A DNA stretch of 64,000 nt from Bradyrhizobium sp. 141. Lineage in GTDB: Bacteria > Pseudomonadota > Alphaproteobacteria > Rhizobiales > Xanthobacteraceae. The position numbers and the translations under genes were made by a program. Every line of letters starts with the position of its first letter. Position 1 is the stretch's first letter. Of the stretch, positions 1 to 64,000 are shown one piece after another. Location of the stretch: positions 186,001-250,000 of the forward strand of contig NZ_JADPKR010000080.1 of assembly GCF_023074055.1 (NCBI RefSeq). Reading direction: 5' to 3'. The notes below the pieces were generated by a model. The model saw nothing but the letters and a program-made list of their open reading frames with translations, was not told the origin of the DNA and searched no databases.

Positions 1-97
1 GGCGGCGATGCTGCTTCAGTTCAAGTCCCATGCTGTAGCCGCCGGCGGGCGCGTGGACCGTTGCAGGATTGTGGCTGACGATGTGAGCTGGGGGCAT
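1..97 (-). CDS. RidA-family protein, N-terminal part only (runs off the left edge)
   Basis: Reading the minus strand from the ATG at 97-95 gives an open frame of 32 codons that is still open at base 1. It contains HAPAGGYSMGLELK, which resembles the start of RidA/YjgF/YER057c proteins, where a proline- and glycine-rich opening leads into the first beta strands. RidA proteins deaminate reactive enamine or imine intermediates such as 2-aminoacrylate; some relatives have other roles. Only about a quarter of a normal 115-130 residue protein is inside the window, so no catalytic arginine can be checked. The gene is divergent from the LysR-type regulator at 226, with about 128 bases between the two starts, which suggests the regulator may act on it. 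Family assignment rests on a short stretch and is moderate. Confidence 0.55.
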   Translation of the reverse strand, partial: MPPAHIVSHNPATVHAPAGGYSMGLELKQHRR

Positions 98-225
98 GGG
101 CTTCTCCGGGTTGCGGGCCGAACCCTATCCGGCGGCATCGCGGCGGCGCAAAGCATCATTCCTGCGGTTCAGCGCAAGAAAATCTATTGCAAGGCCGTGC
201 TCCATCGGTGTCAAAGTGCGGCGCG

Positions 226-852
226 ATGACCTACGCCCTTCCCCCACTCAACGCGCTCCTCGCCTTCGAGGCCGCCGCCCGGCATCTCAGCTTCAAGCTC
301 GCCGCGCACGAGTTGCATGTGACGCCGGCCGCCGTGGGGCAGCAGGTGAAGGCGCTGGAGGCACGCCTCGGCGTGCGCCTGTTCGATCGGCTGCATAAGC
401 AGCTCATCCTCACCGCGGCCGGCCAGGCCTATCTGCCCGGGATATCCGAAGGCTTTCGTCACATTGCAGAGGCGACCTCACAGCTGAAGCCGGCAGGTGC
501 GGTGCTGCTGCAATTGGGGGTCCATGGCAGCCTCGACCTGCGCCGCCTCGCGTTGGAAGAGTTTCGCAGCACGCATGCGGAGATCGGTCTGCGGGTGCTG
601 CAGCCCGCCGGCCTGCACGAGCTGGTCGAAGGCAAGGTCGACCTGCTGATAGCTCGCGGTCTTGGCCACCATCCCGGCTATCGCTGCGACCGGATCGATG
701 AGGGATCGGGTTTGGGTGATTGGCTGGTTGCGCCCGAAGGCACGGCGGACTGCCCCGAGGTCGTCAGTTTTCGCGAATGGCTGCGCACCCTGCAGGCTGA
801 GAAGCCGCGCGCAAGCCACCGCCCTCGCCTGGTCGGCATCAGCGGACGCTGA
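226..852 (+). CDS. Short LysR-type (GcvA-like) transcriptional regulator
   Basis: The 208-residue product opens with LPPLNALLAFEAAARHLSF and HVTPAAVGQQVKALEARLG, the winged helix-turn-helix of GcvA-type LysR regulators (residues about 6-65). The effector-binding half is much shorter than usual: LysR proteins are about 300 residues. After the first part of subdomain I (to about DRIDEG, residue 160) the sequence goes directly to DWLVAPEG and FREWL, which in full-length GcvA proteins lie at the extreme C-terminus. The pattern fits an in-frame loss of roughly 80-90 residues. DNA binding should be intact but effector sensing is doubtful. I chose the ATG at 226 because the family motif follows at once; the frame is also open upstream to 187. 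It is divergent from the RidA-like gene. Confidence 0.8.
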   Translation: MTYALPPLNALLAFEAAARHLSFKLAAHELHVTPAAVGQQVKALEARLGVRLFDRLHKQLILTAAGQAYLPGISEGFRHIAEATSQLKPAGAVLLQLGVHGSLDLRRLALEEFRSTHAEIGLRVLQPAGLHELVEGKVDLLIARGLGHHPGYRCDRIDEGSGLGDWLVAPEGTADCPEVVSFREWLRTLQAEKPRASHRPRLVGISGR

Positions 853-973
853 GGGGGCTTGCTGACAGGCCGTGGTTTGAGCTGGCGCGAAGGACGTTTG
901 ACACGTCGGGCGAAACAGGATCACAAATTCAACGTGACGCCGGTCTTATGTCTGGGGGAGCCCTGAGCTCGTG

Positions 974-2101
974 ATGGCTGCAATCGATCGTCGAACCGTT
1001 CTCATGGGTGGGGGAGCCCTTCTCATGGCGACAAACCCGCTTGCGGCCGCTCTATTCGAGTGGCAGTCGGTAACGCCGCCCGATGCAGGCTTTGCGCCTG
1101 ATCTCGATGCGCGGCTCGACAAGCTGATCACGGACAATCGCGCCTGGGGCCTGCATGGCGTCGTCGTGACGCGCATGGGCAAGCTCGTGCTCGAACGTTA
1201 TTTCGCCGGCGAGGATGAAGTCTGGGGCGCTCCTCGCGGCCGCGTCGCGTTCGGTCCCGAAACGCTGCACGACCTGCGCTCGGTCACGAAAAGCATTCTC
1301 GGCCTGCTCTATGGTATCGCGCTCGATCTCGGCAAGGTGCCCGCACCTGACCAGAAGCTGATCGCGCAATTCCCCGACTATGCCGACGCCGCTACTGATC
1401 CCCGCCTCCAGCGTCTCACCATCGCGCACGCGCTCACCATGACGCTGGGGTTCGACTGGAACGAGGACATTCCCTACCAGGAGCCGAACAACAGCGAAAT
1501 TCAGATGGAGAAGGCGCCCGATCGCCTGCGCTACATCTTCAGCCGCCCCTTCATTTCCGATCCGGGCACGCGCTGGATCTACGGCGCGGCCGGCACCGAA
1601 CTCATCGGACAGTTGCTGGTGAAAGGCGTCGGCCAATCGCTGCCGGATTTTGCGCGCGCAAACCTGTTCGATCTTATAGGTATCGGCCCGACCGAATGGA
1701 CCAAGGGATTCAACGGGCAACCCGCGCCCGCATCCGGCCTGCGCATGACGCCGCGCGATCTTGCCCGCATCGGCCAATTGATCCTCAACCGCGGGCAATG
1801 GGACGGGCGTCAGATCGTTTCGGCGGACTGGCTCGCGAAATCGTTCCAGCCCTGCGTGCCCTGCGACGAGCAGCGCCGATACGGCTATTTCTGGTACAGC
1901 GGCGATCTGCAGTACGGCCATCCGCCGAACCGCCCGATCACACACTGGGTCGGCGGCTTCGGCTATGGCGGCCAGCGTCTGTTCGCAATGGCTGACCTCG
2001 GCGTCGTGGTCGCCATCACCTGCGGAAATTACGCCGACGAGAAGCAATGGATGCCGCCGATCCGGGTGATCCGCGACGTCGTATTGGCCGGGCTGAGGTG
2101 A
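974..2101 (+). CDS. Exported serine hydrolase of the beta-lactamase (class C / esterase) family
   Basis: The 375-residue protein starts with a probable twin-arginine leader (DRRTVLMGGG followed by a hydrophobic stretch ending near ATNPLAAA), which suggests export of a folded enzyme. It carries the class C beta-lactamase/penicillin-binding-protein fold: the nucleophile motif S-V-T-K (Ser103, Lys106), a tyrosine motif in the form W-I-Y-G-A-A-G, and a late HWVGGFGYGGQ segment in the position of the third motif. These proteins act as esterases, D-aminopeptidases or 6-aminohexanoate-dimer-type hydrolases; true beta-lactamase activity is not implied. GTG at 971 directly precedes the ATG at 974; a GGGGGAG stretch about 12 bases upstream could serve either. 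No operon partner is evident. Confidence 0.8.
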   Translation: MAAIDRRTVLMGGGALLMATNPLAAALFEWQSVTPPDAGFAPDLDARLDKLITDNRAWGLHGVVVTRMGKLVLERYFAGEDEVWGAPRGRVAFGPETLHDLRSVTKSILGLLYGIALDLGKVPAPDQKLIAQFPDYADAATDPRLQRLTIAHALTMTLGFDWNEDIPYQEPNNSEIQMEKAPDRLRYIFSRPFISDPGTRWIYGAAGTELIGQLLVKGVGQSLPDFARANLFDLIGIGPTEWTKGFNGQPAPASGLRMTPRDLARIGQLILNRGQWDGRQIVSADWLAKSFQPCVPCDEQRRYGYFWYSGDLQYGHPPNRPITHWVGGFGYGGQRLFAMADLGVVVAITCGNYADEKQWMPPIRVIRDVVLAGLR

Positions 2102-2142
2102 GCGGAGCACTTCGAACTTCGCAGTTCACCGCAAGCGATGAC

Positions 2143-2279
2143 CCGTCATCCTGAGGTGCGAGGCGAGCGATGCGAAAAGCATCGCATGCGGAGCCTCGAA
2201 GGATGAACGGCCGAGATGCACAGGCCGGGGCCATCGCCCTTCGAGGGCCGCTGAAGAAACGGCCACCTTAGGGTGACGG
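2143..2279. repeat. Composite palindromic intergenic repeat
   Basis: The outer ends form an imperfect inverted repeat: CCGTCATCCTGAGGTG at 2143-2158 pairs with 2264-2279 with two mismatches. Nested inside are CGAGGC (2159-2164) with GCCTCG (2193-2198), and GCGATGC (2167-2173) with GCATCGC (2179-2185) around a GAAAA loop. The result could fold as a long branched hairpin in RNA or DNA. The 'cgtcatcctgagg ... cctcgaaggatga ... agggtgacgg' layout is familiar from abundant intergenic repeats in Bradyrhizobium and Rhodopseudomonas genomes. The right arm contains the stop codon of the ABC ATPase gene ending at 2268. It lies between two convergent genes and may help end transcription from either side. 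Confidence 0.75.
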
Positions 2280-3303
2280 AGATAGAGCGAGGCTCGCTGC
2301 ACCGATCTCCTCACTCCGCCAGCACCTCACCGCATGCCCGTCGGCGCGCGTCTCCAGCGACGGCCCCGGCTCTCTCCGGCACATGTCTTCCGCATACCGA
2401 CAGCGCGGGCTGAAGGCGCATCCGTTCGGCGGGTTGAGCGGGTTGGGAAGATCGCCGCCCGTCGTCGCCAGCGGTGCGTGGCGCAGCGGATCGGGGATGG
2501 CGGCGATCAGGGCTTGCGTGTACGGGTGCGCCGGGCGTTCGAATATCTCGCGCCAGTCGCCGTTCTCGACGATGCGGCCGAGATACATCACGGCGACCCT
2601 GTCGCTCATGTGCTCGACGACGCCGAGGTCGTGGCTGATCATGATGTAGGAGAGGCCGAGCGTCTCCTTCAACTCCAGCAGCAGATTGATGATCTGGGCG
2701 CGGATGGAGACGTCGAGCGCCGAGACCGGTTCGTCGCAGATGACGATCTTGGGATTGAGGATCAGGGCGCGCGCAATGCCAATGCGCTGGCGCTGGCCGC
2801 CGGAGAATTCATGCGGGTAGCGGCCCGACTGTTCCGGCCGCAGGCCCACATGTCGCAGCATCGTCGCAACGCGATCCTCGATCTCGCTTTTCGCGGTCAC
2901 GCCGTGCACGCGCAGCGGATCTTCAAGCGTGCGACGCACGGTCTGGCGCGGATTGAGCGAAGCGTAGGGATCCTGAAACACCATCTGCACGGTGCGGGCC
3001 AACGCCTTGCGATCGCCGGATTGCCGGTTCGTGACGACCTCGCCATCCAGCACGATGCGGCCGCGCGTCGGCGTCAGGAGGCCGAGGATCGACAATGCGA
3101 CCGTCGACTTGCCGGAGCCGGACTCGCCGACGAGGCCGAGGCATTCACCCCGCCTCAAGCTGAGGTCGACGCCGTCGACGGCCCGGAGCAGCCGCCGGCC
3201 GCCGCCCAGCAAGCCGCCGCCCAGCGGAAAATGCACCGCGAGATCCTCGACGCCGAGGATGAGATCGTCGTCCGGCCTCGCCTTGCCCTGCACGAGTTGC
3301 GGC

Positions 3304-3311
<8 letters not shown>
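2268..3311 (-). CDS. Peptide ABC transporter, second ATPase (DppF/OppF type)
   Basis: The 347-residue cytoplasmic ATPase energises the importer encoded just upstream. It has the Walker A motif GESGSGKST, the ABC signature FSGGQRQRIG, the Walker B segment VICDEPVSALD and the H-loop MISHD. It ends with the oligopeptide-family C-terminal extension, including a CAFSPRCRYAEDMC segment related to the cysteine-rich tail of DppD/OppD-type ATPases. The ATG at 3311 overlaps the end of the preceding ATPase gene by eight bases (ATGCATGA), so translation is probably coupled. The longer open frame up to 3620 is antisense-style shadow inside the neighbour. The last three codons and the TAA stop fall inside the palindromic repeat at 2143-2279. 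Confidence 0.92.
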
Positions 3312-4280
<969 letters not shown>

Positions 4281-4284
<4 letters not shown>

Positions 4285-5102
4285 GTCCGCCGGCTCCGCG
4301 ATTGGGGATCGAGGATGTCGCGCAGGCCGTCGCCGAGCAAATTGAGGCCGAGCACCGTCAGGAAGATGGCAAGGCCCGGAAAGATCGAGAGCCACGGCGC
4401 CGTCGTGATCTGCTCGCGGGCTTCCGACAGCATGCTGCCCCAGCTCGGAAAAGGCGGACGGACGCCGAGGCCGAGGAACGACAATGCGGCCTCGGACAGC
4501 ACCGCGCTGCCCATGCCGAGCGTGCCGATGACGACGATCGGTCCGAGCATGTTGGGTAGCAGCTGCGTGATCATGATCCGCAAATCGCCATAGCCGAGCA
4601 CGGTTGCTGCCTGCACATAACCCTGGCTCCTGAGCGACAGCGCCGAGGCCCGTGCGATCCGGCAGGTGAAGGACCAGTTGGTCAGACCGAGAGCGATGAG
4701 CAGGCTCGTCAGGCCAGGACCGAGCACCGCCATGATGGCGAGCGCGAAGATCAGCGAGGGGATCGCGAGCATGACATTGGTCAGGGCGTTGACGACATCG
4801 TCCCACCAGCCGCCCCAATAGCCGGCGCTCAGGCCCAGGGCCACGCCGATGACGCTGTTGATCAGCTGCGAGATGATGCCAACCGTCAGCGAGACCCGCG
4901 CGCCGTACACGACGCGGGAATAGATATCGCGGCCCTGGTCATCGGTCCCGAACCACCAGGTCCAGCTCGGCGGCTCCTCCGCGTTCATGAGGTTGGCGTC
5001 CATGACGGGATCGGTGTGCGCCAGCCAGGGCGCTAGCAGGCCGACGAAGATCGCAAGCGCGAACAACACCCCACCGATGACGAGATTGGCGCGGAGCTTC
5101 AT
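4281..5102 (-). CDS. Peptide ABC transporter permease (DppC/OppC type)
   Basis: The 273-residue inner-membrane permease has an N-terminal membrane segment, then a short periplasmic stretch with WWFGTDDQGRDIYSRVVYGAR, which is the OppC/DppC N-terminal signature. The rest is the binding-protein-dependent transport domain with about five further membrane segments. The cytoplasmic coupling (EAA) region is seen around YVQAATVLGYGDLRIM and is followed by QLLPNMLGPIVV. It would form a heterodimeric channel with the upstream permease. Start and stop both make ATGA overlaps with its neighbours. Confidence 0.93.
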
Positions 5103-6022
5103 GCGTATCTGATCCTGGGATCGATCACGCCGTAGAGCACGTCGATCAGCAGATTGATCGCGAGAAAGGCCAGCACCACCACGAGAATGGAGCCCTGGAC
5201 GGCTGGAATGTCACGCTGGAGCACGCTGTCGACCAGTAGTGAGCCGATGCCTGGCCAGGAGAACAGCTTTTCGACGACGACGGCCTGCCCCATCAGTCCG
5301 CCGAATTGCAGGCCGACGGTCGTGAGGATGATGACGAGCGCATTGCGCATCACGTGCCACTTCACGACCCTGGTCTCGCTCATGCCCTTCGAGCGTGCGG
5401 TGCGGACGAAATCAGCGGTCATGATCTCGAGGACCGCGGCGCGGGTGGTGCGGGCGAAAAGCGCCATGGGCGAGACACCGAGCGTCACGGCCGGCAATAG
5501 CAGATATTTCAGTCCGCCGTCGCCATAGCCAAAACTCGGCAGCCAGCCGAGCTTCAACGCAAATAGATACATCAGCACCAGTCCGAGCCAGAATTTGGCG
5601 ATGGACAGGCCCGAGACCGCCACGACCATCGCAAGCGTGTCGACGATACCGCCGGGGCGGAGCGCTGCGATGAAACCAAGCGGCACGCCGATCACGACGG
5701 CAAACGCCATGGCGGCAAATATGAGTTGCAGCGTCGGCCATGCCCGCTTGGCGATCATGGCCGTGACCGGCTCGCGCGTTCGGAACGAGGTCCCGAAATC
5801 ACCGGTCGCGAGCTTGGCAATGTAGACGCCGAAGCGCACATAGACGGGATCGTCGAGGCCGAGCTGCTTTTTCATGCGCAGCTCGACCTGGGGATCCGCA
5901 TCATCGCTCATGCTCGAAGCGATGCTGCCGGGAACGACGCTGAACAGCACGAAGACCAGCAGCACGACGGCAAGCACGGTCGGAATGGTCTGCAGGAGTC
6001 GACGGAACAGGAACGAGAGCAT
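5099..6022 (-). CDS. Peptide ABC transporter permease (DppB/OppB type)
   Basis: The product of about 307 residues opens with LSFLFRRLLQTIPTVLAVVLLVF, the usual first membrane helix of DppB/OppB permeases. The characteristic PVYVRFGVYI segment and a C-terminal transport domain ending in LYGVIDPRIRY follow. It forms the other half of the transport channel. The ATG at 6022 and a GTG at 6028 are both possible starts. A purine-rich GAGAGG lies a few bases upstream and suits either, so the start is uncertain by two codons. It overlaps the next permease by an ATGA and follows the binding-protein gene by about 60 bases. Confidence 0.92.
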   Translation of the reverse strand: MLSFLFRRLLQTIPTVLAVVLLVFVLFSVVPGSIASSMSDDADPQVELRMKKQLGLDDPVYVRFGVYIAKLATGDFGTSFRTREPVTAMIAKRAWPTLQLIFAAMAFAVVIGVPLGFIAALRPGGIVDTLAMVVAVSGLSIAKFWLGLVLMYLFALKLGWLPSFGYGDGGLKYLLLPAVTLGVSPMALFARTTRAAVLEIMTADFVRTARSKGMSETRVVKWHVMRNALVIILTTVGLQFGGLMGQAVVVEKLFSWPGIGSLLVDSVLQRDIPAVQGSILVVVLAFLAINLLIDVLYGVIDPRIRYA

Positions 6023-6082
6023 CGGCACTTTTCCTCTCTCCCTCCATCACATGACGCGATGGAGGGAGCGCGACAGCGCGCG

Positions 6083-7675
6083 TCACTTCGCGGGCGAGGT
6101 CTCGTCGACCCAGAGGTCCTCGACGTTCTGATGGGTCAGCTCCGTCGCATTCAGCTGAACGCCCTTGAGCCAAGGCTGCACCGCCATGACCGCCTTGTTG
6201 TAGTTGAAGAACCAGACCGGCGCCTCCTCATAGAGCAGCGCATTGGCCTTTTGCAGCAGCTGGATGCGCTTGGCGGGATCGTCGGCCTGCCCGGCCTCGT
6301 CGACGATCTTGTCGAACTCGGCGTTCTTGAAGGTCATGTAGTTGCAGGCCGGCTGCGGCGTCGACGAGTGGAAGCATTTGAGCGCGGCCTGCGGATCCGG
6401 ACCGCTCGCCTGGGAATAGATGAAGGCCTGATAGTCGCCGCTGCGAACCACCTCCGCCAGCACCGCGGTCTCGACCTGCTTGACCTTGGCCTTGATGCCC
6501 ACCTTGTCCAGCATCGGGATGACGGCTGAGACGATCGGCAGGCCCCAGCTTTCATTCTGGCTGGTGGTCCATTCAAATTCGAAGCCGTTGGGATAGCCGG
6601 CCTCGGCGAGCAGTTGCTTGGCCTTGGCGGGATCGTAGGGGTACGGCTTCATCGCCTTGTCGTAGGCCGGAGCGGTCAGCGGCAGCCAGCTGGTGGCGCG
6701 GTAGGCCTTGCCCTTGACCAGCTTGTTGATGATCAAATCGGTGTCGATCGCGTAGTTGATGGCCTGCCGGACGCGCTTATCGGCGAACGGCTTGAACGAG
6801 GGATTCATGCCCATGTAGCGCGTGAAGACCTCGGCGACCTCGACGATGGTGCCCTTGAGGGCGGCGTCGGATTGATAGGCGACGTATTGCGCCGGCCCCA
6901 GCACCGAGGTGTCGATCTCCTTGTTGCGGAAGGCGACATCGCGGGCCGCGGCTTCGCCCATGACCGACACGACGATCTTGTCGGCATAGGGCTTGCCGGG
7001 CTTGTAGAACCGCTCCCACCGCTCCAGCACGATGCGCGATCCCGGCACGTGCTCGACGAACTTGAACGGTCCGAGACCGATCGGCTTCTGGATAAAGCTT
7101 TCCTTGGCCCCTTCGTCGGCGGGATAGATCGAGGTCAGCGCGGTGAAGAAGTAGAAGCCGGGATCGACCTTCTCTGTCAGCTTCATTTCGAGAGTGAAAT
7201 CGTCGATTTTCTTCAGGCCGGAGATCTCCTTGGCCTGGCCCTTCTCGACCGCGGCCGCGCCCTCGATCACGCGGACGAAACGCGCACCGGGAAAGGCTTT
7301 GGTGCCGTCCATGATGCGGGTGTAGGACCAGATGACGTCGTCAGCCGTCATCTTGCGGCCGTTGTGGAAATAGGCGTCGTCGCGCAGCTTGAAGGTGTGA
7401 ACGAGGCCGCCGCCCGAGACCAAATCCTCCTTGGCCAGTTCCAGCACCGGCTTACCCTCAGCGGAATTCCAGATGTAGAGCGAGCGATGCAGCGCCTTGG
7501 CGTAGATCTCGTCCTGGGCGCGCTGCGTGGTGTGAATGTCGAGGCTCGTGAAACTCGAGCCATACGGCGCGGTCATGCGGATGGTTCCGCCCTTGCGTGG
7601 GGTCTGGGCCTCCGCCGCCGATCCGGCGAGCGCCAGTCCCAAACCAGCGACGATCGCAATCATCCTGAACATCAT
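6083..7675 (-). CDS. Peptide-binding periplasmic protein of an ABC importer (family 5, DppA-like)
   Basis: The 530-residue protein has a clear signal peptide (about residues 1-23, ending AEAQ) and belongs to solute-binding protein family 5. Evidence is the N-terminal GGTIRMTAPYG region, VHTFKLRDDAYFHNGRKMTADDVIWSY (the conserved 'forms F-x-x-G ... A-x-D-V' block) and the repeated periplasmic domains typical of DppA/OppA. It would capture a peptide, opine or similar ligand and deliver it to the two permeases. Ligand identity cannot be read from sequence. It is the first gene of the five-gene minus-strand operon, and its promoter should lie between 7676 and about 7960. Confidence 0.92.
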   Translation of the reverse strand: MMFRMIAIVAGLGLALAGSAAEAQTPRKGGTIRMTAPYGSSFTSLDIHTTQRAQDEIYAKALHRSLYIWNSAEGKPVLELAKEDLVSGGGLVHTFKLRDDAYFHNGRKMTADDVIWSYTRIMDGTKAFPGARFVRVIEGAAAVEKGQAKEISGLKKIDDFTLEMKLTEKVDPGFYFFTALTSIYPADEGAKESFIQKPIGLGPFKFVEHVPGSRIVLERWERFYKPGKPYADKIVVSVMGEAAARDVAFRNKEIDTSVLGPAQYVAYQSDAALKGTIVEVAEVFTRYMGMNPSFKPFADKRVRQAINYAIDTDLIINKLVKGKAYRATSWLPLTAPAYDKAMKPYPYDPAKAKQLLAEAGYPNGFEFEWTTSQNESWGLPIVSAVIPMLDKVGIKAKVKQVETAVLAEVVRSGDYQAFIYSQASGPDPQAALKCFHSSTPQPACNYMTFKNAEFDKIVDEAGQADDPAKRIQLLQKANALLYEEAPVWFFNYNKAVMAVQPWLKGVQLNATELTHQNVEDLWVDETSPAK

Positions 7676-7964
7676 GAGTCCCCCAACAACGCAGGTGCAT
7701 GCCGATCAGAGATTTGATCATTCGCAGCCAGTCGAAGGCAAGCTTCGTTTTTGATGGAGACCAATGTCGGTTCCGAGGGCGGCCCGTTTTCAACGAGGAA
7801 ACCTCCGAGACCGGGTTGCATCCCCGCAGCGATACAAGCCGCCGATTGACGCGGTGCGTCATCAGGCGGCCGGGACCAGTGAACATTTTTCGCGGTCGAC
7901 GCGACCAAGCTCTGGATCGTTACCTGAGCCTCAGGAATCGCGAAAAACACGGATCGCGGGAAAC

Positions 7965-8849
7965 ATGAAACGCCGAAAGCTAGGTATCCTGCTCGCCGGC
8001 AGTCTGGTCGCCGCGACGGCGGCGATGGCGATCCCGGTCACGCCGGACCCTGTCCGCGACCGCCCGACGAACACCATCCATATCAACTGGTCCCACACCA
8101 CGCGGTCCAACGGGTATGTCGACGATACATGGTGGGCCCTCAGGGACCGTTGCGCCCCGGACTACCTTGGCGAGCGCCTGCTCTGCGATGCCATCGGGCT
8201 TTTGGCGGGGGCCACCAGCCGAACGTTCGAAGCCAAAATGTCCGACGATGTGGGCCTGCCGCTGGCCGACCGTTGGGGCCTGATGACCGCGAAGAATTCA
8301 CCCTTCATCCGGTCGGCTCACGTCGAGACGCCGCTCGGTCTCGAGGCCGTGCTCGGCTTCTATCGCATTGCACTCGAAAAGCGCGGCTGGACTGAAAACG
8401 ACGGTGCGGTCGTCGGGCCTGATAGGGCCGTTGTCACCTTCACGACGTCAGATGGGCCGGCGCTGCTCCGGCTTGTCCGTCAGGACAACACGACGATTGC
8501 CGACCTGTCGCTGCGCAAGCTGTTGGCCGCCACGTCCAGCATCCGGCCGGCGCCGGGCCGAGTGACGTTGTTGCTCGGCAACAAGACGGATGAAGCGGCC
8601 GACATCACCGTCGATGAGCGAACCATCAGACTGGCGGCTCACGCCGGAGAGAAACTGATCAACTCCGACGCCGCCGCGGACGAATTGCCTGAGAGCCAGA
8701 AGATCGATCTGCCGCCGGGCAGGTACAAGGTCACCCTCAAGCTCGAAGGCAGCGCGGCGCAGAAGCGGGAATTCGAGGTCGCGGCCGACGAGACCTGGGG
8801 CCTGCTGGTCGGTCCTGAGGGTGCACCGCTGCCGATACGGCTTTATTGA
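7965..8849 (+). CDS. Exported protein of unknown function
   Basis: I do not recognise the family. The 294-residue product begins with a signal peptide (MKRRKLGILLAGSLVAATAAMA) and appears to have two parts. Residues about 30-180 include a segment with two cysteines (RDRCAPDYLGERLLCDA) that could form a disulfide, and a FYRIALEKRGW helix. The C-terminal part (about 195-294) reads like a beta-sandwich that presents LPPGRYKVTLKLEG, a pattern seen in PEGA-like or transthyretin-like periplasmic domains. The ATG at 7965 is chosen because the signal peptide begins there; the frame is open upstream to 7764. It is divergent from the peptide importer operon and has no co-directional neighbour. Confidence 0.7.
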   Translation: MKRRKLGILLAGSLVAATAAMAIPVTPDPVRDRPTNTIHINWSHTTRSNGYVDDTWWALRDRCAPDYLGERLLCDAIGLLAGATSRTFEAKMSDDVGLPLADRWGLMTAKNSPFIRSAHVETPLGLEAVLGFYRIALEKRGWTENDGAVVGPDRAVVTFTTSDGPALLRLVRQDNTTIADLSLRKLLAATSSIRPAPGRVTLLLGNKTDEAADITVDERTIRLAAHAGEKLINSDAAADELPESQKIDLPPGRYKVTLKLEGSAAQKREFEVAADETWGLLVGPEGAPLPIRLY

Positions 8850-8864
8850 AGGCGCCTCTCTCAC

Positions 8865-8981
8865 CTCGTCATTGCGAGCGCAGCTCTCTCCACCGTCATT
8901 GCGAGGAGCCGTTGCGACGAAGCAATCCAGAGTCTTCCCGGAGCGGCAGTCTGGATTGCTTCGCTGCGCTCGCAATGACGG
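8865..8981. repeat. Palindromic repeat, 'cgtcattgcgag' family (copy 1)
   Basis: The full element at 8894-8981 has ends CCGTCATTGCGAG and CTCGCAATGACGG as an inverted repeat, and internal arms around GAAGCAATCCAGA / TCTGGATTGCTTCG. A partial extra end copy (cgtcattgcgagcgcagc) lies just before it at about 8867-8884. It is nearly identical to the reverse complement of the element at 54034-54121, differing mainly in the central loop. This is a widespread intergenic repeat type in Bradyrhizobium and relatives. It lies between the convergent ends of the exported protein gene and mtnK, where it may act as a transcription end point. Confidence 0.85.
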
Positions 8982-8999
8982 AACGCTGGCGCGACGTCT

Positions 9000-10286
9000 T
9001 CAGCTTGACAATTCCGGACGCCAAACCCGCAATTTTCGCGCGGCGCCGGTGACGTCGGCGATCGTCCGAAATGCCCCCGTCTCCACCATCATCGCGCGCG
9101 CCAGCCGCACAGCGCGGGCTTCGCTGATGGCGCGCTTCTTCGAATCCTCGATCAGCTCGAAATCGATGTTGTGGGCGAGGCCGAAGATGCGCCGGGTGAT
9201 TTTTGCGGCGGCGAAGCCGACCGCATCCGTGAACAGGCGCTGCATGTAGGTTTGGCGCTCGACCTCCAGCCGCGCGGCCCCCTTCTCGCTGGCGAAGAGC
9301 GAAACCGGATAGGCGTCGCCGGCGGCGCCCGCGCGCCAGAGGTCGAGGAATTTGCGGGAAAACTCGTTCCAGACCTGCTCGACCGTCTCCAGCACCCAGG
9401 CCTCGAACGCAGCCCGCCCGCCCGGCGCTCGCTCGTGGCCGCTCGATGCAAAATAGGCCATCAAGAGGTTGGCGAGCACGGCGCCGACGTCGAACCCCAT
9501 CGGGCCATAGAACGCGAATTCGGGATCGATCACCCGCGTCTGACTGTCCGTGACCATGATCGATCCGGTGTGGAGGTCGCCGTGCAGCAGCGCCTCGGGG
9601 CTTGCCATAAACTTCAGCTTGAGCCGGGAGATCGCGACATGCAGCTCCATGTCATCGCGCAGGCTCGCAGCGAGCGCGTCGAGATACGGCGCGGTCCAGC
9701 GGTTTTGTTCGGCGATGCGGTAGGGATCGGTGAAGATCAAATCCTCGGTGATCTTGCAGAGCGCGTGGTTGCCGGCGAAAGCCGCGATGCCCTCCTTCTT
9801 CTCGGCCGCGGTCAGCGCGAGATCGGAGGTGAAGAACAGCGTTCGCGCCATGAAGGTTGAGATGTCACCGACGAAGCCGGGATATTGCGTTGCCGCAACC
9901 AGCCCCTTGCGCATGATGATGTGGGGCTCGAGCAGCTCCATCACCGTCAGCGCCAGACTCTCGTTGTGATGCAGCAAAGCCGGCACGAGGCCGGGCGCGA
10001 GCTGGGCCTGCTTCGACAGCGCCAGATATTCGTGATGGGCCCGCGACAGCGGCAACGGCCAGCTTTCGCCGACGAGGCGGACATAGGGCAGCGCCTGCTT
10101 GACGGCGACGCCGCCGCTCGCGCCCTTGACGATGAAGACGAGGTTGAGATTGCCGTCGCCGACTTCGGTGATCGTCCAGCGGGCCGGCTCGCCGCCAAGA
10201 ACCGCCTTGAGCTCCGGCAAGCCCGCGAGATAATCCCGCAAGGCCGCCTCATGCAGAATCCGGTAGTCCCCCTGCCCCTGCGCCAT
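9000..10286 (-). CDS. mtnK: 5-methylthioribose kinase
   Basis: The 428-residue cytoplasmic kinase phosphorylates 5-methylthioribose to its 1-phosphate, a step of the methionine salvage pathway. Recognition rests on VGDGNLNLVF near residue 45, VAVKQALPYVR (ATP-binding lysine region), MELLEPHIIMRKGL, the catalytic loop LLHGDLHTGSIM and the metal-binding DPEFAFYGPMGFDVGAV, all diagnostic for MtnK within the aminoglycoside phosphotransferase fold. Length matches the family. The usual partner mtnA (methylthioribose-1-phosphate isomerase) is not in this window, so salvage must be completed elsewhere. It follows the 115-residue gene on the same strand with a short gap. Confidence 0.93.
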   Translation of the reverse strand: MAQGQGDYRILHEAALRDYLAGLPELKAVLGGEPARWTITEVGDGNLNLVFIVKGASGGVAVKQALPYVRLVGESWPLPLSRAHHEYLALSKQAQLAPGLVPALLHHNESLALTVMELLEPHIIMRKGLVAATQYPGFVGDISTFMARTLFFTSDLALTAAEKKEGIAAFAGNHALCKITEDLIFTDPYRIAEQNRWTAPYLDALAASLRDDMELHVAISRLKLKFMASPEALLHGDLHTGSIMVTDSQTRVIDPEFAFYGPMGFDVGAVLANLLMAYFASSGHERAPGGRAAFEAWVLETVEQVWNEFSRKFLDLWRAGAAGDAYPVSLFASEKGAARLEVERQTYMQRLFTDAVGFAAAKITRRIFGLAHNIDFELIEDSKKRAISEARAVRLARAMMVETGAFRTIADVTGAARKLRVWRPELSS

Positions 10287-10321
10287 GACGATCCCATCCC
10301 ATGCTTGGCACGGCCGGATCG

Positions 10322-10669
10322 TTACTCCCGCTCCAGGAAGCTCGAGCCGATCTCGGCCTTTCTTTTGATCGGATCGTAATCACAATAAACGAGGTCCGCC
10401 ACCAGCGTGTAGCTGGCGCTGACGGTGTATTTGTCCGTTTTGACCGAGTTCAGGCCGATCACCGAGGTGCTCTTGCCGCCGTTCCATTTGAACGGCGTCG
10501 AGCTCTTGGTCTGCTCGCAGGCCATCACGGCTTCGTTGAAGACATAGCCCTCAACGAATGCCTTCAACGTCCGCACCTGCGCCGCCATCTTCCACTCGAC
10601 ATAGCCGATGGCGCCGAGGCCCGCGACGATCAGCACCAGAAGCGCAATGACGATCCTCTGAAAAGTCAT
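10322..10669 (-). CDS. Small membrane-anchored protein of unknown function
   Basis: The 115-residue product has one N-terminal membrane segment (about residues 5-25, IVIALLVLIVAGLGAIGYVEW) and a soluble domain that is probably periplasmic. That domain contains two cysteines (MACEQTK and VYCDYDP) and a beta-rich stretch TDKYTVSASYTLVADLVY. I do not recognise a family. It follows the DUF1467 gene on the same strand by 34 bases and may be the last member of the nuo-birA-rnj-mce transcription unit. Confidence 0.6.
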   Translation of the reverse strand: MTFQRIVIALLVLIVAGLGAIGYVEWKMAAQVRTLKAFVEGYVFNEAVMACEQTKSSTPFKWNGGKSTSVIGLNSVKTDKYTVSASYTLVADLVYCDYDPIKRKAEIGSSFLERE

Positions 10670-10703
10670 GTGTCCCCCAAAACAATGTCGTCAGCAAAAG
10701 TGA

Positions 10704-10979
10704 CTAAAACGGCATTCCCATCATCTTCGACAGGCGCTCGATCGAGAGATAGCCGGCGTGATAGGCGGCGAGGCCCAAGCCATAGATGATCGCCGAGATG
10801 ATCGTGGTCCAGATCAGCTTGCGGCCCATCCGGGTCAGGATCGGGGCGCCGGGGTCGGTGCCGGGCGCGCCGACGCCGTCCTCGTGCTGGCTGCGCACGC
10901 CGAACGGCAGCGTCAGGAACAGCGCGACCCACCAGATGACGAAGTAGATCGCGATCGCGGTCGATATCTGGATGGCCAT
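10704..10979 (-). CDS. DUF1467 family membrane protein
   Basis: The 91-residue protein has two hydrophobic segments (residues about 4-26 and 57-77) around the hydrophilic linker FGVRSQHEDGVGAPGTDPGAP. The WWVALFLTLPFGVRSQ...GTDPGAP pattern is the hallmark of DUF1467, a small alphaproteobacterial membrane protein that is typically next to mce and the nuo end. The function is not known. It starts nine bases after the mce stop and is clearly in the same transcription unit. Confidence 0.88.
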   Translation of the reverse strand: MAIQISTAIAIYFVIWWVALFLTLPFGVRSQHEDGVGAPGTDPGAPILTRMGRKLIWTTIISAIIYGLGLAAYHAGYLSIERLSKMMGMPF

Positions 10980-10988
10980 GGGACGGCC

Positions 10989-11393
10989 TTATGCCTGCTC
11001 GATTTCGACCAGCGCGCCGGAAAAATCCTTCGGGTGCAGGAACAGCACCGGCTTGCCGTGAGCGCCGATCTTCGGCACGCCGTCACCGAGCACCCGCGCG
11101 CCCTCCTTCGCCAGCGTGTCGCGCGAGGCGATGATGTCCACGACCTCGTAGCAGACATGGTGGATGCCGCCGTCGGCATTGCGCTCGAGGAACTTTGCGA
11201 TCGGCGAGGTCTCGCCGAGCGGCTCGATGAACTCGATCTTGGTGTTGGGCAGCGTCGCGAACACGGTGGTGACGCCATGCTCGGGCAGCGGGACGGCCTC
11301 GGAAATCTCGGCCCCGAACGCCGCGCCATAGATCTTGGCGGCCTTGACGGCATCCTTGGTCGCGATGGCGACATGGTTGAGCCGGCCCAGCAT
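10989..11393 (-). CDS. mce: Methylmalonyl-CoA epimerase
   Basis: The 134-residue protein of the glyoxalase/vicinal-oxygen-chelate fold interconverts the (2R) and (2S) forms of methylmalonyl-CoA, linking propionyl-CoA breakdown to succinyl-CoA. Metal ligands are visible in the two repeats: LNHVAIAT near the N-terminus, GGIHHVCYEV in the middle, and the terminal LVEIEQA glutamate. The IEFIEPLGETSPIAKFLE stretch is typical of the family. It lies directly after rnj (12-base gap) and before the DUF1467 gene, a conserved Rhizobiales arrangement. No mutase genes are in the window. Confidence 0.93.
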   Translation of the reverse strand: MLGRLNHVAIATKDAVKAAKIYGAAFGAEISEAVPLPEHGVTTVFATLPNTKIEFIEPLGETSPIAKFLERNADGGIHHVCYEVVDIIASRDTLAKEGARVLGDGVPKIGAHGKPVLFLHPKDFSGALVEIEQA

Positions 11394-11405
11394 GGTTCTC
11401 TCCCG

Positions 11406-13076
11406 TTAAACTGTCAGTACGTGTACCAGACAGGGGGGCTTTTTGCCCCAATGTTCGTTGATGACGGCCCGGACAGCGCGCCGCACCGACTCGGCGAGAG
11501 CGTCCGCATCGCGGCGGCGCGCCTTCGGCAGTCCCTCGATCGTCGCCATCACGGCATCGAAGACCATGTCGTCGAAAGGCTCGCCTGCCCTGTTCTTCTC
11601 GGGGATGCCGACGAGATCGACCGCGGGATCGTCGGCGAGCTCGCCCTGCTCGGTCATGGCGATGGCGACGAAGGCGCAGCCGGAGAAGGCCATGCGGCGC
11701 CGCTCGACCACGGCGCGGGACTTGGAATCCTCCAGGATCGTGCCGTCCTTGTAGAGGCGGCCCGACGGCACCTCGCCGACGATGCCGGGATCGCCGGGGC
11801 CGAGCTTGACGAGATCGCCGTTGCGGCAGACCAGCACGCGCGGCACGCCGGCAGCGCGCGCCAGCTTGGCGTGCTCGTGCAGATGCAGGGCCTCGCCATG
11901 GACGGGGATCAGGAGCTGCGGCCTGGTCCAGGCGATCAGGTCGCGCAATTCGTCGCGACGGGGATGGCCGGAGACGTGGACCAGATGGTCGCGGTCGGTG
12001 ATGATTTCGACGCCCTGGAGCACCAGATTGTTGACGATCGAGCCGACGGCCTTTTCGTTCCCCGGGATGGTGCGCGAGGAGAAGATGACGCTGTCGCCGC
12101 GATTGAGCGTGATCTCGGGGTGGTCGTCATTGGCGATGCGCGCCAGCGCCGCGCGCGGCTCGCCCTGGCTGCCGGTGCAGAGCGCCAGCACCTTGTCCTG
12201 CGGCAGGTGGCCGTAGATGTCGGGCGAGCGGAAATTCTGCACGCCGTCGAGATAGCCGGTCTCGCGCGCCACCTGAACCACGCGCTCCATGGCGCGGCCG
12301 ACCACGACGACCTCACGGTCGGCGGCTCTCGCGGCGGCGGCCACGGCCTTGATGCGCGCGACGTTGGAGGCGAAGGTCGTGACGGCGACGCGGCCCTTGG
12401 CTGATTTCACGAGGTCGATGATGGTCCGGGCGACCTCGGCTTCCGAGGGCGAGCGACCGTCGCGCACCGCGTTGGTGGAATCGCCGATCAGAGCGAGCAG
12501 GCCCTCCTCGCCCAGCTCGCGCAGCCGCTTCTCGTCGGTGGGACGTCCCAGGGTCGGGGTCGGGTCGATCTTCCAGTCGCCGGTATGCAGCACCGTGCCG
12601 GCCGAGGTGTGGATCGCCAGCGCGTGCGCCTCGGGAATCGAATGCGCGACGGGGATGAATTCCACGTTGAACGGGCCGACATCGATACGCCCGCCCGACG
12701 GCACCACCGTCACCGGGATCTTCGGCGCGTTGCGCTCGGCGGCGCATTTGGCTTCGAACAGCGCGGCGCTGAACTGCGTCGCATAGATCGGGCATTTCAG
12801 CTTCGGCCAGAGATCGATGATGGCGCCGAAATGGTCCTCATGGGCGTGGGTCAGCACCAGGCCCATCAGGTTCTTGCGTTCCTTCTCCAGGAAGCTGATG
12901 TCGGGCATGATCAGGTCGATGCCCGGCAGATGCTCCTCGTCGCCGAAGGAAACGCCGAGATCGACCGCGAGCCAGGCGCGCTGCTGGCGGTTGCCGAGGC
13001 CGTAGATCGACAGGTTCATGCCGATCTCGCCGACGCCGCCGAGCGGCGCAAATACAAGTTCCTCGGGCTTCGCCAT
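11406..13076 (-). CDS. rnj: Ribonuclease J
   Basis: The 556-residue metallo-beta-lactamase/beta-CASP nuclease takes part in 5'-3' decay and processing of RNA, including ribosomal RNA maturation in rhizobia. The zinc-binding HAHEDH motif is at VLTHAHEDHFGAI. Further metal ligands are in HTGDWKID, the beta-CASP domain follows, and the C-terminal metal-binding VHGEALHLHEHAKLA is present. The length fits RNase J. The ATG at 13076 shares a base with the birA stop (TGATG); a GTG three bases upstream is the alternative start. It sits in the birA-rnj-mce string behind nuoN. Confidence 0.93.
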   Translation of the reverse strand: MAKPEELVFAPLGGVGEIGMNLSIYGLGNRQQRAWLAVDLGVSFGDEEHLPGIDLIMPDISFLEKERKNLMGLVLTHAHEDHFGAIIDLWPKLKCPIYATQFSAALFEAKCAAERNAPKIPVTVVPSGGRIDVGPFNVEFIPVAHSIPEAHALAIHTSAGTVLHTGDWKIDPTPTLGRPTDEKRLRELGEEGLLALIGDSTNAVRDGRSPSEAEVARTIIDLVKSAKGRVAVTTFASNVARIKAVAAAARAADREVVVVGRAMERVVQVARETGYLDGVQNFRSPDIYGHLPQDKVLALCTGSQGEPRAALARIANDDHPEITLNRGDSVIFSSRTIPGNEKAVGSIVNNLVLQGVEIITDRDHLVHVSGHPRRDELRDLIAWTRPQLLIPVHGEALHLHEHAKLARAAGVPRVLVCRNGDLVKLGPGDPGIVGEVPSGRLYKDGTILEDSKSRAVVERRRMAFSGCAFVAIAMTEQGELADDPAVDLVGIPEKNRAGEPFDDMVFDAVMATIEGLPKARRRDADALAESVRRAVRAVINEHWGKKPPCLVHVLTV

Positions 13077-13882
13077 CACGCAGCTCCCACGGAGGCGACC
13101 GGGCCGAAGAACACCTCGCCCGCGGCCACGGGCACAAGGCGGCCCTCCGCGGTGCGGACGATCAGGCAGCCAGTGTCGTCGACGGTGTCAAAAATGCCTT
13201 CCAGCGTCATCGTTCCCGTGTGGATTGCGACCTTCTCGCCGAGACCGGCGGCGCGCTCCAGCCACAGTTTGCGGATCTCGGCAAAGCCGCGGCCATTGTC
13301 CCAGATACCTCGGAACTCGACCCAGGCGTCGGATAGCGCCGAGAACAGCTCCTCCGCACTGATCTGGACGCCGAGCGCAGCCAAGGACACGGCGGGCGTT
13401 GGCGTGCCCTCGGGTGCAGCGATGACATTGGTGCCGATGCCCGCCACCACAGCGAGGCGATCCCCGATGGCCTCGGCTTCGAGCGCAATGCCGACCAGCT
13501 TCTTGCCGCCGGCGAGCACGTCATTGGGCCATTTCAGGGCGTAACGGGGACGACCCTCGCCGAGGCGCAGCGCCGCCTCGAGGCTGACCTTCTCCAGGGC
13601 CGCCTCTTCGGCGAGCCCGGCGGCAAAACCGAGCGTGGCGGCGATGGCAGGGGCGACGTCCATGACTTCGAGGATGCTGGCGGCGAGATTGCCCTTCGGC
13701 GCGATCCAGGCGCGCTGACGGCGGCCGCGACCGGCGGTCTGTTCCGATGTGACGAACCACATCGGACCGGGCTCCCCGGCCCTCGCGTGCTCGATCGCCT
13801 CGGTATTGGTCGAACCGGTCCGTTCGAACGCCGCGAGCTTGTAGCCCGCGGCCGATGCGCGAGGACCGAGCGCGAAAGCCAT
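13076..13882 (-). CDS. birA: Biotin--[acetyl-CoA-carboxylase] ligase, no DNA-binding domain
   Basis: The 268-residue enzyme activates biotin as biotinyl-AMP and attaches it to the carboxyl carrier protein of acyl-CoA carboxylases. The biotin/ATP loop is GRGRRQRAW, followed by GNLAASI, and the catalytic KWPNDVLAGGKKLVGI segment is intact. An SH3-like C-terminal domain with GIFDTVDDTGCLIV follows. There is no N-terminal helix-turn-helix, so it is a monofunctional class I ligase, not a repressor. The start lies one base after the nuoN stop codon and the stop overlaps rnj, indicating cotranscription with the nuo operon. Confidence 0.92.
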   Translation of the reverse strand: MAFALGPRASAAGYKLAAFERTGSTNTEAIEHARAGEPGPMWFVTSEQTAGRGRRQRAWIAPKGNLAASILEVMDVAPAIAATLGFAAGLAEEAALEKVSLEAALRLGEGRPRYALKWPNDVLAGGKKLVGIALEAEAIGDRLAVVAGIGTNVIAAPEGTPTPAVSLAALGVQISAEELFSALSDAWVEFRGIWDNGRGFAEIRKLWLERAAGLGEKVAIHTGTMTLEGIFDTVDDTGCLIVRTAEGRLVPVAAGEVFFGPVASVGAA

Positions 13883-13883
13883 C

Positions 13884-15320
13884 CTAGAACAGCGACTTTG
13901 CGGCGGCGGAGGCGACGCTCACCACCGGACCTGCGAACAGCGCAAACAGGATGTTGAACAGGCCCGCGACCGCCAGCACTGTCTTCACTTCAACGCGCAC
14001 CGGATCGACCTCGCCGGCCGGCTCGTCAAAATACATCGTCTTGACGATGGCGAGGTAGTAGTAGGCGCCGACCACGCTGGTCAGGACGCCGATGACGGCG
14101 AGCGTGAACAGGTTCGCCTTGATGGCCGCGACGAAGACGTACCATTTGGCGAAGAAGCCGGCGAGCGGCGGGATGCCGGCCAGCGAGAACAGCAGCATCG
14201 CGAACATGAAGGCGAGCAGCGGATTGGTCCGCGACAGACCTGCGAAATCGCTGATCTGCTCGACGGCCTGGCCGTTGCGGCGCATCGCGAGGATGATCGA
14301 GAACGAACCCAGCGTCATCGCGACATAGATCACGATATACATCAAGACGCCCTGCGCGCCCTCGACCGTACCCGAGGCAAGGCCGACCAGCGCGAAGCCC
14401 ATATGGCCGATCGAGGAATAGGCCATCAGGCGCTTGATGTTGCTCTGGCCGATCGCGGCGAACGAACCCAGTGCCATCGAGGCGATCGCCACGAACACCA
14501 GGATCTGCTGCCACTGCGAGACGATGCCCGGGAATGCGGTCAGCGTGACGCGGGTGAACACGGCAAGCGCGGCCACCTTCGGCGCCGAAGCGAAGAAGGC
14601 GGTGACCGGGGTCGGCGCGCCCTCATACACGTCCGGCGTCCACATGTGGAACGGCACGGCCGAGACCTTGAAGCAGAGGCCGACAAGCAGGAAGACGAGG
14701 CCGAACACGAGGCCGACATTCGAGACCGTCGCGGCCGCCGCGATGCCGGTGAAGCTGACGGTACCGGTGAAGCCGTAAATGAGCGAGGCGCCGTACAGCA
14801 GCATGCCCGAGGACAGCGCGCCCAGCACGAAGTACTTCAAACCGGCTTCGGTCGACTTGGCGTTGTCGCGGTTCGAGGCCGCCACGACGTAGAGCGCCAG
14901 CGACATCAATTCGAGGCCGAGATAGAGCGAGATCAGGTCGCCGGCCGAGATCAGCACCATCATGCCGAGGGTCGAGAGCAGCACCAGGATGGCGTACTCG
15001 AAGATGCGGCGCGAGGGGTCGGACAGGAACTCGGTCGACAGCACCAGCGTCACCGCCGAGCCGATCAGGGCGAGGATCTTCATGAAGCGAGCGAAGTCGT
15101 CGACGATGAAGCTGCCGCCGAAGGTCACATGCTTGCCCGCGGGCAGCATGTATTCGAGCACGCCGACCACGACCAGGAGCACGACCGCCAGCGAGGTGAC
15201 GGTCTTGGTCGTCTCCTGCCCGCGATAGGCGCCGAGCATCAGGAGCGCCATGGCGCCGATCGCGAGCACGATCTCGGGCAGCACCGGCGCCAGTTGATAA
15301 CCTGCAGTCTCAAAGCTCAT
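13884..15320 (-). CDS. nuoN: NADH-quinone oxidoreductase subunit N
   Basis: The 478-residue proton-translocating antiporter-like subunit of complex I has about 14 membrane helices. Typical signatures are the opening LPEIVLAIGAMALLML, the KxxxLGALSSG block (LKYFVLGALSSGMLLYGASLIYG), the lysine-bearing FKVSAVPFHMWTPDVYEGAPTP helix and the NIKRLMAYSSIGHMG segment. It forms part of the membrane arm together with L, M, K, J, A and H. It follows nuoM by 22 bases and leads directly into birA. Confidence 0.96.
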   Translation of the reverse strand: MSFETAGYQLAPVLPEIVLAIGAMALLMLGAYRGQETTKTVTSLAVVLLVVVGVLEYMLPAGKHVTFGGSFIVDDFARFMKILALIGSAVTLVLSTEFLSDPSRRIFEYAILVLLSTLGMMVLISAGDLISLYLGLELMSLALYVVAASNRDNAKSTEAGLKYFVLGALSSGMLLYGASLIYGFTGTVSFTGIAAAATVSNVGLVFGLVFLLVGLCFKVSAVPFHMWTPDVYEGAPTPVTAFFASAPKVAALAVFTRVTLTAFPGIVSQWQQILVFVAIASMALGSFAAIGQSNIKRLMAYSSIGHMGFALVGLASGTVEGAQGVLMYIVIYVAMTLGSFSIILAMRRNGQAVEQISDFAGLSRTNPLLAFMFAMLLFSLAGIPPLAGFFAKWYVFVAAIKANLFTLAVIGVLTSVVGAYYYLAIVKTMYFDEPAGEVDPVRVEVKTVLAVAGLFNILFALFAGPVVSVASAAAKSLF

Positions 15321-15342
15321 GGCGATATCCTGACCTGCTCGA

Positions 15343-16851
15343 TCACTGGAGCAGTGCGGCGGCCTTCACGGCCGTCACAGCGGTGTTGTAATTGTTGACG
15401 AGTTGCTGGACCGAGGCGGCCGACATGTCGAGCACCGGCTTCGGATAGACGCCGAACAGGATCGTCAGCGCGATCATCGGGAACAGCGTCAAGCACTCCC
15501 GGAAGGTGAGATCCTTCATGCTCGCCAGCGAGGGCTTGACCAGCGCCCCGAACACGACCTTGCGGTAGAGCCACAGCGCGTAGCACGCCGACAGGATGAC
15601 GCCGAAGCTGGCGAAGAACGCGGTCGGGATCGAGACCTTGAAGGTGCCGAGCAGCGTCATGAACTCGCCGACGAAACCGCTCGTGCCGGGCAGACCGACA
15701 TTGGCCATGGTGAAGACCATGAAGGTCAGCGCGTAGAGCGGCATCCGGTTGACGAGGCCGCCATAGGCCGCGATCTCGCGGGTGTGCAGGCGGTCGTAGA
15801 CGACGCCGACGCAGAGGAACAGCGCGCCGGAGACGATGCCGTGCGAGATCATCTGGAACACGCCGCCGGCAACGCCCTGCATGGTGCCGGCGAAGATGCC
15901 CATGGTGACGAAGCCCATATGCGCGACCGAGGAGTACGCGATCAGCTTCTTCATGTCCTCCTGCATCAGCGCCACCAGCGAGGTGTAGATGATGGCGATG
16001 GCCGAGAGCGTGAAGATCAGCGGCGCAAAATCATGCGAGGCCAGCGGGAACATCGGCAGCGAGAAGCGCAGGAAGCCGTAGCCGCCCATCTTCAGCAGGA
16101 TCGCGGCCAGGACCACCGAGCCCGCGGTCGGCGCCTCGACGTGCGCGTCGGGAAGCCAGGTGTGCACCGGCCACATCGGCATCTTCACCGCAAACGAAGC
16201 GAAGAAGGCGAGCCAGGCCCAGGTCTGCAAGGACCGCGGCACGGCGGTGTGCATCAGGGTCGGGATGTCGGTGGTGCCGCCGTTCCAGTACAGCGCCATG
16301 ATGGCGAGCAGCATCAGGACCGAGCCGAGCAGCGTGTAGAGGAAGAACTTGAAGGATGCATAGACCCGGCGCGGGCCGCCCCAGACGCCGATGATCAGGA
16401 ACATCGGGATCAGGCCACCCTCGAAGAACAGATAGAACAGCACGAGATCGAGCGCCGAGAAAGTGCCGATCATCAGCGTTTCCAGGATCAGGAACGCCAT
16501 CATGTATTCGCGGACGCGGTTGGTGATCGCCTTCCAGCTCGCGATGATGCAGAACGGCATCACGGCGGTGGTGAGGATCACGAGCGGCAGAGAGATGCCG
16601 TCGACGCCCATATGGTAGGTGATGCCGGTGGCAAGCCAATTCGCCTTCTCGACGAACTGGAAGTCGGGGTTCGACGGGTCGAAGCGCATGACCAGAATCA
16701 CCGACACCGCGAAGGTGATCAGCGTGGTCCAGAGCGCGATCCAGCGCGAATTGCGCTTGGCCGCCTCGTCATCGCCGCGGCTGAGATAGACGATCAGCGC
16801 GCCGACCAGCGGCAGAAACGTCGTGACCGAAAGAATGGGCCAGGTTGTCAT
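15343..16851 (-). CDS. nuoM: NADH-quinone oxidoreductase subunit M
   Basis: The 502-residue antiporter-like membrane subunit shows the essential glutamate helix ([25 protein letters not shown]), the [30 protein letters not shown] helix with its key lysine, and [15 protein letters not shown]. These charged residues form the proton half-channels of complex I. The ATG follows the nuoL TAA with no gap (TAAATG), so translation is probably coupled. Confidence 0.96.
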
Positions 16852-18957
16852 TTACTGGCCTCCAAAGCCGAACATGAACCAGGTGATCAGGCCGGCGGCG
16901 CCGATCAGCATGGCAAACGCGTAGTGATAGAGATAGCCGGTCTGGATCTTCACGACGTTGCGGGTGACGTCCAGCACGCGGGCCGAGACGCCGTCGGGGC
17001 CGAGGCCGTCGATGATGAAGCCGTCGCCCTTCTTCCAGAGCTGGTAGCCGATCCACTTCGCCGGACGGACGAAGATGACGTCGTAGAGCTCGTCGAAGTA
17101 CCATTTGTTGAGCAGGAACTGGTACAGCCCCGGCTGTTCTTTGGCGAGCTGGACCGGGATGTAAGGCCGCTGGATATAGAACAGGTACGAGATCAGGAAG
17201 CCCAGCACCATCATCACCGTCGGCAGGAAAGCGATGGTCGCGGGGATGTGGTGCATCTCCTCGATGATGTGCGGGTTCATCTTCACGGACTCGCGGAAGA
17301 ACTCCTCGATACCGTGACCGGCGAACAATTCCTTGAACGGGAAACCGGCCAGGATCGAGCCGACCGCCAGCACGCCGATCGGGATCAGCATCCAGATCGG
17401 AGCTTCATGCGCGGCCTCGTAGTGATGCTCGTCATGCGGCTCGCCGTGGAAGGTCTTGAAGATCAGGCGCCAGGAATAGAACGAGGTCAAGCCGGCGGCG
17501 ACGACCGTCATCAGGAAGCCGTACACCCCGAACGGATTGTGCGAGGCGTAGGCGGACTCGATGATCGCGTCCTTGGAGAAGTAACCGGCGGTGAGCGGGA
17601 AGCCGGTCAGCGCCAGCGTGCCGACCACCATCACCGCATAGGTGTAGGGGATCTTCTTCCAGAGGCCGCCCATGTTGCGGATGTCCTGCTCATGGTGCAT
17701 CGCGTAGATCACCGAGCCGGAGCCCAAGAACAGCAGCGCCTTGAAGAAGGCGTGCGTGAACAGATGGAACATGCCGACCGAGTAGGCCCCTGCTCCCATC
17801 GCCACGAACATGTAGCCGAGCTGCGAACAGGTCGAATAGGCGACGATGCGCTTGATGTCGTTCTGGACGAGGCCGATGGTCGCGGCGAAGAACGCCGTGG
17901 TGGCGCCGAAGAACATCACGACGGCCTGCGCGTTCGGGGCGAGCTCGAATAGCGGCGACAGGCGCGCCACCATGAACACGCCGGCGGTGACCATGGTCGC
18001 GGCGTGGATCAGCGCGGAGACCGGGGTCGGGCCCTCCATCGCGTCCGGCAACCAGGTGTGCAGCAGGAACTGCGCCGACTTGCCCATCGCGCCCATGAAC
18101 AGGAGGAGACAGGTCAGGGTCAGCGCGTCCGCGTGCCAGCCGAGGAAGTTGATGGTCTTGCCGGTAAGGCCAGGCGCGGCGTGGAAAATCGTCTCGAGAT
18201 CGGTCGAGCCGGCCAGCATGAAGACCGCGAAGATGCCGAGGGCAAAACCAAAGTCGCCGACGCGGTTGACGACGAAGGCCTTGATCGCCGCGGCGTTCGC
18301 CGACGGCTTCTGGTACCAGAAGCCGATCAGCAGATAGCTCGCCAGACCCACGCCTTCCCAGCCGAAGAACAGCTGCACCAAGTTGTCCGCCGTCACCAGC
18401 ATCAGCATGGCGAAGGTGAACAGGCTGAGATAGCCGAAGAAGCGCGGCCGGTTCGGATCCTCGTCCATGTAGCCGATGGAATAGAGGTGCACGAGCGAGG
18501 ACACGGTGGTCACCACCACCAGCATCACGGCCGTGAGCGTGTCGACCCGCAGCGTCCACCAGACCTGGAGGTCGCCGGAGAAGATCCAGGGCAGCAGCTG
18601 GATCCTGTAGTCGTGGTGCATGAAGCCGACATCGACCAGCGTCATCCAGGACAGCGCCGCCGAGACGAACAGCAAAGCCGTCGTGATCAGCTCGGCGCCG
18701 CGCGAGCCAGCCGCCGCCGGCTCGGCCGGGCCATGACCGTGATCATCGTGCCCGTCGCCGGGCTCATGATGCGTCTCGTGGATGACGGAGGCATCCTCGT
18801 TGATCGTATCGGACGCATGCGCATGCGCACCGTGACCATGGTCGCCGTGATGCTCGAGCTCGTCGCCTGAGGGATTGCGGGCATGCGCGCCGAACAGCGC
18901 GATGAAGCCGGCCAGAATGGCGCCCAGCAGAGGCAGAAAGACAATTGCCTGAACCAT
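16852..18957 (-). CDS. nuoL: NADH-quinone oxidoreductase subunit L, with a His-rich loop
   Basis: The 701-residue antiporter-like subunit includes the long C-terminal lateral helix that braces the membrane arm. Core motifs are [49 protein letters not shown] and [19 protein letters not shown]. Between the first two membrane helices (residues about 31-85) there is a hydrophilic insertion with 12 histidines between residues 36 and 75 and many acidic residues. E. coli NuoL lacks such a loop, so the protein is longer at its N-terminus than the core family. The loop could bind divalent metal or may be structural; this is inference. Confidence 0.95.
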
Positions 18958-18965
18958 GACTGAGC

Positions 18966-19274
18966 TCAGCCCTTCATCAGATTGACGTCCTCAACCGCGA
19001 TCGAGCCGCGGTTGCGGAAATAGACCACCAGGATGGCGAGACCGATCGCGGCTTCAGCGGCTGCGACGGTGAGCACCAAAAGCGCGAAGACCTGGCCGAC
19101 GATGTCGCCGAGGAAGGTCGAGAACGCGACGAGGTTGATGTTGACCGAGAGCAGGATCAGCTCGATCGACATCAGGATGACGATGATGTTCTTGCGGTTC
19201 AGGAAGATGCCGAGAATGCCGAGCGTGAACAGGATCGCGCCGACCGCCAGATAATGTCCGAGCCCGATCGTCAT
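18966..19274 (-). CDS. nuoK: NADH-quinone oxidoreductase subunit K
   Basis: The 102-residue protein has three membrane helices and includes the conserved glutamates in [19 protein letters not shown] and [17 protein letters not shown], which are required for proton transfer. The ATG at 19274 overlaps the nuoJ stop as ATGA. A GTG three codons further upstream is less likely because the 102-residue form matches the family size. Confidence 0.95.
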
Positions 19275-19909
19275 TTCACCCACTCCGCCGCATCGGCATC
19301 CGAGAGCCCCTGCCCCGGAGCCACCTTGCGCATCGCCATCGCCATATCGGGCGTGCGCGCGTTCTGAACGTTGATGTCCTGCCGCTTCACGCTCGCCTTG
19401 TGGCGCAGCGTCAGCACGATGGCGCCGATCATGGCGACCAGCAGCACCATGCCCGAGAGCTGGAAGTAGTGGATGTACTTCGTGTAGAGCACGAGACCCA
19501 GCGCCTCGGTGTTCGAGACGTTGGCCGGGATCGCCGCCGTGATCGTCTTGGCGACGCCGGGGTTGATGACCCAGAAACCGACGGTGAGCAGCAGCTCGAA
19601 CATGAAGATGCCGCCGATCACCAGGCCGACCGGCAGGTACTCGATGAAGCCCTCGCGCAGCTCGAGGAAATCGACGTCGAGCATCATGATCACGAACAGG
19701 AATAGCACCGCGACGGCGCCGACATAGACGACGATCAGGATCATCGCCAGGAATTCGGCGCCCATCAGCACGAACAGGCCGGAGGCGTTGACGAAGGCCA
19801 GGATCAGGTACAGCACGGAGTGCACGGGATTGCGCGAGACAATCACCATCACGGCCGAGGCGACGCAGACGCCGGCGAAGAGATAGAAGAACAGCGCGGG
19901 AAGGATCAT
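19271..19909 (-). CDS. nuoJ: NADH-quinone oxidoreductase subunit J
   Basis: The 212-residue membrane subunit has five hydrophobic helices. The [53 protein letters not shown] region contains the conserved glutamate and the pi-bulge helix of this subunit. A soluble tail of about 40 residues ([15 protein letters not shown]...) follows the last helix. It lies nine bases after nuoI and overlaps nuoK. Confidence 0.95.
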
Positions 19910-19918
19910 GCCCTCACC

Positions 19919-20413
19919 TCACCGGTACGGCGCATCGAGCTCGATCGCTTTCGCGATCTCGCGTTCCCAGCGGTCGCCGTTGGCGAGCAGCTTGGCCTTG
20001 TCATAGAACAGTTCCTCGCGGGTCTCGGTCGCGAACTCGAAGTTCGGACCTTCGACGATGGCGTCGACCGGACAGGCCTCTTGGCAGAGGCCGCAATAGA
20101 TGCACTTCACCATGTCGATGTCGTAGCGCACGGTGCGGCGGGTGCCGTCGTTGCGGCGCGGGCCGGCCTCGATGGTGATGGCCTGCGCCGGACAGATCGC
20201 TTCGCACAGCTTGCAGGCGATGCAGCGTTCTTCGCCGTTCGGATAGCGACGCAGCGCGTGCTCGCCGCGGAAGCGCGGCGAGATCGGGCCCTTCTCGAAC
20301 GGATAGTTCAGCGTCGGCTTCGGCTGGAAGAAATAGCGCATGGCGAGGAAGAACGCCGAGACGAATTCCGACAGCAGAAGCGAGCGTGCAGTGGCGTTGA
20401 CGTTGATACCCAT
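19919..20413 (-). CDS. nuoI: NADH-quinone oxidoreductase subunit I (two 4Fe-4S clusters)
   Basis: The 164-residue peripheral-arm subunit carries clusters N6a and N6b. Both ligand sets are complete: [12 protein letters not shown] and [12 protein letters not shown]. The PHFRGEH-like block ([20 protein letters not shown]) is typical. The ATG at 20413 follows the nuoH stop by about eight bases. The much longer open frame up to 21205 is a shadow of nuoH. Confidence 0.96.
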
Positions 20414-20421
20414 GACGGCCC

Positions 20422-21489
20422 TCACTTCGGCGCGATGCCGGCGAAATGCAGCACGCCGGCCACCACGATCACCATCGCCAGCGACAGCGGCAGGAACACC
20501 TTCCAGCCGAGGCGCATCAGTTGATCGTAGCGGTAGCGCGGCACGATCGCCTTTGCCATCGCGAACAGGAAGAACATGAAGAAGACTTTGAGCGAGAACC
20601 AGATGATCCCCGGCACCCAGTTGAAGGGCGGCAGGTCGACCGGCGGCAGCCAGCCTCCGAGGAACAGGATCGTGGCCATCGCGCACATCGTGACGATCGC
20701 GACGTACTCGCCCAGCATGAACAGCAGATACGGCGTCGAGCCGTACTCGACCATGAAGCCGGCGACGAGCTCGGATTCCGCTTCGACGAGGTCGAAGGGC
20801 GGACGGTTGGTCTCGGCCAGCGCCGAGACGTAGAACACCACGAACATCGGGAACAGCGGCCAGACGTACCAGTTCAGGATGGTGAGCTGCGGCAGCCCGA
20901 TCAGGCTGGCAAGACCGCGGACATGCTGGGCCTCGACCACGGCCGACAGGTTCAGCGTGCCGGCGCAGAGCAGCACCGTGATGATGACGAAGCCGATCGA
21001 GACCTCGTAGGACACCATCTGCGCCGCGGAGCGCAGCGCGGCCAGGAACGGATACTTCGAGTTCGACGACCAGCCGGCCATGATGATGCCGTAGATCGAC
21101 AGCGACGAGATCGCGAAGATGAAGAGGATGCCGACATTGATGTCGGAGATCACCCAGCCGAGATTGGTCGGGATCACCGCCCAGGCGGCAAGTGCGAGCA
21201 CGCACGACACCAGCGGCGCCAGCAGGAACACGCCCTTGTTGGCGCCGGCCGGGATGATCGGCTCCTTCAGCACGAACTTGAGCAGGTCGGCGAAGGATTG
21301 CAGCAGGCCCCAGGGGCCGACCACGTTCGGGCCGCGCCGGATCTGCACCGCCGCCCAGATCTTGCGGTCGGCGAGCAGGATGTAGGCGATCGCGACCAGA
21401 AGGACGACGAGCACGAGGACGCTCTGCGCGACCATGATGATCAGCGGCCAGAGGAATCCGGTCCAGAATGCGCTTTCGAAAAATTCCAT
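20422..21489 (-). CDS. nuoH: NADH-quinone oxidoreductase subunit H
   Basis: The 355-residue membrane subunit forms the quinone-binding chamber with NuoB and NuoD. Recognisable blocks are [31 protein letters not shown], the [29 protein letters not shown] loop lining the quinone tunnel, and [20 protein letters not shown] near the end. The length is normal. Confidence 0.96.
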
Positions 21490-21499
21490 CAGATCACGC

Positions 21500-23575
21500 T
21501 CACTCCGCTGCGGTCAGCATATGCCCGGAGGCGAGGCGCGAGCATTCCGCCATCACGGCGGAGGCACGCGCGATTGGGTTGGTCAGGTAGAAGTCCTCGA
21601 CCAGCGGCTTGAACGGCGCCTTCTCCGGCGTGCCGCCCTTCCCCGCCAGCTTCTTGATCTGGTCGGCCGAACCGGCCTCGATCTGGTCGAGACGGATCAG
21701 ATGCGGCACGGCCTTGAAGATCGCCTGGCGCAGGGCGGCAAGCGAGTCATAGCCGAGCTTCTTGCCGAGCGCCTCCGACAGTGCGCGGACGATCGCCCAG
21801 TCCTCGCGGGCCTCGCCCGGCGGGAACGCGGCGCGGCCTGCCATCTGCACGCGGCCTTCGGTGTTGACGTAGATCGCGGACTTCTCGGTGTAGGCCGCCG
21901 CAGGCAGGATCACGTCGGCGCGGTGTGCACCGCGGTCGCCATGGGTGCCGATATAGACGACGTAGGTGCCGTCCGGCGCGTTGATCTCGTCGGCGCCAAG
22001 CAGGAACAGCAAGTCCAGCGTGCCGAACGTCGTCATCTGCGCAGCGTTCAGCCCGCCACCGGTTGCGGAGAAGCCGATATCGAGCGCACCGACGCGCGAG
22101 GCGGTCTCGTGCAGCACGCCAAAGCCGTTCCAGCCATCCTTGAGCGCGCCGACATCGAGCGCGAGCTTGGCAGCGGCCGCGAGAATGGCGGCGCCGTCGT
22201 GGCGCGAGGCCGCGCCCCCGCCGACCAGGATGATGGGTTTCTTGGCGTTCTTCAGCACGTCCATGAAGGAGTGCCTGCCCGCCGCGAGCTCACTGAGCGT
22301 CTCGGTGCCCGCGCCGAGGTGATCGTAATCGTAGGTCAGATCGGCTTTAGCACCGATCACGCCGACCTTGAAGCCGCCGGCGCGCCAGCGCTTGCGGATG
22401 CGGGCGTTGAACACGGCCGCCTCTTTCCGCGGATTCGCGCCGATGATGAGCAGTGCATCCGCCTGCTCCACGCCTGCCAGCGTCGGGTTGAAGATGTAGG
22501 AGCCGCGGCCGAGCGCGGGGTCGAAGGCGTCGCCGCCCTGCACCGCCAGATTGCCCGAGCCGTATTTGGCCAGGAGATCCTTCAGCGCGAACATCTCCTC
22601 GACGCCGGCGAGGTCGCCGGCGATCGCGCCGATGCGCTTGCCGTCGCTGCGCGCCGCCTTGGCCGCGATCGCAGCGAAGGCCTCGGTCCAGCTCGCCGCG
22701 CGCAGCTTGCCGGCCTCGCGGATATAGGGCCGATCGAGACGCTGGGTGCGCAGGCCGTCGACGACGTGGCGGGTCTTGTCGGAGATCCACTCCTCGTTCA
22801 CCGCCTCGTTGATGCGCGGCAGCACGCGCATCACCTCGCGGCCGCGGGTGTCGACGCGGATCGCAGACCCAATGCCGTCCATGACGTCGATCGACTGGGT
22901 CTTGCCGAGCTCCCACGGGCGCGCCGCGAAGGCATAAGGCTTCGAGGTCAACGCGCCGACCGGGCAGATGTCGACGAGATTGCCCTGCAATTCCGACGTC
23001 AGCGCGTGCTCGAGATAGGTCGTGATCTCCATGTCCTCGCCGCGACCGGTCGCGCCCATTTCGGGAGCGCCGGCGACTTCCGCCGAAAAGCGGACGCAGC
23101 GCGTGCACTGGATGCAGCGGTTCATCGAGGTCTTGACCAGCGCGCCGAGATATTTGTCCTCGACCGCGCGCTTGTTCTCGGCGAAGCGGCTGGTGTCGAC
23201 ACCGTAGCCCATCGCCTGGTCCTGCAGGTCACACTCGCCGCCCTGATCGCAGATCGGGCAGTCCAAGGGATGGTTGATGAGAAGGAATTCCATCACGCCT
23301 TCGCGCGCCTTCTTCACCATCGGCGATCGCGTGGAGATTTCCGGCGGCTCGCCCTTGGGACCCGGACGGCAGTCGCGCACGCCCCAGGCGCAGCTTGCGA
23401 CCGGCTTCGGGCCGCCCTTCACCTCGACGAGGCACATCCGGCAATTGCCGGCGATCGACAGCCGCTCGTGATAGCAGAAGCGCGGAATCTGGGCGCCGGC
23501 CGCTTCGCACGCCTGCAGCAGCGTGAACTCGGCGGGGACATCGATCTCTTTGCCGTCGATGATGAGCTTGGTCAT
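21500..23575 (-). CDS. nuoG: NADH-quinone oxidoreductase subunit G
   Basis: The 691-residue iron-sulfur subunit has an N-terminal ferredoxin domain ([15 protein letters not shown] and a later cysteine for a 2Fe-2S cluster), the His-Cys cluster motif around [18 protein letters not shown], and [10 protein letters not shown] for a further 4Fe-4S cluster. The rest is a molybdopterin-oxidoreductase-like domain without cofactor function in complex I. The size matches alphaproteobacterial and mitochondrial NuoG (about 690-700), shorter than that of E. coli. Confidence 0.95.
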
Positions 23576-23580
23576 TCTTC

Positions 23581-24906
<1,326 letters not shown>

Positions 24907-24921
24907 ATCAGTGCTTTCCGA

Positions 24922-25128
24922 TCAACTATTGGACTGCTTGTAGGCAAGTCCGGCGGCGCAGATGCCAAAGGTCAGCGCCCAGAGCAGACTGGATTCCAGC
25001 GACGCGTTCAGGCTGAAACGCTGCAGCAGGAAAATGAAGGCGGCCGCAACAGCGGCATGCATCGCGATGAAGCCCCACTTCTTCATGGCACCGCTCCCCT
25101 GCATGGCCTGCGACGAGAGATCACGCAT
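24922..25128 (-). CDS. Small membrane protein embedded between nuoE and nuoF
   Basis: The 68-residue open frame starts with an ATG that overlaps the nuoE stop as ATGA and ends 15 bases before nuoF. It encodes two hydrophobic segments (about residues 18-36 WGFIAMHAAVAAAFIFLL and 44-62 LESSLLWALTFGICAAGL). A second in-frame ATG at 25086 (MKKWGF) has a GGGGAGCGG-type purine run just upstream and would give a 54-residue form. No subunit of bacterial complex I known to me matches it. The tight coupling argues that it is translated. Its role, possibly in assembly or as an accessory subunit, is unknown. Confidence 0.65.
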   Translation of the reverse strand: MRDLSSQAMQGSGAMKKWGFIAMHAAVAAAFIFLLQRFSLNASLESSLLWALTFGICAAGLAYKQSNS

Positions 25129-25739
25129 CAGGTGATCTCCTTCAGTGTGGTCGGTCCGCCCGTCGGCGCCGAGAACTGGCGGCCGTTCTGCGGACCGGGT
25201 TTCGGCGGATTGCCGGAGGCGAAGCCGTCCAGCACCTTGCCAAAACTCTCCTTGGTCAGGTCCTCATAGGTGTCCTTGCCGATCAGCACCATCGGCGCGT
25301 TCACGCAGGCACCCAGGCACTCCACCTCTTCCCAGCTGAAATTGCCGTCCTTGGACAGATGGAACGGCTCGTGATGGATGCGGTGCTCGCAGACGTGGAT
25401 CAGATCCTCGGCACCGCGCAGCCGGCACGGCGTGGTGCCGCAGACCTGGACGTGGGCCTTCTTGCCGACCGGCGCGAGCTGGAACATCGTGTAGAAGGTC
25501 GCCACTTCCAGCACGCGGATATAGGGCATGTCGAGCAGGTCGGCGACCGCGCGGATCGCGGCTTCCGAGACCCAGCCCTCATGCTGCTCCTGGACGCGCC
25601 AGAGGATCGCGATGACCGCGGAGGCCTGACGTCCCGCCGGATATTTCGCGATCTGTTGCTTGGCGAACGCGAGGTTCTCCTCCGTGAACGCGAAGCTCGC
25701 GGGCTGTACTTCCTTCGGTGCTAATCGGCGAACGGACAT
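25128..25739 (-). CDS. nuoE: NADH-quinone oxidoreductase subunit E
   Basis: The 203-residue thioredoxin-like subunit carries the N1a 2Fe-2S cluster. Ligands are seen as [15 protein letters not shown] and [15 protein letters not shown]. The helical N-terminal half ([24 protein letters not shown]) is standard. A proline-rich tail follows the fold (about residues 180-203). Upstream it is separated from nuoD by an FkbM methyltransferase gene instead of following nuoD directly. Confidence 0.96.
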
Positions 25740-25751
25740 CTCTTCAATCTC

Positions 25752-26714
25752 TCACTGCATGCGGCGCGCTGTTTTCGCATTCAGGGCTTCGATCCTGTCC
25801 TGCCAAAATGCGCTTGCGGTGCCGAAAACGTTGTAGCCGACGTGGGTCGAGACCTTGATGCGGTCGAGGATCGACAGCTCGGTCACGGTCTCCATCCGGT
25901 TGCTGCGCGGATCGAACACGATCAGCTTCAGCGGGGTCTGTTCGAGGATGAAGCGCGACACGGCATGAGAGCGGTCGCTGCCGTGCTCCTCGCACATGAT
26001 GACGCTGTCGGCCTGGAGCAGCCGTGCGCCGCCCTTGATCGCCTCGATCTCGACGCCCTCGACGTCGAGCTTGATCAGGTACTTGCCGGTGCTCGCGACC
26101 TTGCCGTCCTCGATCAGATTGTCGAGCGCGATGACCGGCACGTCCTCACCGCCGGCCGAGGGATCGCCGGCGATGCTGAAGGCTTCGTGCTTGGTGCCCG
26201 ACAGCCGCGCGGTGCCGCGCGATGCGCCGATCGCACACTTCATGGTCTCGAAGCGATTGCCGTTGACGCGGGCGTTGTTGGCGAGCTTCGGGTAGTTCTG
26301 CCCCGACGGCTCGATCGCGATCGCCTTGTGCGAACCGAACGGCTTGCTCGAGACCAGCACCGACCAATAGCCGTAATTGGCGCCGCAATCGAGCAACGTG
26401 TAGTCGACGTCGATGGAGTCGGCGAACAGCAGCTCGAGCTCGTCCTCGTAGTTGTAGGAGCGGTTGAGCAGCTTGCTCCAATAGCCGTCGCCGTAGGGGA
26501 ATTCGAACACGGCGTCGGGATTGAGCCTGATCGCGATGTTGCGCTCGGGCAGCGTCTTCCGCAGCAGGTTGGCACAGGCGATGTAGCCCATATGCGAGAA
26601 GTGCGAGGAGATCTTCGATCCCGTCACCAGCGCCAAGGCAGCCGTCCGCTCCCACAGGTTGGCCCCTTCAAGGGCCCCCGAGGCACGGTCAAACTGGATT
26701 GGCGCCTGCCCCAT
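25752..26714 (-). CDS. FkbM family methyltransferase inside the nuo operon
   Basis: The 320-residue protein has an FkbM-type SAM-dependent methyltransferase domain in its centre. The SAM-binding loop is LLDCGANYGYWSVLV, the acidic strand-2 end is AIEPSGQNYPKLANNARVN, and the family motif LIKLDVEGVEIEAIKGG is present. FkbM proteins methylate hydroxyls on sugars or other small molecules; some have unknown targets. The ATG at 26714 shares bases with the nuoD stop (TGATG) and the stop is 12 bases before nuoE, so it is cotranscribed with complex I genes. Nothing in the sequence says whether it modifies a complex I component or is a passenger. Confidence 0.85.
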   Translation of the reverse strand: MGQAPIQFDRASGALEGANLWERTAALALVTGSKISSHFSHMGYIACANLLRKTLPERNIAIRLNPDAVFEFPYGDGYWSKLLNRSYNYEDELELLFADSIDVDYTLLDCGANYGYWSVLVSSKPFGSHKAIAIEPSGQNYPKLANNARVNGNRFETMKCAIGASRGTARLSGTKHEAFSIAGDPSAGGEDVPVIALDNLIEDGKVASTGKYLIKLDVEGVEIEAIKGGARLLQADSVIMCEEHGSDRSHAVSRFILEQTPLKLIVFDPRSNRMETVTELSILDRIKVSTHVGYNVFGTASAFWQDRIEALNAKTARRMQ

Positions 26715-27910
26715 CACCGATCGACCTCTCCGAACACAATGTCGAGCGAGCCGAGGATCGCCGAGACGTCAGCGAGCAGGTGGCCGCGGCAGATGTGGTC
26801 CATGGCCTGCAGATGCGCAAAGCCCGGCGCGCGGATCTTGCACTTGTAGGGCTTGTTGGTGCCGTCGGAGATCAGATAGACGCCGAACTCGCCCTTGGGC
26901 GCCTCGACCGCGGCATAGACCTCGCCGGCCGGCACGTGGACGCCTTCGGTGTAGAGCTTGAAGTGGTGGATCAGCGCTTCCATCGAGCGCTTCATCTCGC
27001 CACGGCGCGGCGGAGCGACCTTGTTGTCCTCGACGACGACGGGGCCCTTGCCATCAGGCGCGTTCAGCTTCTGGATGCACTGCTTCATGATGCGGATGGA
27101 CTGCCGCATCTCTTCCATGCGGATCAGGTAGCGGTCGTAGCAGTCGCCGTTCTTGCCGATCGGAATGTCGAAATCCATCTCGGCGTAGCACTCATAGGGC
27201 TGCGACTTGCGCAGGTCCCAGGCTGCGCCCGAGCCGCGCACCATCACGCCCGAGAACCCCCACTCCCAGGCCTCCTTCAGCGGCACCACGCCGATGTCGA
27301 CGTTGCGCTGCTTGAAGATGCGGTTGGCGGTGAGCAGACGGTCGAGGTCGTCCACCACCTTGAGGAACGGATCGCACCAGGCCTCGATGTCGTCGACCAG
27401 CTTTTGCGGCAGGTCCTGATGCACGCCGCCGACGCGGAAGTAAGCTGCGTGCATACGGCTGCCCGAGGCGCGCTCGTAGAACACCATCAGCTTCTCGCGC
27501 TCTTCGAAACCCCACAGCGGCGGGGTCAGCGCACCGACGTCCATCGCCTGCGTGGTGACGTTGAGCAGGTGCGACAGGATGCGGCCGATCTCGCAATAGA
27601 GCACGCGGATCAGCTGGCCGCGGCGCGGCACCTCGATGCCGAGCAGCTTTTCGGCCGCCATGCAGAAGGCGTGCTCCTGGTTCATCGGCGCGACGTAGTC
27701 GAGGCGGTCGAAATAAGGGATCGCCTGCAGATAGGTCTTCTGCTCGATCAGCTTTTCGGTGCCGCGGTGAAGCAGCCCGATATGCGGATCGACGCGGGCG
27801 ACGACTTCGCCGTCAAGCTCCAGCACGAGGCGCAGCACGCCGTGCGCCGCAGGATGCTGCGGCCCGAAGTTGATGGTGAAATTGCGAAGCTGTTCGGGTT
27901 GCTCGTTCAT
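26714..27910 (-). CDS. nuoD: NADH-quinone oxidoreductase subunit D (49 kDa)
   Basis: The 398-residue subunit is related to the large subunit of NiFe hydrogenases and forms the quinone-binding pocket with NuoB. Clear blocks are [25 protein letters not shown], the HRGTEKLIE helix, [15 protein letters not shown] and the C-terminal [42 protein letters not shown]. The length is normal for a separate NuoD (not fused to NuoC). Confidence 0.96.
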
Positions 27911-27912
27911 GA

Positions 27913-28527
27913 TCAGACCTTCGGCCCTGCTTTTTCATCGCCTGGAAGGACCGGGTAATCGGCCCCCTCCCACGGCGACAAAAAGTCGAACTTGCGGAAT
28001 TCCTGGTTGAGCCGGACGGGCTCGTACACCACCCGCTTCTCCTGGTCGTCGTAGCGGACCTCGACGAAACCGGTGGTCGGGAAATCCTTGCGCAGCGGAT
28101 GACCCTCGAACCCGTAATCGGTGAGGATGCGGCGCATGTCGGGATGGCCGACGAAGAACACGCCGTAAAGATCGTAGGTCTCGCGCTCGAACCAGTCGGC
28201 GCCGGGGAACACTTCGATCAGCGACGGCACCTGCGTGGTCTCGTCGGCCTGGGCCTTGAGCCGGATCCGCGCATTCAGGGTCGGGGACAGGAAGTGATAG
28301 ATCACGTCGAAGCGCTTCTCGCGCGCCGGATAGTCCGCGGCTGTGATGTCGGTGAAGTTGATGAATCGGCAATTCGGGTCGTCGCGGAGGTACTTGACCA
28401 CCTCGACGATCTTGCTGGCCTCGACATCAACCGTGAGCTGGTTGAAGGCCACCGAATGACCGGTGGCGGCGCCCGGAAGCGCGCTAACGATCGTCTGCCC
28501 CAGGGCGTCGAGCTTGGCGTCGTCCAT
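27913..28527 (-). CDS. nuoC: NADH-quinone oxidoreductase subunit C (30 kDa)
   Basis: The 204-residue subunit supports NuoD in the hydrophilic arm. The signature [37 protein letters not shown] is complete. The ATG at 28527 is chosen because the product then begins with [10 protein letters not shown], as in close homologues. The frame continues open upstream only as a shadow of nuoB. It ends two bases before nuoD. Confidence 0.95.
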
Positions 28528-28538
28528 GACGTAAAACC

Positions 28539-29126
28539 TTAGCGTTCGATGGTGCCGGTGCGCCGGATCTTCTTCTGCAGCAGCAGCACGCCGTAAAGCA
28601 GCGCTTCCGCCGTGGGCGGGCAGCCCGGCACGTAGATGTCGATCGGCACGATGCGGTCGCAGCCGCGCACGACCGAGTAGGAATAGTGATAGTAGCCGCC
28701 GCCATTGGCGCAGGAGCCCATCGAGATGACGTAGCGCGGCTCCGGCATCTGGTCGTAGACCTTGCGCAGCGCGGGCGCCATCTTGTTGGTCAGCGTGCCC
28801 GCGACGATCATCACGTCGGACTGGCGCGGCGAGGCACGCGGCGCGAAGCCGAAGCGCTCGACGTCGTAGCGCGGCATCGACACCTGCATCATCTCGACCG
28901 CGCAGCAGGCGAGACCGAAGGTCATCCACATCAAGGAGCCGGTGCGCGCCCAGGTGATGAGGTCGTCGGTCGCGGCCACGAAGAAGCCCTTGTCGGACAG
29001 TTCGGAATTGACCTCGAGGAAGAACGGATCAGTGGCCCCGACCGGCTTGCCGGTCGACGGGTCCAGGATGCCCTTGGGGGCCGGCGCGACGACCGGACCT
29101 GTGGACGATGCAGGGTTCAATCCCAT
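28539..29126 (-). CDS. nuoB: NADH-quinone oxidoreductase subunit B (N2 cluster)
   Basis: The product of about 195 residues holds the terminal 4Fe-4S cluster N2. Ligands are the tandem cysteines in [21 protein letters not shown], and [12 protein letters not shown]. An N-terminal extension of about 40 residues ([17 protein letters not shown]...) precedes the fold. The ATG at 29126 overlaps the nuoA end by ten bases; an upstream ATG at 29147 would add seven residues and is less likely. Confidence 0.95.
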
Positions 29127-29482
29127 TCGAGTGCTCCCTTCTTCCATTCATAGGCGAACCCGACCGTCAGCACGGCGAGGAACACCACCATGGACCAGAA
29201 ACCGGTCGCGCCAAGCTTGCCGAACGCCACCGCCCAGGGAAACAGGAACGCCACCTCGAGGTCGAAGATGATGAAGAGGATGGCGACCAGGTAGAAGCGG
29301 ACGTCGAACTTCATGCGAGCGTCGTCGAACGCGTTGAAACCGCACTCATACGCCGACAGCTTTTCCGGGTCCGGCTGCTGGAACGCCACGATGAAGGGCG
29401 CAATCAGCAGCACAAGGCCAATGAGGCCCGCTACCCCTATAAAGACGACGAGTGGAAGATAGTTCTGCAGAATGCCGCTCAT
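29117..29482 (-). CDS. nuoA: NADH-quinone oxidoreductase subunit A
   Basis: The 121-residue protein has three membrane helices and the conserved loop [39 protein letters not shown], which is diagnostic. It is the first gene of the minus-strand nuo operon. The ATG at 29482 is preceded by a GGGAAAAAGGG-type purine stretch in the minus sense. The operon promoter should lie in the non-coding stretch 29483-29728; I see no convincing -35/-10 pair there by eye. Confidence 0.95.
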
Positions 29483-29728
29483 GGCGAGCCCTTTTTCCCG
29501 CAGCCTCGGGACAGCCACGGATTCGTCCGATTTGGAATTATTCTGAGCCTTAGCGCAGTGCACCAATGGGCGCAAGACACGCTCTTTTTAGGCCCTTTGC
29601 CGCCCCCAGAACGGTGAAAATCCCGGAATCACCCCGCGTTGGTATGGAGCAGATCGCTGGGCCCAGCAAGGGCAGCCACAGTTTTGCAGGGTAGCAGCTC
29701 TGAGATTGCGGCTCGAGGACCGAGCCGG

Positions 29729-29959
29729 CTATTTGCCGCGTAGTGTCCGCGAAAACTGCTCGGTTTTCTTGGTGCGGCAGCGCACCCAAACTGAGGCAAT
29801 GACCAGCACGGGAGCCCCCACCGTCACCCAGGCGACATATTGGCCGGCCGTCCCCCACAGCAGCGCAGCCAGGAGGCCGGTGATGGTCGCGGCCCCGAGC
29901 AGGATTGGTGCAGCAAAGACACGTATCCACAGACGCGAGTGGTCAGACGAGCCATGCAT
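29729..29959 (-). CDS. Small two-helix membrane protein, last gene of the iron-uptake module
   Basis: The 76-residue product has two hydrophobic segments (about residues 11-35 and 42-60) and a basic tail (VRCRTKKTEQFSRTLRGK). Its ATG shares bases with the stop of the PepSY gene (TGATG), so expression is coupled to it. I do not recognise a named family. Small integral proteins of this kind often accompany PepSY-type reductases, so a role in siderophore iron release is possible but only inferred. Confidence 0.65.
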   Translation of the reverse strand: MHGSSDHSRLWIRVFAAPILLGAATITGLLAALLWGTAGQYVAWVTVGAPVLVIASVWVRCRTKKTEQFSRTLRGK

Positions 29960-31095
29960 CACGACGGGACCGGGGCTCGTCTGGCGAATGCGTCGGCGCG
30001 GACGGACGTCCGCTTCCGCCGCCGTGCCAGCCAGAGGTAGAGCCCGCTGCCGATCACAACGATGGTGAGCAGGTCGAGCGCGGCCCAGATCACCTTGAGC
30101 GGCATGCCGCCGTAATCGCCGAAATGCAGCGGCTGCGAGATCAGCAAGACCTGGAGATAAAGCGGCAGTGCCCTGCTGTCGGCGACCTCCCCACTTTCGC
30201 CGTCCAGCAGGACCGGCTTGAGCAGCCGCGATGTCAGCGCCGAGTCGCCCCGCATGAAGGCGGCAAAATGATGCGAGGACGTGAACGGCGTGCCCGGAAA
30301 CGCGATGAAGGCAATCTCCATGCCGGGTGCCGCCCCCTTCGCGCGGGAGACGACATCATCGAGCGAGGCGAGATGGGTCGGCGGCGGCTTGCCGGCATAG
30401 GGTGCGACCATGCTGGCGAGCTCGGTCGCCTTCCACTGGTTCAGCATCAGCTCGGCCCAGGTGTTGACCACACCGGTCAGTCCGACCACCAGCGCCCAGG
30501 CCACCGTCACCACTCCGATCAGATTGTGCCAGTCGAGCCAGCGCACGCGTCGGGACGCATGATCGCGGATGGTGGCAAAGCGCAAGCGGCGAGTGAACGG
30601 CCAATACAGCACGACGCCGGAGACGATGGCGACGGCGAACAGCAGCCCCATCGCGCCGAGAAACAGCTTTCCGGCCTGCCCGGCAAACATGTCGGTGTGC
30701 AGCTTGAGCACGATCAGCATCGGCCCGACACCGACCGGCCCGAGCAGTTTTGCCGAGACGGCGTCGAAGGCCCGCACCGTCGCATTGTCGGGAAGCCCGT
30801 CAGGCGCGTTGTTGGTGAACGCCATCACGATCCCGGGCTCGTCCTTGTCCCAGGAGATATACTGCATCACCCGGCCCGGATCGGCGGCGAGCGCGGCGTC
30901 GGCGATGGCTTGCGGCCTCGCGCGCGCCGCGCTCGCATGAGCTTCGGGCTGGGGGGCATAGCCCAGGAGCTCATCGATCTCGTGGTGGAACACCAGCGGC
31001 AGGCCGGTGAGGCAGAGCAGCAGCAGGAAGACGGTCGAGATCAGGCTGGTCCAGGTGTGGACCACGGACCAGAGCCTGACCGTGCGCGCCTTCAC
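29959..31095 (-). CDS. PepSY-associated transmembrane protein (putative ferric-siderophore reductase)
   Basis: The 378-residue inner-membrane protein has four hydrophobic helices, the first at LWSVVHTWTSLISTVFLLLLCLTGLPLVFHHEIDEL and the last near the C-terminus (VIWAALDLLTIVVIGSGLYLW). Histidines in and near the helices (VHTW, FHHE, LKLHTD, DWHNLIG) are placed as expected for haem ligands in the PepSY-associated TM family (PF03929). Such proteins next to TonB receptors are thought to reduce or release siderophore iron. The GTG at 31095 is preferred as start because GGGGAG lies about seven bases upstream; the frame is open to 31200 inside the receptor gene. Confidence 0.85.
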   Translation of the reverse strand: MKARTVRLWSVVHTWTSLISTVFLLLLCLTGLPLVFHHEIDELLGYAPQPEAHASAARARPQAIADAALAADPGRVMQYISWDKDEPGIVMAFTNNAPDGLPDNATVRAFDAVSAKLLGPVGVGPMLIVLKLHTDMFAGQAGKLFLGAMGLLFAVAIVSGVVLYWPFTRRLRFATIRDHASRRVRWLDWHNLIGVVTVAWALVVGLTGVVNTWAELMLNQWKATELASMVAPYAGKPPPTHLASLDDVVSRAKGAAPGMEIAFIAFPGTPFTSSHHFAAFMRGDSALTSRLLKPVLLDGESGEVADSRALPLYLQVLLISQPLHFGDYGGMPLKVIWAALDLLTIVVIGSGLYLWLARRRKRTSVRADAFARRAPVPS

Positions 31096-31117
31096 GAGGC
31101 GCTCCCCTCGCCGGCGC

Positions 31118-33409
31118 TTACCACTTGTAGGAGACGCTGGCGGTGACGCGCCGGCGGTCGCCGTAGAAGCAGGAGGTCGCCGACGCGCAACTCGCGACAT
31201 ACATCTTGTCGGTCAGGTTGATCACGTTGAGCGCCGTCCGCCAGTTCTGCCATTCGTAGTGGACCGCGAGATCGCCGAGCACGACCGCGGGAACCTCAAG
31301 GGTGTTGGCGGCGTCCGCCCAGGACGAGCCGATGTAGCGTACGCCGCCGCCGAAACCAAATCCCTCCAGCGGCCCGTCCTTGAAGGTGTAATCGGCCCAG
31401 CCCGAGACCAGGAGTTCAGGCGTGTTGGTCGGCGTCTTGCCGACCAGCGACGGATCGAGATCCCGGCTGTTGAAGAGATGATAGGCCGTGAAGGCGCCGA
31501 TGAACTTCAGCTCCTTCGTGGCATTGGCCACCGCCTCGAGTTCGATGCCGCGCGAGGTCACCTCGCCGGTCTGGTTCTGCAGCACGGGAACACTGCCCGG
31601 CAATGTCGTCGCGACATTTTGACGGACGAGATCGAAAGCCGAGACCGTGAAATAGCCGTCGAAGCCCTTTGGCGCGACCTTCACGCCGATCTCAGCCTGC
31701 TTGCCGGTCTCCGGCAGGAACAGCTGGTTCTGGGCGTTGAGGCCGATGATCGGATTGTAGCTTGTCGAATAGGAGACGTAGGGCGCGATGCCGTTGTCGA
31801 AATTGTAGATCAGTCCGGCGCGGCCGCTGAACCTGCTGTCGTCACGGCTGCCGACCATAGCGCCGGTGTCGCGCGCTTCCTGCGTCGTTTCCACCCAGTC
31901 ATTGCGGCCGCTCAGCACCAGCGTGAAGTTGCCGAGCTTCATCTGGTCCTGAAGATACGTGCCGGCCTGCTTCTGCGTAATCAGGAAGTTCCGAAACGGC
32001 GCGCTCGGTAGCGGAACCTCGGCCGCCCCGTAGGCGGGATTGAAGACATTGATCGCGGGCACGCCGAAGCCGAAGGCCTGATAATCGTCGATCTGGTAGC
32101 CCCTCAGGTCGACGCCGAACAGCATCGTGTGCCTGACCGCACCGGTGTTGAAGCGGTACTCGAGCTGGTTGTCGAGATTGGCCTGGTTGGCGGTGTTCTT
32201 CGCATACCAATTATAGCGGCCCATTGTGGCCGTATTGATGTTATCCCAGCCGTTGCCGACATAGCCGCGATAGGTGATGTCGACATGCGCGAAGCGGGCG
32301 TTCTGACGGAACGTCAGGTCGTCGGTGAGATTGCGCGAAAACTGATAGCCGAGCATCTCCTGCTCGCGCGTGAACTTGTCGACACTGGGGTCGCCGACGA
32401 AGAAGCTGGTCGGAATCTTGCCGAACGGCGCGTTGGTCACCGTGCCCTGGTAAGGCAGGAAGTTGATGCCGCGGGTGTCCTGCCTCGAGGCGGAGGCAAG
32501 CACCGTGAAGCTCGTATCGGCATCCGGCTTCCAGGTGAAGGACGGCGCGATGAAGTAGTTGTTGTCGGGCGTGAAGTTGACCTGCGTGGGGCCGTTCTGG
32601 ACCTGGCCGACGACACGGTAGAACAGCTTGCCGTTTTCGGGCGCGACCGTGACTGGTCCGCCCATGTCGAAGCTGACATAAGCGTTGCCGAAATTGTTGA
32701 CGCCGGTCTCGACGTAACGGATCGGCTCGGCCGGCGGCATCTTGCTGATGACGTTGACGATGCCGCTCGGGCTCGATCCGCCGTAGAGCACCGCGGACGG
32801 ACCGCGCAGCACCTCGACCCGCTCCATGTTGGGAGTCTGAAGCTTCCAGCTCGCATAGGACGTGTAGAACAGCTGCATGCCGTCGAGGAACAGTCCGATG
32901 TCCTCGGACTTGAAGCCGCGGATCAGCCACCAATCGTTGCGGGTGTCCGTGCCGAACGTTCCTGCCCGCACACCGGCGGTATAGCGCAGCACCTCGTCGA
33001 GCTTGTTCGGCTTCTGGTCGCGGATCTGCTCGGCACCGATCACCGACACCGACTGCGGCGTCTCCATGATCGGCGTGTTGGTCTTGGTGCCGGACGAGCT
33101 GCGGCCCGCGACGTAGCCGTTCACCGGGCCACGCGGCGTCTCGACGAAGCCGACATTGCGCTGCGGCTGGGGCTTGCTCCTGGCGGCGGTCTGCACCGAC
33201 CGCGGCGCGCGACGCTGCGGCGTCGCGGCAGCACGCCGGCGCGCTTCCGGCGCGGTGACGGTGACCGACGGCAGGCTCGTTGCGCCGCTCTGCGCGGAGG
33301 ATTGTGCAAGCGATGCCTGCGGCACCAAAACCAAAGCGGACGCGGTCGCCAACACGACCGACCGCAGCATTCCCAGACTGTTCACGCGCCACCCCAAACG
33401 TATCTGCAT
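31118..33409 (-). CDS. TonB-dependent siderophore receptor (FhuA/FoxA-like)
   Basis: The 763-residue outer-membrane receptor has a signal peptide ending near PQASLAQ, a low-complexity Arg/Gln/Ala linker (about residues 55-85), a plug domain with ETPQSVSVIGAEQIRDQ, RGFKSEDIGLFLDGMQ and VEVLRGPSAVLYGGSSPSGIVNVISK, and a beta-barrel that ends YGDRRRVTASVSYKW with the C-terminal aromatic residue. Two cysteines near the end (VASCASATSCFYGDRR) are common in hydroxamate-siderophore receptors. It leads the three-gene iron module and follows marR on the same strand. A degenerate iron-control box lies about 80 bases upstream. The exact siderophore cannot be read; a shorter start at 33370 is possible. 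Confidence 0.92.
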   Translation of the reverse strand: MQIRLGWRVNSLGMLRSVVLATASALVLVPQASLAQSSAQSGATSLPSVTVTAPEARRRAAATPQRRAPRSVQTAARSKPQPQRNVGFVETPRGPVNGYVAGRSSSGTKTNTPIMETPQSVSVIGAEQIRDQKPNKLDEVLRYTAGVRAGTFGTDTRNDWWLIRGFKSEDIGLFLDGMQLFYTSYASWKLQTPNMERVEVLRGPSAVLYGGSSPSGIVNVISKMPPAEPIRYVETGVNNFGNAYVSFDMGGPVTVAPENGKLFYRVVGQVQNGPTQVNFTPDNNYFIAPSFTWKPDADTSFTVLASASRQDTRGINFLPYQGTVTNAPFGKIPTSFFVGDPSVDKFTREQEMLGYQFSRNLTDDLTFRQNARFAHVDITYRGYVGNGWDNINTATMGRYNWYAKNTANQANLDNQLEYRFNTGAVRHTMLFGVDLRGYQIDDYQAFGFGVPAINVFNPAYGAAEVPLPSAPFRNFLITQKQAGTYLQDQMKLGNFTLVLSGRNDWVETTQEARDTGAMVGSRDDSRFSGRAGLIYNFDNGIAPYVSYSTSYNPIIGLNAQNQLFLPETGKQAEIGVKVAPKGFDGYFTVSAFDLVRQNVATTLPGSVPVLQNQTGEVTSRGIELEAVANATKELKFIGAFTAYHLFNSRDLDPSLVGKTPTNTPELLVSGWADYTFKDGPLEGFGFGGGVRYIGSSWADAANTLEVPAVVLGDLAVHYEWQNWRTALNVINLTDKMYVASCASATSCFYGDRRRVTASVSYKW

Positions 33410-33486
33410 GCGTCATGCCGTCAGTCCCGTGACGGCGTGCACTGCGATGACGCTTATGGGAGGGAACGCGATTTCCCTAATTGAAA

Positions 33487-33511
33487 GCTTCTTAGAACGA
33501 CTCTTAGAAGC
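33487..33511. promoter_or_regulatory. Possible Irr-type iron control element upstream of the siderophore receptor
   Basis: GCTTCTTAGAAC-GACTCTTAGAAGC is an imperfect inverted repeat with GCTTCT and AGAAGC as perfect ends. It contains CTTAGAA-CGA-CTCTTAG, which partly fits the ICE consensus TTTAGAA-NNN-TTCTAAA bound by Irr in Bradyrhizobiaceae (the left half is nearly exact, the right half weak). Its location in the 132-base gap upstream of the receptor is right for iron-responsive control. The match is by eye. Confidence 0.35.
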
Positions 33512-33541
33512 GCTCCAACAATTCCGGAGATTGCTGCGAGA

Positions 33542-34057
33542 TCAGCGCGAACTCTTCTCGCTCTCGAGCATGTCGGCGGCGATCGCCGTGAGCTGGTCGA
33601 CCTGCCGCATCAGCGTATGGAACTCGGCTTCGCTCAATTGTTCCAGCAGGCGCCGATTGCGCTCCTGCGCGCCTTCGACGATCGCGTCATGCGCGGCGAG
33701 GCCCGCAGGGGTCAGCGAGATCAGCACCTCGCGGCTGTCTTTCGGATTAGCCGACTTCGCGATCAGCTTGCGCGAGAGCAGATTGGCCAGCGCGCGGCTG
33801 ATCTGTCCCTTGTCCTGGCCGACGGCCTCGGCGAGCCGCGCCACGCTCATTGGCGGCCGGCGGCCGAGCGAGGCGACGAGACCGAATTCGACCGAGGACA
33901 ATCCGGTGAGGCGCTTGTAGCGCAGGATCGCGCCACGCTTGAGCAAATTGGCAAGCACCATCAGTCGCGACGACAGCATTACTGTGATCGGGGCCGACGG
34001 TTCGCTCTCGTCCGCTGCGGGCGACGTCACCCCGCCCCTGCTCTCGGTCTGGCTCAT
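33542..34057 (-). CDS. MarR-family transcriptional regulator
   Basis: The 171-residue winged-helix protein has a dimerisation helix, then MSVARLAEAVGQDKGQISRALANLLSRKLIAK as the DNA-recognition helix-turn-helix, and the wing with KDSREVLISLTPAG, the conserved D-x-R motif of MarR. It is divergent from the Rieske oxygenase gene, with about 170 bases between the starts, so it likely controls the oxygenase-MFS pair and perhaps itself in response to an aromatic substrate. The ATG at 34057 (MSQTESR) is preferred; the frame is open to 34111. Confidence 0.88.
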   Translation of the reverse strand: MSQTESRGGVTSPAADESEPSAPITVMLSSRLMVLANLLKRGAILRYKRLTGLSSVEFGLVASLGRRPPMSVARLAEAVGQDKGQISRALANLLSRKLIAKSANPKDSREVLISLTPAGLAAHDAIVEGAQERNRRLLEQLSEAEFHTLMRQVDQLTAIAADMLESEKSSR

Positions 34058-34140
34058 GATCCACCTCTGCCAAGAAAGCCGGGACCTGCCAAGCGCCGGC
34101 CGCCTCATCAAATGCGACTAAGAGGCATTTGGAGTATCGT

Positions 34141-34151
34141 TGACATTGTCA
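34141..34151. promoter_or_regulatory. Candidate MarR operator (11-base palindrome)
   Basis: TGACA-T-TGTCA is a perfect palindrome with one central base, in the divergent gap between marR and the oxygenase gene. MarR proteins bind short palindromes near their own promoters. It overlaps a TTGACA that could be a -35 box for the oxygenase, although I see no good -10 at normal spacing. Confidence 0.35.
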
Positions 34152-34225
34152 TCGAATTATTTTCCACTGGCAGCAAGACGCCCAGAAAGGGCCCGGCCGT
34201 CACTGGCCGAAGCGGGAGGACCGGC

Positions 34226-35416
34226 ATGACCATCACCCAGCGGGATCGCGATCTCGGCACGGCCTATGCGATGAAGCCGGCGCACACCCGCACCGAGCTG
34301 ACCTCGGTCGTGCGCGGCACACCGATGGGCGAGCTGCTCCGCCGCTACTGGCACCCGGTCGGGCTCGTCGGTGATGCCAGCGACACGCCGAAAAAGGTGC
34401 GCGCATTGGGCGAGGATCTGGTGCTGTTTCGCGACAAGCAGGGCCGCGCCGGCCTGCTGCACGCCCGCTGCTGCCATCGTGGCACCACGCTCTATTACGG
34501 CAAGGTCGAGGAGGACGGCATCCGCTGCTGCTATCACGGCTGGAAATTCGACACCGAGGGCCATTGCCTGGAGCAGCCCTGCGAGCCCGATGGCGGTCAG
34601 TTCAAGGACAAGGTGCGCCAGCCCTGGTATCCGGTCGAGGAGCGCTACGGCCTGATCTTCGCCTATATGGGCCCGGCCGAGAAACGCCCGGTGCTGCCGG
34701 CTTACGAATGCCTGGAGAAGATGGACGACGGCGAGCTCGTCGAGGCCGATGATACCTCGATCGGCGGCGGCGGCCCCGCCATCATCCCCTGCAACTGGCT
34801 GCAGCATTTCGAAAACGTGGTCGATCCCTATCACGTGCCGGTGCTGCATGGCTCGTTCTCAGGGCCGCAGTTCACCAACATGATGGCCTCGATCCCGGAG
34901 GTGAAGTTCGACAAGACGCCGCGCGGCATCGCGGTGCGCTCGATCCGCAAGCAAGACGACGGCAAGGTGTTCTATCGCGTCACCGAAGCCGCGCTGCCGA
35001 CGTTGCGCGTCGTGCCGAACCCGCGTGTGGCGCAATTCGCCCGCGTCGAATCGATCGGCTGGACGCTGCCGATCGACGACACGTCTTTCCGCATCTATGT
35101 CGCCGGCCGCGTCAAGAACTCCGGCGACATCGGCCGCATGCGCTCGAAATTCAACGGCAAGTTCTGGTGGGATATGACCGAGCAGGAGCACCAGCAATTC
35201 CCGGGTGATTACGAGGCCCAGGTCGGCCAGGGCGAGGTGACGGTTCATTCCGAGGAGCATTTCGGCCAGAGCGACCGCGGCATCCTCATGATCCGGCGCA
35301 TGCTGAGCGATCAGCTCGACGCGCTCGCCGCAGGCCGCGATCCGATCGGCGTCTCGTTCGATGCGAGCGCGCCTCCGGTCGAATTCGAAGCGGGGAATTA
35401 CATCCGCGAAGGCTGA
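34226..35416 (+). CDS. Rieske non-haem iron oxygenase, alpha subunit (phthalate dioxygenase / vanillate demethylase type)
   Basis: The 396-residue product has an N-terminal Rieske domain with ligands C82-x-H84 and C101-x-x-H104, spaced 16 residues. The catalytic domain carries NWLQHFENVVDPYHVPVLHG, which supplies the bridging aspartate and the two iron-binding histidines. A single-chain alpha subunit of this size resembles phthalate 4,5-dioxygenase and related O-demethylases. A GGGAGGA ribosome site lies about five bases before the ATG. No reductase or ferredoxin gene is next to it, so electrons must come from a partner encoded elsewhere. The adjacent MFS transporter probably imports the substrate. 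Confidence 0.9.
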   Translation: MTITQRDRDLGTAYAMKPAHTRTELTSVVRGTPMGELLRRYWHPVGLVGDASDTPKKVRALGEDLVLFRDKQGRAGLLHARCCHRGTTLYYGKVEEDGIRCCYHGWKFDTEGHCLEQPCEPDGGQFKDKVRQPWYPVEERYGLIFAYMGPAEKRPVLPAYECLEKMDDGELVEADDTSIGGGGPAIIPCNWLQHFENVVDPYHVPVLHGSFSGPQFTNMMASIPEVKFDKTPRGIAVRSIRKQDDGKVFYRVTEAALPTLRVVPNPRVAQFARVESIGWTLPIDDTSFRIYVAGRVKNSGDIGRMRSKFNGKFWWDMTEQEHQQFPGDYEAQVGQGEVTVHSEEHFGQSDRGILMIRRMLSDQLDALAAGRDPIGVSFDASAPPVEFEAGNYIREG

Positions 35417-35473
35417 GCTGCCAGCTCGAAGAGCTGGACCGCCAAAGATAACAAAGACAAATTGGGGGAAGCT

Positions 35474-36769
35474 ATGGTGGATGTGACGTCACAGATGTCG
35501 GTGCAAACGGCTGCCGCGGCAAAACCCTCGGCGCGGCGCTACTATGCGCTGGGGTTGCTCACCATCATCTACGCGCTGAACTTCCTCGACCGCACCATCT
35601 TCAACGTGCTGATCGAGCCGATCAAGAAGGAGTTTGCGCTCAGCGACACCATGATGGGCCTGCTCGCGGGCTTCGGCTTTGCGCTGTTCTATTCCCTGCT
35701 CGGCATCCCCATTGCGCGCGTCGCCGACCGGCTCAACCGGCGCAACATCGTGGCCGTCGCCTTTGCGTTCTGGAGCGCGATGACGGCGCTGTGCGGCGCG
35801 GCCACCAGCGTGACCTCGCTGGCGCTGGCGCGGATCGGTGTCGGCATCGGCGAATCCGCGGGCTCACCCGCGTCGCAATCGATCGTCGCCGATCTCTTTG
35901 CCAAGAACGAGCGTCCGCGCGCGCTCGGCATCTACGCCGTTGGCACCTATCTCGGCGTCTTCCTCGGCTATTTCGTCGGCGGCTACGTCAACCAGCACTA
36001 TGGCTGGCGGACGGCGTTCTACGTCGCCGGCCTACCCGGCATCCTGCTCGCGCTGGTCCTATGGCTGACGATCTCCGAGCCGAAGCGCGGCGCGATGCAG
36101 GAGAGTTTTGTGCCCGAGCCACTCGGGCCGACGCTGCGCTTCCTGGCCTCGCAGCGCAGCTTCATCATCGTGCTGATCGGCTTCTGCCTGACCACCTACA
36201 CCAACTACGCGACCGCGGCCTGGATCCCGCCGTTCCTGGCGCGCGTGCACCATCTGTCGAGCGCCGAGATCGGCACCTATGCCGGCACCTTCAAGGGCCT
36301 CGCCGGCATGGCCGGCACCCTGTTCGGCGGCTTCGTGGTGGCGCAAGTGAGCCGCCGCGACGACCGCTGGAAGCTGTGGGCGCCCGCAATCACCTCTGGC
36401 CTCGCCGGCCCGGTGTTCGCGCTGTGCATGCTGACGCAGGATTTCGCGATGATGGTCGCCATGCTCGCACTGACCTCGTTCCTGGTCGGCTTCCATCTCG
36501 GCCCGATCTTCGCGATCGCACAGACGGTGGCGAAACCGAGTATGCGCGCGCTCGCCTCCGCGCTGATCGCGCTCACGGCCACCTGTTTCGGCCAGGGCAT
36601 CGGCCCGCTCGCGGTCGGCATGGTCAACGACGCGTTGAAGGGCAGCTATGGCGCGGAGGCCGTGCGCTATTCCCTGCTCTCGGCGGCGGTCACGACCACG
36701 CTCGGCGCCTTGCTGTTCATCTGGGCCGCCCGCGCGATCCGGGATGACATCGGCCGTGCCGCCGCCTGA
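35474..36769 (+). CDS. MFS transporter (probable aromatic or organic acid uptake)
   Basis: The 431-residue membrane protein has 12 predicted helices and the MFS signature in the first cytoplasmic loop (GIPIARVADRLNRRNIVAVAFAFWS). YALNFLDRTIFNVLIEPIKKEF in helix 1 is typical of the spinster-like/aromatic-acid branch. The ATG at 35474 follows GGGGGAAG by four bases; a TTG at 35462 is the alternative. It begins about 57 bases after the oxygenase stop on the same strand and is likely cotranscribed. The substrate is inferred from the neighbour only. Confidence 0.88.
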   Translation: MVDVTSQMSVQTAAAAKPSARRYYALGLLTIIYALNFLDRTIFNVLIEPIKKEFALSDTMMGLLAGFGFALFYSLLGIPIARVADRLNRRNIVAVAFAFWSAMTALCGAATSVTSLALARIGVGIGESAGSPASQSIVADLFAKNERPRALGIYAVGTYLGVFLGYFVGGYVNQHYGWRTAFYVAGLPGILLALVLWLTISEPKRGAMQESFVPEPLGPTLRFLASQRSFIIVLIGFCLTTYTNYATAAWIPPFLARVHHLSSAEIGTYAGTFKGLAGMAGTLFGGFVVAQVSRRDDRWKLWAPAITSGLAGPVFALCMLTQDFAMMVAMLALTSFLVGFHLGPIFAIAQTVAKPSMRALASALIALTATCFGQGIGPLAVGMVNDALKGSYGAEAVRYSLLSAAVTTTLGALLFIWAARAIRDDIGRAAA

Positions 36770-36782
36770 AACCGGACCCGGC

Positions 36783-36807
36783 CCGCCCGGCGAAACCAGC
36801 CGGGCGG
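36783..36807 (+). terminator. Hairpin after the MFS gene
   Basis: CCGCCCGGC (36783-36791), a seven-base loop, and GCCGGGCGG (36799-36807) form a perfect nine-base stem starting about 13 bases past the stop codon. There is no immediate T-run, so it may slow or protect the transcript end more than terminate it alone. Confidence 0.5.
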
Positions 36808-36906
36808 CGAGATGAAACCATTTTGCGGAACCCGCGAAACCATCCGGAAACAGATGGTCCTTAAGACAGAGCCATAGACGGCGGCAAAGCCCGTCGGGAG
36901 GCTCAG

Positions 36907-37110
36907 ATGAACCACTCCATCCACTCTGCTGATCGTGCGACCCACCTGAAGATCGTGGTGGTGGCGCTGGTGGCCGGCATCATGGTGGCCGGCTTCGGCA
37001 TCGCAGCCCGCACCAATGCCGATTACAGCCAGACCGCCCAGTCCACCCACGTGATCAAGGCCGGCAAGCCGGTGGTGGTGACGAGCGCCGGGACGTCGGA
37101 GATTCGCTGA
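36907..37110 (+). CDS. Small exported or membrane-anchored protein
   Basis: The 67-residue open frame has a good ribosome site (GGGAGG at 36896-36901, about five bases before the ATG) and a hydrophobic segment at residues about 15-35 (LKIVVVALVAGIMVAGFGIAA). A short Thr/Ser-rich tail (AQSTHVIKAGKPVVVTSAG) follows. It is bounded by a clear terminator downstream. I know similar small proteins in Bradyrhizobium annotations but no function for them. Confidence 0.7.
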   Translation: MNHSIHSADRATHLKIVVVALVAGIMVAGFGIAARTNADYSQTAQSTHVIKAGKPVVVTSAGTSEIR

Positions 37111-37135
37111 AACGTCCTCTTCCGGGCTGACCCAT

Positions 37136-37158
37136 GGCCGCCTCCGGGCGGCCTTTTT
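37136..37158 (+). terminator. Rho-independent terminator
   Basis: GGCCGCC (37136-37142), TCCG loop, GGCGGCC (37147-37153), then five T residues. It ends the 67-residue gene and insulates the tRNA-Asp downstream. Confidence 0.85.
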
Positions 37159-37269
37159 CGTTTTCCAGAGCAATGCTTAGCCGAGATACACCGGTGAAGC
37201 GCAACGTCCTTGACTTCACCCAGCCCCGCCTTTAAGTCCCCCTCGTTCCGCGCGCATCAAGCGAACCAC

Positions 37270-37346
<77 letters not shown>

Positions 37347-37553
37347 TTTTGGCAATCCCTTCATAGTCTTAGCCTGAACTCCTTGAGGCCTGTCGCAGCT
37401 GCGGCGAGCCGTGGACGACGTTCGCCCGGCTGGGCTCGCGGCGGTGTCGGCCCGCGCCCGAATCGTCTAGGCGTCAAAGGACTTGGAGGGATCCCCATCC
37501 ATTCTCGGCTTTTCCAGGGATGCCCCGTCATTGGACCATCGAGGAGGCCAGTC

Positions 37554-37898
37554 ATGGCTAAGAAGGATTTGGCTAAGAAGGATTTGGCTAAGAAGGATAC
37601 GGCAAAGAAGGCAGCCGCTCCCGCCACCATCACCCTCAAGCACCTCGCTGCCGATATCGCCGAGAGCCAGGACCTGTCGAAAAAGCACGCCGAAGCTGTC
37701 CTCACCGACATGGTCGATTTGGTCACCAAGCACCTGAAGAAGGGCGACCGCGTCCGCATTGTCGGGCTCGGCATCCTCCAGGTCCGCAAGCGCGCCGCCC
37801 GCACCGGCCGCAATCCCGCCACCGGCGAGCCGATCCACATCAAGGCCAGCAAGAAGGTCACCTTCCGCCCGGTCAAGGAACTGAAAGAGGCGATCTGA
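37554..37898 (+). CDS. HU-family DNA-binding protein with lysine-rich tandem-repeat N-terminus
   Basis: The 114-residue product has an HU/IHF domain from about residue 30 (ITLKHLAADIAESQDLSKKHAEAVLTDMVDLVTKHLKKGDRVRIVGLGILQVRKRAARTGRNPATGEPI), including the RNPATGE beta-arm that intercalates DNA. Ahead of it is a basic tail made of repeats MAKKDL-AKKDL-AKKDL... then AKKDT-AKKAA. The tail is encoded by almost identical 15-base units (GCT AAG AAG GAT TTG). GAGGAGG at 37541-37547 and the ATG at 37554 fix the start. It would compact or bend DNA; the tail could add sequence-independent binding. It is not the usual hupB next to lon. Confidence 0.88.
   Translation: MAKKDLAKKDLAKKDTAKKAAAPATITLKHLAADIAESQDLSKKHAEAVLTDMVDLVTKHLKKGDRVRIVGLGILQVRKRAARTGRNPATGEPIHIKASKKVTFRPVKELKEAI
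37557..37613 (+). repeat. 15-base tandem repeat within the HU-like gene
   Basis: The unit GCTAAGAAGGATTTG occurs twice exactly (37557-37586), a third time ending in ACG (37587-37601), and then as the partial GCAAAGAAGG. The near identity at silent positions suggests recent duplication or slippage, with each unit adding five residues (AKKDL). Confidence 0.85.
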
Positions 37899-38000
37899 GG
37901 TAGCCGTTCGTTAAGCCGATCCGCGCCGTTCCGGCCGCATCCTGGCCCGCTTTTTCTGATATACCGCCGCTTCCCCCTGACCCCGGCGGTTTGACCAGAA

Positions 38001-39251
38001 ATGTCCTCCCTCACCTTCTCGCATACCGTGACCGAGCGCTTCCTGCGCTACGTCACCATCGACACCCAGTCCGATCCGGAATCCCCTCACTCGCCCTCGA
38101 CCGAGAAGCAGAAAGATCTCGGCCGCGTGCTCGCCGCCGAGCTGAAAGCCATGGGCGTCGAGGACGCGCATCTCGATGAGTATGGCTACGTCTACGGCAC
38201 GATCCCGGCCAACACCGACAAGAAGGTGCCGGTGATCTGCTTCTGCTCGCACATGGACACCTCGCCCGACGTGACCGGCAAGGACGTCAAGCCGCAACTG
38301 CTGAAGAACTATCGCGGCGGCGACATCACGCTGCCGGGCGACACCAGCCAGGTGATCCGCTTCGCCGAGCACCCTGCGCTGAAGAACCAGATCGGCAACG
38401 ACATCATCACCACCGACGGCACGACGCTATTGGGCGCTGACAACAAGGCCGGCGTCGCTGAGATCATGGATGCCGCGCATTTCTTCATCAACAACCCCGA
38501 TGTGAAGCACGGCACCATCAAGATCCTGTTCACGCCGGACGAAGAGATCGGCCGAGGCGTCGACAATGTCGACCTGAAGAAGCTGGGCGCCGATTTCGGC
38601 TACACCATGGACGGCGAAAGCGCGGGCTGCGTCGAGGACGAGACCTTCTCCGCCGACGGCGCCACCATCACCATCAACGGCGTCAGCGCCCATCCCGGCT
38701 ACGCCAAGGGCAAGATGGAGCACGCAATCAAGATCGCGGCCGCCATCGTCGAGCGGCTGCCGAAGGAAGGCTGCTCACCGGAGACGACTTCAGGCAAGCA
38801 GGGCTTTCTGCATCCGATCGGCATCGAGGGCACACTGGAACAGGCAAGGCTGTCCTTCATCGTCCGCGACTTCACCGAGGAAGGGCTGAAGGAGAAAGAG
38901 GACCTGCTCGAGTCCATCGTCAAGGACGTGATGAAGGACTATCCGCGCTCGACCTACAAGCTCGAGGTCCGGGAGCAGTACCGCAACATGAAGCAGGTGA
39001 TCGACCGTCACCCGCACGTGCTCGAATACGCCATCGAGGCGATCCGCCGTGCCGGCCTGCGCCCGATGCGCACCGCGATCCGCGGCGGCACTGACGGCTC
39101 GCGCCTGTCCTTCATGGGCCTGCCCTGCCCCAACATCTTTGCCGGCGAGCACGCCTTTCACTCGCGGCTCGAATGGGTCAGCCGGCAGGACATGGAGAAA
39201 GCCGTGCAGACCATCGTGCACCTCGCCATGATCTGGGAAGAGAAGGCCTGA
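38001..39251 (+). CDS. pepT: Peptidase T (tripeptide aminopeptidase)
   Basis: The 416-residue cytoplasmic M20 family zinc aminopeptidase cleaves the N-terminal residue of tripeptides. Metal and catalytic residues are in FCSHMDTSPDVTG, LLGADNKAGVAEIM, FTPDEEIGRG, the MDGESAG block and FAGEHAFHSRLEWV, in family order. Length and motif order match PepT. It stands alone on this strand and may work with peptide importers such as the operon at 2268-7675, though nothing links them directly. Confidence 0.94.
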   Translation: MSSLTFSHTVTERFLRYVTIDTQSDPESPHSPSTEKQKDLGRVLAAELKAMGVEDAHLDEYGYVYGTIPANTDKKVPVICFCSHMDTSPDVTGKDVKPQLLKNYRGGDITLPGDTSQVIRFAEHPALKNQIGNDIITTDGTTLLGADNKAGVAEIMDAAHFFINNPDVKHGTIKILFTPDEEIGRGVDNVDLKKLGADFGYTMDGESAGCVEDETFSADGATITINGVSAHPGYAKGKMEHAIKIAAAIVERLPKEGCSPETTSGKQGFLHPIGIEGTLEQARLSFIVRDFTEEGLKEKEDLLESIVKDVMKDYPRSTYKLEVREQYRNMKQVIDRHPHVLEYAIEAIRRAGLRPMRTAIRGGTDGSRLSFMGLPCPNIFAGEHAFHSRLEWVSRQDMEKAVQTIVHLAMIWEEKA

Positions 39252-39273
39252 GCTAGCGGCAATTCTCCGTTAT

Positions 39274-39293
39274 GGCCGGGCTCGCGCCCGGCC
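39274..39293. terminator. Hairpin between pepT and the convergent membrane protein gene
   Basis: GGCCGGGC-TCGC-GCCCGGCC is a perfect eight-base stem with a four-base loop. It lies about 20 bases after pepT and just before the stop of the convergent gene. There is no T-run; it may serve both directions weakly. Confidence 0.5.
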
Positions 39294-39308
39294 AATCCGC
39301 CTGGAGAT

Positions 39309-40193
39309 TTACGGCACCGGCATTGCGCGCGGGCTGCGATGGAAGCGGTTGGAGCTCGCCATCCAGTTCGGCAACGGCTCTCCATCGCGATGGCGCCCGC
39401 CAGCGACAGCCGCAGCCCAAGCCACCGCGGCGCCGATCAGGGTCGCGGCTGCGACCGAGAAGGCCACGATGATCGAGTTGCGCCGTGCGCGGTTGATGGC
39501 CGTCTTGGAGTCTGCGATCAGCGCATCGACGCGCCGTTCGGCGTCGGGGGCTGCCAGTCCCGTCACCGCGGCGACCTGCTGGATGAGGTAGGTCCGGTCA
39601 TCGGCGCTGACGCCGCTGTGGCTGGATGACGTCATGAGGACACGACCCGCTTCGGCGCGGACTTCCCTCAGATCAGTGTTTGGCGCGCGGCGGGGTGCGC
39701 GGAACAGCTTGTCGAGTTCATAGCTCAACAGAGGCTCAGCCGCGGACGTATTGCTCGCCGAGCTGCGCAGCGGCGAACGGTCGATCGCAGCAGCGCCAAG
39801 AAGCGCCAGCAGAGCTGCGCCAGCCAGCACGGCCAGCGCCCACGAGGTCAGGCCATGCAGCCCGTCGCGCCGCTCGCCATCTTCCTCGATCGTTGCCAGC
39901 GCAGGCGCCGGGCGGGTTGTCCGTCCGGCGATGTAGCCGCCGAAGCCGAAGCTGATGATCGCCTGGATGATCAGATACAGCCCGGAGAGCAGCGCCAGCG
40001 CCGCCGAGGCATCGCGCCAGGTCGGCGAGGCCGAGCTGACACCGAGGCCGATGGCAACGCCGAAGCCGACCAGGATGAACGACATCGCGCCGGCGGAGAG
40101 CGCGCCTGCGAACACCGAACTCCACTGGATGGTCCGGCGGTCGTCGGCAGCGGCACCGCCCTCCATCATGTTGTCCCGTACGAGGGTTTCCAT
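39309..40193 (-). CDS. Integral membrane protein of unknown function
   Basis: The 294-residue product has about four hydrophobic helices (roughly residues 26-52, 63-88, 113-136 and 241-263). A long soluble segment of about 100 residues between helices 3 and 4 contains RTYLIQQVAAVTGLAAPDAERRVDALIADSKTA. The IQWSSVFAGALSAGAMSFILVGFGVAIGL opening is seen in a family of rhizobial membrane proteins whose function is not known to me. It sits ten bases after the 24-residue microprotein, with which it is probably cotranscribed. Confidence 0.75.
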   Translation of the reverse strand: METLVRDNMMEGGAAADDRRTIQWSSVFAGALSAGAMSFILVGFGVAIGLGVSSASPTWRDASAALALLSGLYLIIQAIISFGFGGYIAGRTTRPAPALATIEEDGERRDGLHGLTSWALAVLAGAALLALLGAAAIDRSPLRSSASNTSAAEPLLSYELDKLFRAPRRAPNTDLREVRAEAGRVLMTSSSHSGVSADDRTYLIQQVAAVTGLAAPDAERRVDALIADSKTAINRARRNSIIVAFSVAAATLIGAAVAWAAAVAGGRHRDGEPLPNWMASSNRFHRSPRAMPVP

Positions 40194-40203
40194 TGCCGTT
40201 CTC

Positions 40204-40278
40204 TCAGCGCAGGCCGAAGAACGACAGGATCGCCATGATCACGACGATCAAGCCGATGAGATAAATCAGTCCGTCCAT
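40204..40278 (-). CDS. 24-residue membrane microprotein
   Basis: A short open frame not covered by usual length cut-offs. The minus strand from 40278 encodes MDGLIYLIGLIVVIMAILSF followed by FGLR, a single membrane helix with an acidic N-terminus and an arginine end. Its support comes from a strong ribosome site: GAGGAGG about seven bases upstream of the ATG in the minus sense. The frame ends ten bases before the ATG of the downstream membrane protein. Tiny single-helix proteins of this type often regulate or stabilise a larger membrane partner, here perhaps the 294-residue neighbour; that role is inference. Confidence 0.65.
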   Translation of the reverse strand: MDGLIYLIGLIVVIMAILSFFGLR

Positions 40279-40522
40279 AGTCCCATCCTCCTCAGGCATT
40301 TATGGTGGCTAATCAGGAGGAATGAGGAACGTTCCTAATTCGGCGTCAGTTGCGGAACGAACCGCCAGGATGTGCGTTGCCTGTTCGAGTCCCAAGGATG
40401 AAGATTGTGAGCACAAAGGCCTCAGCCGGTCAGCCCCGGGCTGGGGCCTTTCCGCGTTTGCAGCGCCTTATCTCTCCCTCGCCTGTCCTATGTTAACGAC
40501 GCCGGCCCCGGGATCATCAAAG

Positions 40523-40774
40523 ATGCGATCGGGGCGGAACCTTCCGGACCGGGAGCGGCGCGTGGATCGCAGAACGGCGTGCCTGCATCAGGCAGATGCA
40601 TTCCGGGAGAAGGCCCTTGCCGATCCCGAGCACCACGACCAGTGGATCGATGAAGCCATCAAATGGCTGGAGCAGGCGATGGAAGCGGGCCGGTGCGCCA
40701 TCGTTACCGTGGAGGCTGATCCTACCTGCGATGTTCCGGAGCCGGCCCTCGGCGCCATTCGCCTGCATGGCTAA
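40523..40774 (+). CDS. Small conserved-looking protein of unknown function
   Basis: The 83-residue product contains the helical block CLHQADAFREKALADPEHHDQWIDEAIKWLEQAMEAG, which resembles small all-helical proteins common in Bradyrhizobium ('A-x-x-x-REKA...P..H..WIDEAI.WL'). I do not know their function. The start is uncertain: the frame is open from 40322, but the recognisable part begins after the ATG at 40523. Confidence 0.5.
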   Translation: MRSGRNLPDRERRVDRRTACLHQADAFREKALADPEHHDQWIDEAIKWLEQAMEAGRCAIVTVEADPTCDVPEPALGAIRLHG

Positions 40775-40826
40775 ATCGTGAAGCGGTCCGGTTTGCGGGC
40801 TCCTCGATGGCGTGCGACAATGGCGC

Positions 40827-41201
40827 ATGCTGCTGAAACGGTTCGCCAACGCTGTGGTGATGTTGCTGGTCGCGGCCGGGCTCCTGCTCGCGCCGCTGGC
40901 CGCGGCGGCATCTGCCATGCCGGTATCGAGTGCCGGCAGCGTCATGCCGGCCATATCAGACGACATGCAGTCGATGTCCGAGGACATGCCCTGCTGTCCG
41001 GACCAGACCAAGAGCAAGCCCTGCGACTCCTGTCCGTTCGTCGCGCTGTGCATGCTGAGCCTGTCGCTCCCCGCCCCGTCCGGAGCGAGCTCGGTGATAG
41101 CTAGGCAGCCGCAGAAGAGCGCGCTCGCGCTGAGCAATGACCGCCTGCAAGACGGTCTCGCCGCAAAGCCCCCCGACCACCCCCCTCGAACCCAGGTCTG
41201 A
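40827..41201 (+). CDS. Exported Cys/Met-rich protein at the head of the Cus-like cluster
   Basis: The 124-residue protein has a signal peptide (MLLKRFANAVVMLLVAAGLLLAPLAAAASA). Its mature centre is rich in metal-liganding residues: MQSMSEDMPCCPDQTKSKPC followed by DSCPFVALCM, giving five cysteines and several methionines within about 40 residues. That pattern suits a periplasmic copper- or silver-binding or sensing protein, but I know no named family. It precedes the YtkA-like and CusB/CusA-like genes on the same strand with a gap of about 130 bases. The role is inferred from composition and context. Confidence 0.65.
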   Translation: MLLKRFANAVVMLLVAAGLLLAPLAAAASAMPVSSAGSVMPAISDDMQSMSEDMPCCPDQTKSKPCDSCPFVALCMLSLSLPAPSGASSVIARQPQKSALALSNDRLQDGLAAKPPDHPPRTQV

Positions 41202-41331
41202 TCGGCGCTAACGCGCCTGATGATCGTGCGCGCAGACATCGGCGTGCGCGCTATCCCCTGTCGCCGCGCTGCATCTAGGTTGCCGCGTGCCGCCCGGCGG
41301 CTCCATCAGACCTATCGAGGATCTATAAATC

Positions 41332-41730
41332 ATGACGACCACCAAACTCGCGCGTGCCGCCATGGCCGCGCTGATCGGTGCTGCACTCACGGGAGCCGCA
41401 CACGCCGAAATCAAGAACTACGAGTTCCAGCTCGTTCAACCGACCGTCAAGGCCGGCGCCGATCGCATTGTGACCGTGCGGCTGATCGACAAGACCAGCG
41501 GCAAGGCGGTCCCCGACGCGGTGATCTTTGCCAGCCGACTCGACATGGCCCCTGACGGCATGCAGGAGATGGCCACCAAAGTGACGCCGATGCCGGGCAC
41601 GGAGCCCGGGACCTACCGCTTCAAGGCCAATTTCAGCATGGCCGGACGCTGGCAGCTCTCGCTCGGCGCCAAGGTGCAGGGCGAGACCGGCACGGTCGAG
41701 AACAAGCTCGTCGTCACGGCCGACAAATGA
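41332..41730 (+). CDS. Periplasmic YtkA/FixH-like protein
   Basis: The 132-residue protein has a signal peptide (ends TGAAHA) and an immunoglobulin-like beta domain with VRLIDKTSGKAVPDAVIFASRLDMAPDGM and GTYRFKANFSMAGRWQLSLGAKV. That is the pattern of the YtkA-like/FixH-type domain often found next to copper efflux adaptors. It could accept or hand over metal in the periplasm. Its stop overlaps the adaptor start as ATGA, so the two are translationally coupled. Confidence 0.8.
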   Translation: MTTTKLARAAMAALIGAALTGAAHAEIKNYEFQLVQPTVKAGADRIVTVRLIDKTSGKAVPDAVIFASRLDMAPDGMQEMATKVTPMPGTEPGTYRFKANFSMAGRWQLSLGAKVQGETGTVENKLVVTADK

Positions 41731-43166
41731 CCCGCCTCGGCGCCGTGAGCACTGTCGCTGCGATCCTCACAGGGGCAGGCGTCGTGCTACTCACCGCCGG
41801 CGCCGTGCGGCGACAGCCGGACGTCGGCCAATTTGTATCCGCCGCGAACGCAGCAGATACAAGCGCCCCGATCTACTATCAGGACCCGGACGGCAAACCG
41901 CTCTATTCCCCGACGCCGAAGAAGACGGCGGACGGCCGCGACTATCGTGCCGTGCCTGCAGGCGCCGACATAAGCTTTGATGAGCCCGAGCAGCCTGCTG
42001 AGATGGCGGCGGCCGAGACCAAGGGCGACCGCAAGATCAAATACTACCGCAATCCGATGGGCCTGCCCGACACCTCGCCGGTGCCGAAAAAGGACTCCAT
42101 GGGGATGGACTATATCCCCGTCTACGAAGGCGACGACAGCGACGACGGGACCGTCAATCTCTCGCCGGGCAAGATCCAGCGCACCGGCGCGAAGTCTGAG
42201 CCGGTCGTGCAGCAGCCCGTCAGATCGGTCATCCGCGCGCCCGGGACTGTCCAGGAGGACGAGCGCCGCATCTCGGTCGTCGCGCTGCGCTTCGAGGGCT
42301 TCGTGGAGAGCGTTGCCAACGTCACGACCGGCGACCACGTTCGCAAGGGTCAGCCCCTCATGAACGTGTACAGCCCGGCGCTTTCCAGCGCTGCCGCGGA
42401 ATATCTGTCCGCAATCAACGCAGGCGCCACCGGAAAGGAACTGAAGGGCGCTCGTCGGAGGCTTGAGAATCTCGCGACACCCGAGCAGGCCATCAGGGAT
42501 CTCGAACGTACCCGCGACATCTCGCTCTCGATTGCCTGGCCCGCTCCGCAGGATGGCGAAATCCTCGAACGAAACGCGGTGAACGGAATGCGGGCGGGAC
42601 CCGGCGACGTTTTGTTCAGGATATCCGATCACCAGCTGCTGTGGGTTCTCATCGATGTCGCCGAACGCGATCTGGCTCAGGTCTCCATCGGCGCGAAAGT
42701 AACCGTCAGGCCGCGCGCGCTGGCCGGCCAGACCTTCACAGGGACCGTGGCGCTGATCTATCCGCATCTGAACGCCAAGACCCGCACAGCGCGCATCCGC
42801 GTCGAAGTGCCCAATCCGGATGAAACGCTGCGGCCCGAGATGTACGTCGACGCCGAGATCGAGACCGGGCCGCCAGGTCCGGTGCTCGCTGTTCCCGAAA
42901 GTGCCGTACTCGACAGCGGCACACGCCAAGCGGTCCTGATCGATAAGGGCCAGGGCCGTTTCGAGCCGCGCGACGTCAAACTCGGCCGTCGGGGCGGCGG
43001 CTACGTGGAGATCGCCGAAGGCCTCGCCGAAGGCGAAGCGGTCGTGACCTCGGCCAACTTCCTGATCGACGCCGAAAGCAATCTGAAAGCGGCTTTGAAG
43101 GGATTTGCCGACGCCGACAACACGCCGGGTGCGGACCGAGCCGGTGGTACCGAGGCGCGCAAATGA
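41727..43166 (+). CDS. CusB-like periplasmic adaptor of a heavy-metal RND pump
   Basis: The 479-residue membrane-fusion protein links the inner-membrane pump to an outer-membrane channel. Residues about 49-76 and 104-133 are two copies of a heavy-metal-binding domain (YYQDPDGKPLYSPTPKK...GRDY and KYYRNPMGLPDTSPVPKKDSMGMDYIPVYE). The first copy is degenerate: it lacks the usual CPMHP cysteine and histidine. The second reads YYRNPMG, also without Cys. Lipoyl, helical hairpin and beta-barrel domains follow (EGFVESVANVTTGDHVRKGQPLMNVYSP, PRALAGQTFTGTVALIYPHLNAKTRTARIRVEVPNP). Both gene borders are ATGA overlaps. Confidence 0.9.
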   Translation: MTRLGAVSTVAAILTGAGVVLLTAGAVRRQPDVGQFVSAANAADTSAPIYYQDPDGKPLYSPTPKKTADGRDYRAVPAGADISFDEPEQPAEMAAAETKGDRKIKYYRNPMGLPDTSPVPKKDSMGMDYIPVYEGDDSDDGTVNLSPGKIQRTGAKSEPVVQQPVRSVIRAPGTVQEDERRISVVALRFEGFVESVANVTTGDHVRKGQPLMNVYSPALSSAAAEYLSAINAGATGKELKGARRRLENLATPEQAIRDLERTRDISLSIAWPAPQDGEILERNAVNGMRAGPGDVLFRISDHQLLWVLIDVAERDLAQVSIGAKVTVRPRALAGQTFTGTVALIYPHLNAKTRTARIRVEVPNPDETLRPEMYVDAEIETGPPGPVLAVPESAVLDSGTRQAVLIDKGQGRFEPRDVKLGRRGGGYVEIAEGLAEGEAVVTSANFLIDAESNLKAALKGFADADNTPGADRAGGTEARK

Positions 43167-46100
43167 TCGCCCGCCTCATCGCATGGTCGGCACGCAACCT
43201 GTTGCTGGTGCTGTTCGGCACCGGCTTTGCCGCCGCAGCAGGCCTCTACGCCCTCCTCCATCTGCCGCTGGACGCCCTTCCTGATCTCTCCGACACCCAG
43301 GTCATCGTCTACACCGAATATCCCGGCCAGGCGCCTCAGGTGATCGAAGACCAGGTCACCTATCCCCTCACCACCGCGATGCTGACGGTGCCGAAGTCGA
43401 AAGTGGTGCGCGGCTTCTCCTTTTTCGGCGTCTCCTTCGTCTACGTCATCTTCGAGGACGGCACCGACATCTACTGGGCGCGCTCGCGGGTCCTCGAATT
43501 CCTCAACGGCGCGGCCTCGCGGCTGCCCGCCGGCGTATCGCCGACGATCGGCCCCGACGCCACCGGCGTCGGCTGGGTCTACCAATATGCCGTGATGTCG
43601 AAGGAGCTGAACCTCGCGGAGACCCGGACGATCCAGGACTGGAATCTGAAATTTGCGCTCGCCAAGGCGGAAGGCGTCGCGGAAGTCGCCAGCGTCGGCG
43701 GCTTCGTCAGGCAGTACAACGTCATCCTCGATCCACAGCGCATGCGCGATCTCGGCATCACCATGCAGAAGATGCGCGAGGCGATCCGCGCGAGCAATGC
43801 CGATGTCGGCGGCCGCACCGTCGAGCTCTCGGAGTTCGAATATGTCATCCGCGGCAAGGGCTATCTCAAGAGCACCGACGACATCGGCAACATCGTGCTG
43901 AAGACCGACAACGGCACGCCCGTCAAGCTGCGCGACGTCGCCCGTGTCGAGCTCGGCCCTGACGAGCGGCGCGGCATCGCCGAGCTCAACGGCGAGGGCG
44001 AAGTGGCGAGCGGCATCGTTCTCCAGCGTTTCGGCATGAACGCGCTCGACGTCATCGAGAACGTCAAGAAGCGGTTCCGGGAGATCGCGACCAGCCTGCC
44101 GAAGTCGGTCGAGATCGTCCCGGTCTACGACCGCTCGAACCTGATCTACGCGGCGATCGACACGCTGAAGCACACGCTAGTCGAGGAGAGCATCGTCGTT
44201 GCCCTCGTCTGCATCGTGTTCCTGCTGCATGTGCGTAGCGCGCTGGTCGCCATCCTGATGCTTCCCGTCGGCGTGCTGATGGCCTTCGGGGCGATGAATC
44301 TGCTCGGAATCGGTTCCAACATCATGAGTCTCGGCGGCATCGCGATCGCGATCGGCGCCATGATCGACGCCGCGATCGTCATGATCGAGAACGCGCACAA
44401 GCATCTCGAACGCGCCGAGCCCGGCCGTTCTCGGGTGGAGATCCTGATCGAAGCCGCCACCGAGGTCGGCCCTGCCCTGTTCTTCAGCCTCCTCATCATC
44501 ACCGTGTCGTTCATGCCGATCTTCACGCTGGAATCGCAGGAGGGCCGGCTGTTCGGCCCACTCGCCTTCACCAAGACCTTTGCGATGGCGGCGGCGGCGC
44601 TGCTGTCGGTCACACTGGTGCCGGCGCTGATGGTGATCTTCGTTCGCGGCAAGATCATTCCGGAGCACAAGAATCCGGTCAACCGCTTCCTGATCTGGAT
44701 CTATCGTCCGGTGATATCAGGCGTGCTGCGCGCAAAAATCCCGGTGATCCTGCTCGCGCTTGGCGTGCTTGCCGTCTCGATCTGGCCGGCGCGTCAGCTC
44801 GGCACCGAGTTCATGCCTGATCTCAACGAAGGCACCCTGCTCTATATGCCGACGACGCTGCCCGGCATTTCCGTGACCAAGGCCGCCGAGTTGATGCAGA
44901 CCCAGGATCGCATCATCCGGTCGTTCCCCGAGGTTGCCTCGGTCTATGGCAAGGCCGGCCGCGCGGCGACTGCAACCGATCCGGCGCCGTCGGAGATGTT
45001 CGAGACCATCGTCAACCTGAAACCGAAGACAGAGTGGCGCGCAGGCGTAACCGTAGACAGCCTGATCGCGGAGATGGACAAGACGCTGCAGTTCCCCGGC
45101 GTTTCCAACGCCTGGACCATGCCGATCAAGGCCCGCATCGACATGCTCTCGACCGGCATCCGAACGCCCGTAGGCGTCAAGGTCATCGGCACCGATCTCG
45201 TCGGGATCGACAAGCTTGCAAAACAGGTCGAGCAGGTGCTCAAGGCGGTCCCCGGCACCTCCTCGGCCTATGCCGAACGCGGCCTCGGCGGCTATTACCT
45301 CGAGATCACGCCGAACCGTGAAGCGCTGGCCCGCTACGGCATCATGGTGCAGGACGTGCAGGACACGATCGCCACCGCGCTTGGCGGCCAGACCGTGACC
45401 ACGACCGTCGAAGGCCGTCAGCGCTTCACGGTCAATATGCGCTACCCGCGCGACCTGCGCGACAATCCGAAGGCGATTGCCAGCGACCTCCTGGTACCGA
45501 TGCCATCAGGCGGCGTCGTCCCCCTCGGTGAGGTCGCAAGTGTGACGCCAGCACGCGGGCCAAGTTCGATCCGAACCGAGAACGGGCAGCTCGCGACCTA
45601 CATCTACGTCGACATCCGCAATCGCGACCTCGGCAGCTATGTCAGCGACGCGCAGCGTGCGGTGCAGGCGAGCATCCAGTTCCCGCCGGGCTATTATGTG
45701 GTCTGGAGTGGACAATACGAATATCTCGAACGCGCCACCGCGCGGCTCAAGATCGTGGTGCCGGTGACGCTCCTGATCATCTTCCTGCTGCTCTATCTCA
45801 ACTTCCGCTCGGTCACCGAGACCATGATCGTCATGCTGTCGCTGCCCTTCGCCCTCGTCGGCGGTCTGTGGCTGATGTGGTGGCTCGGCTTCAACCTGTC
45901 GGTCGCGGTCGCCGTCGGCTTCATCGCGCTCGCGGGCGTCGCGGCCGAGACCGGCGTGGTGATGCTGATCTATCTCAACCATGCGCTGGCCGAGACCAAG
46001 GCACGCTGTGCGGCTGCTGGCCGCTCGCTCACGCGCGCGGACCTTCAGGCCGCCATCATGGAAGGCGCCGTCGAACGTGTCCGCCCGAAGATGATGACGG

Positions 46101-46348
46101 TGGTTGCGATCATGGCCGGCCTGTTGCCGATCATGTGGAGCACCGGCACCGGCTCGGAGATCATGCAGCGGATCGCCGTGCCCATGATCGGCGGTATGAT
46201 CTCCTCGACCCTGCTGACGCTGATCGTGATCCCCGCGATCTTCGCCGTGGTGAAGAGTGTCAGCCTGCCATCAGGCCACGAACGAACGTCGCCGGCACAG
46301 GATGTCCGAATCATGGAGCCCAAGAATATTGAGGAGTCTGCGGCATGA
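43163..46348 (+). CDS. CusA-like heavy-metal RND efflux pump (monovalent metal type)
   Basis: The 1061-residue trimeric inner-membrane pump exports metal using the proton gradient. The helix-4 motif GGIAIAIGAMIDAAIVMIENAHK is the form found in Cu(I)/Ag(I) pumps, distinct from the DFGxxVDGAVVMVEN of Zn/Co/Cd pumps. Methionines placed like those of the CusA metal site are seen in LLYMPTTLPGIS and in TMPIKARIDMLSTGIRTPVGVKV. Twelve membrane helices and two large periplasmic loops fit the length. No outer-membrane factor gene follows; the next genes are a CDF transporter on the other strand and a CzcCBA set. Confidence 0.92.
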   Translation: MIARLIAWSARNLLLVLFGTGFAAAAGLYALLHLPLDALPDLSDTQVIVYTEYPGQAPQVIEDQVTYPLTTAMLTVPKSKVVRGFSFFGVSFVYVIFEDGTDIYWARSRVLEFLNGAASRLPAGVSPTIGPDATGVGWVYQYAVMSKELNLAETRTIQDWNLKFALAKAEGVAEVASVGGFVRQYNVILDPQRMRDLGITMQKMREAIRASNADVGGRTVELSEFEYVIRGKGYLKSTDDIGNIVLKTDNGTPVKLRDVARVELGPDERRGIAELNGEGEVASGIVLQRFGMNALDVIENVKKRFREIATSLPKSVEIVPVYDRSNLIYAAIDTLKHTLVEESIVVALVCIVFLLHVRSALVAILMLPVGVLMAFGAMNLLGIGSNIMSLGGIAIAIGAMIDAAIVMIENAHKHLERAEPGRSRVEILIEAATEVGPALFFSLLIITVSFMPIFTLESQEGRLFGPLAFTKTFAMAAAALLSVTLVPALMVIFVRGKIIPEHKNPVNRFLIWIYRPVISGVLRAKIPVILLALGVLAVSIWPARQLGTEFMPDLNEGTLLYMPTTLPGISVTKAAELMQTQDRIIRSFPEVASVYGKAGRAATATDPAPSEMFETIVNLKPKTEWRAGVTVDSLIAEMDKTLQFPGVSNAWTMPIKARIDMLSTGIRTPVGVKVIGTDLVGIDKLAKQVEQVLKAVPGTSSAYAERGLGGYYLEITPNREALARYGIMVQDVQDTIATALGGQTVTTTVEGRQRFTVNMRYPRDLRDNPKAIASDLLVPMPSGGVVPLGEVASVTPARGPSSIRTENGQLATYIYVDIRNRDLGSYVSDAQRAVQASIQFPPGYYVVWSGQYEYLERATARLKIVVPVTLLIIFLLLYLNFRSVTETMIVMLSLPFALVGGLWLMWWLGFNLSVAVAVGFIALAGVAAETGVVMLIYLNHALAETKARCAAAGRSLTRADLQAAIMEGAVERVRPKMMTVVAIMAGLLPIMWSTGTGSEIMQRIAVPMIGGMISSTLLTLIVIPAIFAVVKSVSLPSGHERTSPAQDVRIMEPKNIEESAA

Positions 46349-46374
46349 GCACTGCCGGCATGGCAACTCTCGCG

Positions 46375-47004
46375 TCAGGCTGGACGAACGTTCAGCTCCA
46401 TGCGTGATTGCTGCACCACTACGACCGCGCCCTGGAGCGCAAGGCCGGCCATGATGGCGGCGACAATCACGTCGGGCCATCCCGTACCGGTGCCGAACAC
46501 GCCGAGGGCGGCCAGCAGCACGGCGATGTTGCCGAGCACGTCGTTGCGGGTGCAGATCCAGGCGGAGCGCATGTTGGCGTCGCCCTTGCGATAGGCCCAC
46601 AATAATCCAAAGGAGGCTGCATTCGCGGCAAGGGCCGCAGTGCCGACCGCACCCATGGTGAACGCACTCGGCAGCGTGCCATGAGCCGCGTGCCAGAGCA
46701 CCGTACCGACAACCCACAGGCCGAAAGCGCCCATCGTCAGCCCCTTCGCGAGTGCCGCGGCGGCGCGATAGCGCAGCGCCATCCCCACCACGAGGAGGCT
46801 GATAGCGTAGTTCGCGGCGTCTCCGAGAAAGTCGAGCGCATCTGCTTGGAGCGACGCTGATCCGGCGGCGAGACCCGCGCCGATTTCAACCAGGAACATG
46901 ACGGCGTTGATGGCGAGCACCGCCCATAGCACGCGGCCATAGGCCTTGTTGTCGCGATGGCGATCGAGATTGAGCGGCGGAGGTGAGCAGCATGCGTCGG
47001 CCAT
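46375..47004 (-). CDS. Short cation diffusion facilitator (CDF) transporter
   Basis: The 209-residue membrane protein has six helices and lacks the cytoplasmic C-terminal domain of ordinary CDFs. Metal-site residues appear as SASLQADALDFLGDAANY in helix 2 and TRNDVLGNIAV in helix 5. The N-terminus has MADACCSPPPL with paired cysteines. It would export Zn, Co, Cd or Ni from the cytoplasm to the periplasm, where the RND systems act. It lies convergent to the cusA-like gene (26-base gap) and divergent from the Czc half. Confidence 0.85.
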   Translation of the reverse strand: MADACCSPPPLNLDRHRDNKAYGRVLWAVLAINAVMFLVEIGAGLAAGSASLQADALDFLGDAANYAISLLVVGMALRYRAAAALAKGLTMGAFGLWVVGTVLWHAAHGTLPSAFTMGAVGTAALAANAASFGLLWAYRKGDANMRSAWICTRNDVLGNIAVLLAALGVFGTGTGWPDVIVAAIMAGLALQGAVVVVQQSRMELNVRPA

Positions 47005-47153
47005 GCCGATAAGATAGGGCGATTACGCGTCCCGGACAATCACGAGGGCCGTCCTGCCCGCGACATCAAGTTCCTCACCCGTAACATTGTTGCGGGTCGA
47101 CACTATTCCCGTTGCCGTGCTAGGCCAGCCTTACCGACAACGAGAGTGAATTC

Positions 47154-47519
47154 GTGTTCCCGAACCGCCGGCCTGCGATACTCCACCGCCTGCGTCATTG
47201 GCGCGGACTGCTGGCTGTGCTTGTTGCGGTGATCTATCTGTTCGCAGGTGCCGCTCACGGGCTGTGCGACATCGATGTCACCAGCCCCTCTGGCGGCTCG
47301 GAAATCGCCTCGTTTGTCGACGACGGTTCGGCTGGGCATGGCGATCACAGGGCCCTCGCCGGCCATCACTGCCATGGCTGCTTCTCAGTCGCCATCGCGC
47401 AGCCATTGCACTCCGCAACCACGGCCGGTGTCATTGCCGCACCGGTCGCGCAGCGGCAGCCGATGCTGGTCGGCATCGCACCCGACACGACGTCCCCGCC
47501 TCCCAAGCCTATTGCCTGA
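47154..47519 (+). CDS. Exported His/Cys-rich small protein at the head of the Czc cluster
   Basis: The 121-residue product has a basic N-terminus and a signal or membrane segment (RGLLAVLVAVIYLFAGAAHGLC), followed by HGDHRALAGHHCHGCFS, a dense His/Cys cluster fit for binding a divalent metal. It starts with GTG at 47154, preceded by GAGAG, and lies about 55 bases upstream of the CzcC gene. Similar small open frames head czc clusters in related bacteria, but I know no proven role; a periplasmic metal buffer is an inference. Confidence 0.65.
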   Translation: MFPNRRPAILHRLRHWRGLLAVLVAVIYLFAGAAHGLCDIDVTSPSGGSEIASFVDDGSAGHGDHRALAGHHCHGCFSVAIAQPLHSATTAGVIAAPVAQRQPMLVGIAPDTTSPPPKPIA

Positions 47520-47574
47520 ACGGATTGGTCGGGCGTTCCGCGCCCATTAGGTTCATCCTTCACAGGTCGGTTTT

Positions 47575-48845
47575 ATGTTTTGCAGGGGAATGGCTGCGCG
47601 CCTGGCGTGCGCGGCGGTGTGTCTGATTGCCGGAGCGGCGCTTGCACCGTCTCACGCTCAGACCTTGACGATGCGGAGCGCGTTGTCGCGCGCGCTGACC
47701 GCGAGCCCGCGGCTGACGGCGGCGGAGCGCGACGTCGGCATCGCCACGGGCCAGCGCATTCAGGCGGGCGCGCTGCTGAATCCGGAACTGACCTATGAAC
47801 AGGACGATTCATTCGGCTCCGGCAAATATCGCGGGACGCGATCGGCCGAGACTACGCTCCAGATCAGCCAGGCCTTCGAGCTGTTCGGCAAGCGCGATGC
47901 GCGGATCGCAGCCGGAGCGGCGGGCATCGAGGTCGCCGCGATCCAGCGCAAGGCTGTCAGGCTGGAAGTGCTGTCGGAGACCGCGATCGCCTTCCTCAGC
48001 GTGCTCGGCGCGCAGCGACGCATCCAGATCCTCGACGAGCAGATTGCCGCCATCGACCAGCTGACGCCGTTGCTGCGCCGCCGCGTCGAGGCCGGCGCCT
48101 CCTCGCCGGCCGAGACCGGCCGCGCCGAGGTCGCCTCCGCCCTGGTGAAGGCCGACCGTGAGCGCTTCAAGGCGACGCTGGCGAGCGCCCGGCGTGAGCT
48201 TGCGGTGCTGATGGGCGATCCCGCGGCGAAATTCGGCGAGGTATCCGGCCGGCTCGACACCACGGGACGGCCGCCCGCGTTCCAGGCGGTGGTCGCCGCC
48301 ATCGACGCCAATCCGCAGCTGGTGCGCTGGACCGCCGTCTTTGCCCAGCGCAATGCTGAGCTGCTGCTGGCGCGGCTCAAGCCCTATCCGGACGTGCGGA
48401 TCGCGGCCGGCTGGCGCCACTATAACGAAAGCAATGACGATGCCGTGCGCCTGACCGTCTCGGTGCCGATCCCCGTGTTCGACCAGAACCAGGGCAACAT
48501 CCTGTCGGCGCAGGAAAGCCTCGCCAAGACCAAGGCTGAGCGCGAGGCCAACCGCAACACGTTGATCGTGATTGCCGGCCGCGCCTATGACTCGCTCCAG
48601 GGCTCGCTGCGCGAGCTTGCGATCTTGCGCGAGACCGCCATTCCCAAGGCCGTCGAAGCGTCCGAGGCGATCTCGCAAGGCTATGGCCAGGGCCGTTTCA
48701 CCCTGCTCGAGGTGCTCGACGCCCAGGCGAGCGTGACCCAGGCGCGGCTGCGCGAGCAGGAGGCGCTCCAGAATTTCCACGCGGGCGTTGCGACCATCGA
48801 AGGCCTCGTCGGCAATCCCTTCACGCTGGCGCGGGAGAGCGCACG

Positions 48846-48849
<4 letters not shown>
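47575..48849 (+). CDS. czcC: CzcC-like outer-membrane factor
   Basis: The 424-residue TolC-family protein has a signal peptide ending near PSHAQ, the two coiled helical repeats (LTMRSALSRALTASPRLTAAERDVGIATGQRIQAGALLNPELTYEQ and the later ANPQLVRWTAVFAQRNAELLLARLKPYPDVRIAAGWR), and the GRFTLLEVLDAQASVTQARL block. It forms the outer-membrane channel of the tripartite metal pump and is the only such gene in the island. It overlaps czcB by ATGA. Confidence 0.9.
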
Positions 48850-53034
<4,185 letters not shown>

Positions 53035-53036
53035 AA

Positions 53037-54011
53037 TTGGGCAGCCACGACCATCACGGTCATCACCACCATGATCATGGCGACCATGCCCATGGTCATG
53101 GTCACGACCACAGTCATGGTCACGGCCACGTCCATGCGCCCGCGAATTTCGGCAAGGCGTTCGCGATCGGCATTTCGCTCAACACCGCGCTGGTCGTGGC
53201 CGAAGCGGTCTACGGCTATATCGGCAACTCCACCGCCCTGCTCGCGGACGCCGGCCATAATTTGTCCGATGTGCTCGGCCTGGTCGTGGCCTGGGGTGCC
53301 TCGATCGCGGCAAGGCGCGCGCCGAGCGGCCGCTTCACCTACGGCTTTCGCGCCTCCACCATTCTGGCGGCGCTGGCCAATGCGGTGTTCCTGCTGGTCG
53401 CAACCGGCGCGATCGGCTGGGAGGCAATTTTGCGCCTGCGCGAGCCGGAGCCGGTCGCCGGCGTGACCGTGATGGTGGTGGCCGGCATCGGCATCCTCAT
53501 CAACGGCTTGACCGCCATGCTGTTCGCAAGCGGACGCAAGGACGACATCAACATCGAGGGCGCCTACTTGCACATGGCCGCCGACGCCGCGGTCTCGCTC
53601 GGCGTCGTGGTCTCGGCGGCGCTGATCATCTGGACCGGCTGGCTCTGGCTCGACCCCATCACCAGCCTTCTCATCTGCGCCACCATCCTGTGGAGCACGA
53701 CCAGCCTCTTGCGCGGCTCCATCGACATGTCGATGGCAGCAGTGCCCAAAGGCACCGACCTCGCCGCGATCAGGGCGTTCTTGCTCGCGCGGCCCGGCGT
53801 CTCGGCGATCCACGATCTCCACGTCTGGCCGATCTCGACCACCGAGACCGCCCTGACCTGCCATCTCGTCATGCCCGCCGGAGCCGACGATGCGTTCCTG
53901 ATGGAGACCGCGCAGCTGCTGAAGGCGTCGTTCCGCATCGGCCACACCACGCTTCAGGTGGAAACGCATTCGGACAATGGCTGCGCGCTGGCGCCGGATG
54001 ATGTGGTGTGA
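53037..54011 (+). CDS. czcD: CzcD-like CDF transporter with a very His-rich N-terminus
   Basis: The 324-residue CDF transporter has 17 histidines in its first 33 residues, then six helices with the metal-site pairs LLADAGHNLSDVLG (HxxxD, helix 2) and YLHMAADAAVSLG (helix 5), and a cytoplasmic dimerisation domain (AIHDLHVWPISTTETALTCHLV). It moves Zn or a similar ion out of the cytoplasm and feeds the CzcCBA pump. The start appears to be TTG at 53037: GGGGAG lies about ten bases before it, two bases separate it from the czcA stop, and there is no other in-frame start before the His tail. Confidence 0.9.
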   Translation: MGSHDHHGHHHHDHGDHAHGHGHDHSHGHGHVHAPANFGKAFAIGISLNTALVVAEAVYGYIGNSTALLADAGHNLSDVLGLVVAWGASIAARRAPSGRFTYGFRASTILAALANAVFLLVATGAIGWEAILRLREPEPVAGVTVMVVAGIGILINGLTAMLFASGRKDDINIEGAYLHMAADAAVSLGVVVSAALIIWTGWLWLDPITSLLICATILWSTTSLLRGSIDMSMAAVPKGTDLAAIRAFLLARPGVSAIHDLHVWPISTTETALTCHLVMPAGADDAFLMETAQLLKASFRIGHTTLQVETHSDNGCALAPDDVV

Positions 54012-54033
54012 GGCGGCACAGCTCCATCCACGT

Positions 54034-54121
54034 CGTCATTGCGAGCGCAGCGAAGCAATCCAGACTGTCTCCGCGGAGGCGCTCTGGATTGCTTCGTCGC
54101 AAGTGCTCCTCGCAATGACGG
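54034..54121. repeat. Palindromic repeat, 'cgtcattgcgag' family (copy 2)
   Basis: The inverted ends are CGTCATTGCGAG and CTCGCAATGACGG, with inner arms GAAGCAATCCAGA and TCTGGATTGCTTC. It is the reverse-orientation counterpart of the element at 8894-8981, with differences mostly in the central 10-15 bases. It sits between the convergent czcD and methyltransferase genes, the same kind of position as copy 1. Confidence 0.85.
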
Positions 54122-54142
54122 CGGAGAGAGATTCGCCTACGC

Positions 54143-55003
54143 CTACCCCGCCTTCGCCGTTACGATCCAGATCGCGCCCTGTAGCGCCACGCTCTGCCCC
54201 TTCAATAATGGCGCGAGCATCTCGCGGATCGAGGCCTTGGCGGCCGCATACGTCTCCGGCGGATGGCCCTGCAGCGCGCGGCTGGCCGGGCCGATCTGCA
54301 ACGCGCCGTCCACGGCCGCATCGAGGCCGCCGCCGATCGCGACATCCATCGCCAGATTGTGCGGCTCCATCGCGACGTCGACGAAGCCCGCTCCCTTCAG
54401 GATGCGCATCACGCGCTCTTCCGAGGCGAACGCGAACGGGCCCGGCTCCTCCGGCCCGACCGGCGGCATTTTCGGCACGTGTTTGTAGACCGCCATCAGC
54501 GGCGCCATCATCCAGGGGTTTTCCTTCGGCTCGCGCCAGCAGGCGAAGGCGAGCCGCCCGGTCGGCTTCAGCGCGCGGCGGAGGTTGGTGAACGACGCAA
54601 TGGGATCGGCAAAGAACATCACGCCGAAACGCGAGGCCAGCAGGTCAAAGCTTGCCGGCTCGAATGGATGCACCGTCGCATCCGCCAGCACGAAATCGAG
54701 CGGCAGGCCTTTTGGCGCAAACGCGCGCGCCTGTGACAGCATCGGTTCGGACACGTCGAGACCGAGCGCAAAACCGTTCGGGGACACCGCCTTCGCGAAC
54801 GCGAACGTCGTCGCGCCGGAGCCGCAACCGACATCGAGGACGCGCTCGCCCGGCTTCGGCTTGGCGCGGTCGATCAGCGCGTCGGCAATGGGGCCGAGCA
54901 GGCTCTCCTGCGCCGCATGGCGATCAGCCCAGCGCTGCCCGCTCGGGCCGTTCCAATAGGCGATCTGGTCGGCGTTCTCGGCGTGTCCGCTTGGTTGTTG
55001 CAT
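54143..55003 (-). CDS. Class I SAM-dependent methyltransferase
   Basis: The 286-residue protein has a Rossmann-type domain with the SAM motif VLDVGCGSGATTFAFAKAV, then LGLDVSEPMLSQARAFA, LDFVLADATVHPFEPASFDLLASRFGVMFFADP and LRRALKPTGRLAFACWREPKENPW. The pattern resembles UbiE/methyltransf_11-type enzymes acting on small molecules; the substrate is unknown. The ATG at 55003 is preferred because GAGGATAT lies just upstream; the ATG at 55018 is the alternative, and the frame is open to 55207. Confidence 0.85.
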   Translation of the reverse strand: MQQPSGHAENADQIAYWNGPSGQRWADRHAAQESLLGPIADALIDRAKPKPGERVLDVGCGSGATTFAFAKAVSPNGFALGLDVSEPMLSQARAFAPKGLPLDFVLADATVHPFEPASFDLLASRFGVMFFADPIASFTNLRRALKPTGRLAFACWREPKENPWMMAPLMAVYKHVPKMPPVGPEEPGPFAFASEERVMRILKGAGFVDVAMEPHNLAMDVAIGGGLDAAVDGALQIGPASRALQGHPPETYAAAKASIREMLAPLLKGQSVALQGAIWIVTAKAG

Positions 55004-55280
55004 GATATCCTCGGTCATTCCCACTCGCGATGCCCGTCCCGTCGCGGTGCTACGACCGCACAGCGGCGATATCACATCGGAATGTCCGGCGCACCCTTTC
55101 CCGGAACCGAGGCTGGCTGAGTGCCGCTCTCCTTCGCGACGCTGGGACGTCGCCGGACCCGACGCAGCCGGTCTCATCCGTGCGCATTGCGGCCGCATTG
55201 GTTTCACCGAACGGCCACATCGGAATCAGATGCCGACCCGATTTCCTCGATAGGTTCGCCGCTCCTCAAACTGGAAAGGC

Positions 55281-55643
55281 ATGTCCATGCGCAGCTTCAC
55301 GGCATCCGTCATCGTTGCAGCTCTCTCCCTCGGAACACCTGCTCTGGTGCAGGCACAGGGCGCATCGTCGCAACCCGGCGCGGAACAGCCCTCCACGCAG
55401 TCCAGCACGGAGATCCGGAGCATACAGGTTGTGGACATCAAGGAATTGCAGCCGTCGGTGCGCGCGAAAGTCGATGAACTGGTGGCGCACACAACCGATC
55501 AAGACATCCAGTCGCTTCGGCAGTCCATCGACGCCACGCCGCAGGCCGCCTCCGTGCTCAAGGCCAAGGGCTTGAGTTCGTCACAAGTCGTCGCGATCAA
55601 CATCGCCGACGGTGTCCTGACGATGTTCACCAAGACAGCCTGA
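55281..55643 (+). CDS. Small exported protein of unknown function
   Basis: The 120-residue product has a signal peptide (ends ALVQAQ), then a Ser/Gln-rich spacer and a helical domain with KELQPSVRAKVDELVAHTTDQDIQSLRQSIDATPQAASVLKAKGLSSSQVVAINIADG. I do not recognise the family. GGAAAGG lies close upstream of the ATG at 55281. It is followed by a hairpin at 55735-55760. Gene order suggests no tight link to the caspase gene 257 bases on. Confidence 0.65.
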   Translation: MSMRSFTASVIVAALSLGTPALVQAQGASSQPGAEQPSTQSSTEIRSIQVVDIKELQPSVRAKVDELVAHTTDQDIQSLRQSIDATPQAASVLKAKGLSSSQVVAINIADGVLTMFTKTA

Positions 55644-55734
55644 CATCAGACGGATTCGAGGCGCATCACGGCGGCGGCGAGCCTGATCGCCGCCTCCTCG
55701 GCCGGGCAACGATATCCGCGGAACGAAGAGAATT

Positions 55735-55760
55735 GCCCTGCAGCGGGTCTGCTGCAGGGC
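55735..55760. terminator. Hairpin downstream of the small exported protein gene
   Basis: GCCCTGCAGC (55735-55744), six-base loop, GCTGCAGGGC (55751-55760): a perfect ten-base stem without a T-run. It lies about 90 bases after the gene end in an otherwise featureless 256-base stretch. Confidence 0.5.
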
Positions 55761-55899
55761 TGCCCTATTCGAACCGGACTTCCTCAGAGAGGATGCCTGC
55801 CGATAAACGTTAATCCAACTTTGTGACCGCCGTCACAGAACGGCGGCTTGCCTTTAGAGAGACTCTGGATAGTCTGATTGCAGGCGATCCGGGGGCAGC

Positions 55900-57747
55900 A
55901 TGGCCGTTCTACGGCTCACCATTCTTTTTTTCCTGGCCTGTTGGCTCGGTCTTGGCGACGCGAGGGCCGAGAAGCGCGTCGCGCTGGTGATCGGCAATTC
56001 CGCCTATAAGAGCGCACCCAGACTGACCAACCCGGTGAATGATGCGAGCCTCGTCGGCGGCATGTTCAGGAAGGCCGGGTTCGATAGCGTCGACGTCAAG
56101 CTGGACCTCAATGCCGCCGAGATGCGCCGGGCGCTCCGCGACTTCGGCGGCAGGACGCGCGAAGCCGATGTGGCCGTGGTCTACTATGCCGGTCACGGCA
56201 TCGAGCTGGACGGCACCAACTATTTGATCCCCACCGATGCCACGCTCGAGACCGACAGTGATGTGCTCGACGAGACGCTGCCGCTGGAACGCGCCCTGTT
56301 CGCGGTCGAGCCGGCCAAGCAGCTCCGCCTTGTGATCCTGGATGCCTGCCGCGACAATCCGTTCTCCAAAACCATGAAGCGGACGATTGCCGCGCGCGCC
56401 ATCGGCCGCGGCCTTGCCAAGGTCGAGCCGACCAGTCCGAACACCATGATCGCCTTTGCGGCCAAGGCCGGCTCGACCGCCTCGGACGGCGATTCCAGGA
56501 ACAGCCCGTTTGCCGCTGCGCTGGTCGAACGGCTCCCCACCCCCGGGCTCGATCTGCGCAAAGCGTTCGGCTTCGTCCGCGACGATGTTCTCAAGAACAC
56601 CGGCTACAAGCAGGAGCCCTATGTCTACGGCTCGCTCGGCGGCGACGACGTGCCCCTGATTGCGGCGAAGCCTGTCGTCGTCGGCCCCCAAGCAAACCCC
56701 GACAGCGAGATCCGGCGTGACTACGAACTGGCGCTTCAGCTCGGGACACGTGACGGATGGACCGCCTTCCTCAACCGCTTTCCGAGCGGCTTCTACACCG
56801 ATCTGGCCAAAGGCCAGTTGAACAAGATCGCCGCCGAGGAAACCCGCGCGACCACGGCAGACAAGGCCCGGCAGGCGGAAGAGGAGAAGGCCCGACTCGC
56901 CGCGGAGCGCGCCAACAAGGCCGAACAGGACAAGGCGGCGGCCGCAGCCAAGGCCGCCGAGGAAAAGCGTCATGCGGCCGAGAAGGCCAAGCAGGTGGAG
57001 GAAGCCAGGGCCGCCGCAGCCGAGCAGCGCCGGAAGGAAGCAGAGGCGGCCGCTGCAAAGGCATTGGCCGACAAGCAAGCCGCCGAGAAGGCGTTGGCCG
57101 AGAAGCTCGCCAGCGACAAGCTCGCAGCTGAGCTGGCCGCCAAACAGGTAGCCGAGAAACAATCCTCCGCGAGTGAACAGAAGGTCGCAGCCGTAGCGCC
57201 CTCCTCGACCCCGCCTTCGATGTCGCCGCAGGAAACGACGAAGCTGGTTCAGGCGGAGCTGCGCCGGGTCGGCTGTCTCAGCGCCTCCGCGGATGGCGAC
57301 TGGAACGCGTCGTCACAACGCTCGCTGACGCTATTCAACAAATATGCCGGCACGAAATTCGACGCCAAGCTCGCGAGCTTCGATGTGCTGGACGCGATCA
57401 AGGCCAAGCCGGGACGCGTATGCCCGCTGCTCTGCGACCACGGCTTCAAGGCCGACGGCGACGCGTGCGTGAAGATCACCTGCCGCGCCGGCTACCGCGT
57501 GAATGACGACAATGAATGCGAGAAGGTGCAGGACAAGAAGCCGGTCGCTACGCGCGAGGATGCCAGCAAGCGGGAAGATCAGCGGAAGCAGGTCGAAACA
57601 GCGCCGGCAAAGCCGCAGGCGTCGGGACAATATGTCTGTAACCAGGGTGGCTGTCGCCCAGTTGGTCCAGGGTGTCGACTTGTCCAAGGCCAAGCGTACG
57701 GCTTAAACGGCCTCGGAGCCAACACGAACCGGGAAGTCTGCCACTAA
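55900..57747 (+). CDS. Exported caspase-like (peptidase C14) protein with coiled coil and Cys-rich C-terminus
   Basis: The 615-residue protein starts with a signal peptide (ends GDARAE) and a caspase/metacaspase p20-like domain: KRVALVIGNSAYK, the catalytic His99 in VVYYAGHGIELDG and Cys150 in LRLVILDACRDNPF. A charged Ala/Lys/Glu coiled coil spans about residues 310-430. After it comes a peptidoglycan-binding-like helical segment (TTKLVQAELRRVGCLSASADGDWNASSQRSL), then a cysteine-rich EGF-like module (CPLLCDHGFKADGDACVKITCRAGYRVNDDNECEK) and more cysteines at the end. Orthocaspases cleave after Arg or Lys; the substrate here is unknown. Export and the cell-wall-like domain place it in the periplasm, so a role in cytoplasmic defence is unlikely. 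Confidence 0.85.
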   Translation: MAVLRLTILFFLACWLGLGDARAEKRVALVIGNSAYKSAPRLTNPVNDASLVGGMFRKAGFDSVDVKLDLNAAEMRRALRDFGGRTREADVAVVYYAGHGIELDGTNYLIPTDATLETDSDVLDETLPLERALFAVEPAKQLRLVILDACRDNPFSKTMKRTIAARAIGRGLAKVEPTSPNTMIAFAAKAGSTASDGDSRNSPFAAALVERLPTPGLDLRKAFGFVRDDVLKNTGYKQEPYVYGSLGGDDVPLIAAKPVVVGPQANPDSEIRRDYELALQLGTRDGWTAFLNRFPSGFYTDLAKGQLNKIAAEETRATTADKARQAEEEKARLAAERANKAEQDKAAAAAKAAEEKRHAAEKAKQVEEARAAAAEQRRKEAEAAAAKALADKQAAEKALAEKLASDKLAAELAAKQVAEKQSSASEQKVAAVAPSSTPPSMSPQETTKLVQAELRRVGCLSASADGDWNASSQRSLTLFNKYAGTKFDAKLASFDVLDAIKAKPGRVCPLLCDHGFKADGDACVKITCRAGYRVNDDNECEKVQDKKPVATREDASKREDQRKQVETAPAKPQASGQYVCNQGGCRPVGPGCRLVQGQAYGLNGLGANTNREVCH

Positions 57748-57857
57748 GCTTGCGAGTCCCTAGGCCGTAGGTTGCCTCGATCGCCGTTACTGCCCTTCGC
57801 GTCAATGGCGTTCTGAGGCTGGCTTGCCCAGCCGTAGCTCGCGAAGCGAGCGAAGGC

Positions 57858-57934
57858 TGGTGGGCGGTCACGGATTCGAACCGCGGACCCTCTCGGTGTA
57901 AACGAGATGCTCTAACCAGCTGAGCTAACCGCCC
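57858..57934 (-). tRNA. tRNA-Val (anticodon TAC)
   Basis: The minus strand gives a 77-base gene with GGGCGGT/ACCGCCC acceptor stem, D-arm AGCTCAGCTGGTTAGAGC, anticodon stem TCTCG/CGAGA around TTTACAC (anticodon TAC), T-loop GGTTCGAATCC and encoded CCA. Confidence 0.96.
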
Positions 57935-57983
57935 CTCGCCGCCTCTTTATCCCTACCCGCCCCCGGTGGGCAAGTACGGAACC

Positions 57984-58388
57984 TCAATCCCCCGGCCTCC
58001 CCGGCAGCAGCGGCACGGCGTCGATCCACACCGCCGCGGACTGGCACCAGATCTGCCTGACGGGCCGCAGCTTATCGCGCTGGCGGATAGAGCCCCAGCG
58101 AATGCCCCAATCGTCGGCCTCCTCGCCCTCGCCGCTGGTGAACAGCGGGGAACCGCAATCGGCGCAGAAATGCTGGAAGCGCATCCGGCCGTTGTCGCCG
58201 CGCTTGCCGTAGATCTTGGGCGTGCCGCCGGTCAGGCGGACATCGGCCTTGGTGCAGACTGCCGTCACCCGGAACGGCGAGCCGGTCAGCGTCTGACAAT
58301 CGGTGCAGTGGCAGACCGAAACCGCCGCGGGGTCGATCTCGGCCTCGAAGGTGATTTTTCCGCAATGGCATTGCCCGTCGATCCGCAT
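57984..58388 (-). CDS. GFA-family protein (glutathione-dependent formaldehyde-activating type fold)
   Basis: The 134-residue zinc protein has the GFA pattern: GQCHCGKITFEAE, then SVCHCTDCQTLTGSPFRV, and FQHFCADCGSPLFT, giving the paired CxC and CxxC zinc ligands. Few members of this family have proven function; the name comes from glutathione-formaldehyde chemistry. The ATG at 58388 (MRIDGQC) is chosen because family members begin there; the frame continues upstream to 58448, overlapping the terminator. Confidence 0.88.
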   Translation of the reverse strand: MRIDGQCHCGKITFEAEIDPAAVSVCHCTDCQTLTGSPFRVTAVCTKADVRLTGGTPKIYGKRGDNGRMRFQHFCADCGSPLFTSGEGEEADDWGIRWGSIRQRDKLRPVRQIWCQSAAVWIDAVPLLPGRPGD

Positions 58389-58414
58389 CGCCCTCGTTTC
58401 CTTGCCCCAAAACA

Positions 58415-58440
58415 AAAACGGCGCCCGAAGGCGCCGTTTT
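58415..58440 (-). terminator. Rho-independent terminator of lon
   Basis: AAAACGGCGCC (58415-58425), CGAA loop, GGCGCCGTTTT (58430-58440): a perfect 11-base stem. Read on the minus strand it is followed by a T-rich tract, as expected for ending the lon transcript 19 bases past its stop. Confidence 0.9.
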
Positions 58441-58458
58441 ATCATCATTTGCGATGGC

Positions 58459-60882
<2,424 letters not shown>

Positions 60883-61050
60883 GGCCTTTTCCTTTTGCTT
60901 TGCCCCCTCGCATGCAGCCCGCTGATCATGCGCAACCGCCACAAGGTGCCGACGTGATCCGCAAGACCGGTCGGTCCTCAGAAAAGTTGGACCGGCTCGC
61001 CGGATCGGAACTGAGGCGAATCTGGAAGAGAATTTTCGCTCGCCGCCGAC

Positions 61051-61082
61051 ATTAGGTGGCTATCGACCCGGGGGGTGTCAAG
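61051..61082 (-). promoter_or_regulatory. Possible promoter for lon
   Basis: On the minus strand CTTGACA (61082-61076) is followed after 17 bases by CACCTAAT (61058-61051). The -35 fits both housekeeping and heat-shock types; the -10 is a poor match to either. It would leave a leader of about 160 bases before the lon ATG. Confidence 0.3.
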
Positions 61083-61139
61083 TCATTGAAAAACGCGCGC
61101 CATCAGGCGCTTACGCAACGCGGTAAGCGACGCAACACC

Positions 61140-61165
61140 GGCTGCGGAGATACACTTCCGCAGCC
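61140..61165 (-). terminator. Hairpin downstream of clpX
   Basis: GGCTGCGG and CCGCAGCC form a perfect eight-base stem 41 bases beyond the clpX stop. It has no T-run, so terminator strength is doubtful and read-through into lon is possible. Confidence 0.4.
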
Positions 61166-61205
61166 CGACTTGAAGATACAATTGGAGCGTTCCAGCGCCG
61201 CCGGA

Positions 61206-62477
<1,272 letters not shown>

Positions 62478-62935
62478 TCATGTCTCCGTCCGCGGTTCGA
62501 TCCCGTTCCGCTCGATCGCTCCATTCCGGCACGGTGGCCGGCTTGAAGCTTAAGTAGAGCAAATTGCGTACCAAAAAAGACCCTACGCGTTACATCCCGT
62601 GCGAATCACGGTCGCTCGATTCTCCGCGATCTTAGCCGATCATTCGTAGCCAACCATGCTGTCACCCGACTATCAAGAATTCGCTAATCGGGGGTCGCCG
62701 GCTACCCGTGACAATACCGTGATTTCCGGTCTTGGCACGGGCGAAGTGATCGAAATCACCCCGGCGTTGCTGGATTGCCACGAAAAACAAGCACGAAAGC
62801 GGAACTTTCTGCCTGTCGCAGGGCGCAAAACTGCGTTTTGCAGCGCGCACACGCGCCCATAGCGTGAACACGAACCTGATGGTGCGCGACGATCCCAAGA
62901 GGTTGCCGAGGGATCGTCGTCACACTCCAGTAGTG
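62478..62935. other. Non-coding gap between clpP and clpX
   Basis: A 458-base stretch with no convincing gene. A 68-codon open frame on the plus strand (62656-62862) lacks a ribosome site and any recognisable motif. A perfect ten-base stem (62887-62896 with 62910-62919, CGACGATCCC / GGGATCGTCG, 13-base loop) lies 17 bases past the clpP stop and may mark the end or a processing site of the clpP message. The clpX promoter should lie here, but I cannot pick it out with confidence. Confidence 0.6.
62887..62919 (-). terminator. Hairpin downstream of clpP
   Basis: A perfect ten-base inverted repeat with a 13-base loop just after clpP. No T-run follows on the minus strand, so it may be a partial terminator or RNA-stability element. 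Confidence 0.45.
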
Positions 62936-63571
62936 TTACGGAGTCTTCGCCCCTGCCGCTTCCTCAGCGCGCTTGTCGATGACCCTGTCGACCAGGCCGA
63001 ACTCCTTGGCGTCGTTCGCCGTCAGGAACTTGTCGCGCTCCAGCGCGTCCTCGATCGACTTGTAGGTCTGGCCGGTGTGCTTCACGTAGATCTCGTTGAG
63101 CCGCTTCTTCAGGTTCAGGATTTCCTGAGCGTGCAGCATGATGTCGGTGGCTTGGCCCTGGAAGCCGCCAGAGGGCTGATGCACCATGATGCGTGCGTTC
63201 GGCAGCGAGAAGCGCATGTCCTTCTCGCCGGCGCAGAGCAGCAGCGAGCCCATCGAGGCGGCCTGCCCCGTGCACAGCGTCGAAACGGGCGGGCGGATGA
63301 ACTGCATGGTGTCGTAGATCGCAAGGCCCGACGTCACCACGCCGCCCGGCGAGTTGATGTACATCGAGATTTCCTTCTTCGGATTTTCCGCCTCAAGGAA
63401 CAAGAGCTGCGCGACGACGAGCGTCGACATGCCGTCCTCGACCGGCCCGGTCAGGAAGATGATGCGCTCCTTCAGGAGACGAGAGAAAATGTCGTAGGCG
63501 CGCTCGCCACGGTTGGTCTGCTCGACCACCATGGGCACGAGGTTCATGTAGGTTTCAACCGGATCGCGCAT
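62936..63571 (-). CDS. clpP: ATP-dependent Clp protease proteolytic subunit ClpP
   Basis: The 211-residue serine protease forms the double heptamer chamber used by ClpX and ClpA. Catalytic Ser106 is in [12 protein letters not shown] and His131 in [17 protein letters not shown]. The oxyanion-loop glycines ([19 protein letters not shown]) and the late [20 protein letters not shown] region with the active-site aspartate are present. It follows probable tig and precedes clpX, the standard order. A good heat-shock-type promoter candidate lies about 120 bases upstream. Confidence 0.97.
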
Positions 63572-63691
63572 GAGTCACCTAGGGTTTTCGGAGACGGACA
63601 TCGCCGGGCCTGGCTGCCAGTTTGGCTTGCCGGAAGGGCGAATGGACGTCCTGTGATGCAGGAACTTGGGTAGAGGTAGAAGGCGTACCGA

Positions 63692-63720
63692 CAGATATAG
63701 CCCAATTCGCTTCTGACAAG
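63692..63720 (-). promoter_or_regulatory. Candidate heat-shock (RpoH) promoter of clpP
   Basis: On the minus strand CTTGTC (63720-63715) is followed after 13 bases by GCTATATCTG (63701-63692). This fits the alphaproteobacterial RpoH -10 pattern CYTATNTNNG in all but the first base, and has the CTTG core of the -35. The start of transcription would lie about 110-115 bases before the clpP ATG. Confidence 0.5.
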
Positions 63721-63772
63721 TGCGGAGCGCATTAAGGCTTAATCCGTCGGGCAGTTGAAGCTGATTCGCACA

Positions 63773-63810
63773 AAGAGGCCCAGCCGGCCATCTGGCTAGC
63801 TGGGCCTCTT
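63773..63810 (-). terminator. Strong terminator-like hairpin downstream of probable tig
   Basis: AAGAGGCCCAGC (63773-63784) pairs perfectly with GCTGGGCCTCTT (63799-63810) around a 14-base loop. It lies about 155 bases past the stop of the upstream minus-strand gene and before the clpP promoter candidate, so it would separate the two transcripts. Confidence 0.65.
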
Positions 63811-63824
63811 CGCTGATCATCCTT

Positions 63825-63858
63825 AATAGATGACTGTCCTAAATAGATGACTGTCCTA
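63825..63858. repeat. 17-base tandem duplication
   Basis: AATAGATGACTGTCCTA occurs twice in a row, at 63825-63841 and 63842-63858, identical in all but junction context. It is a small local duplication in the leader or trailer DNA between probable tig and clpP. Confidence 0.8.
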
Positions 63859-63861
63859 GAA

Positions 63862-63888
63862 CCCCATTCCGATGGAATCGGAACGGGG
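63862..63888 (-). terminator. Hairpin shortly after probable tig
   Basis: CCCC-A-TTCCGAT, a three-base loop (GGA), ATCGGAA-C-GGGG: an 11-pair stem with one mismatch. It lies about 75 bases beyond the stop at 63963. No clear T-run follows; it may act with the stronger hairpin at 63773-63810. Confidence 0.45.
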
Positions 63889-63962
63889 CTCTGACTTTTG
63901 ATTTTGACGCGTTTTCTTTACGTGAACCGGCATCCACTTCGCTCGAAAACGCTCCAGAGCCT

Positions 63963-64000
63963 TCAGGCGGCGGTCTTTTCCGCCTCGTCGTCCTTGTAGA
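63963..64000 (-). CDS. tig: C-terminal codons of probable trigger factor (runs off the right edge)
   Basis: The last 38 bases encode on the minus strand the end ...YKDDEAEKTAA followed by TGA. An acidic/lysine tail of this kind ends the trigger factor of related rhizobia, and tig is the usual gene upstream of clpP-clpX-lon. Trigger factor is the ribosome-bound chaperone. Only 12 codons are visible, so the call relies mainly on gene order. Confidence 0.55.
   Translation of the reverse strand, partial: YKDDEAEKTAA

Follow-up and report, generated by a model that had tools for sequence, protein, structure and literature searches.

A putative exported caspase-family protease of Bradyrhizobium with a peptidoglycan-binding-like domain and a hypervariable, exchanged C-terminal tip

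The caspase gene and its locus

The window analyzed here is a 64,000-nucleotide stretch of the genome of Bradyrhizobium sp. 141, and all positions refer to it. The gene under study lies on the plus strand and was divided into the following features; the evidence for each is given in parentheses.

55900..57747, plus strand: whole gene, caspase-like protease (ATG open reading frame of 615 aa, stop included; Pfam)
55900..55968, plus strand: signal-peptide-like start, residues 1-23, with A-x-A at 21-23 (hydropathy; conservation)
55969..56649, plus strand: caspase domain, residues 24-250, with H99, C150 and the putative acidic S1 residues D48, D148 and D196 (Pfam, profile alignment, Foldseek)
56791..57126, plus strand: predicted long Ala/Glu/Lys helix, residues 298-409 (AF2; composition and periodicity)
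57127..57225, plus strand: predicted disordered linker, residues 410-442, with the conserved island Q427-K428-V-A-A (AF2 pLDDT; conservation)
57226..57417, plus strand: PG_binding_1-like three-helix domain, residues 443-506, with C459 (Pfam matches of relatives, AF2, Foldseek, structural second look)
57418..57534, plus strand: predicted cysteine hairpins, residues 507-545 (C508; C512-C523; C528-C540) (AF2; co-loss)
57628..57744, plus strand: hypervariable tail, residues 577-615, with the four-cysteine frame C580, C585, C592 and C614 (divergence, typing, identity comparisons)
57676..57738, plus strand: variable loop flanked by C592 and C614 (87 types among the 164 genes with the frame; internal Lys/Arg in 82/87 types)

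The reading frame proposed in the initial annotation is real: it opens with ATG and encodes 615 aa, of which residues 25-245 match Peptidase_C14, the sole significant Pfam domain (123.4 bits against a cut-off of 21.4). The whole-protein AF2 model has a mean pLDDT of 79.3 and a pTM of 0.44. The protein did not reach the NCBIfam cut-offs for TolA (21.9 bits versus 59.45) or for NF047832, the EACC1-associated caspase type (50 bits versus 140); the PADLOC caspase profile, for which that library holds no curated cut-off, matched at 33.3 bits (E 7.4e-9). The pattern GGAAC-N17-CGTT, which we take as an EcfG-type promoter, does not occur in the window.

The window gene belongs to a clade found beside lon: nine of the ten lon-linked genes, the window's included, group together (SH-aLRT 92, from a tree built by a quick method with no bootstrap). 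No consistent partner gene was found across 76 loci, as the lon neighborhood occurs in nine of them and the other 67 have no match to the seven neighboring window genes that were compared. A 120-aa protein with a signal-peptide-like start is encoded at 55281-55643, upstream of the caspase gene; in lon-linked relatives such as L063, L069, and L074 it lies downstream, indicating that local gene order has changed.

Catalytic domain and predicted specificity

The sequence YYAGHG, beginning at residue 95, supplies H99, and DACRDNP, beginning at residue 148, supplies C150. Both residues, as well as D48, D148 and D196, are kept in each of 119 distinct family members, which confirms the intact His99/Cys150 pair reported in the initial annotation. 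The best solved relatives of the window protein found by phmmer are MALT1 paracaspase chains, and MALT1 is also the top Foldseek match of the AF2 whole-protein model (E 1.2e-16). A profile alignment puts D48, D148 and D196 on acidic MALT1 residues, presumably D365, D462 and E500, whose role we take to be holding the P1 arginine. Given that these pocket residues are invariant in the family, its caspase domain likely cleaves after Arg or Lys; sequence and predicted fold thus agree with the specificity that had been suggested for it.

The window protein differs from MALT1 in its signal-peptide-like start, and neither Ig nor death domains, as in a MALT1-type paracaspase, appear in its Pfam list at E<=10. 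Orthocaspases are set apart from metacaspases by the absence of a p10 domain. With bacterial orthocaspases and metacaspase-like proteases (Peptidase_C14; MaOC1 of Microcystis, for example), the window protein shares a caspase domain with a His-Cys dyad, to which it adds the signal-peptide-like start, a wall-binding-like domain and a variable, putatively disulfide-framed tail. Members of this orthocaspase/metacaspase-like group are described as cutting after positively charged residues (PMC6426788; PMC5756287).

Putative export signal, helix and linker

Strongly hydrophobic 19-residue stretches start only at residues 1-3, and the A-x-A site at residues 21-23 is conserved (A21 in 115/119 and A23 in 118/119 members); both fit the signal peptide that had been proposed. 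This segment diverges fast, with a dN of 0.54-0.71 in six comparisons with lon-locus orthologues. A lipoprotein was considered and rejected, C14 not being conserved (among 119 members, I in 32, T in 19, V in 14, M in 13, L in 11, plus others). Between residues 24 and 442 the only cysteine is the catalytic one in 119/119 members, whereas beyond residue 442 there are exactly ten in 118/119, the exception (L036) having a different tail; two DsbB matches above cut-off are present in the window's genome. The ten C-terminal cysteines, the lone catalytic cysteine and DsbB fit an exported, oxidized C-terminus.

The long coiled coil of the initial annotation is instead one predicted helix (residues 298-409) with no 3.5-residue periodicity (384/1000 shuffles equal it), and a classical coiled coil was rejected, as the heptad signal is absent. 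In the linker that follows, residues 411-440 have a mean pLDDT of 31-37. Inside this otherwise variable, disordered segment, the Q-K-V-A-A island (57178-57195) is conserved, with K/R at position 428 in 114/119 members, and it is possible that it serves as a cleavage or docking site. We keep self-cleavage at K428 as an idea: a [KR][VIL]A[ASL]-like site follows the domain in 4/12 non-family caspases of the genome (shuffles mean 0.59; 2/1000 as high), but such sites are scattered in two further genomes, and the [VI]A[AS][LVI] core also occurs upstream of the C-terminal module with no basic residue, and in a kinase. Order-wide, this core is overrepresented within the 60 residues preceding the module (22/81; shuffles mean 2.7, maximum 8). 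The background of the QK motif is 5/363 ORFs, some of which are possibly broken caspases.

A cysteine-rich, peptidoglycan-binding-like module

The C-terminus carries cysteines at positions 459, 508, 512, 523, 528, 540, 580, 585, 592, and 614. In a separate structure prediction, residues ~445-545 are modeled as three helices followed by short hairpins, with ten-residue pLDDT means of about 90-98. The initial annotation placed a peptidoglycan-binding-like segment here, and this stands for relatives and for the predicted fold: PG_binding_1 matched 15/20 relatives at E<=1 (best 1.1e-5), although the window sequence itself has no match. A structural second look (VIA) at the predicted C-terminal model returned cell-wall enzymes and wall-binding proteins in rows 1-16 (Z 5.3-8.3, where values under 8 may reflect a common arrangement only), including SltB3 (Z 8.3, rmsd 3.2, 63 aligned) and SleB (Z 8.2, rmsd 2.4, 64 aligned). 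The peptidoglycan-binding part is named in the titles of two of these 16 rows (4xxt and 5tv7); we assume that it is also the aligned part in the remaining ones. Foldseek E-values for the same model were weak, at 0.14 or more.

Pairing of the cysteines was approached through their joint loss in 83 module sequences: the window's own and 82 ORFs from other families and genera of the order (L244 overlaps L259, so that one gene is counted twice, and cysteines shifted by one column were accepted). C459 and C508 are always both present, and among these related sequences the co-loss phi is 0.84 for 512-523 and 0.82 for 528-540, with other informative pairs at 0.32 at most. This pattern, read informally from sequences that share ancestry, suggests three sequential disulfides: 459-508, 512-523, and 528-540.

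An EGF domain has six cysteines paired 1-3, 2-4, and 5-6. The initial annotation proposed a six-cysteine EGF-like module that contacts a eukaryotic host, and below-cut-off Pfam scores for cEGF (11.9 bits against 26.6) and Antistasin, together with ~30-residue Foldseek matches to factor IXa light chains (E 3.5 or more), lean that way. There are ten cysteines, however, and they co-vary as sequential rather than interleaved pairs, so the EGF reading fails; the module is also present in 45 of the 122 genera sampled in the order, and we regard a host-contacting EGF module as extremely improbable. It had equally been allowed that the Cys-rich part might be unfolded and not conserved; this is contradicted by the ten cysteines in 118/119 members and by the high pLDDT of residues ~445-545.

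Distribution of the module and of the caspase family

In the order, at least 73/297 genomes had a match to the C-terminal profile (E<=0.001) and at least 78/297 to a broader module profile (E<=1e-8), no more than 11 or 16 candidates having been scored in each genome; class and phylum samples outside the order gave mostly short, weak matches to the peptidoglycan-binding part. Domains were surveyed at the best 80 places outside the genus and family (the partial match G114:C675 was skipped, 35 weaker places were left out, and the scan omitted two secondary ORFs). These 80 ORFs comprised 50 with Peptidase_C14, 41 with PG_binding_1, 2 with a protein kinase, 2 with an FGE-sulfatase and 1 with a nucleotide cyclase domain. 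With 50/80 being caspases, the module is mainly a caspase partner in Hyphomicrobiales and is sometimes joined to signaling enzymes; within the order, the combination that had been called unusual for bacteria is therefore a common one among module-bearing ORFs.

In Bradyrhizobium, the family C-terminus was found in 143/146 genomes at E<=1e-30, in up to ten copies, and each of 40/40 genomes has 7-21 Peptidase_C14 matches. The window's genome has 19 Peptidase_C14 places, including seven intact full-architecture paralogues (L009, L010, L011, which is the window gene, L013, L014, L015, and L016) in which the ten C-terminal cysteines are invariant; neither the six further copies nor the hypervariable tail had been noted in the initial annotation. 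A decayed eighth copy, L027 (G000:C66:15990-16400), is a 282-aa open frame with the caspase part, C512 and the four-cysteine tail lost, and so contrasts naturally with the intact ones. Three further Peptidase_C14 paralogues (L008, L012, and L019) lack the dyad residues (FFGGYG, FFSGFG or FFDGLA; DASR) and are pseudo-orthocaspases, which are known from Rhizobiales (PMC6426788). Two genomes, G959 (L302) and G1034 (L306), have arrays of five consecutive family matches, judged by position. One member, L080, comes from a record titled Frankia sp. RB7 (Actinomycetota) and is placed inside the Bradyrhizobium tree; this assembly is therefore probably mislabeled or contaminated.

A hypervariable tail on a fixed cysteine frame

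In six comparisons with lon-locus orthologues, dN was 0.028-0.072 for the caspase domain, 0.037-0.057 for the peptidoglycan-binding part and hairpins, and 0.55-0.70 for residues 577-615, where dS was saturated in five of the six. Over the last 40 residues, the caspase is 45-47% identical in five relatives whose caspase bodies are 85-91% identical, compared with 88-100% for neighboring genes; the one outlier in this control, a value of 0.0 for lon versus L077, was taken for a split-ORF artifact. The frame nevertheless persists as Q..C...GCRPV..GC ... E[VI]C with small departures, and its four cysteines are kept in 118, 118, 119, and 119 of 119 members. Tips were typed in 166 genes, of which two with altered frames were dropped, L036 having been dropped earlier for lacking the standard tail; the remaining 164 framed genes, from 61 genome labels, have 143 distinct loops of 12-29 residues, falling into 87 types. 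The tail is modeled as beta strands, with ten-residue pLDDT means of only about 53-78.

Exchange of tips between genes

Cores and tips do not always travel together. Fourteen pairs of genes have core DNA at least 93% identical and different tails, and two tandem copies in one genome (L067) combine 97% identical core DNA with unrelated tips. Conversely, 22 pairs have near-identical tails and cores below 86%; in 16 of them the tail DNA exceeds the adjoining peptidoglycan-binding DNA in similarity, in five it falls below it, and in one the two are equal. One of the window genome's own paralogues (L015) and L073 have an identical tip protein, at a tail DNA identity of 0.91 and a core DNA identity of 0.757. 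Between genomes, the tip type is common to both genes in 29/84 pairs with cores of at least 0.90, and there are 66 same-type pairs with cores below 0.80, a single genome or pair often recurring in these counts.

Along L107 and L123, identity is 0.92-0.97 in the upstream DNA and body, 0.2-0.63 in the last 150 bases, 0.33-0.42 in the next 100 and then 0.92 again; between two orthologous flanks, a patch has been replaced. In 21 close pairs whose tips differ, identity averages about 0.9 before it drops to 0.44-0.55 over the final 60 bases; downstream it remains near 0.48-0.66, and a sharp edge on that side is therefore not typical.

A diversity-generating retroelement (DGR) was rejected for the window gene: its 132-nt tail DNA has no match in its own genome other than itself, and hence no template copy. 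The tail profile matched seven places in that genome, all on the seven caspases, and a motif scan of 116 loci found 0 orphan tail cassettes versus 179 tails inside genes. Short frames with tail-profile matches were seen in G926 (142 aa and 23 aa) and G934 (86 aa).

Selection on the tip and composition of its loop

Within tip types, pN/pS is 0.25 (199 equal-length pairs, types of the first typing), indicating that the types are kept by purifying selection. This bears on a neutral account, in which nearly any sequence would do in the tail, and the tail would be carried along when neighboring copies recombine. Two or three long family matches lie within about 10 kb in 33/76 loci, which would provide for such recombination, and the signal peptide is divergent as well; on the other side stand the purifying selection, the preserved four-cysteine frame and a constraint on basic residues in the loop (below), and we consider neutrality improbable. 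About as improbable is escape variation, in which the tip would be exposed to attack by phage, bacteriocin, predator or host, and a swap would evade it. A hypervariable loop on a fixed frame and the sharing of types by several genomes (28/82 in the first typing) are what escape would produce, but the types are under purifying selection, and several coexist within one genome.

Coexisting tips may tend to differ. Within genomes, the same type occurred in only 1/240 pairs; a permutation expects 4.45, with 1 or fewer in 289/5000 runs, which is borderline, and one genome may carry two labels, so that pairs could shift between the within- and between-genome classes. With rates taken from pairs of different genomes matched for core identity, 7.9 same-type pairs would be expected (236 pairs; Poisson 0.003, pairs not being independent). 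Two equal-scoring 774-aa copies in G924, outside the sample, may be a second same-genome pair sharing a tip. An explanation can be built on this distinctness together with the dimer activation of caspase relatives, as metazoan members of the caspase family are described as being activated by dimerization (PMC5756287); with the plain permutation borderline and the G924 copies as a possible exception, we give it little credence.

An internal Lys or Arg is present in 82/87 loop types (shuffles mean 63.1, maximum 73, n=5000), and exactly one in 56; of 14 other residues or classes tested, Glu was the next strongest (43/87; mean 36; reached in 6/2000 shuffles). The loop could thus be a reactive one, closed by a putative disulfide, that acts as a bait or pseudo-substrate for Arg/Lys-specific proteases, either its own or a sister caspase, with the neighbors of the basic residue tuning which protease cuts or is blocked; the pocket residues, which predict Arg/Lys at P1, agree with this. 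The basic residue, however, has no fixed place and little common context, and 77/87 types have a net loop charge of 0 or +1, so balance against a conserved Glu could explain it too. Either of these two causes could account for the loop Lys/Arg, and as a whole the bait explanation appears unlikely.

A candidate wall-held protease with an exchangeable tip

The reading that we favor, with modest confidence, is that the window gene encodes an exported, peptidoglycan-held protease of the caspase family whose cassette-swapped tip chooses targets or partners. After export, the protease would attach to the wall through its disulfide-clamped PG_binding_1-like domain on peptidoglycan, while a helix of about 110 residues would hold the catalytic domain apart from the wall domain. 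Proteolysis would take place in the periplasm or at the surface, with targets or partners chosen by a ~40-residue disulfide-framed tip, the loop of which would be replaced as a cassette among paralogues and strains. The proposal builds on what was computed, namely the domain make-up, the conserved pocket and catalytic dyad, the framework of cysteines, the swapping of tails and the purifying selection within types; export, wall attachment, protease activity, disulfide pairing and recognition of something by the tip are what we infer. Against it are the lack of a PG_binding_1 match in the window's own peptidoglycan-binding segment, the weak Foldseek E-values of the C-terminal model, the low pLDDT of the tail, the failure to find a consistent partner gene and the equally fast divergence of the signal peptide; moreover, rapid change of the tip could be tolerated rather than selected, and its distinctness within genomes is borderline. 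That the tip is variable and swapped raises the plausibility of some role in recognition, yet it does not point to the plant host suggested in the initial annotation. More tentatively, the wall-tethered family with its swappable basic-residue tips might form a retroelement-free recognition or bait repertoire, upheld by cassette exchange, in which each paralogue has its own target or key; on balance we doubt this stronger version.

Variable proteins of DGRs have a C-type lectin fold; the tail studied here is modeled as beta strands at low confidence, and no lectin title was among the 50 Foldseek rows shown for the C-terminal model. In cyanobacteria, such retroelement-driven variable proteins can have an orthocaspase-like N-terminal domain (PMC7517822); they differ from the family described here, in which a 40-residue cysteine frame is exchanged as a cassette and the window's tail has no genomic template copy. 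Conflict systems with caspase effectors include one in which a constant caspase part is combined with many alternative C-terminal domains (PMC7159879); as described there, these are multi-gene systems, whereas the family described here showed no partner gene and varies in a 40-residue tip. Caspases have thus been reported in or beside hypervariable systems of both the retroelement and the conflict kind (PMC7517822, PMC7159879, PMC10907252). Metacaspases with a putative peptidoglycan-binding domain (11 sequences, 1.6%), reported along with extracellular metacaspases (Asplund-Samuelsson 2012, PMC3501461), share the caspase/peptidoglycan-binding combination; the available part of that account describes no variable tip. 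The Bradyrhizobium protein A5ECX2 is a secreted caspase with one or more C-terminal YARHG domains proposed to bind peptidoglycan (PMC3355149). Secretion and a putative C-terminal wall domain would be common to it and the window protein, but YARHG is not among the window protein's Pfam matches.

In the open-access literature, we came across no report of rhizobial caspases whose variable tail is swapped. We know of no settled account of the role of bacterial caspases outside the cytoplasm, and a family that is apparently anchored in the wall and combines a single conserved protease with many swapped tips gives direct access to extracytoplasmic caspase function. If the tips choose targets, rhizobia would have a caspase-based recognition system that is diversified by cassette exchange, with no retroelement.

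The module itself also occurs on other enzymes: in other Hyphomicrobiales, a kinase (L205:605-2575) and a nucleotide cyclase (L198:566-1768) end in the cysteine-clamped peptidoglycan-binding-like module, and it is possible that this Ser/Thr kinase and this cyclase are wall sensors.
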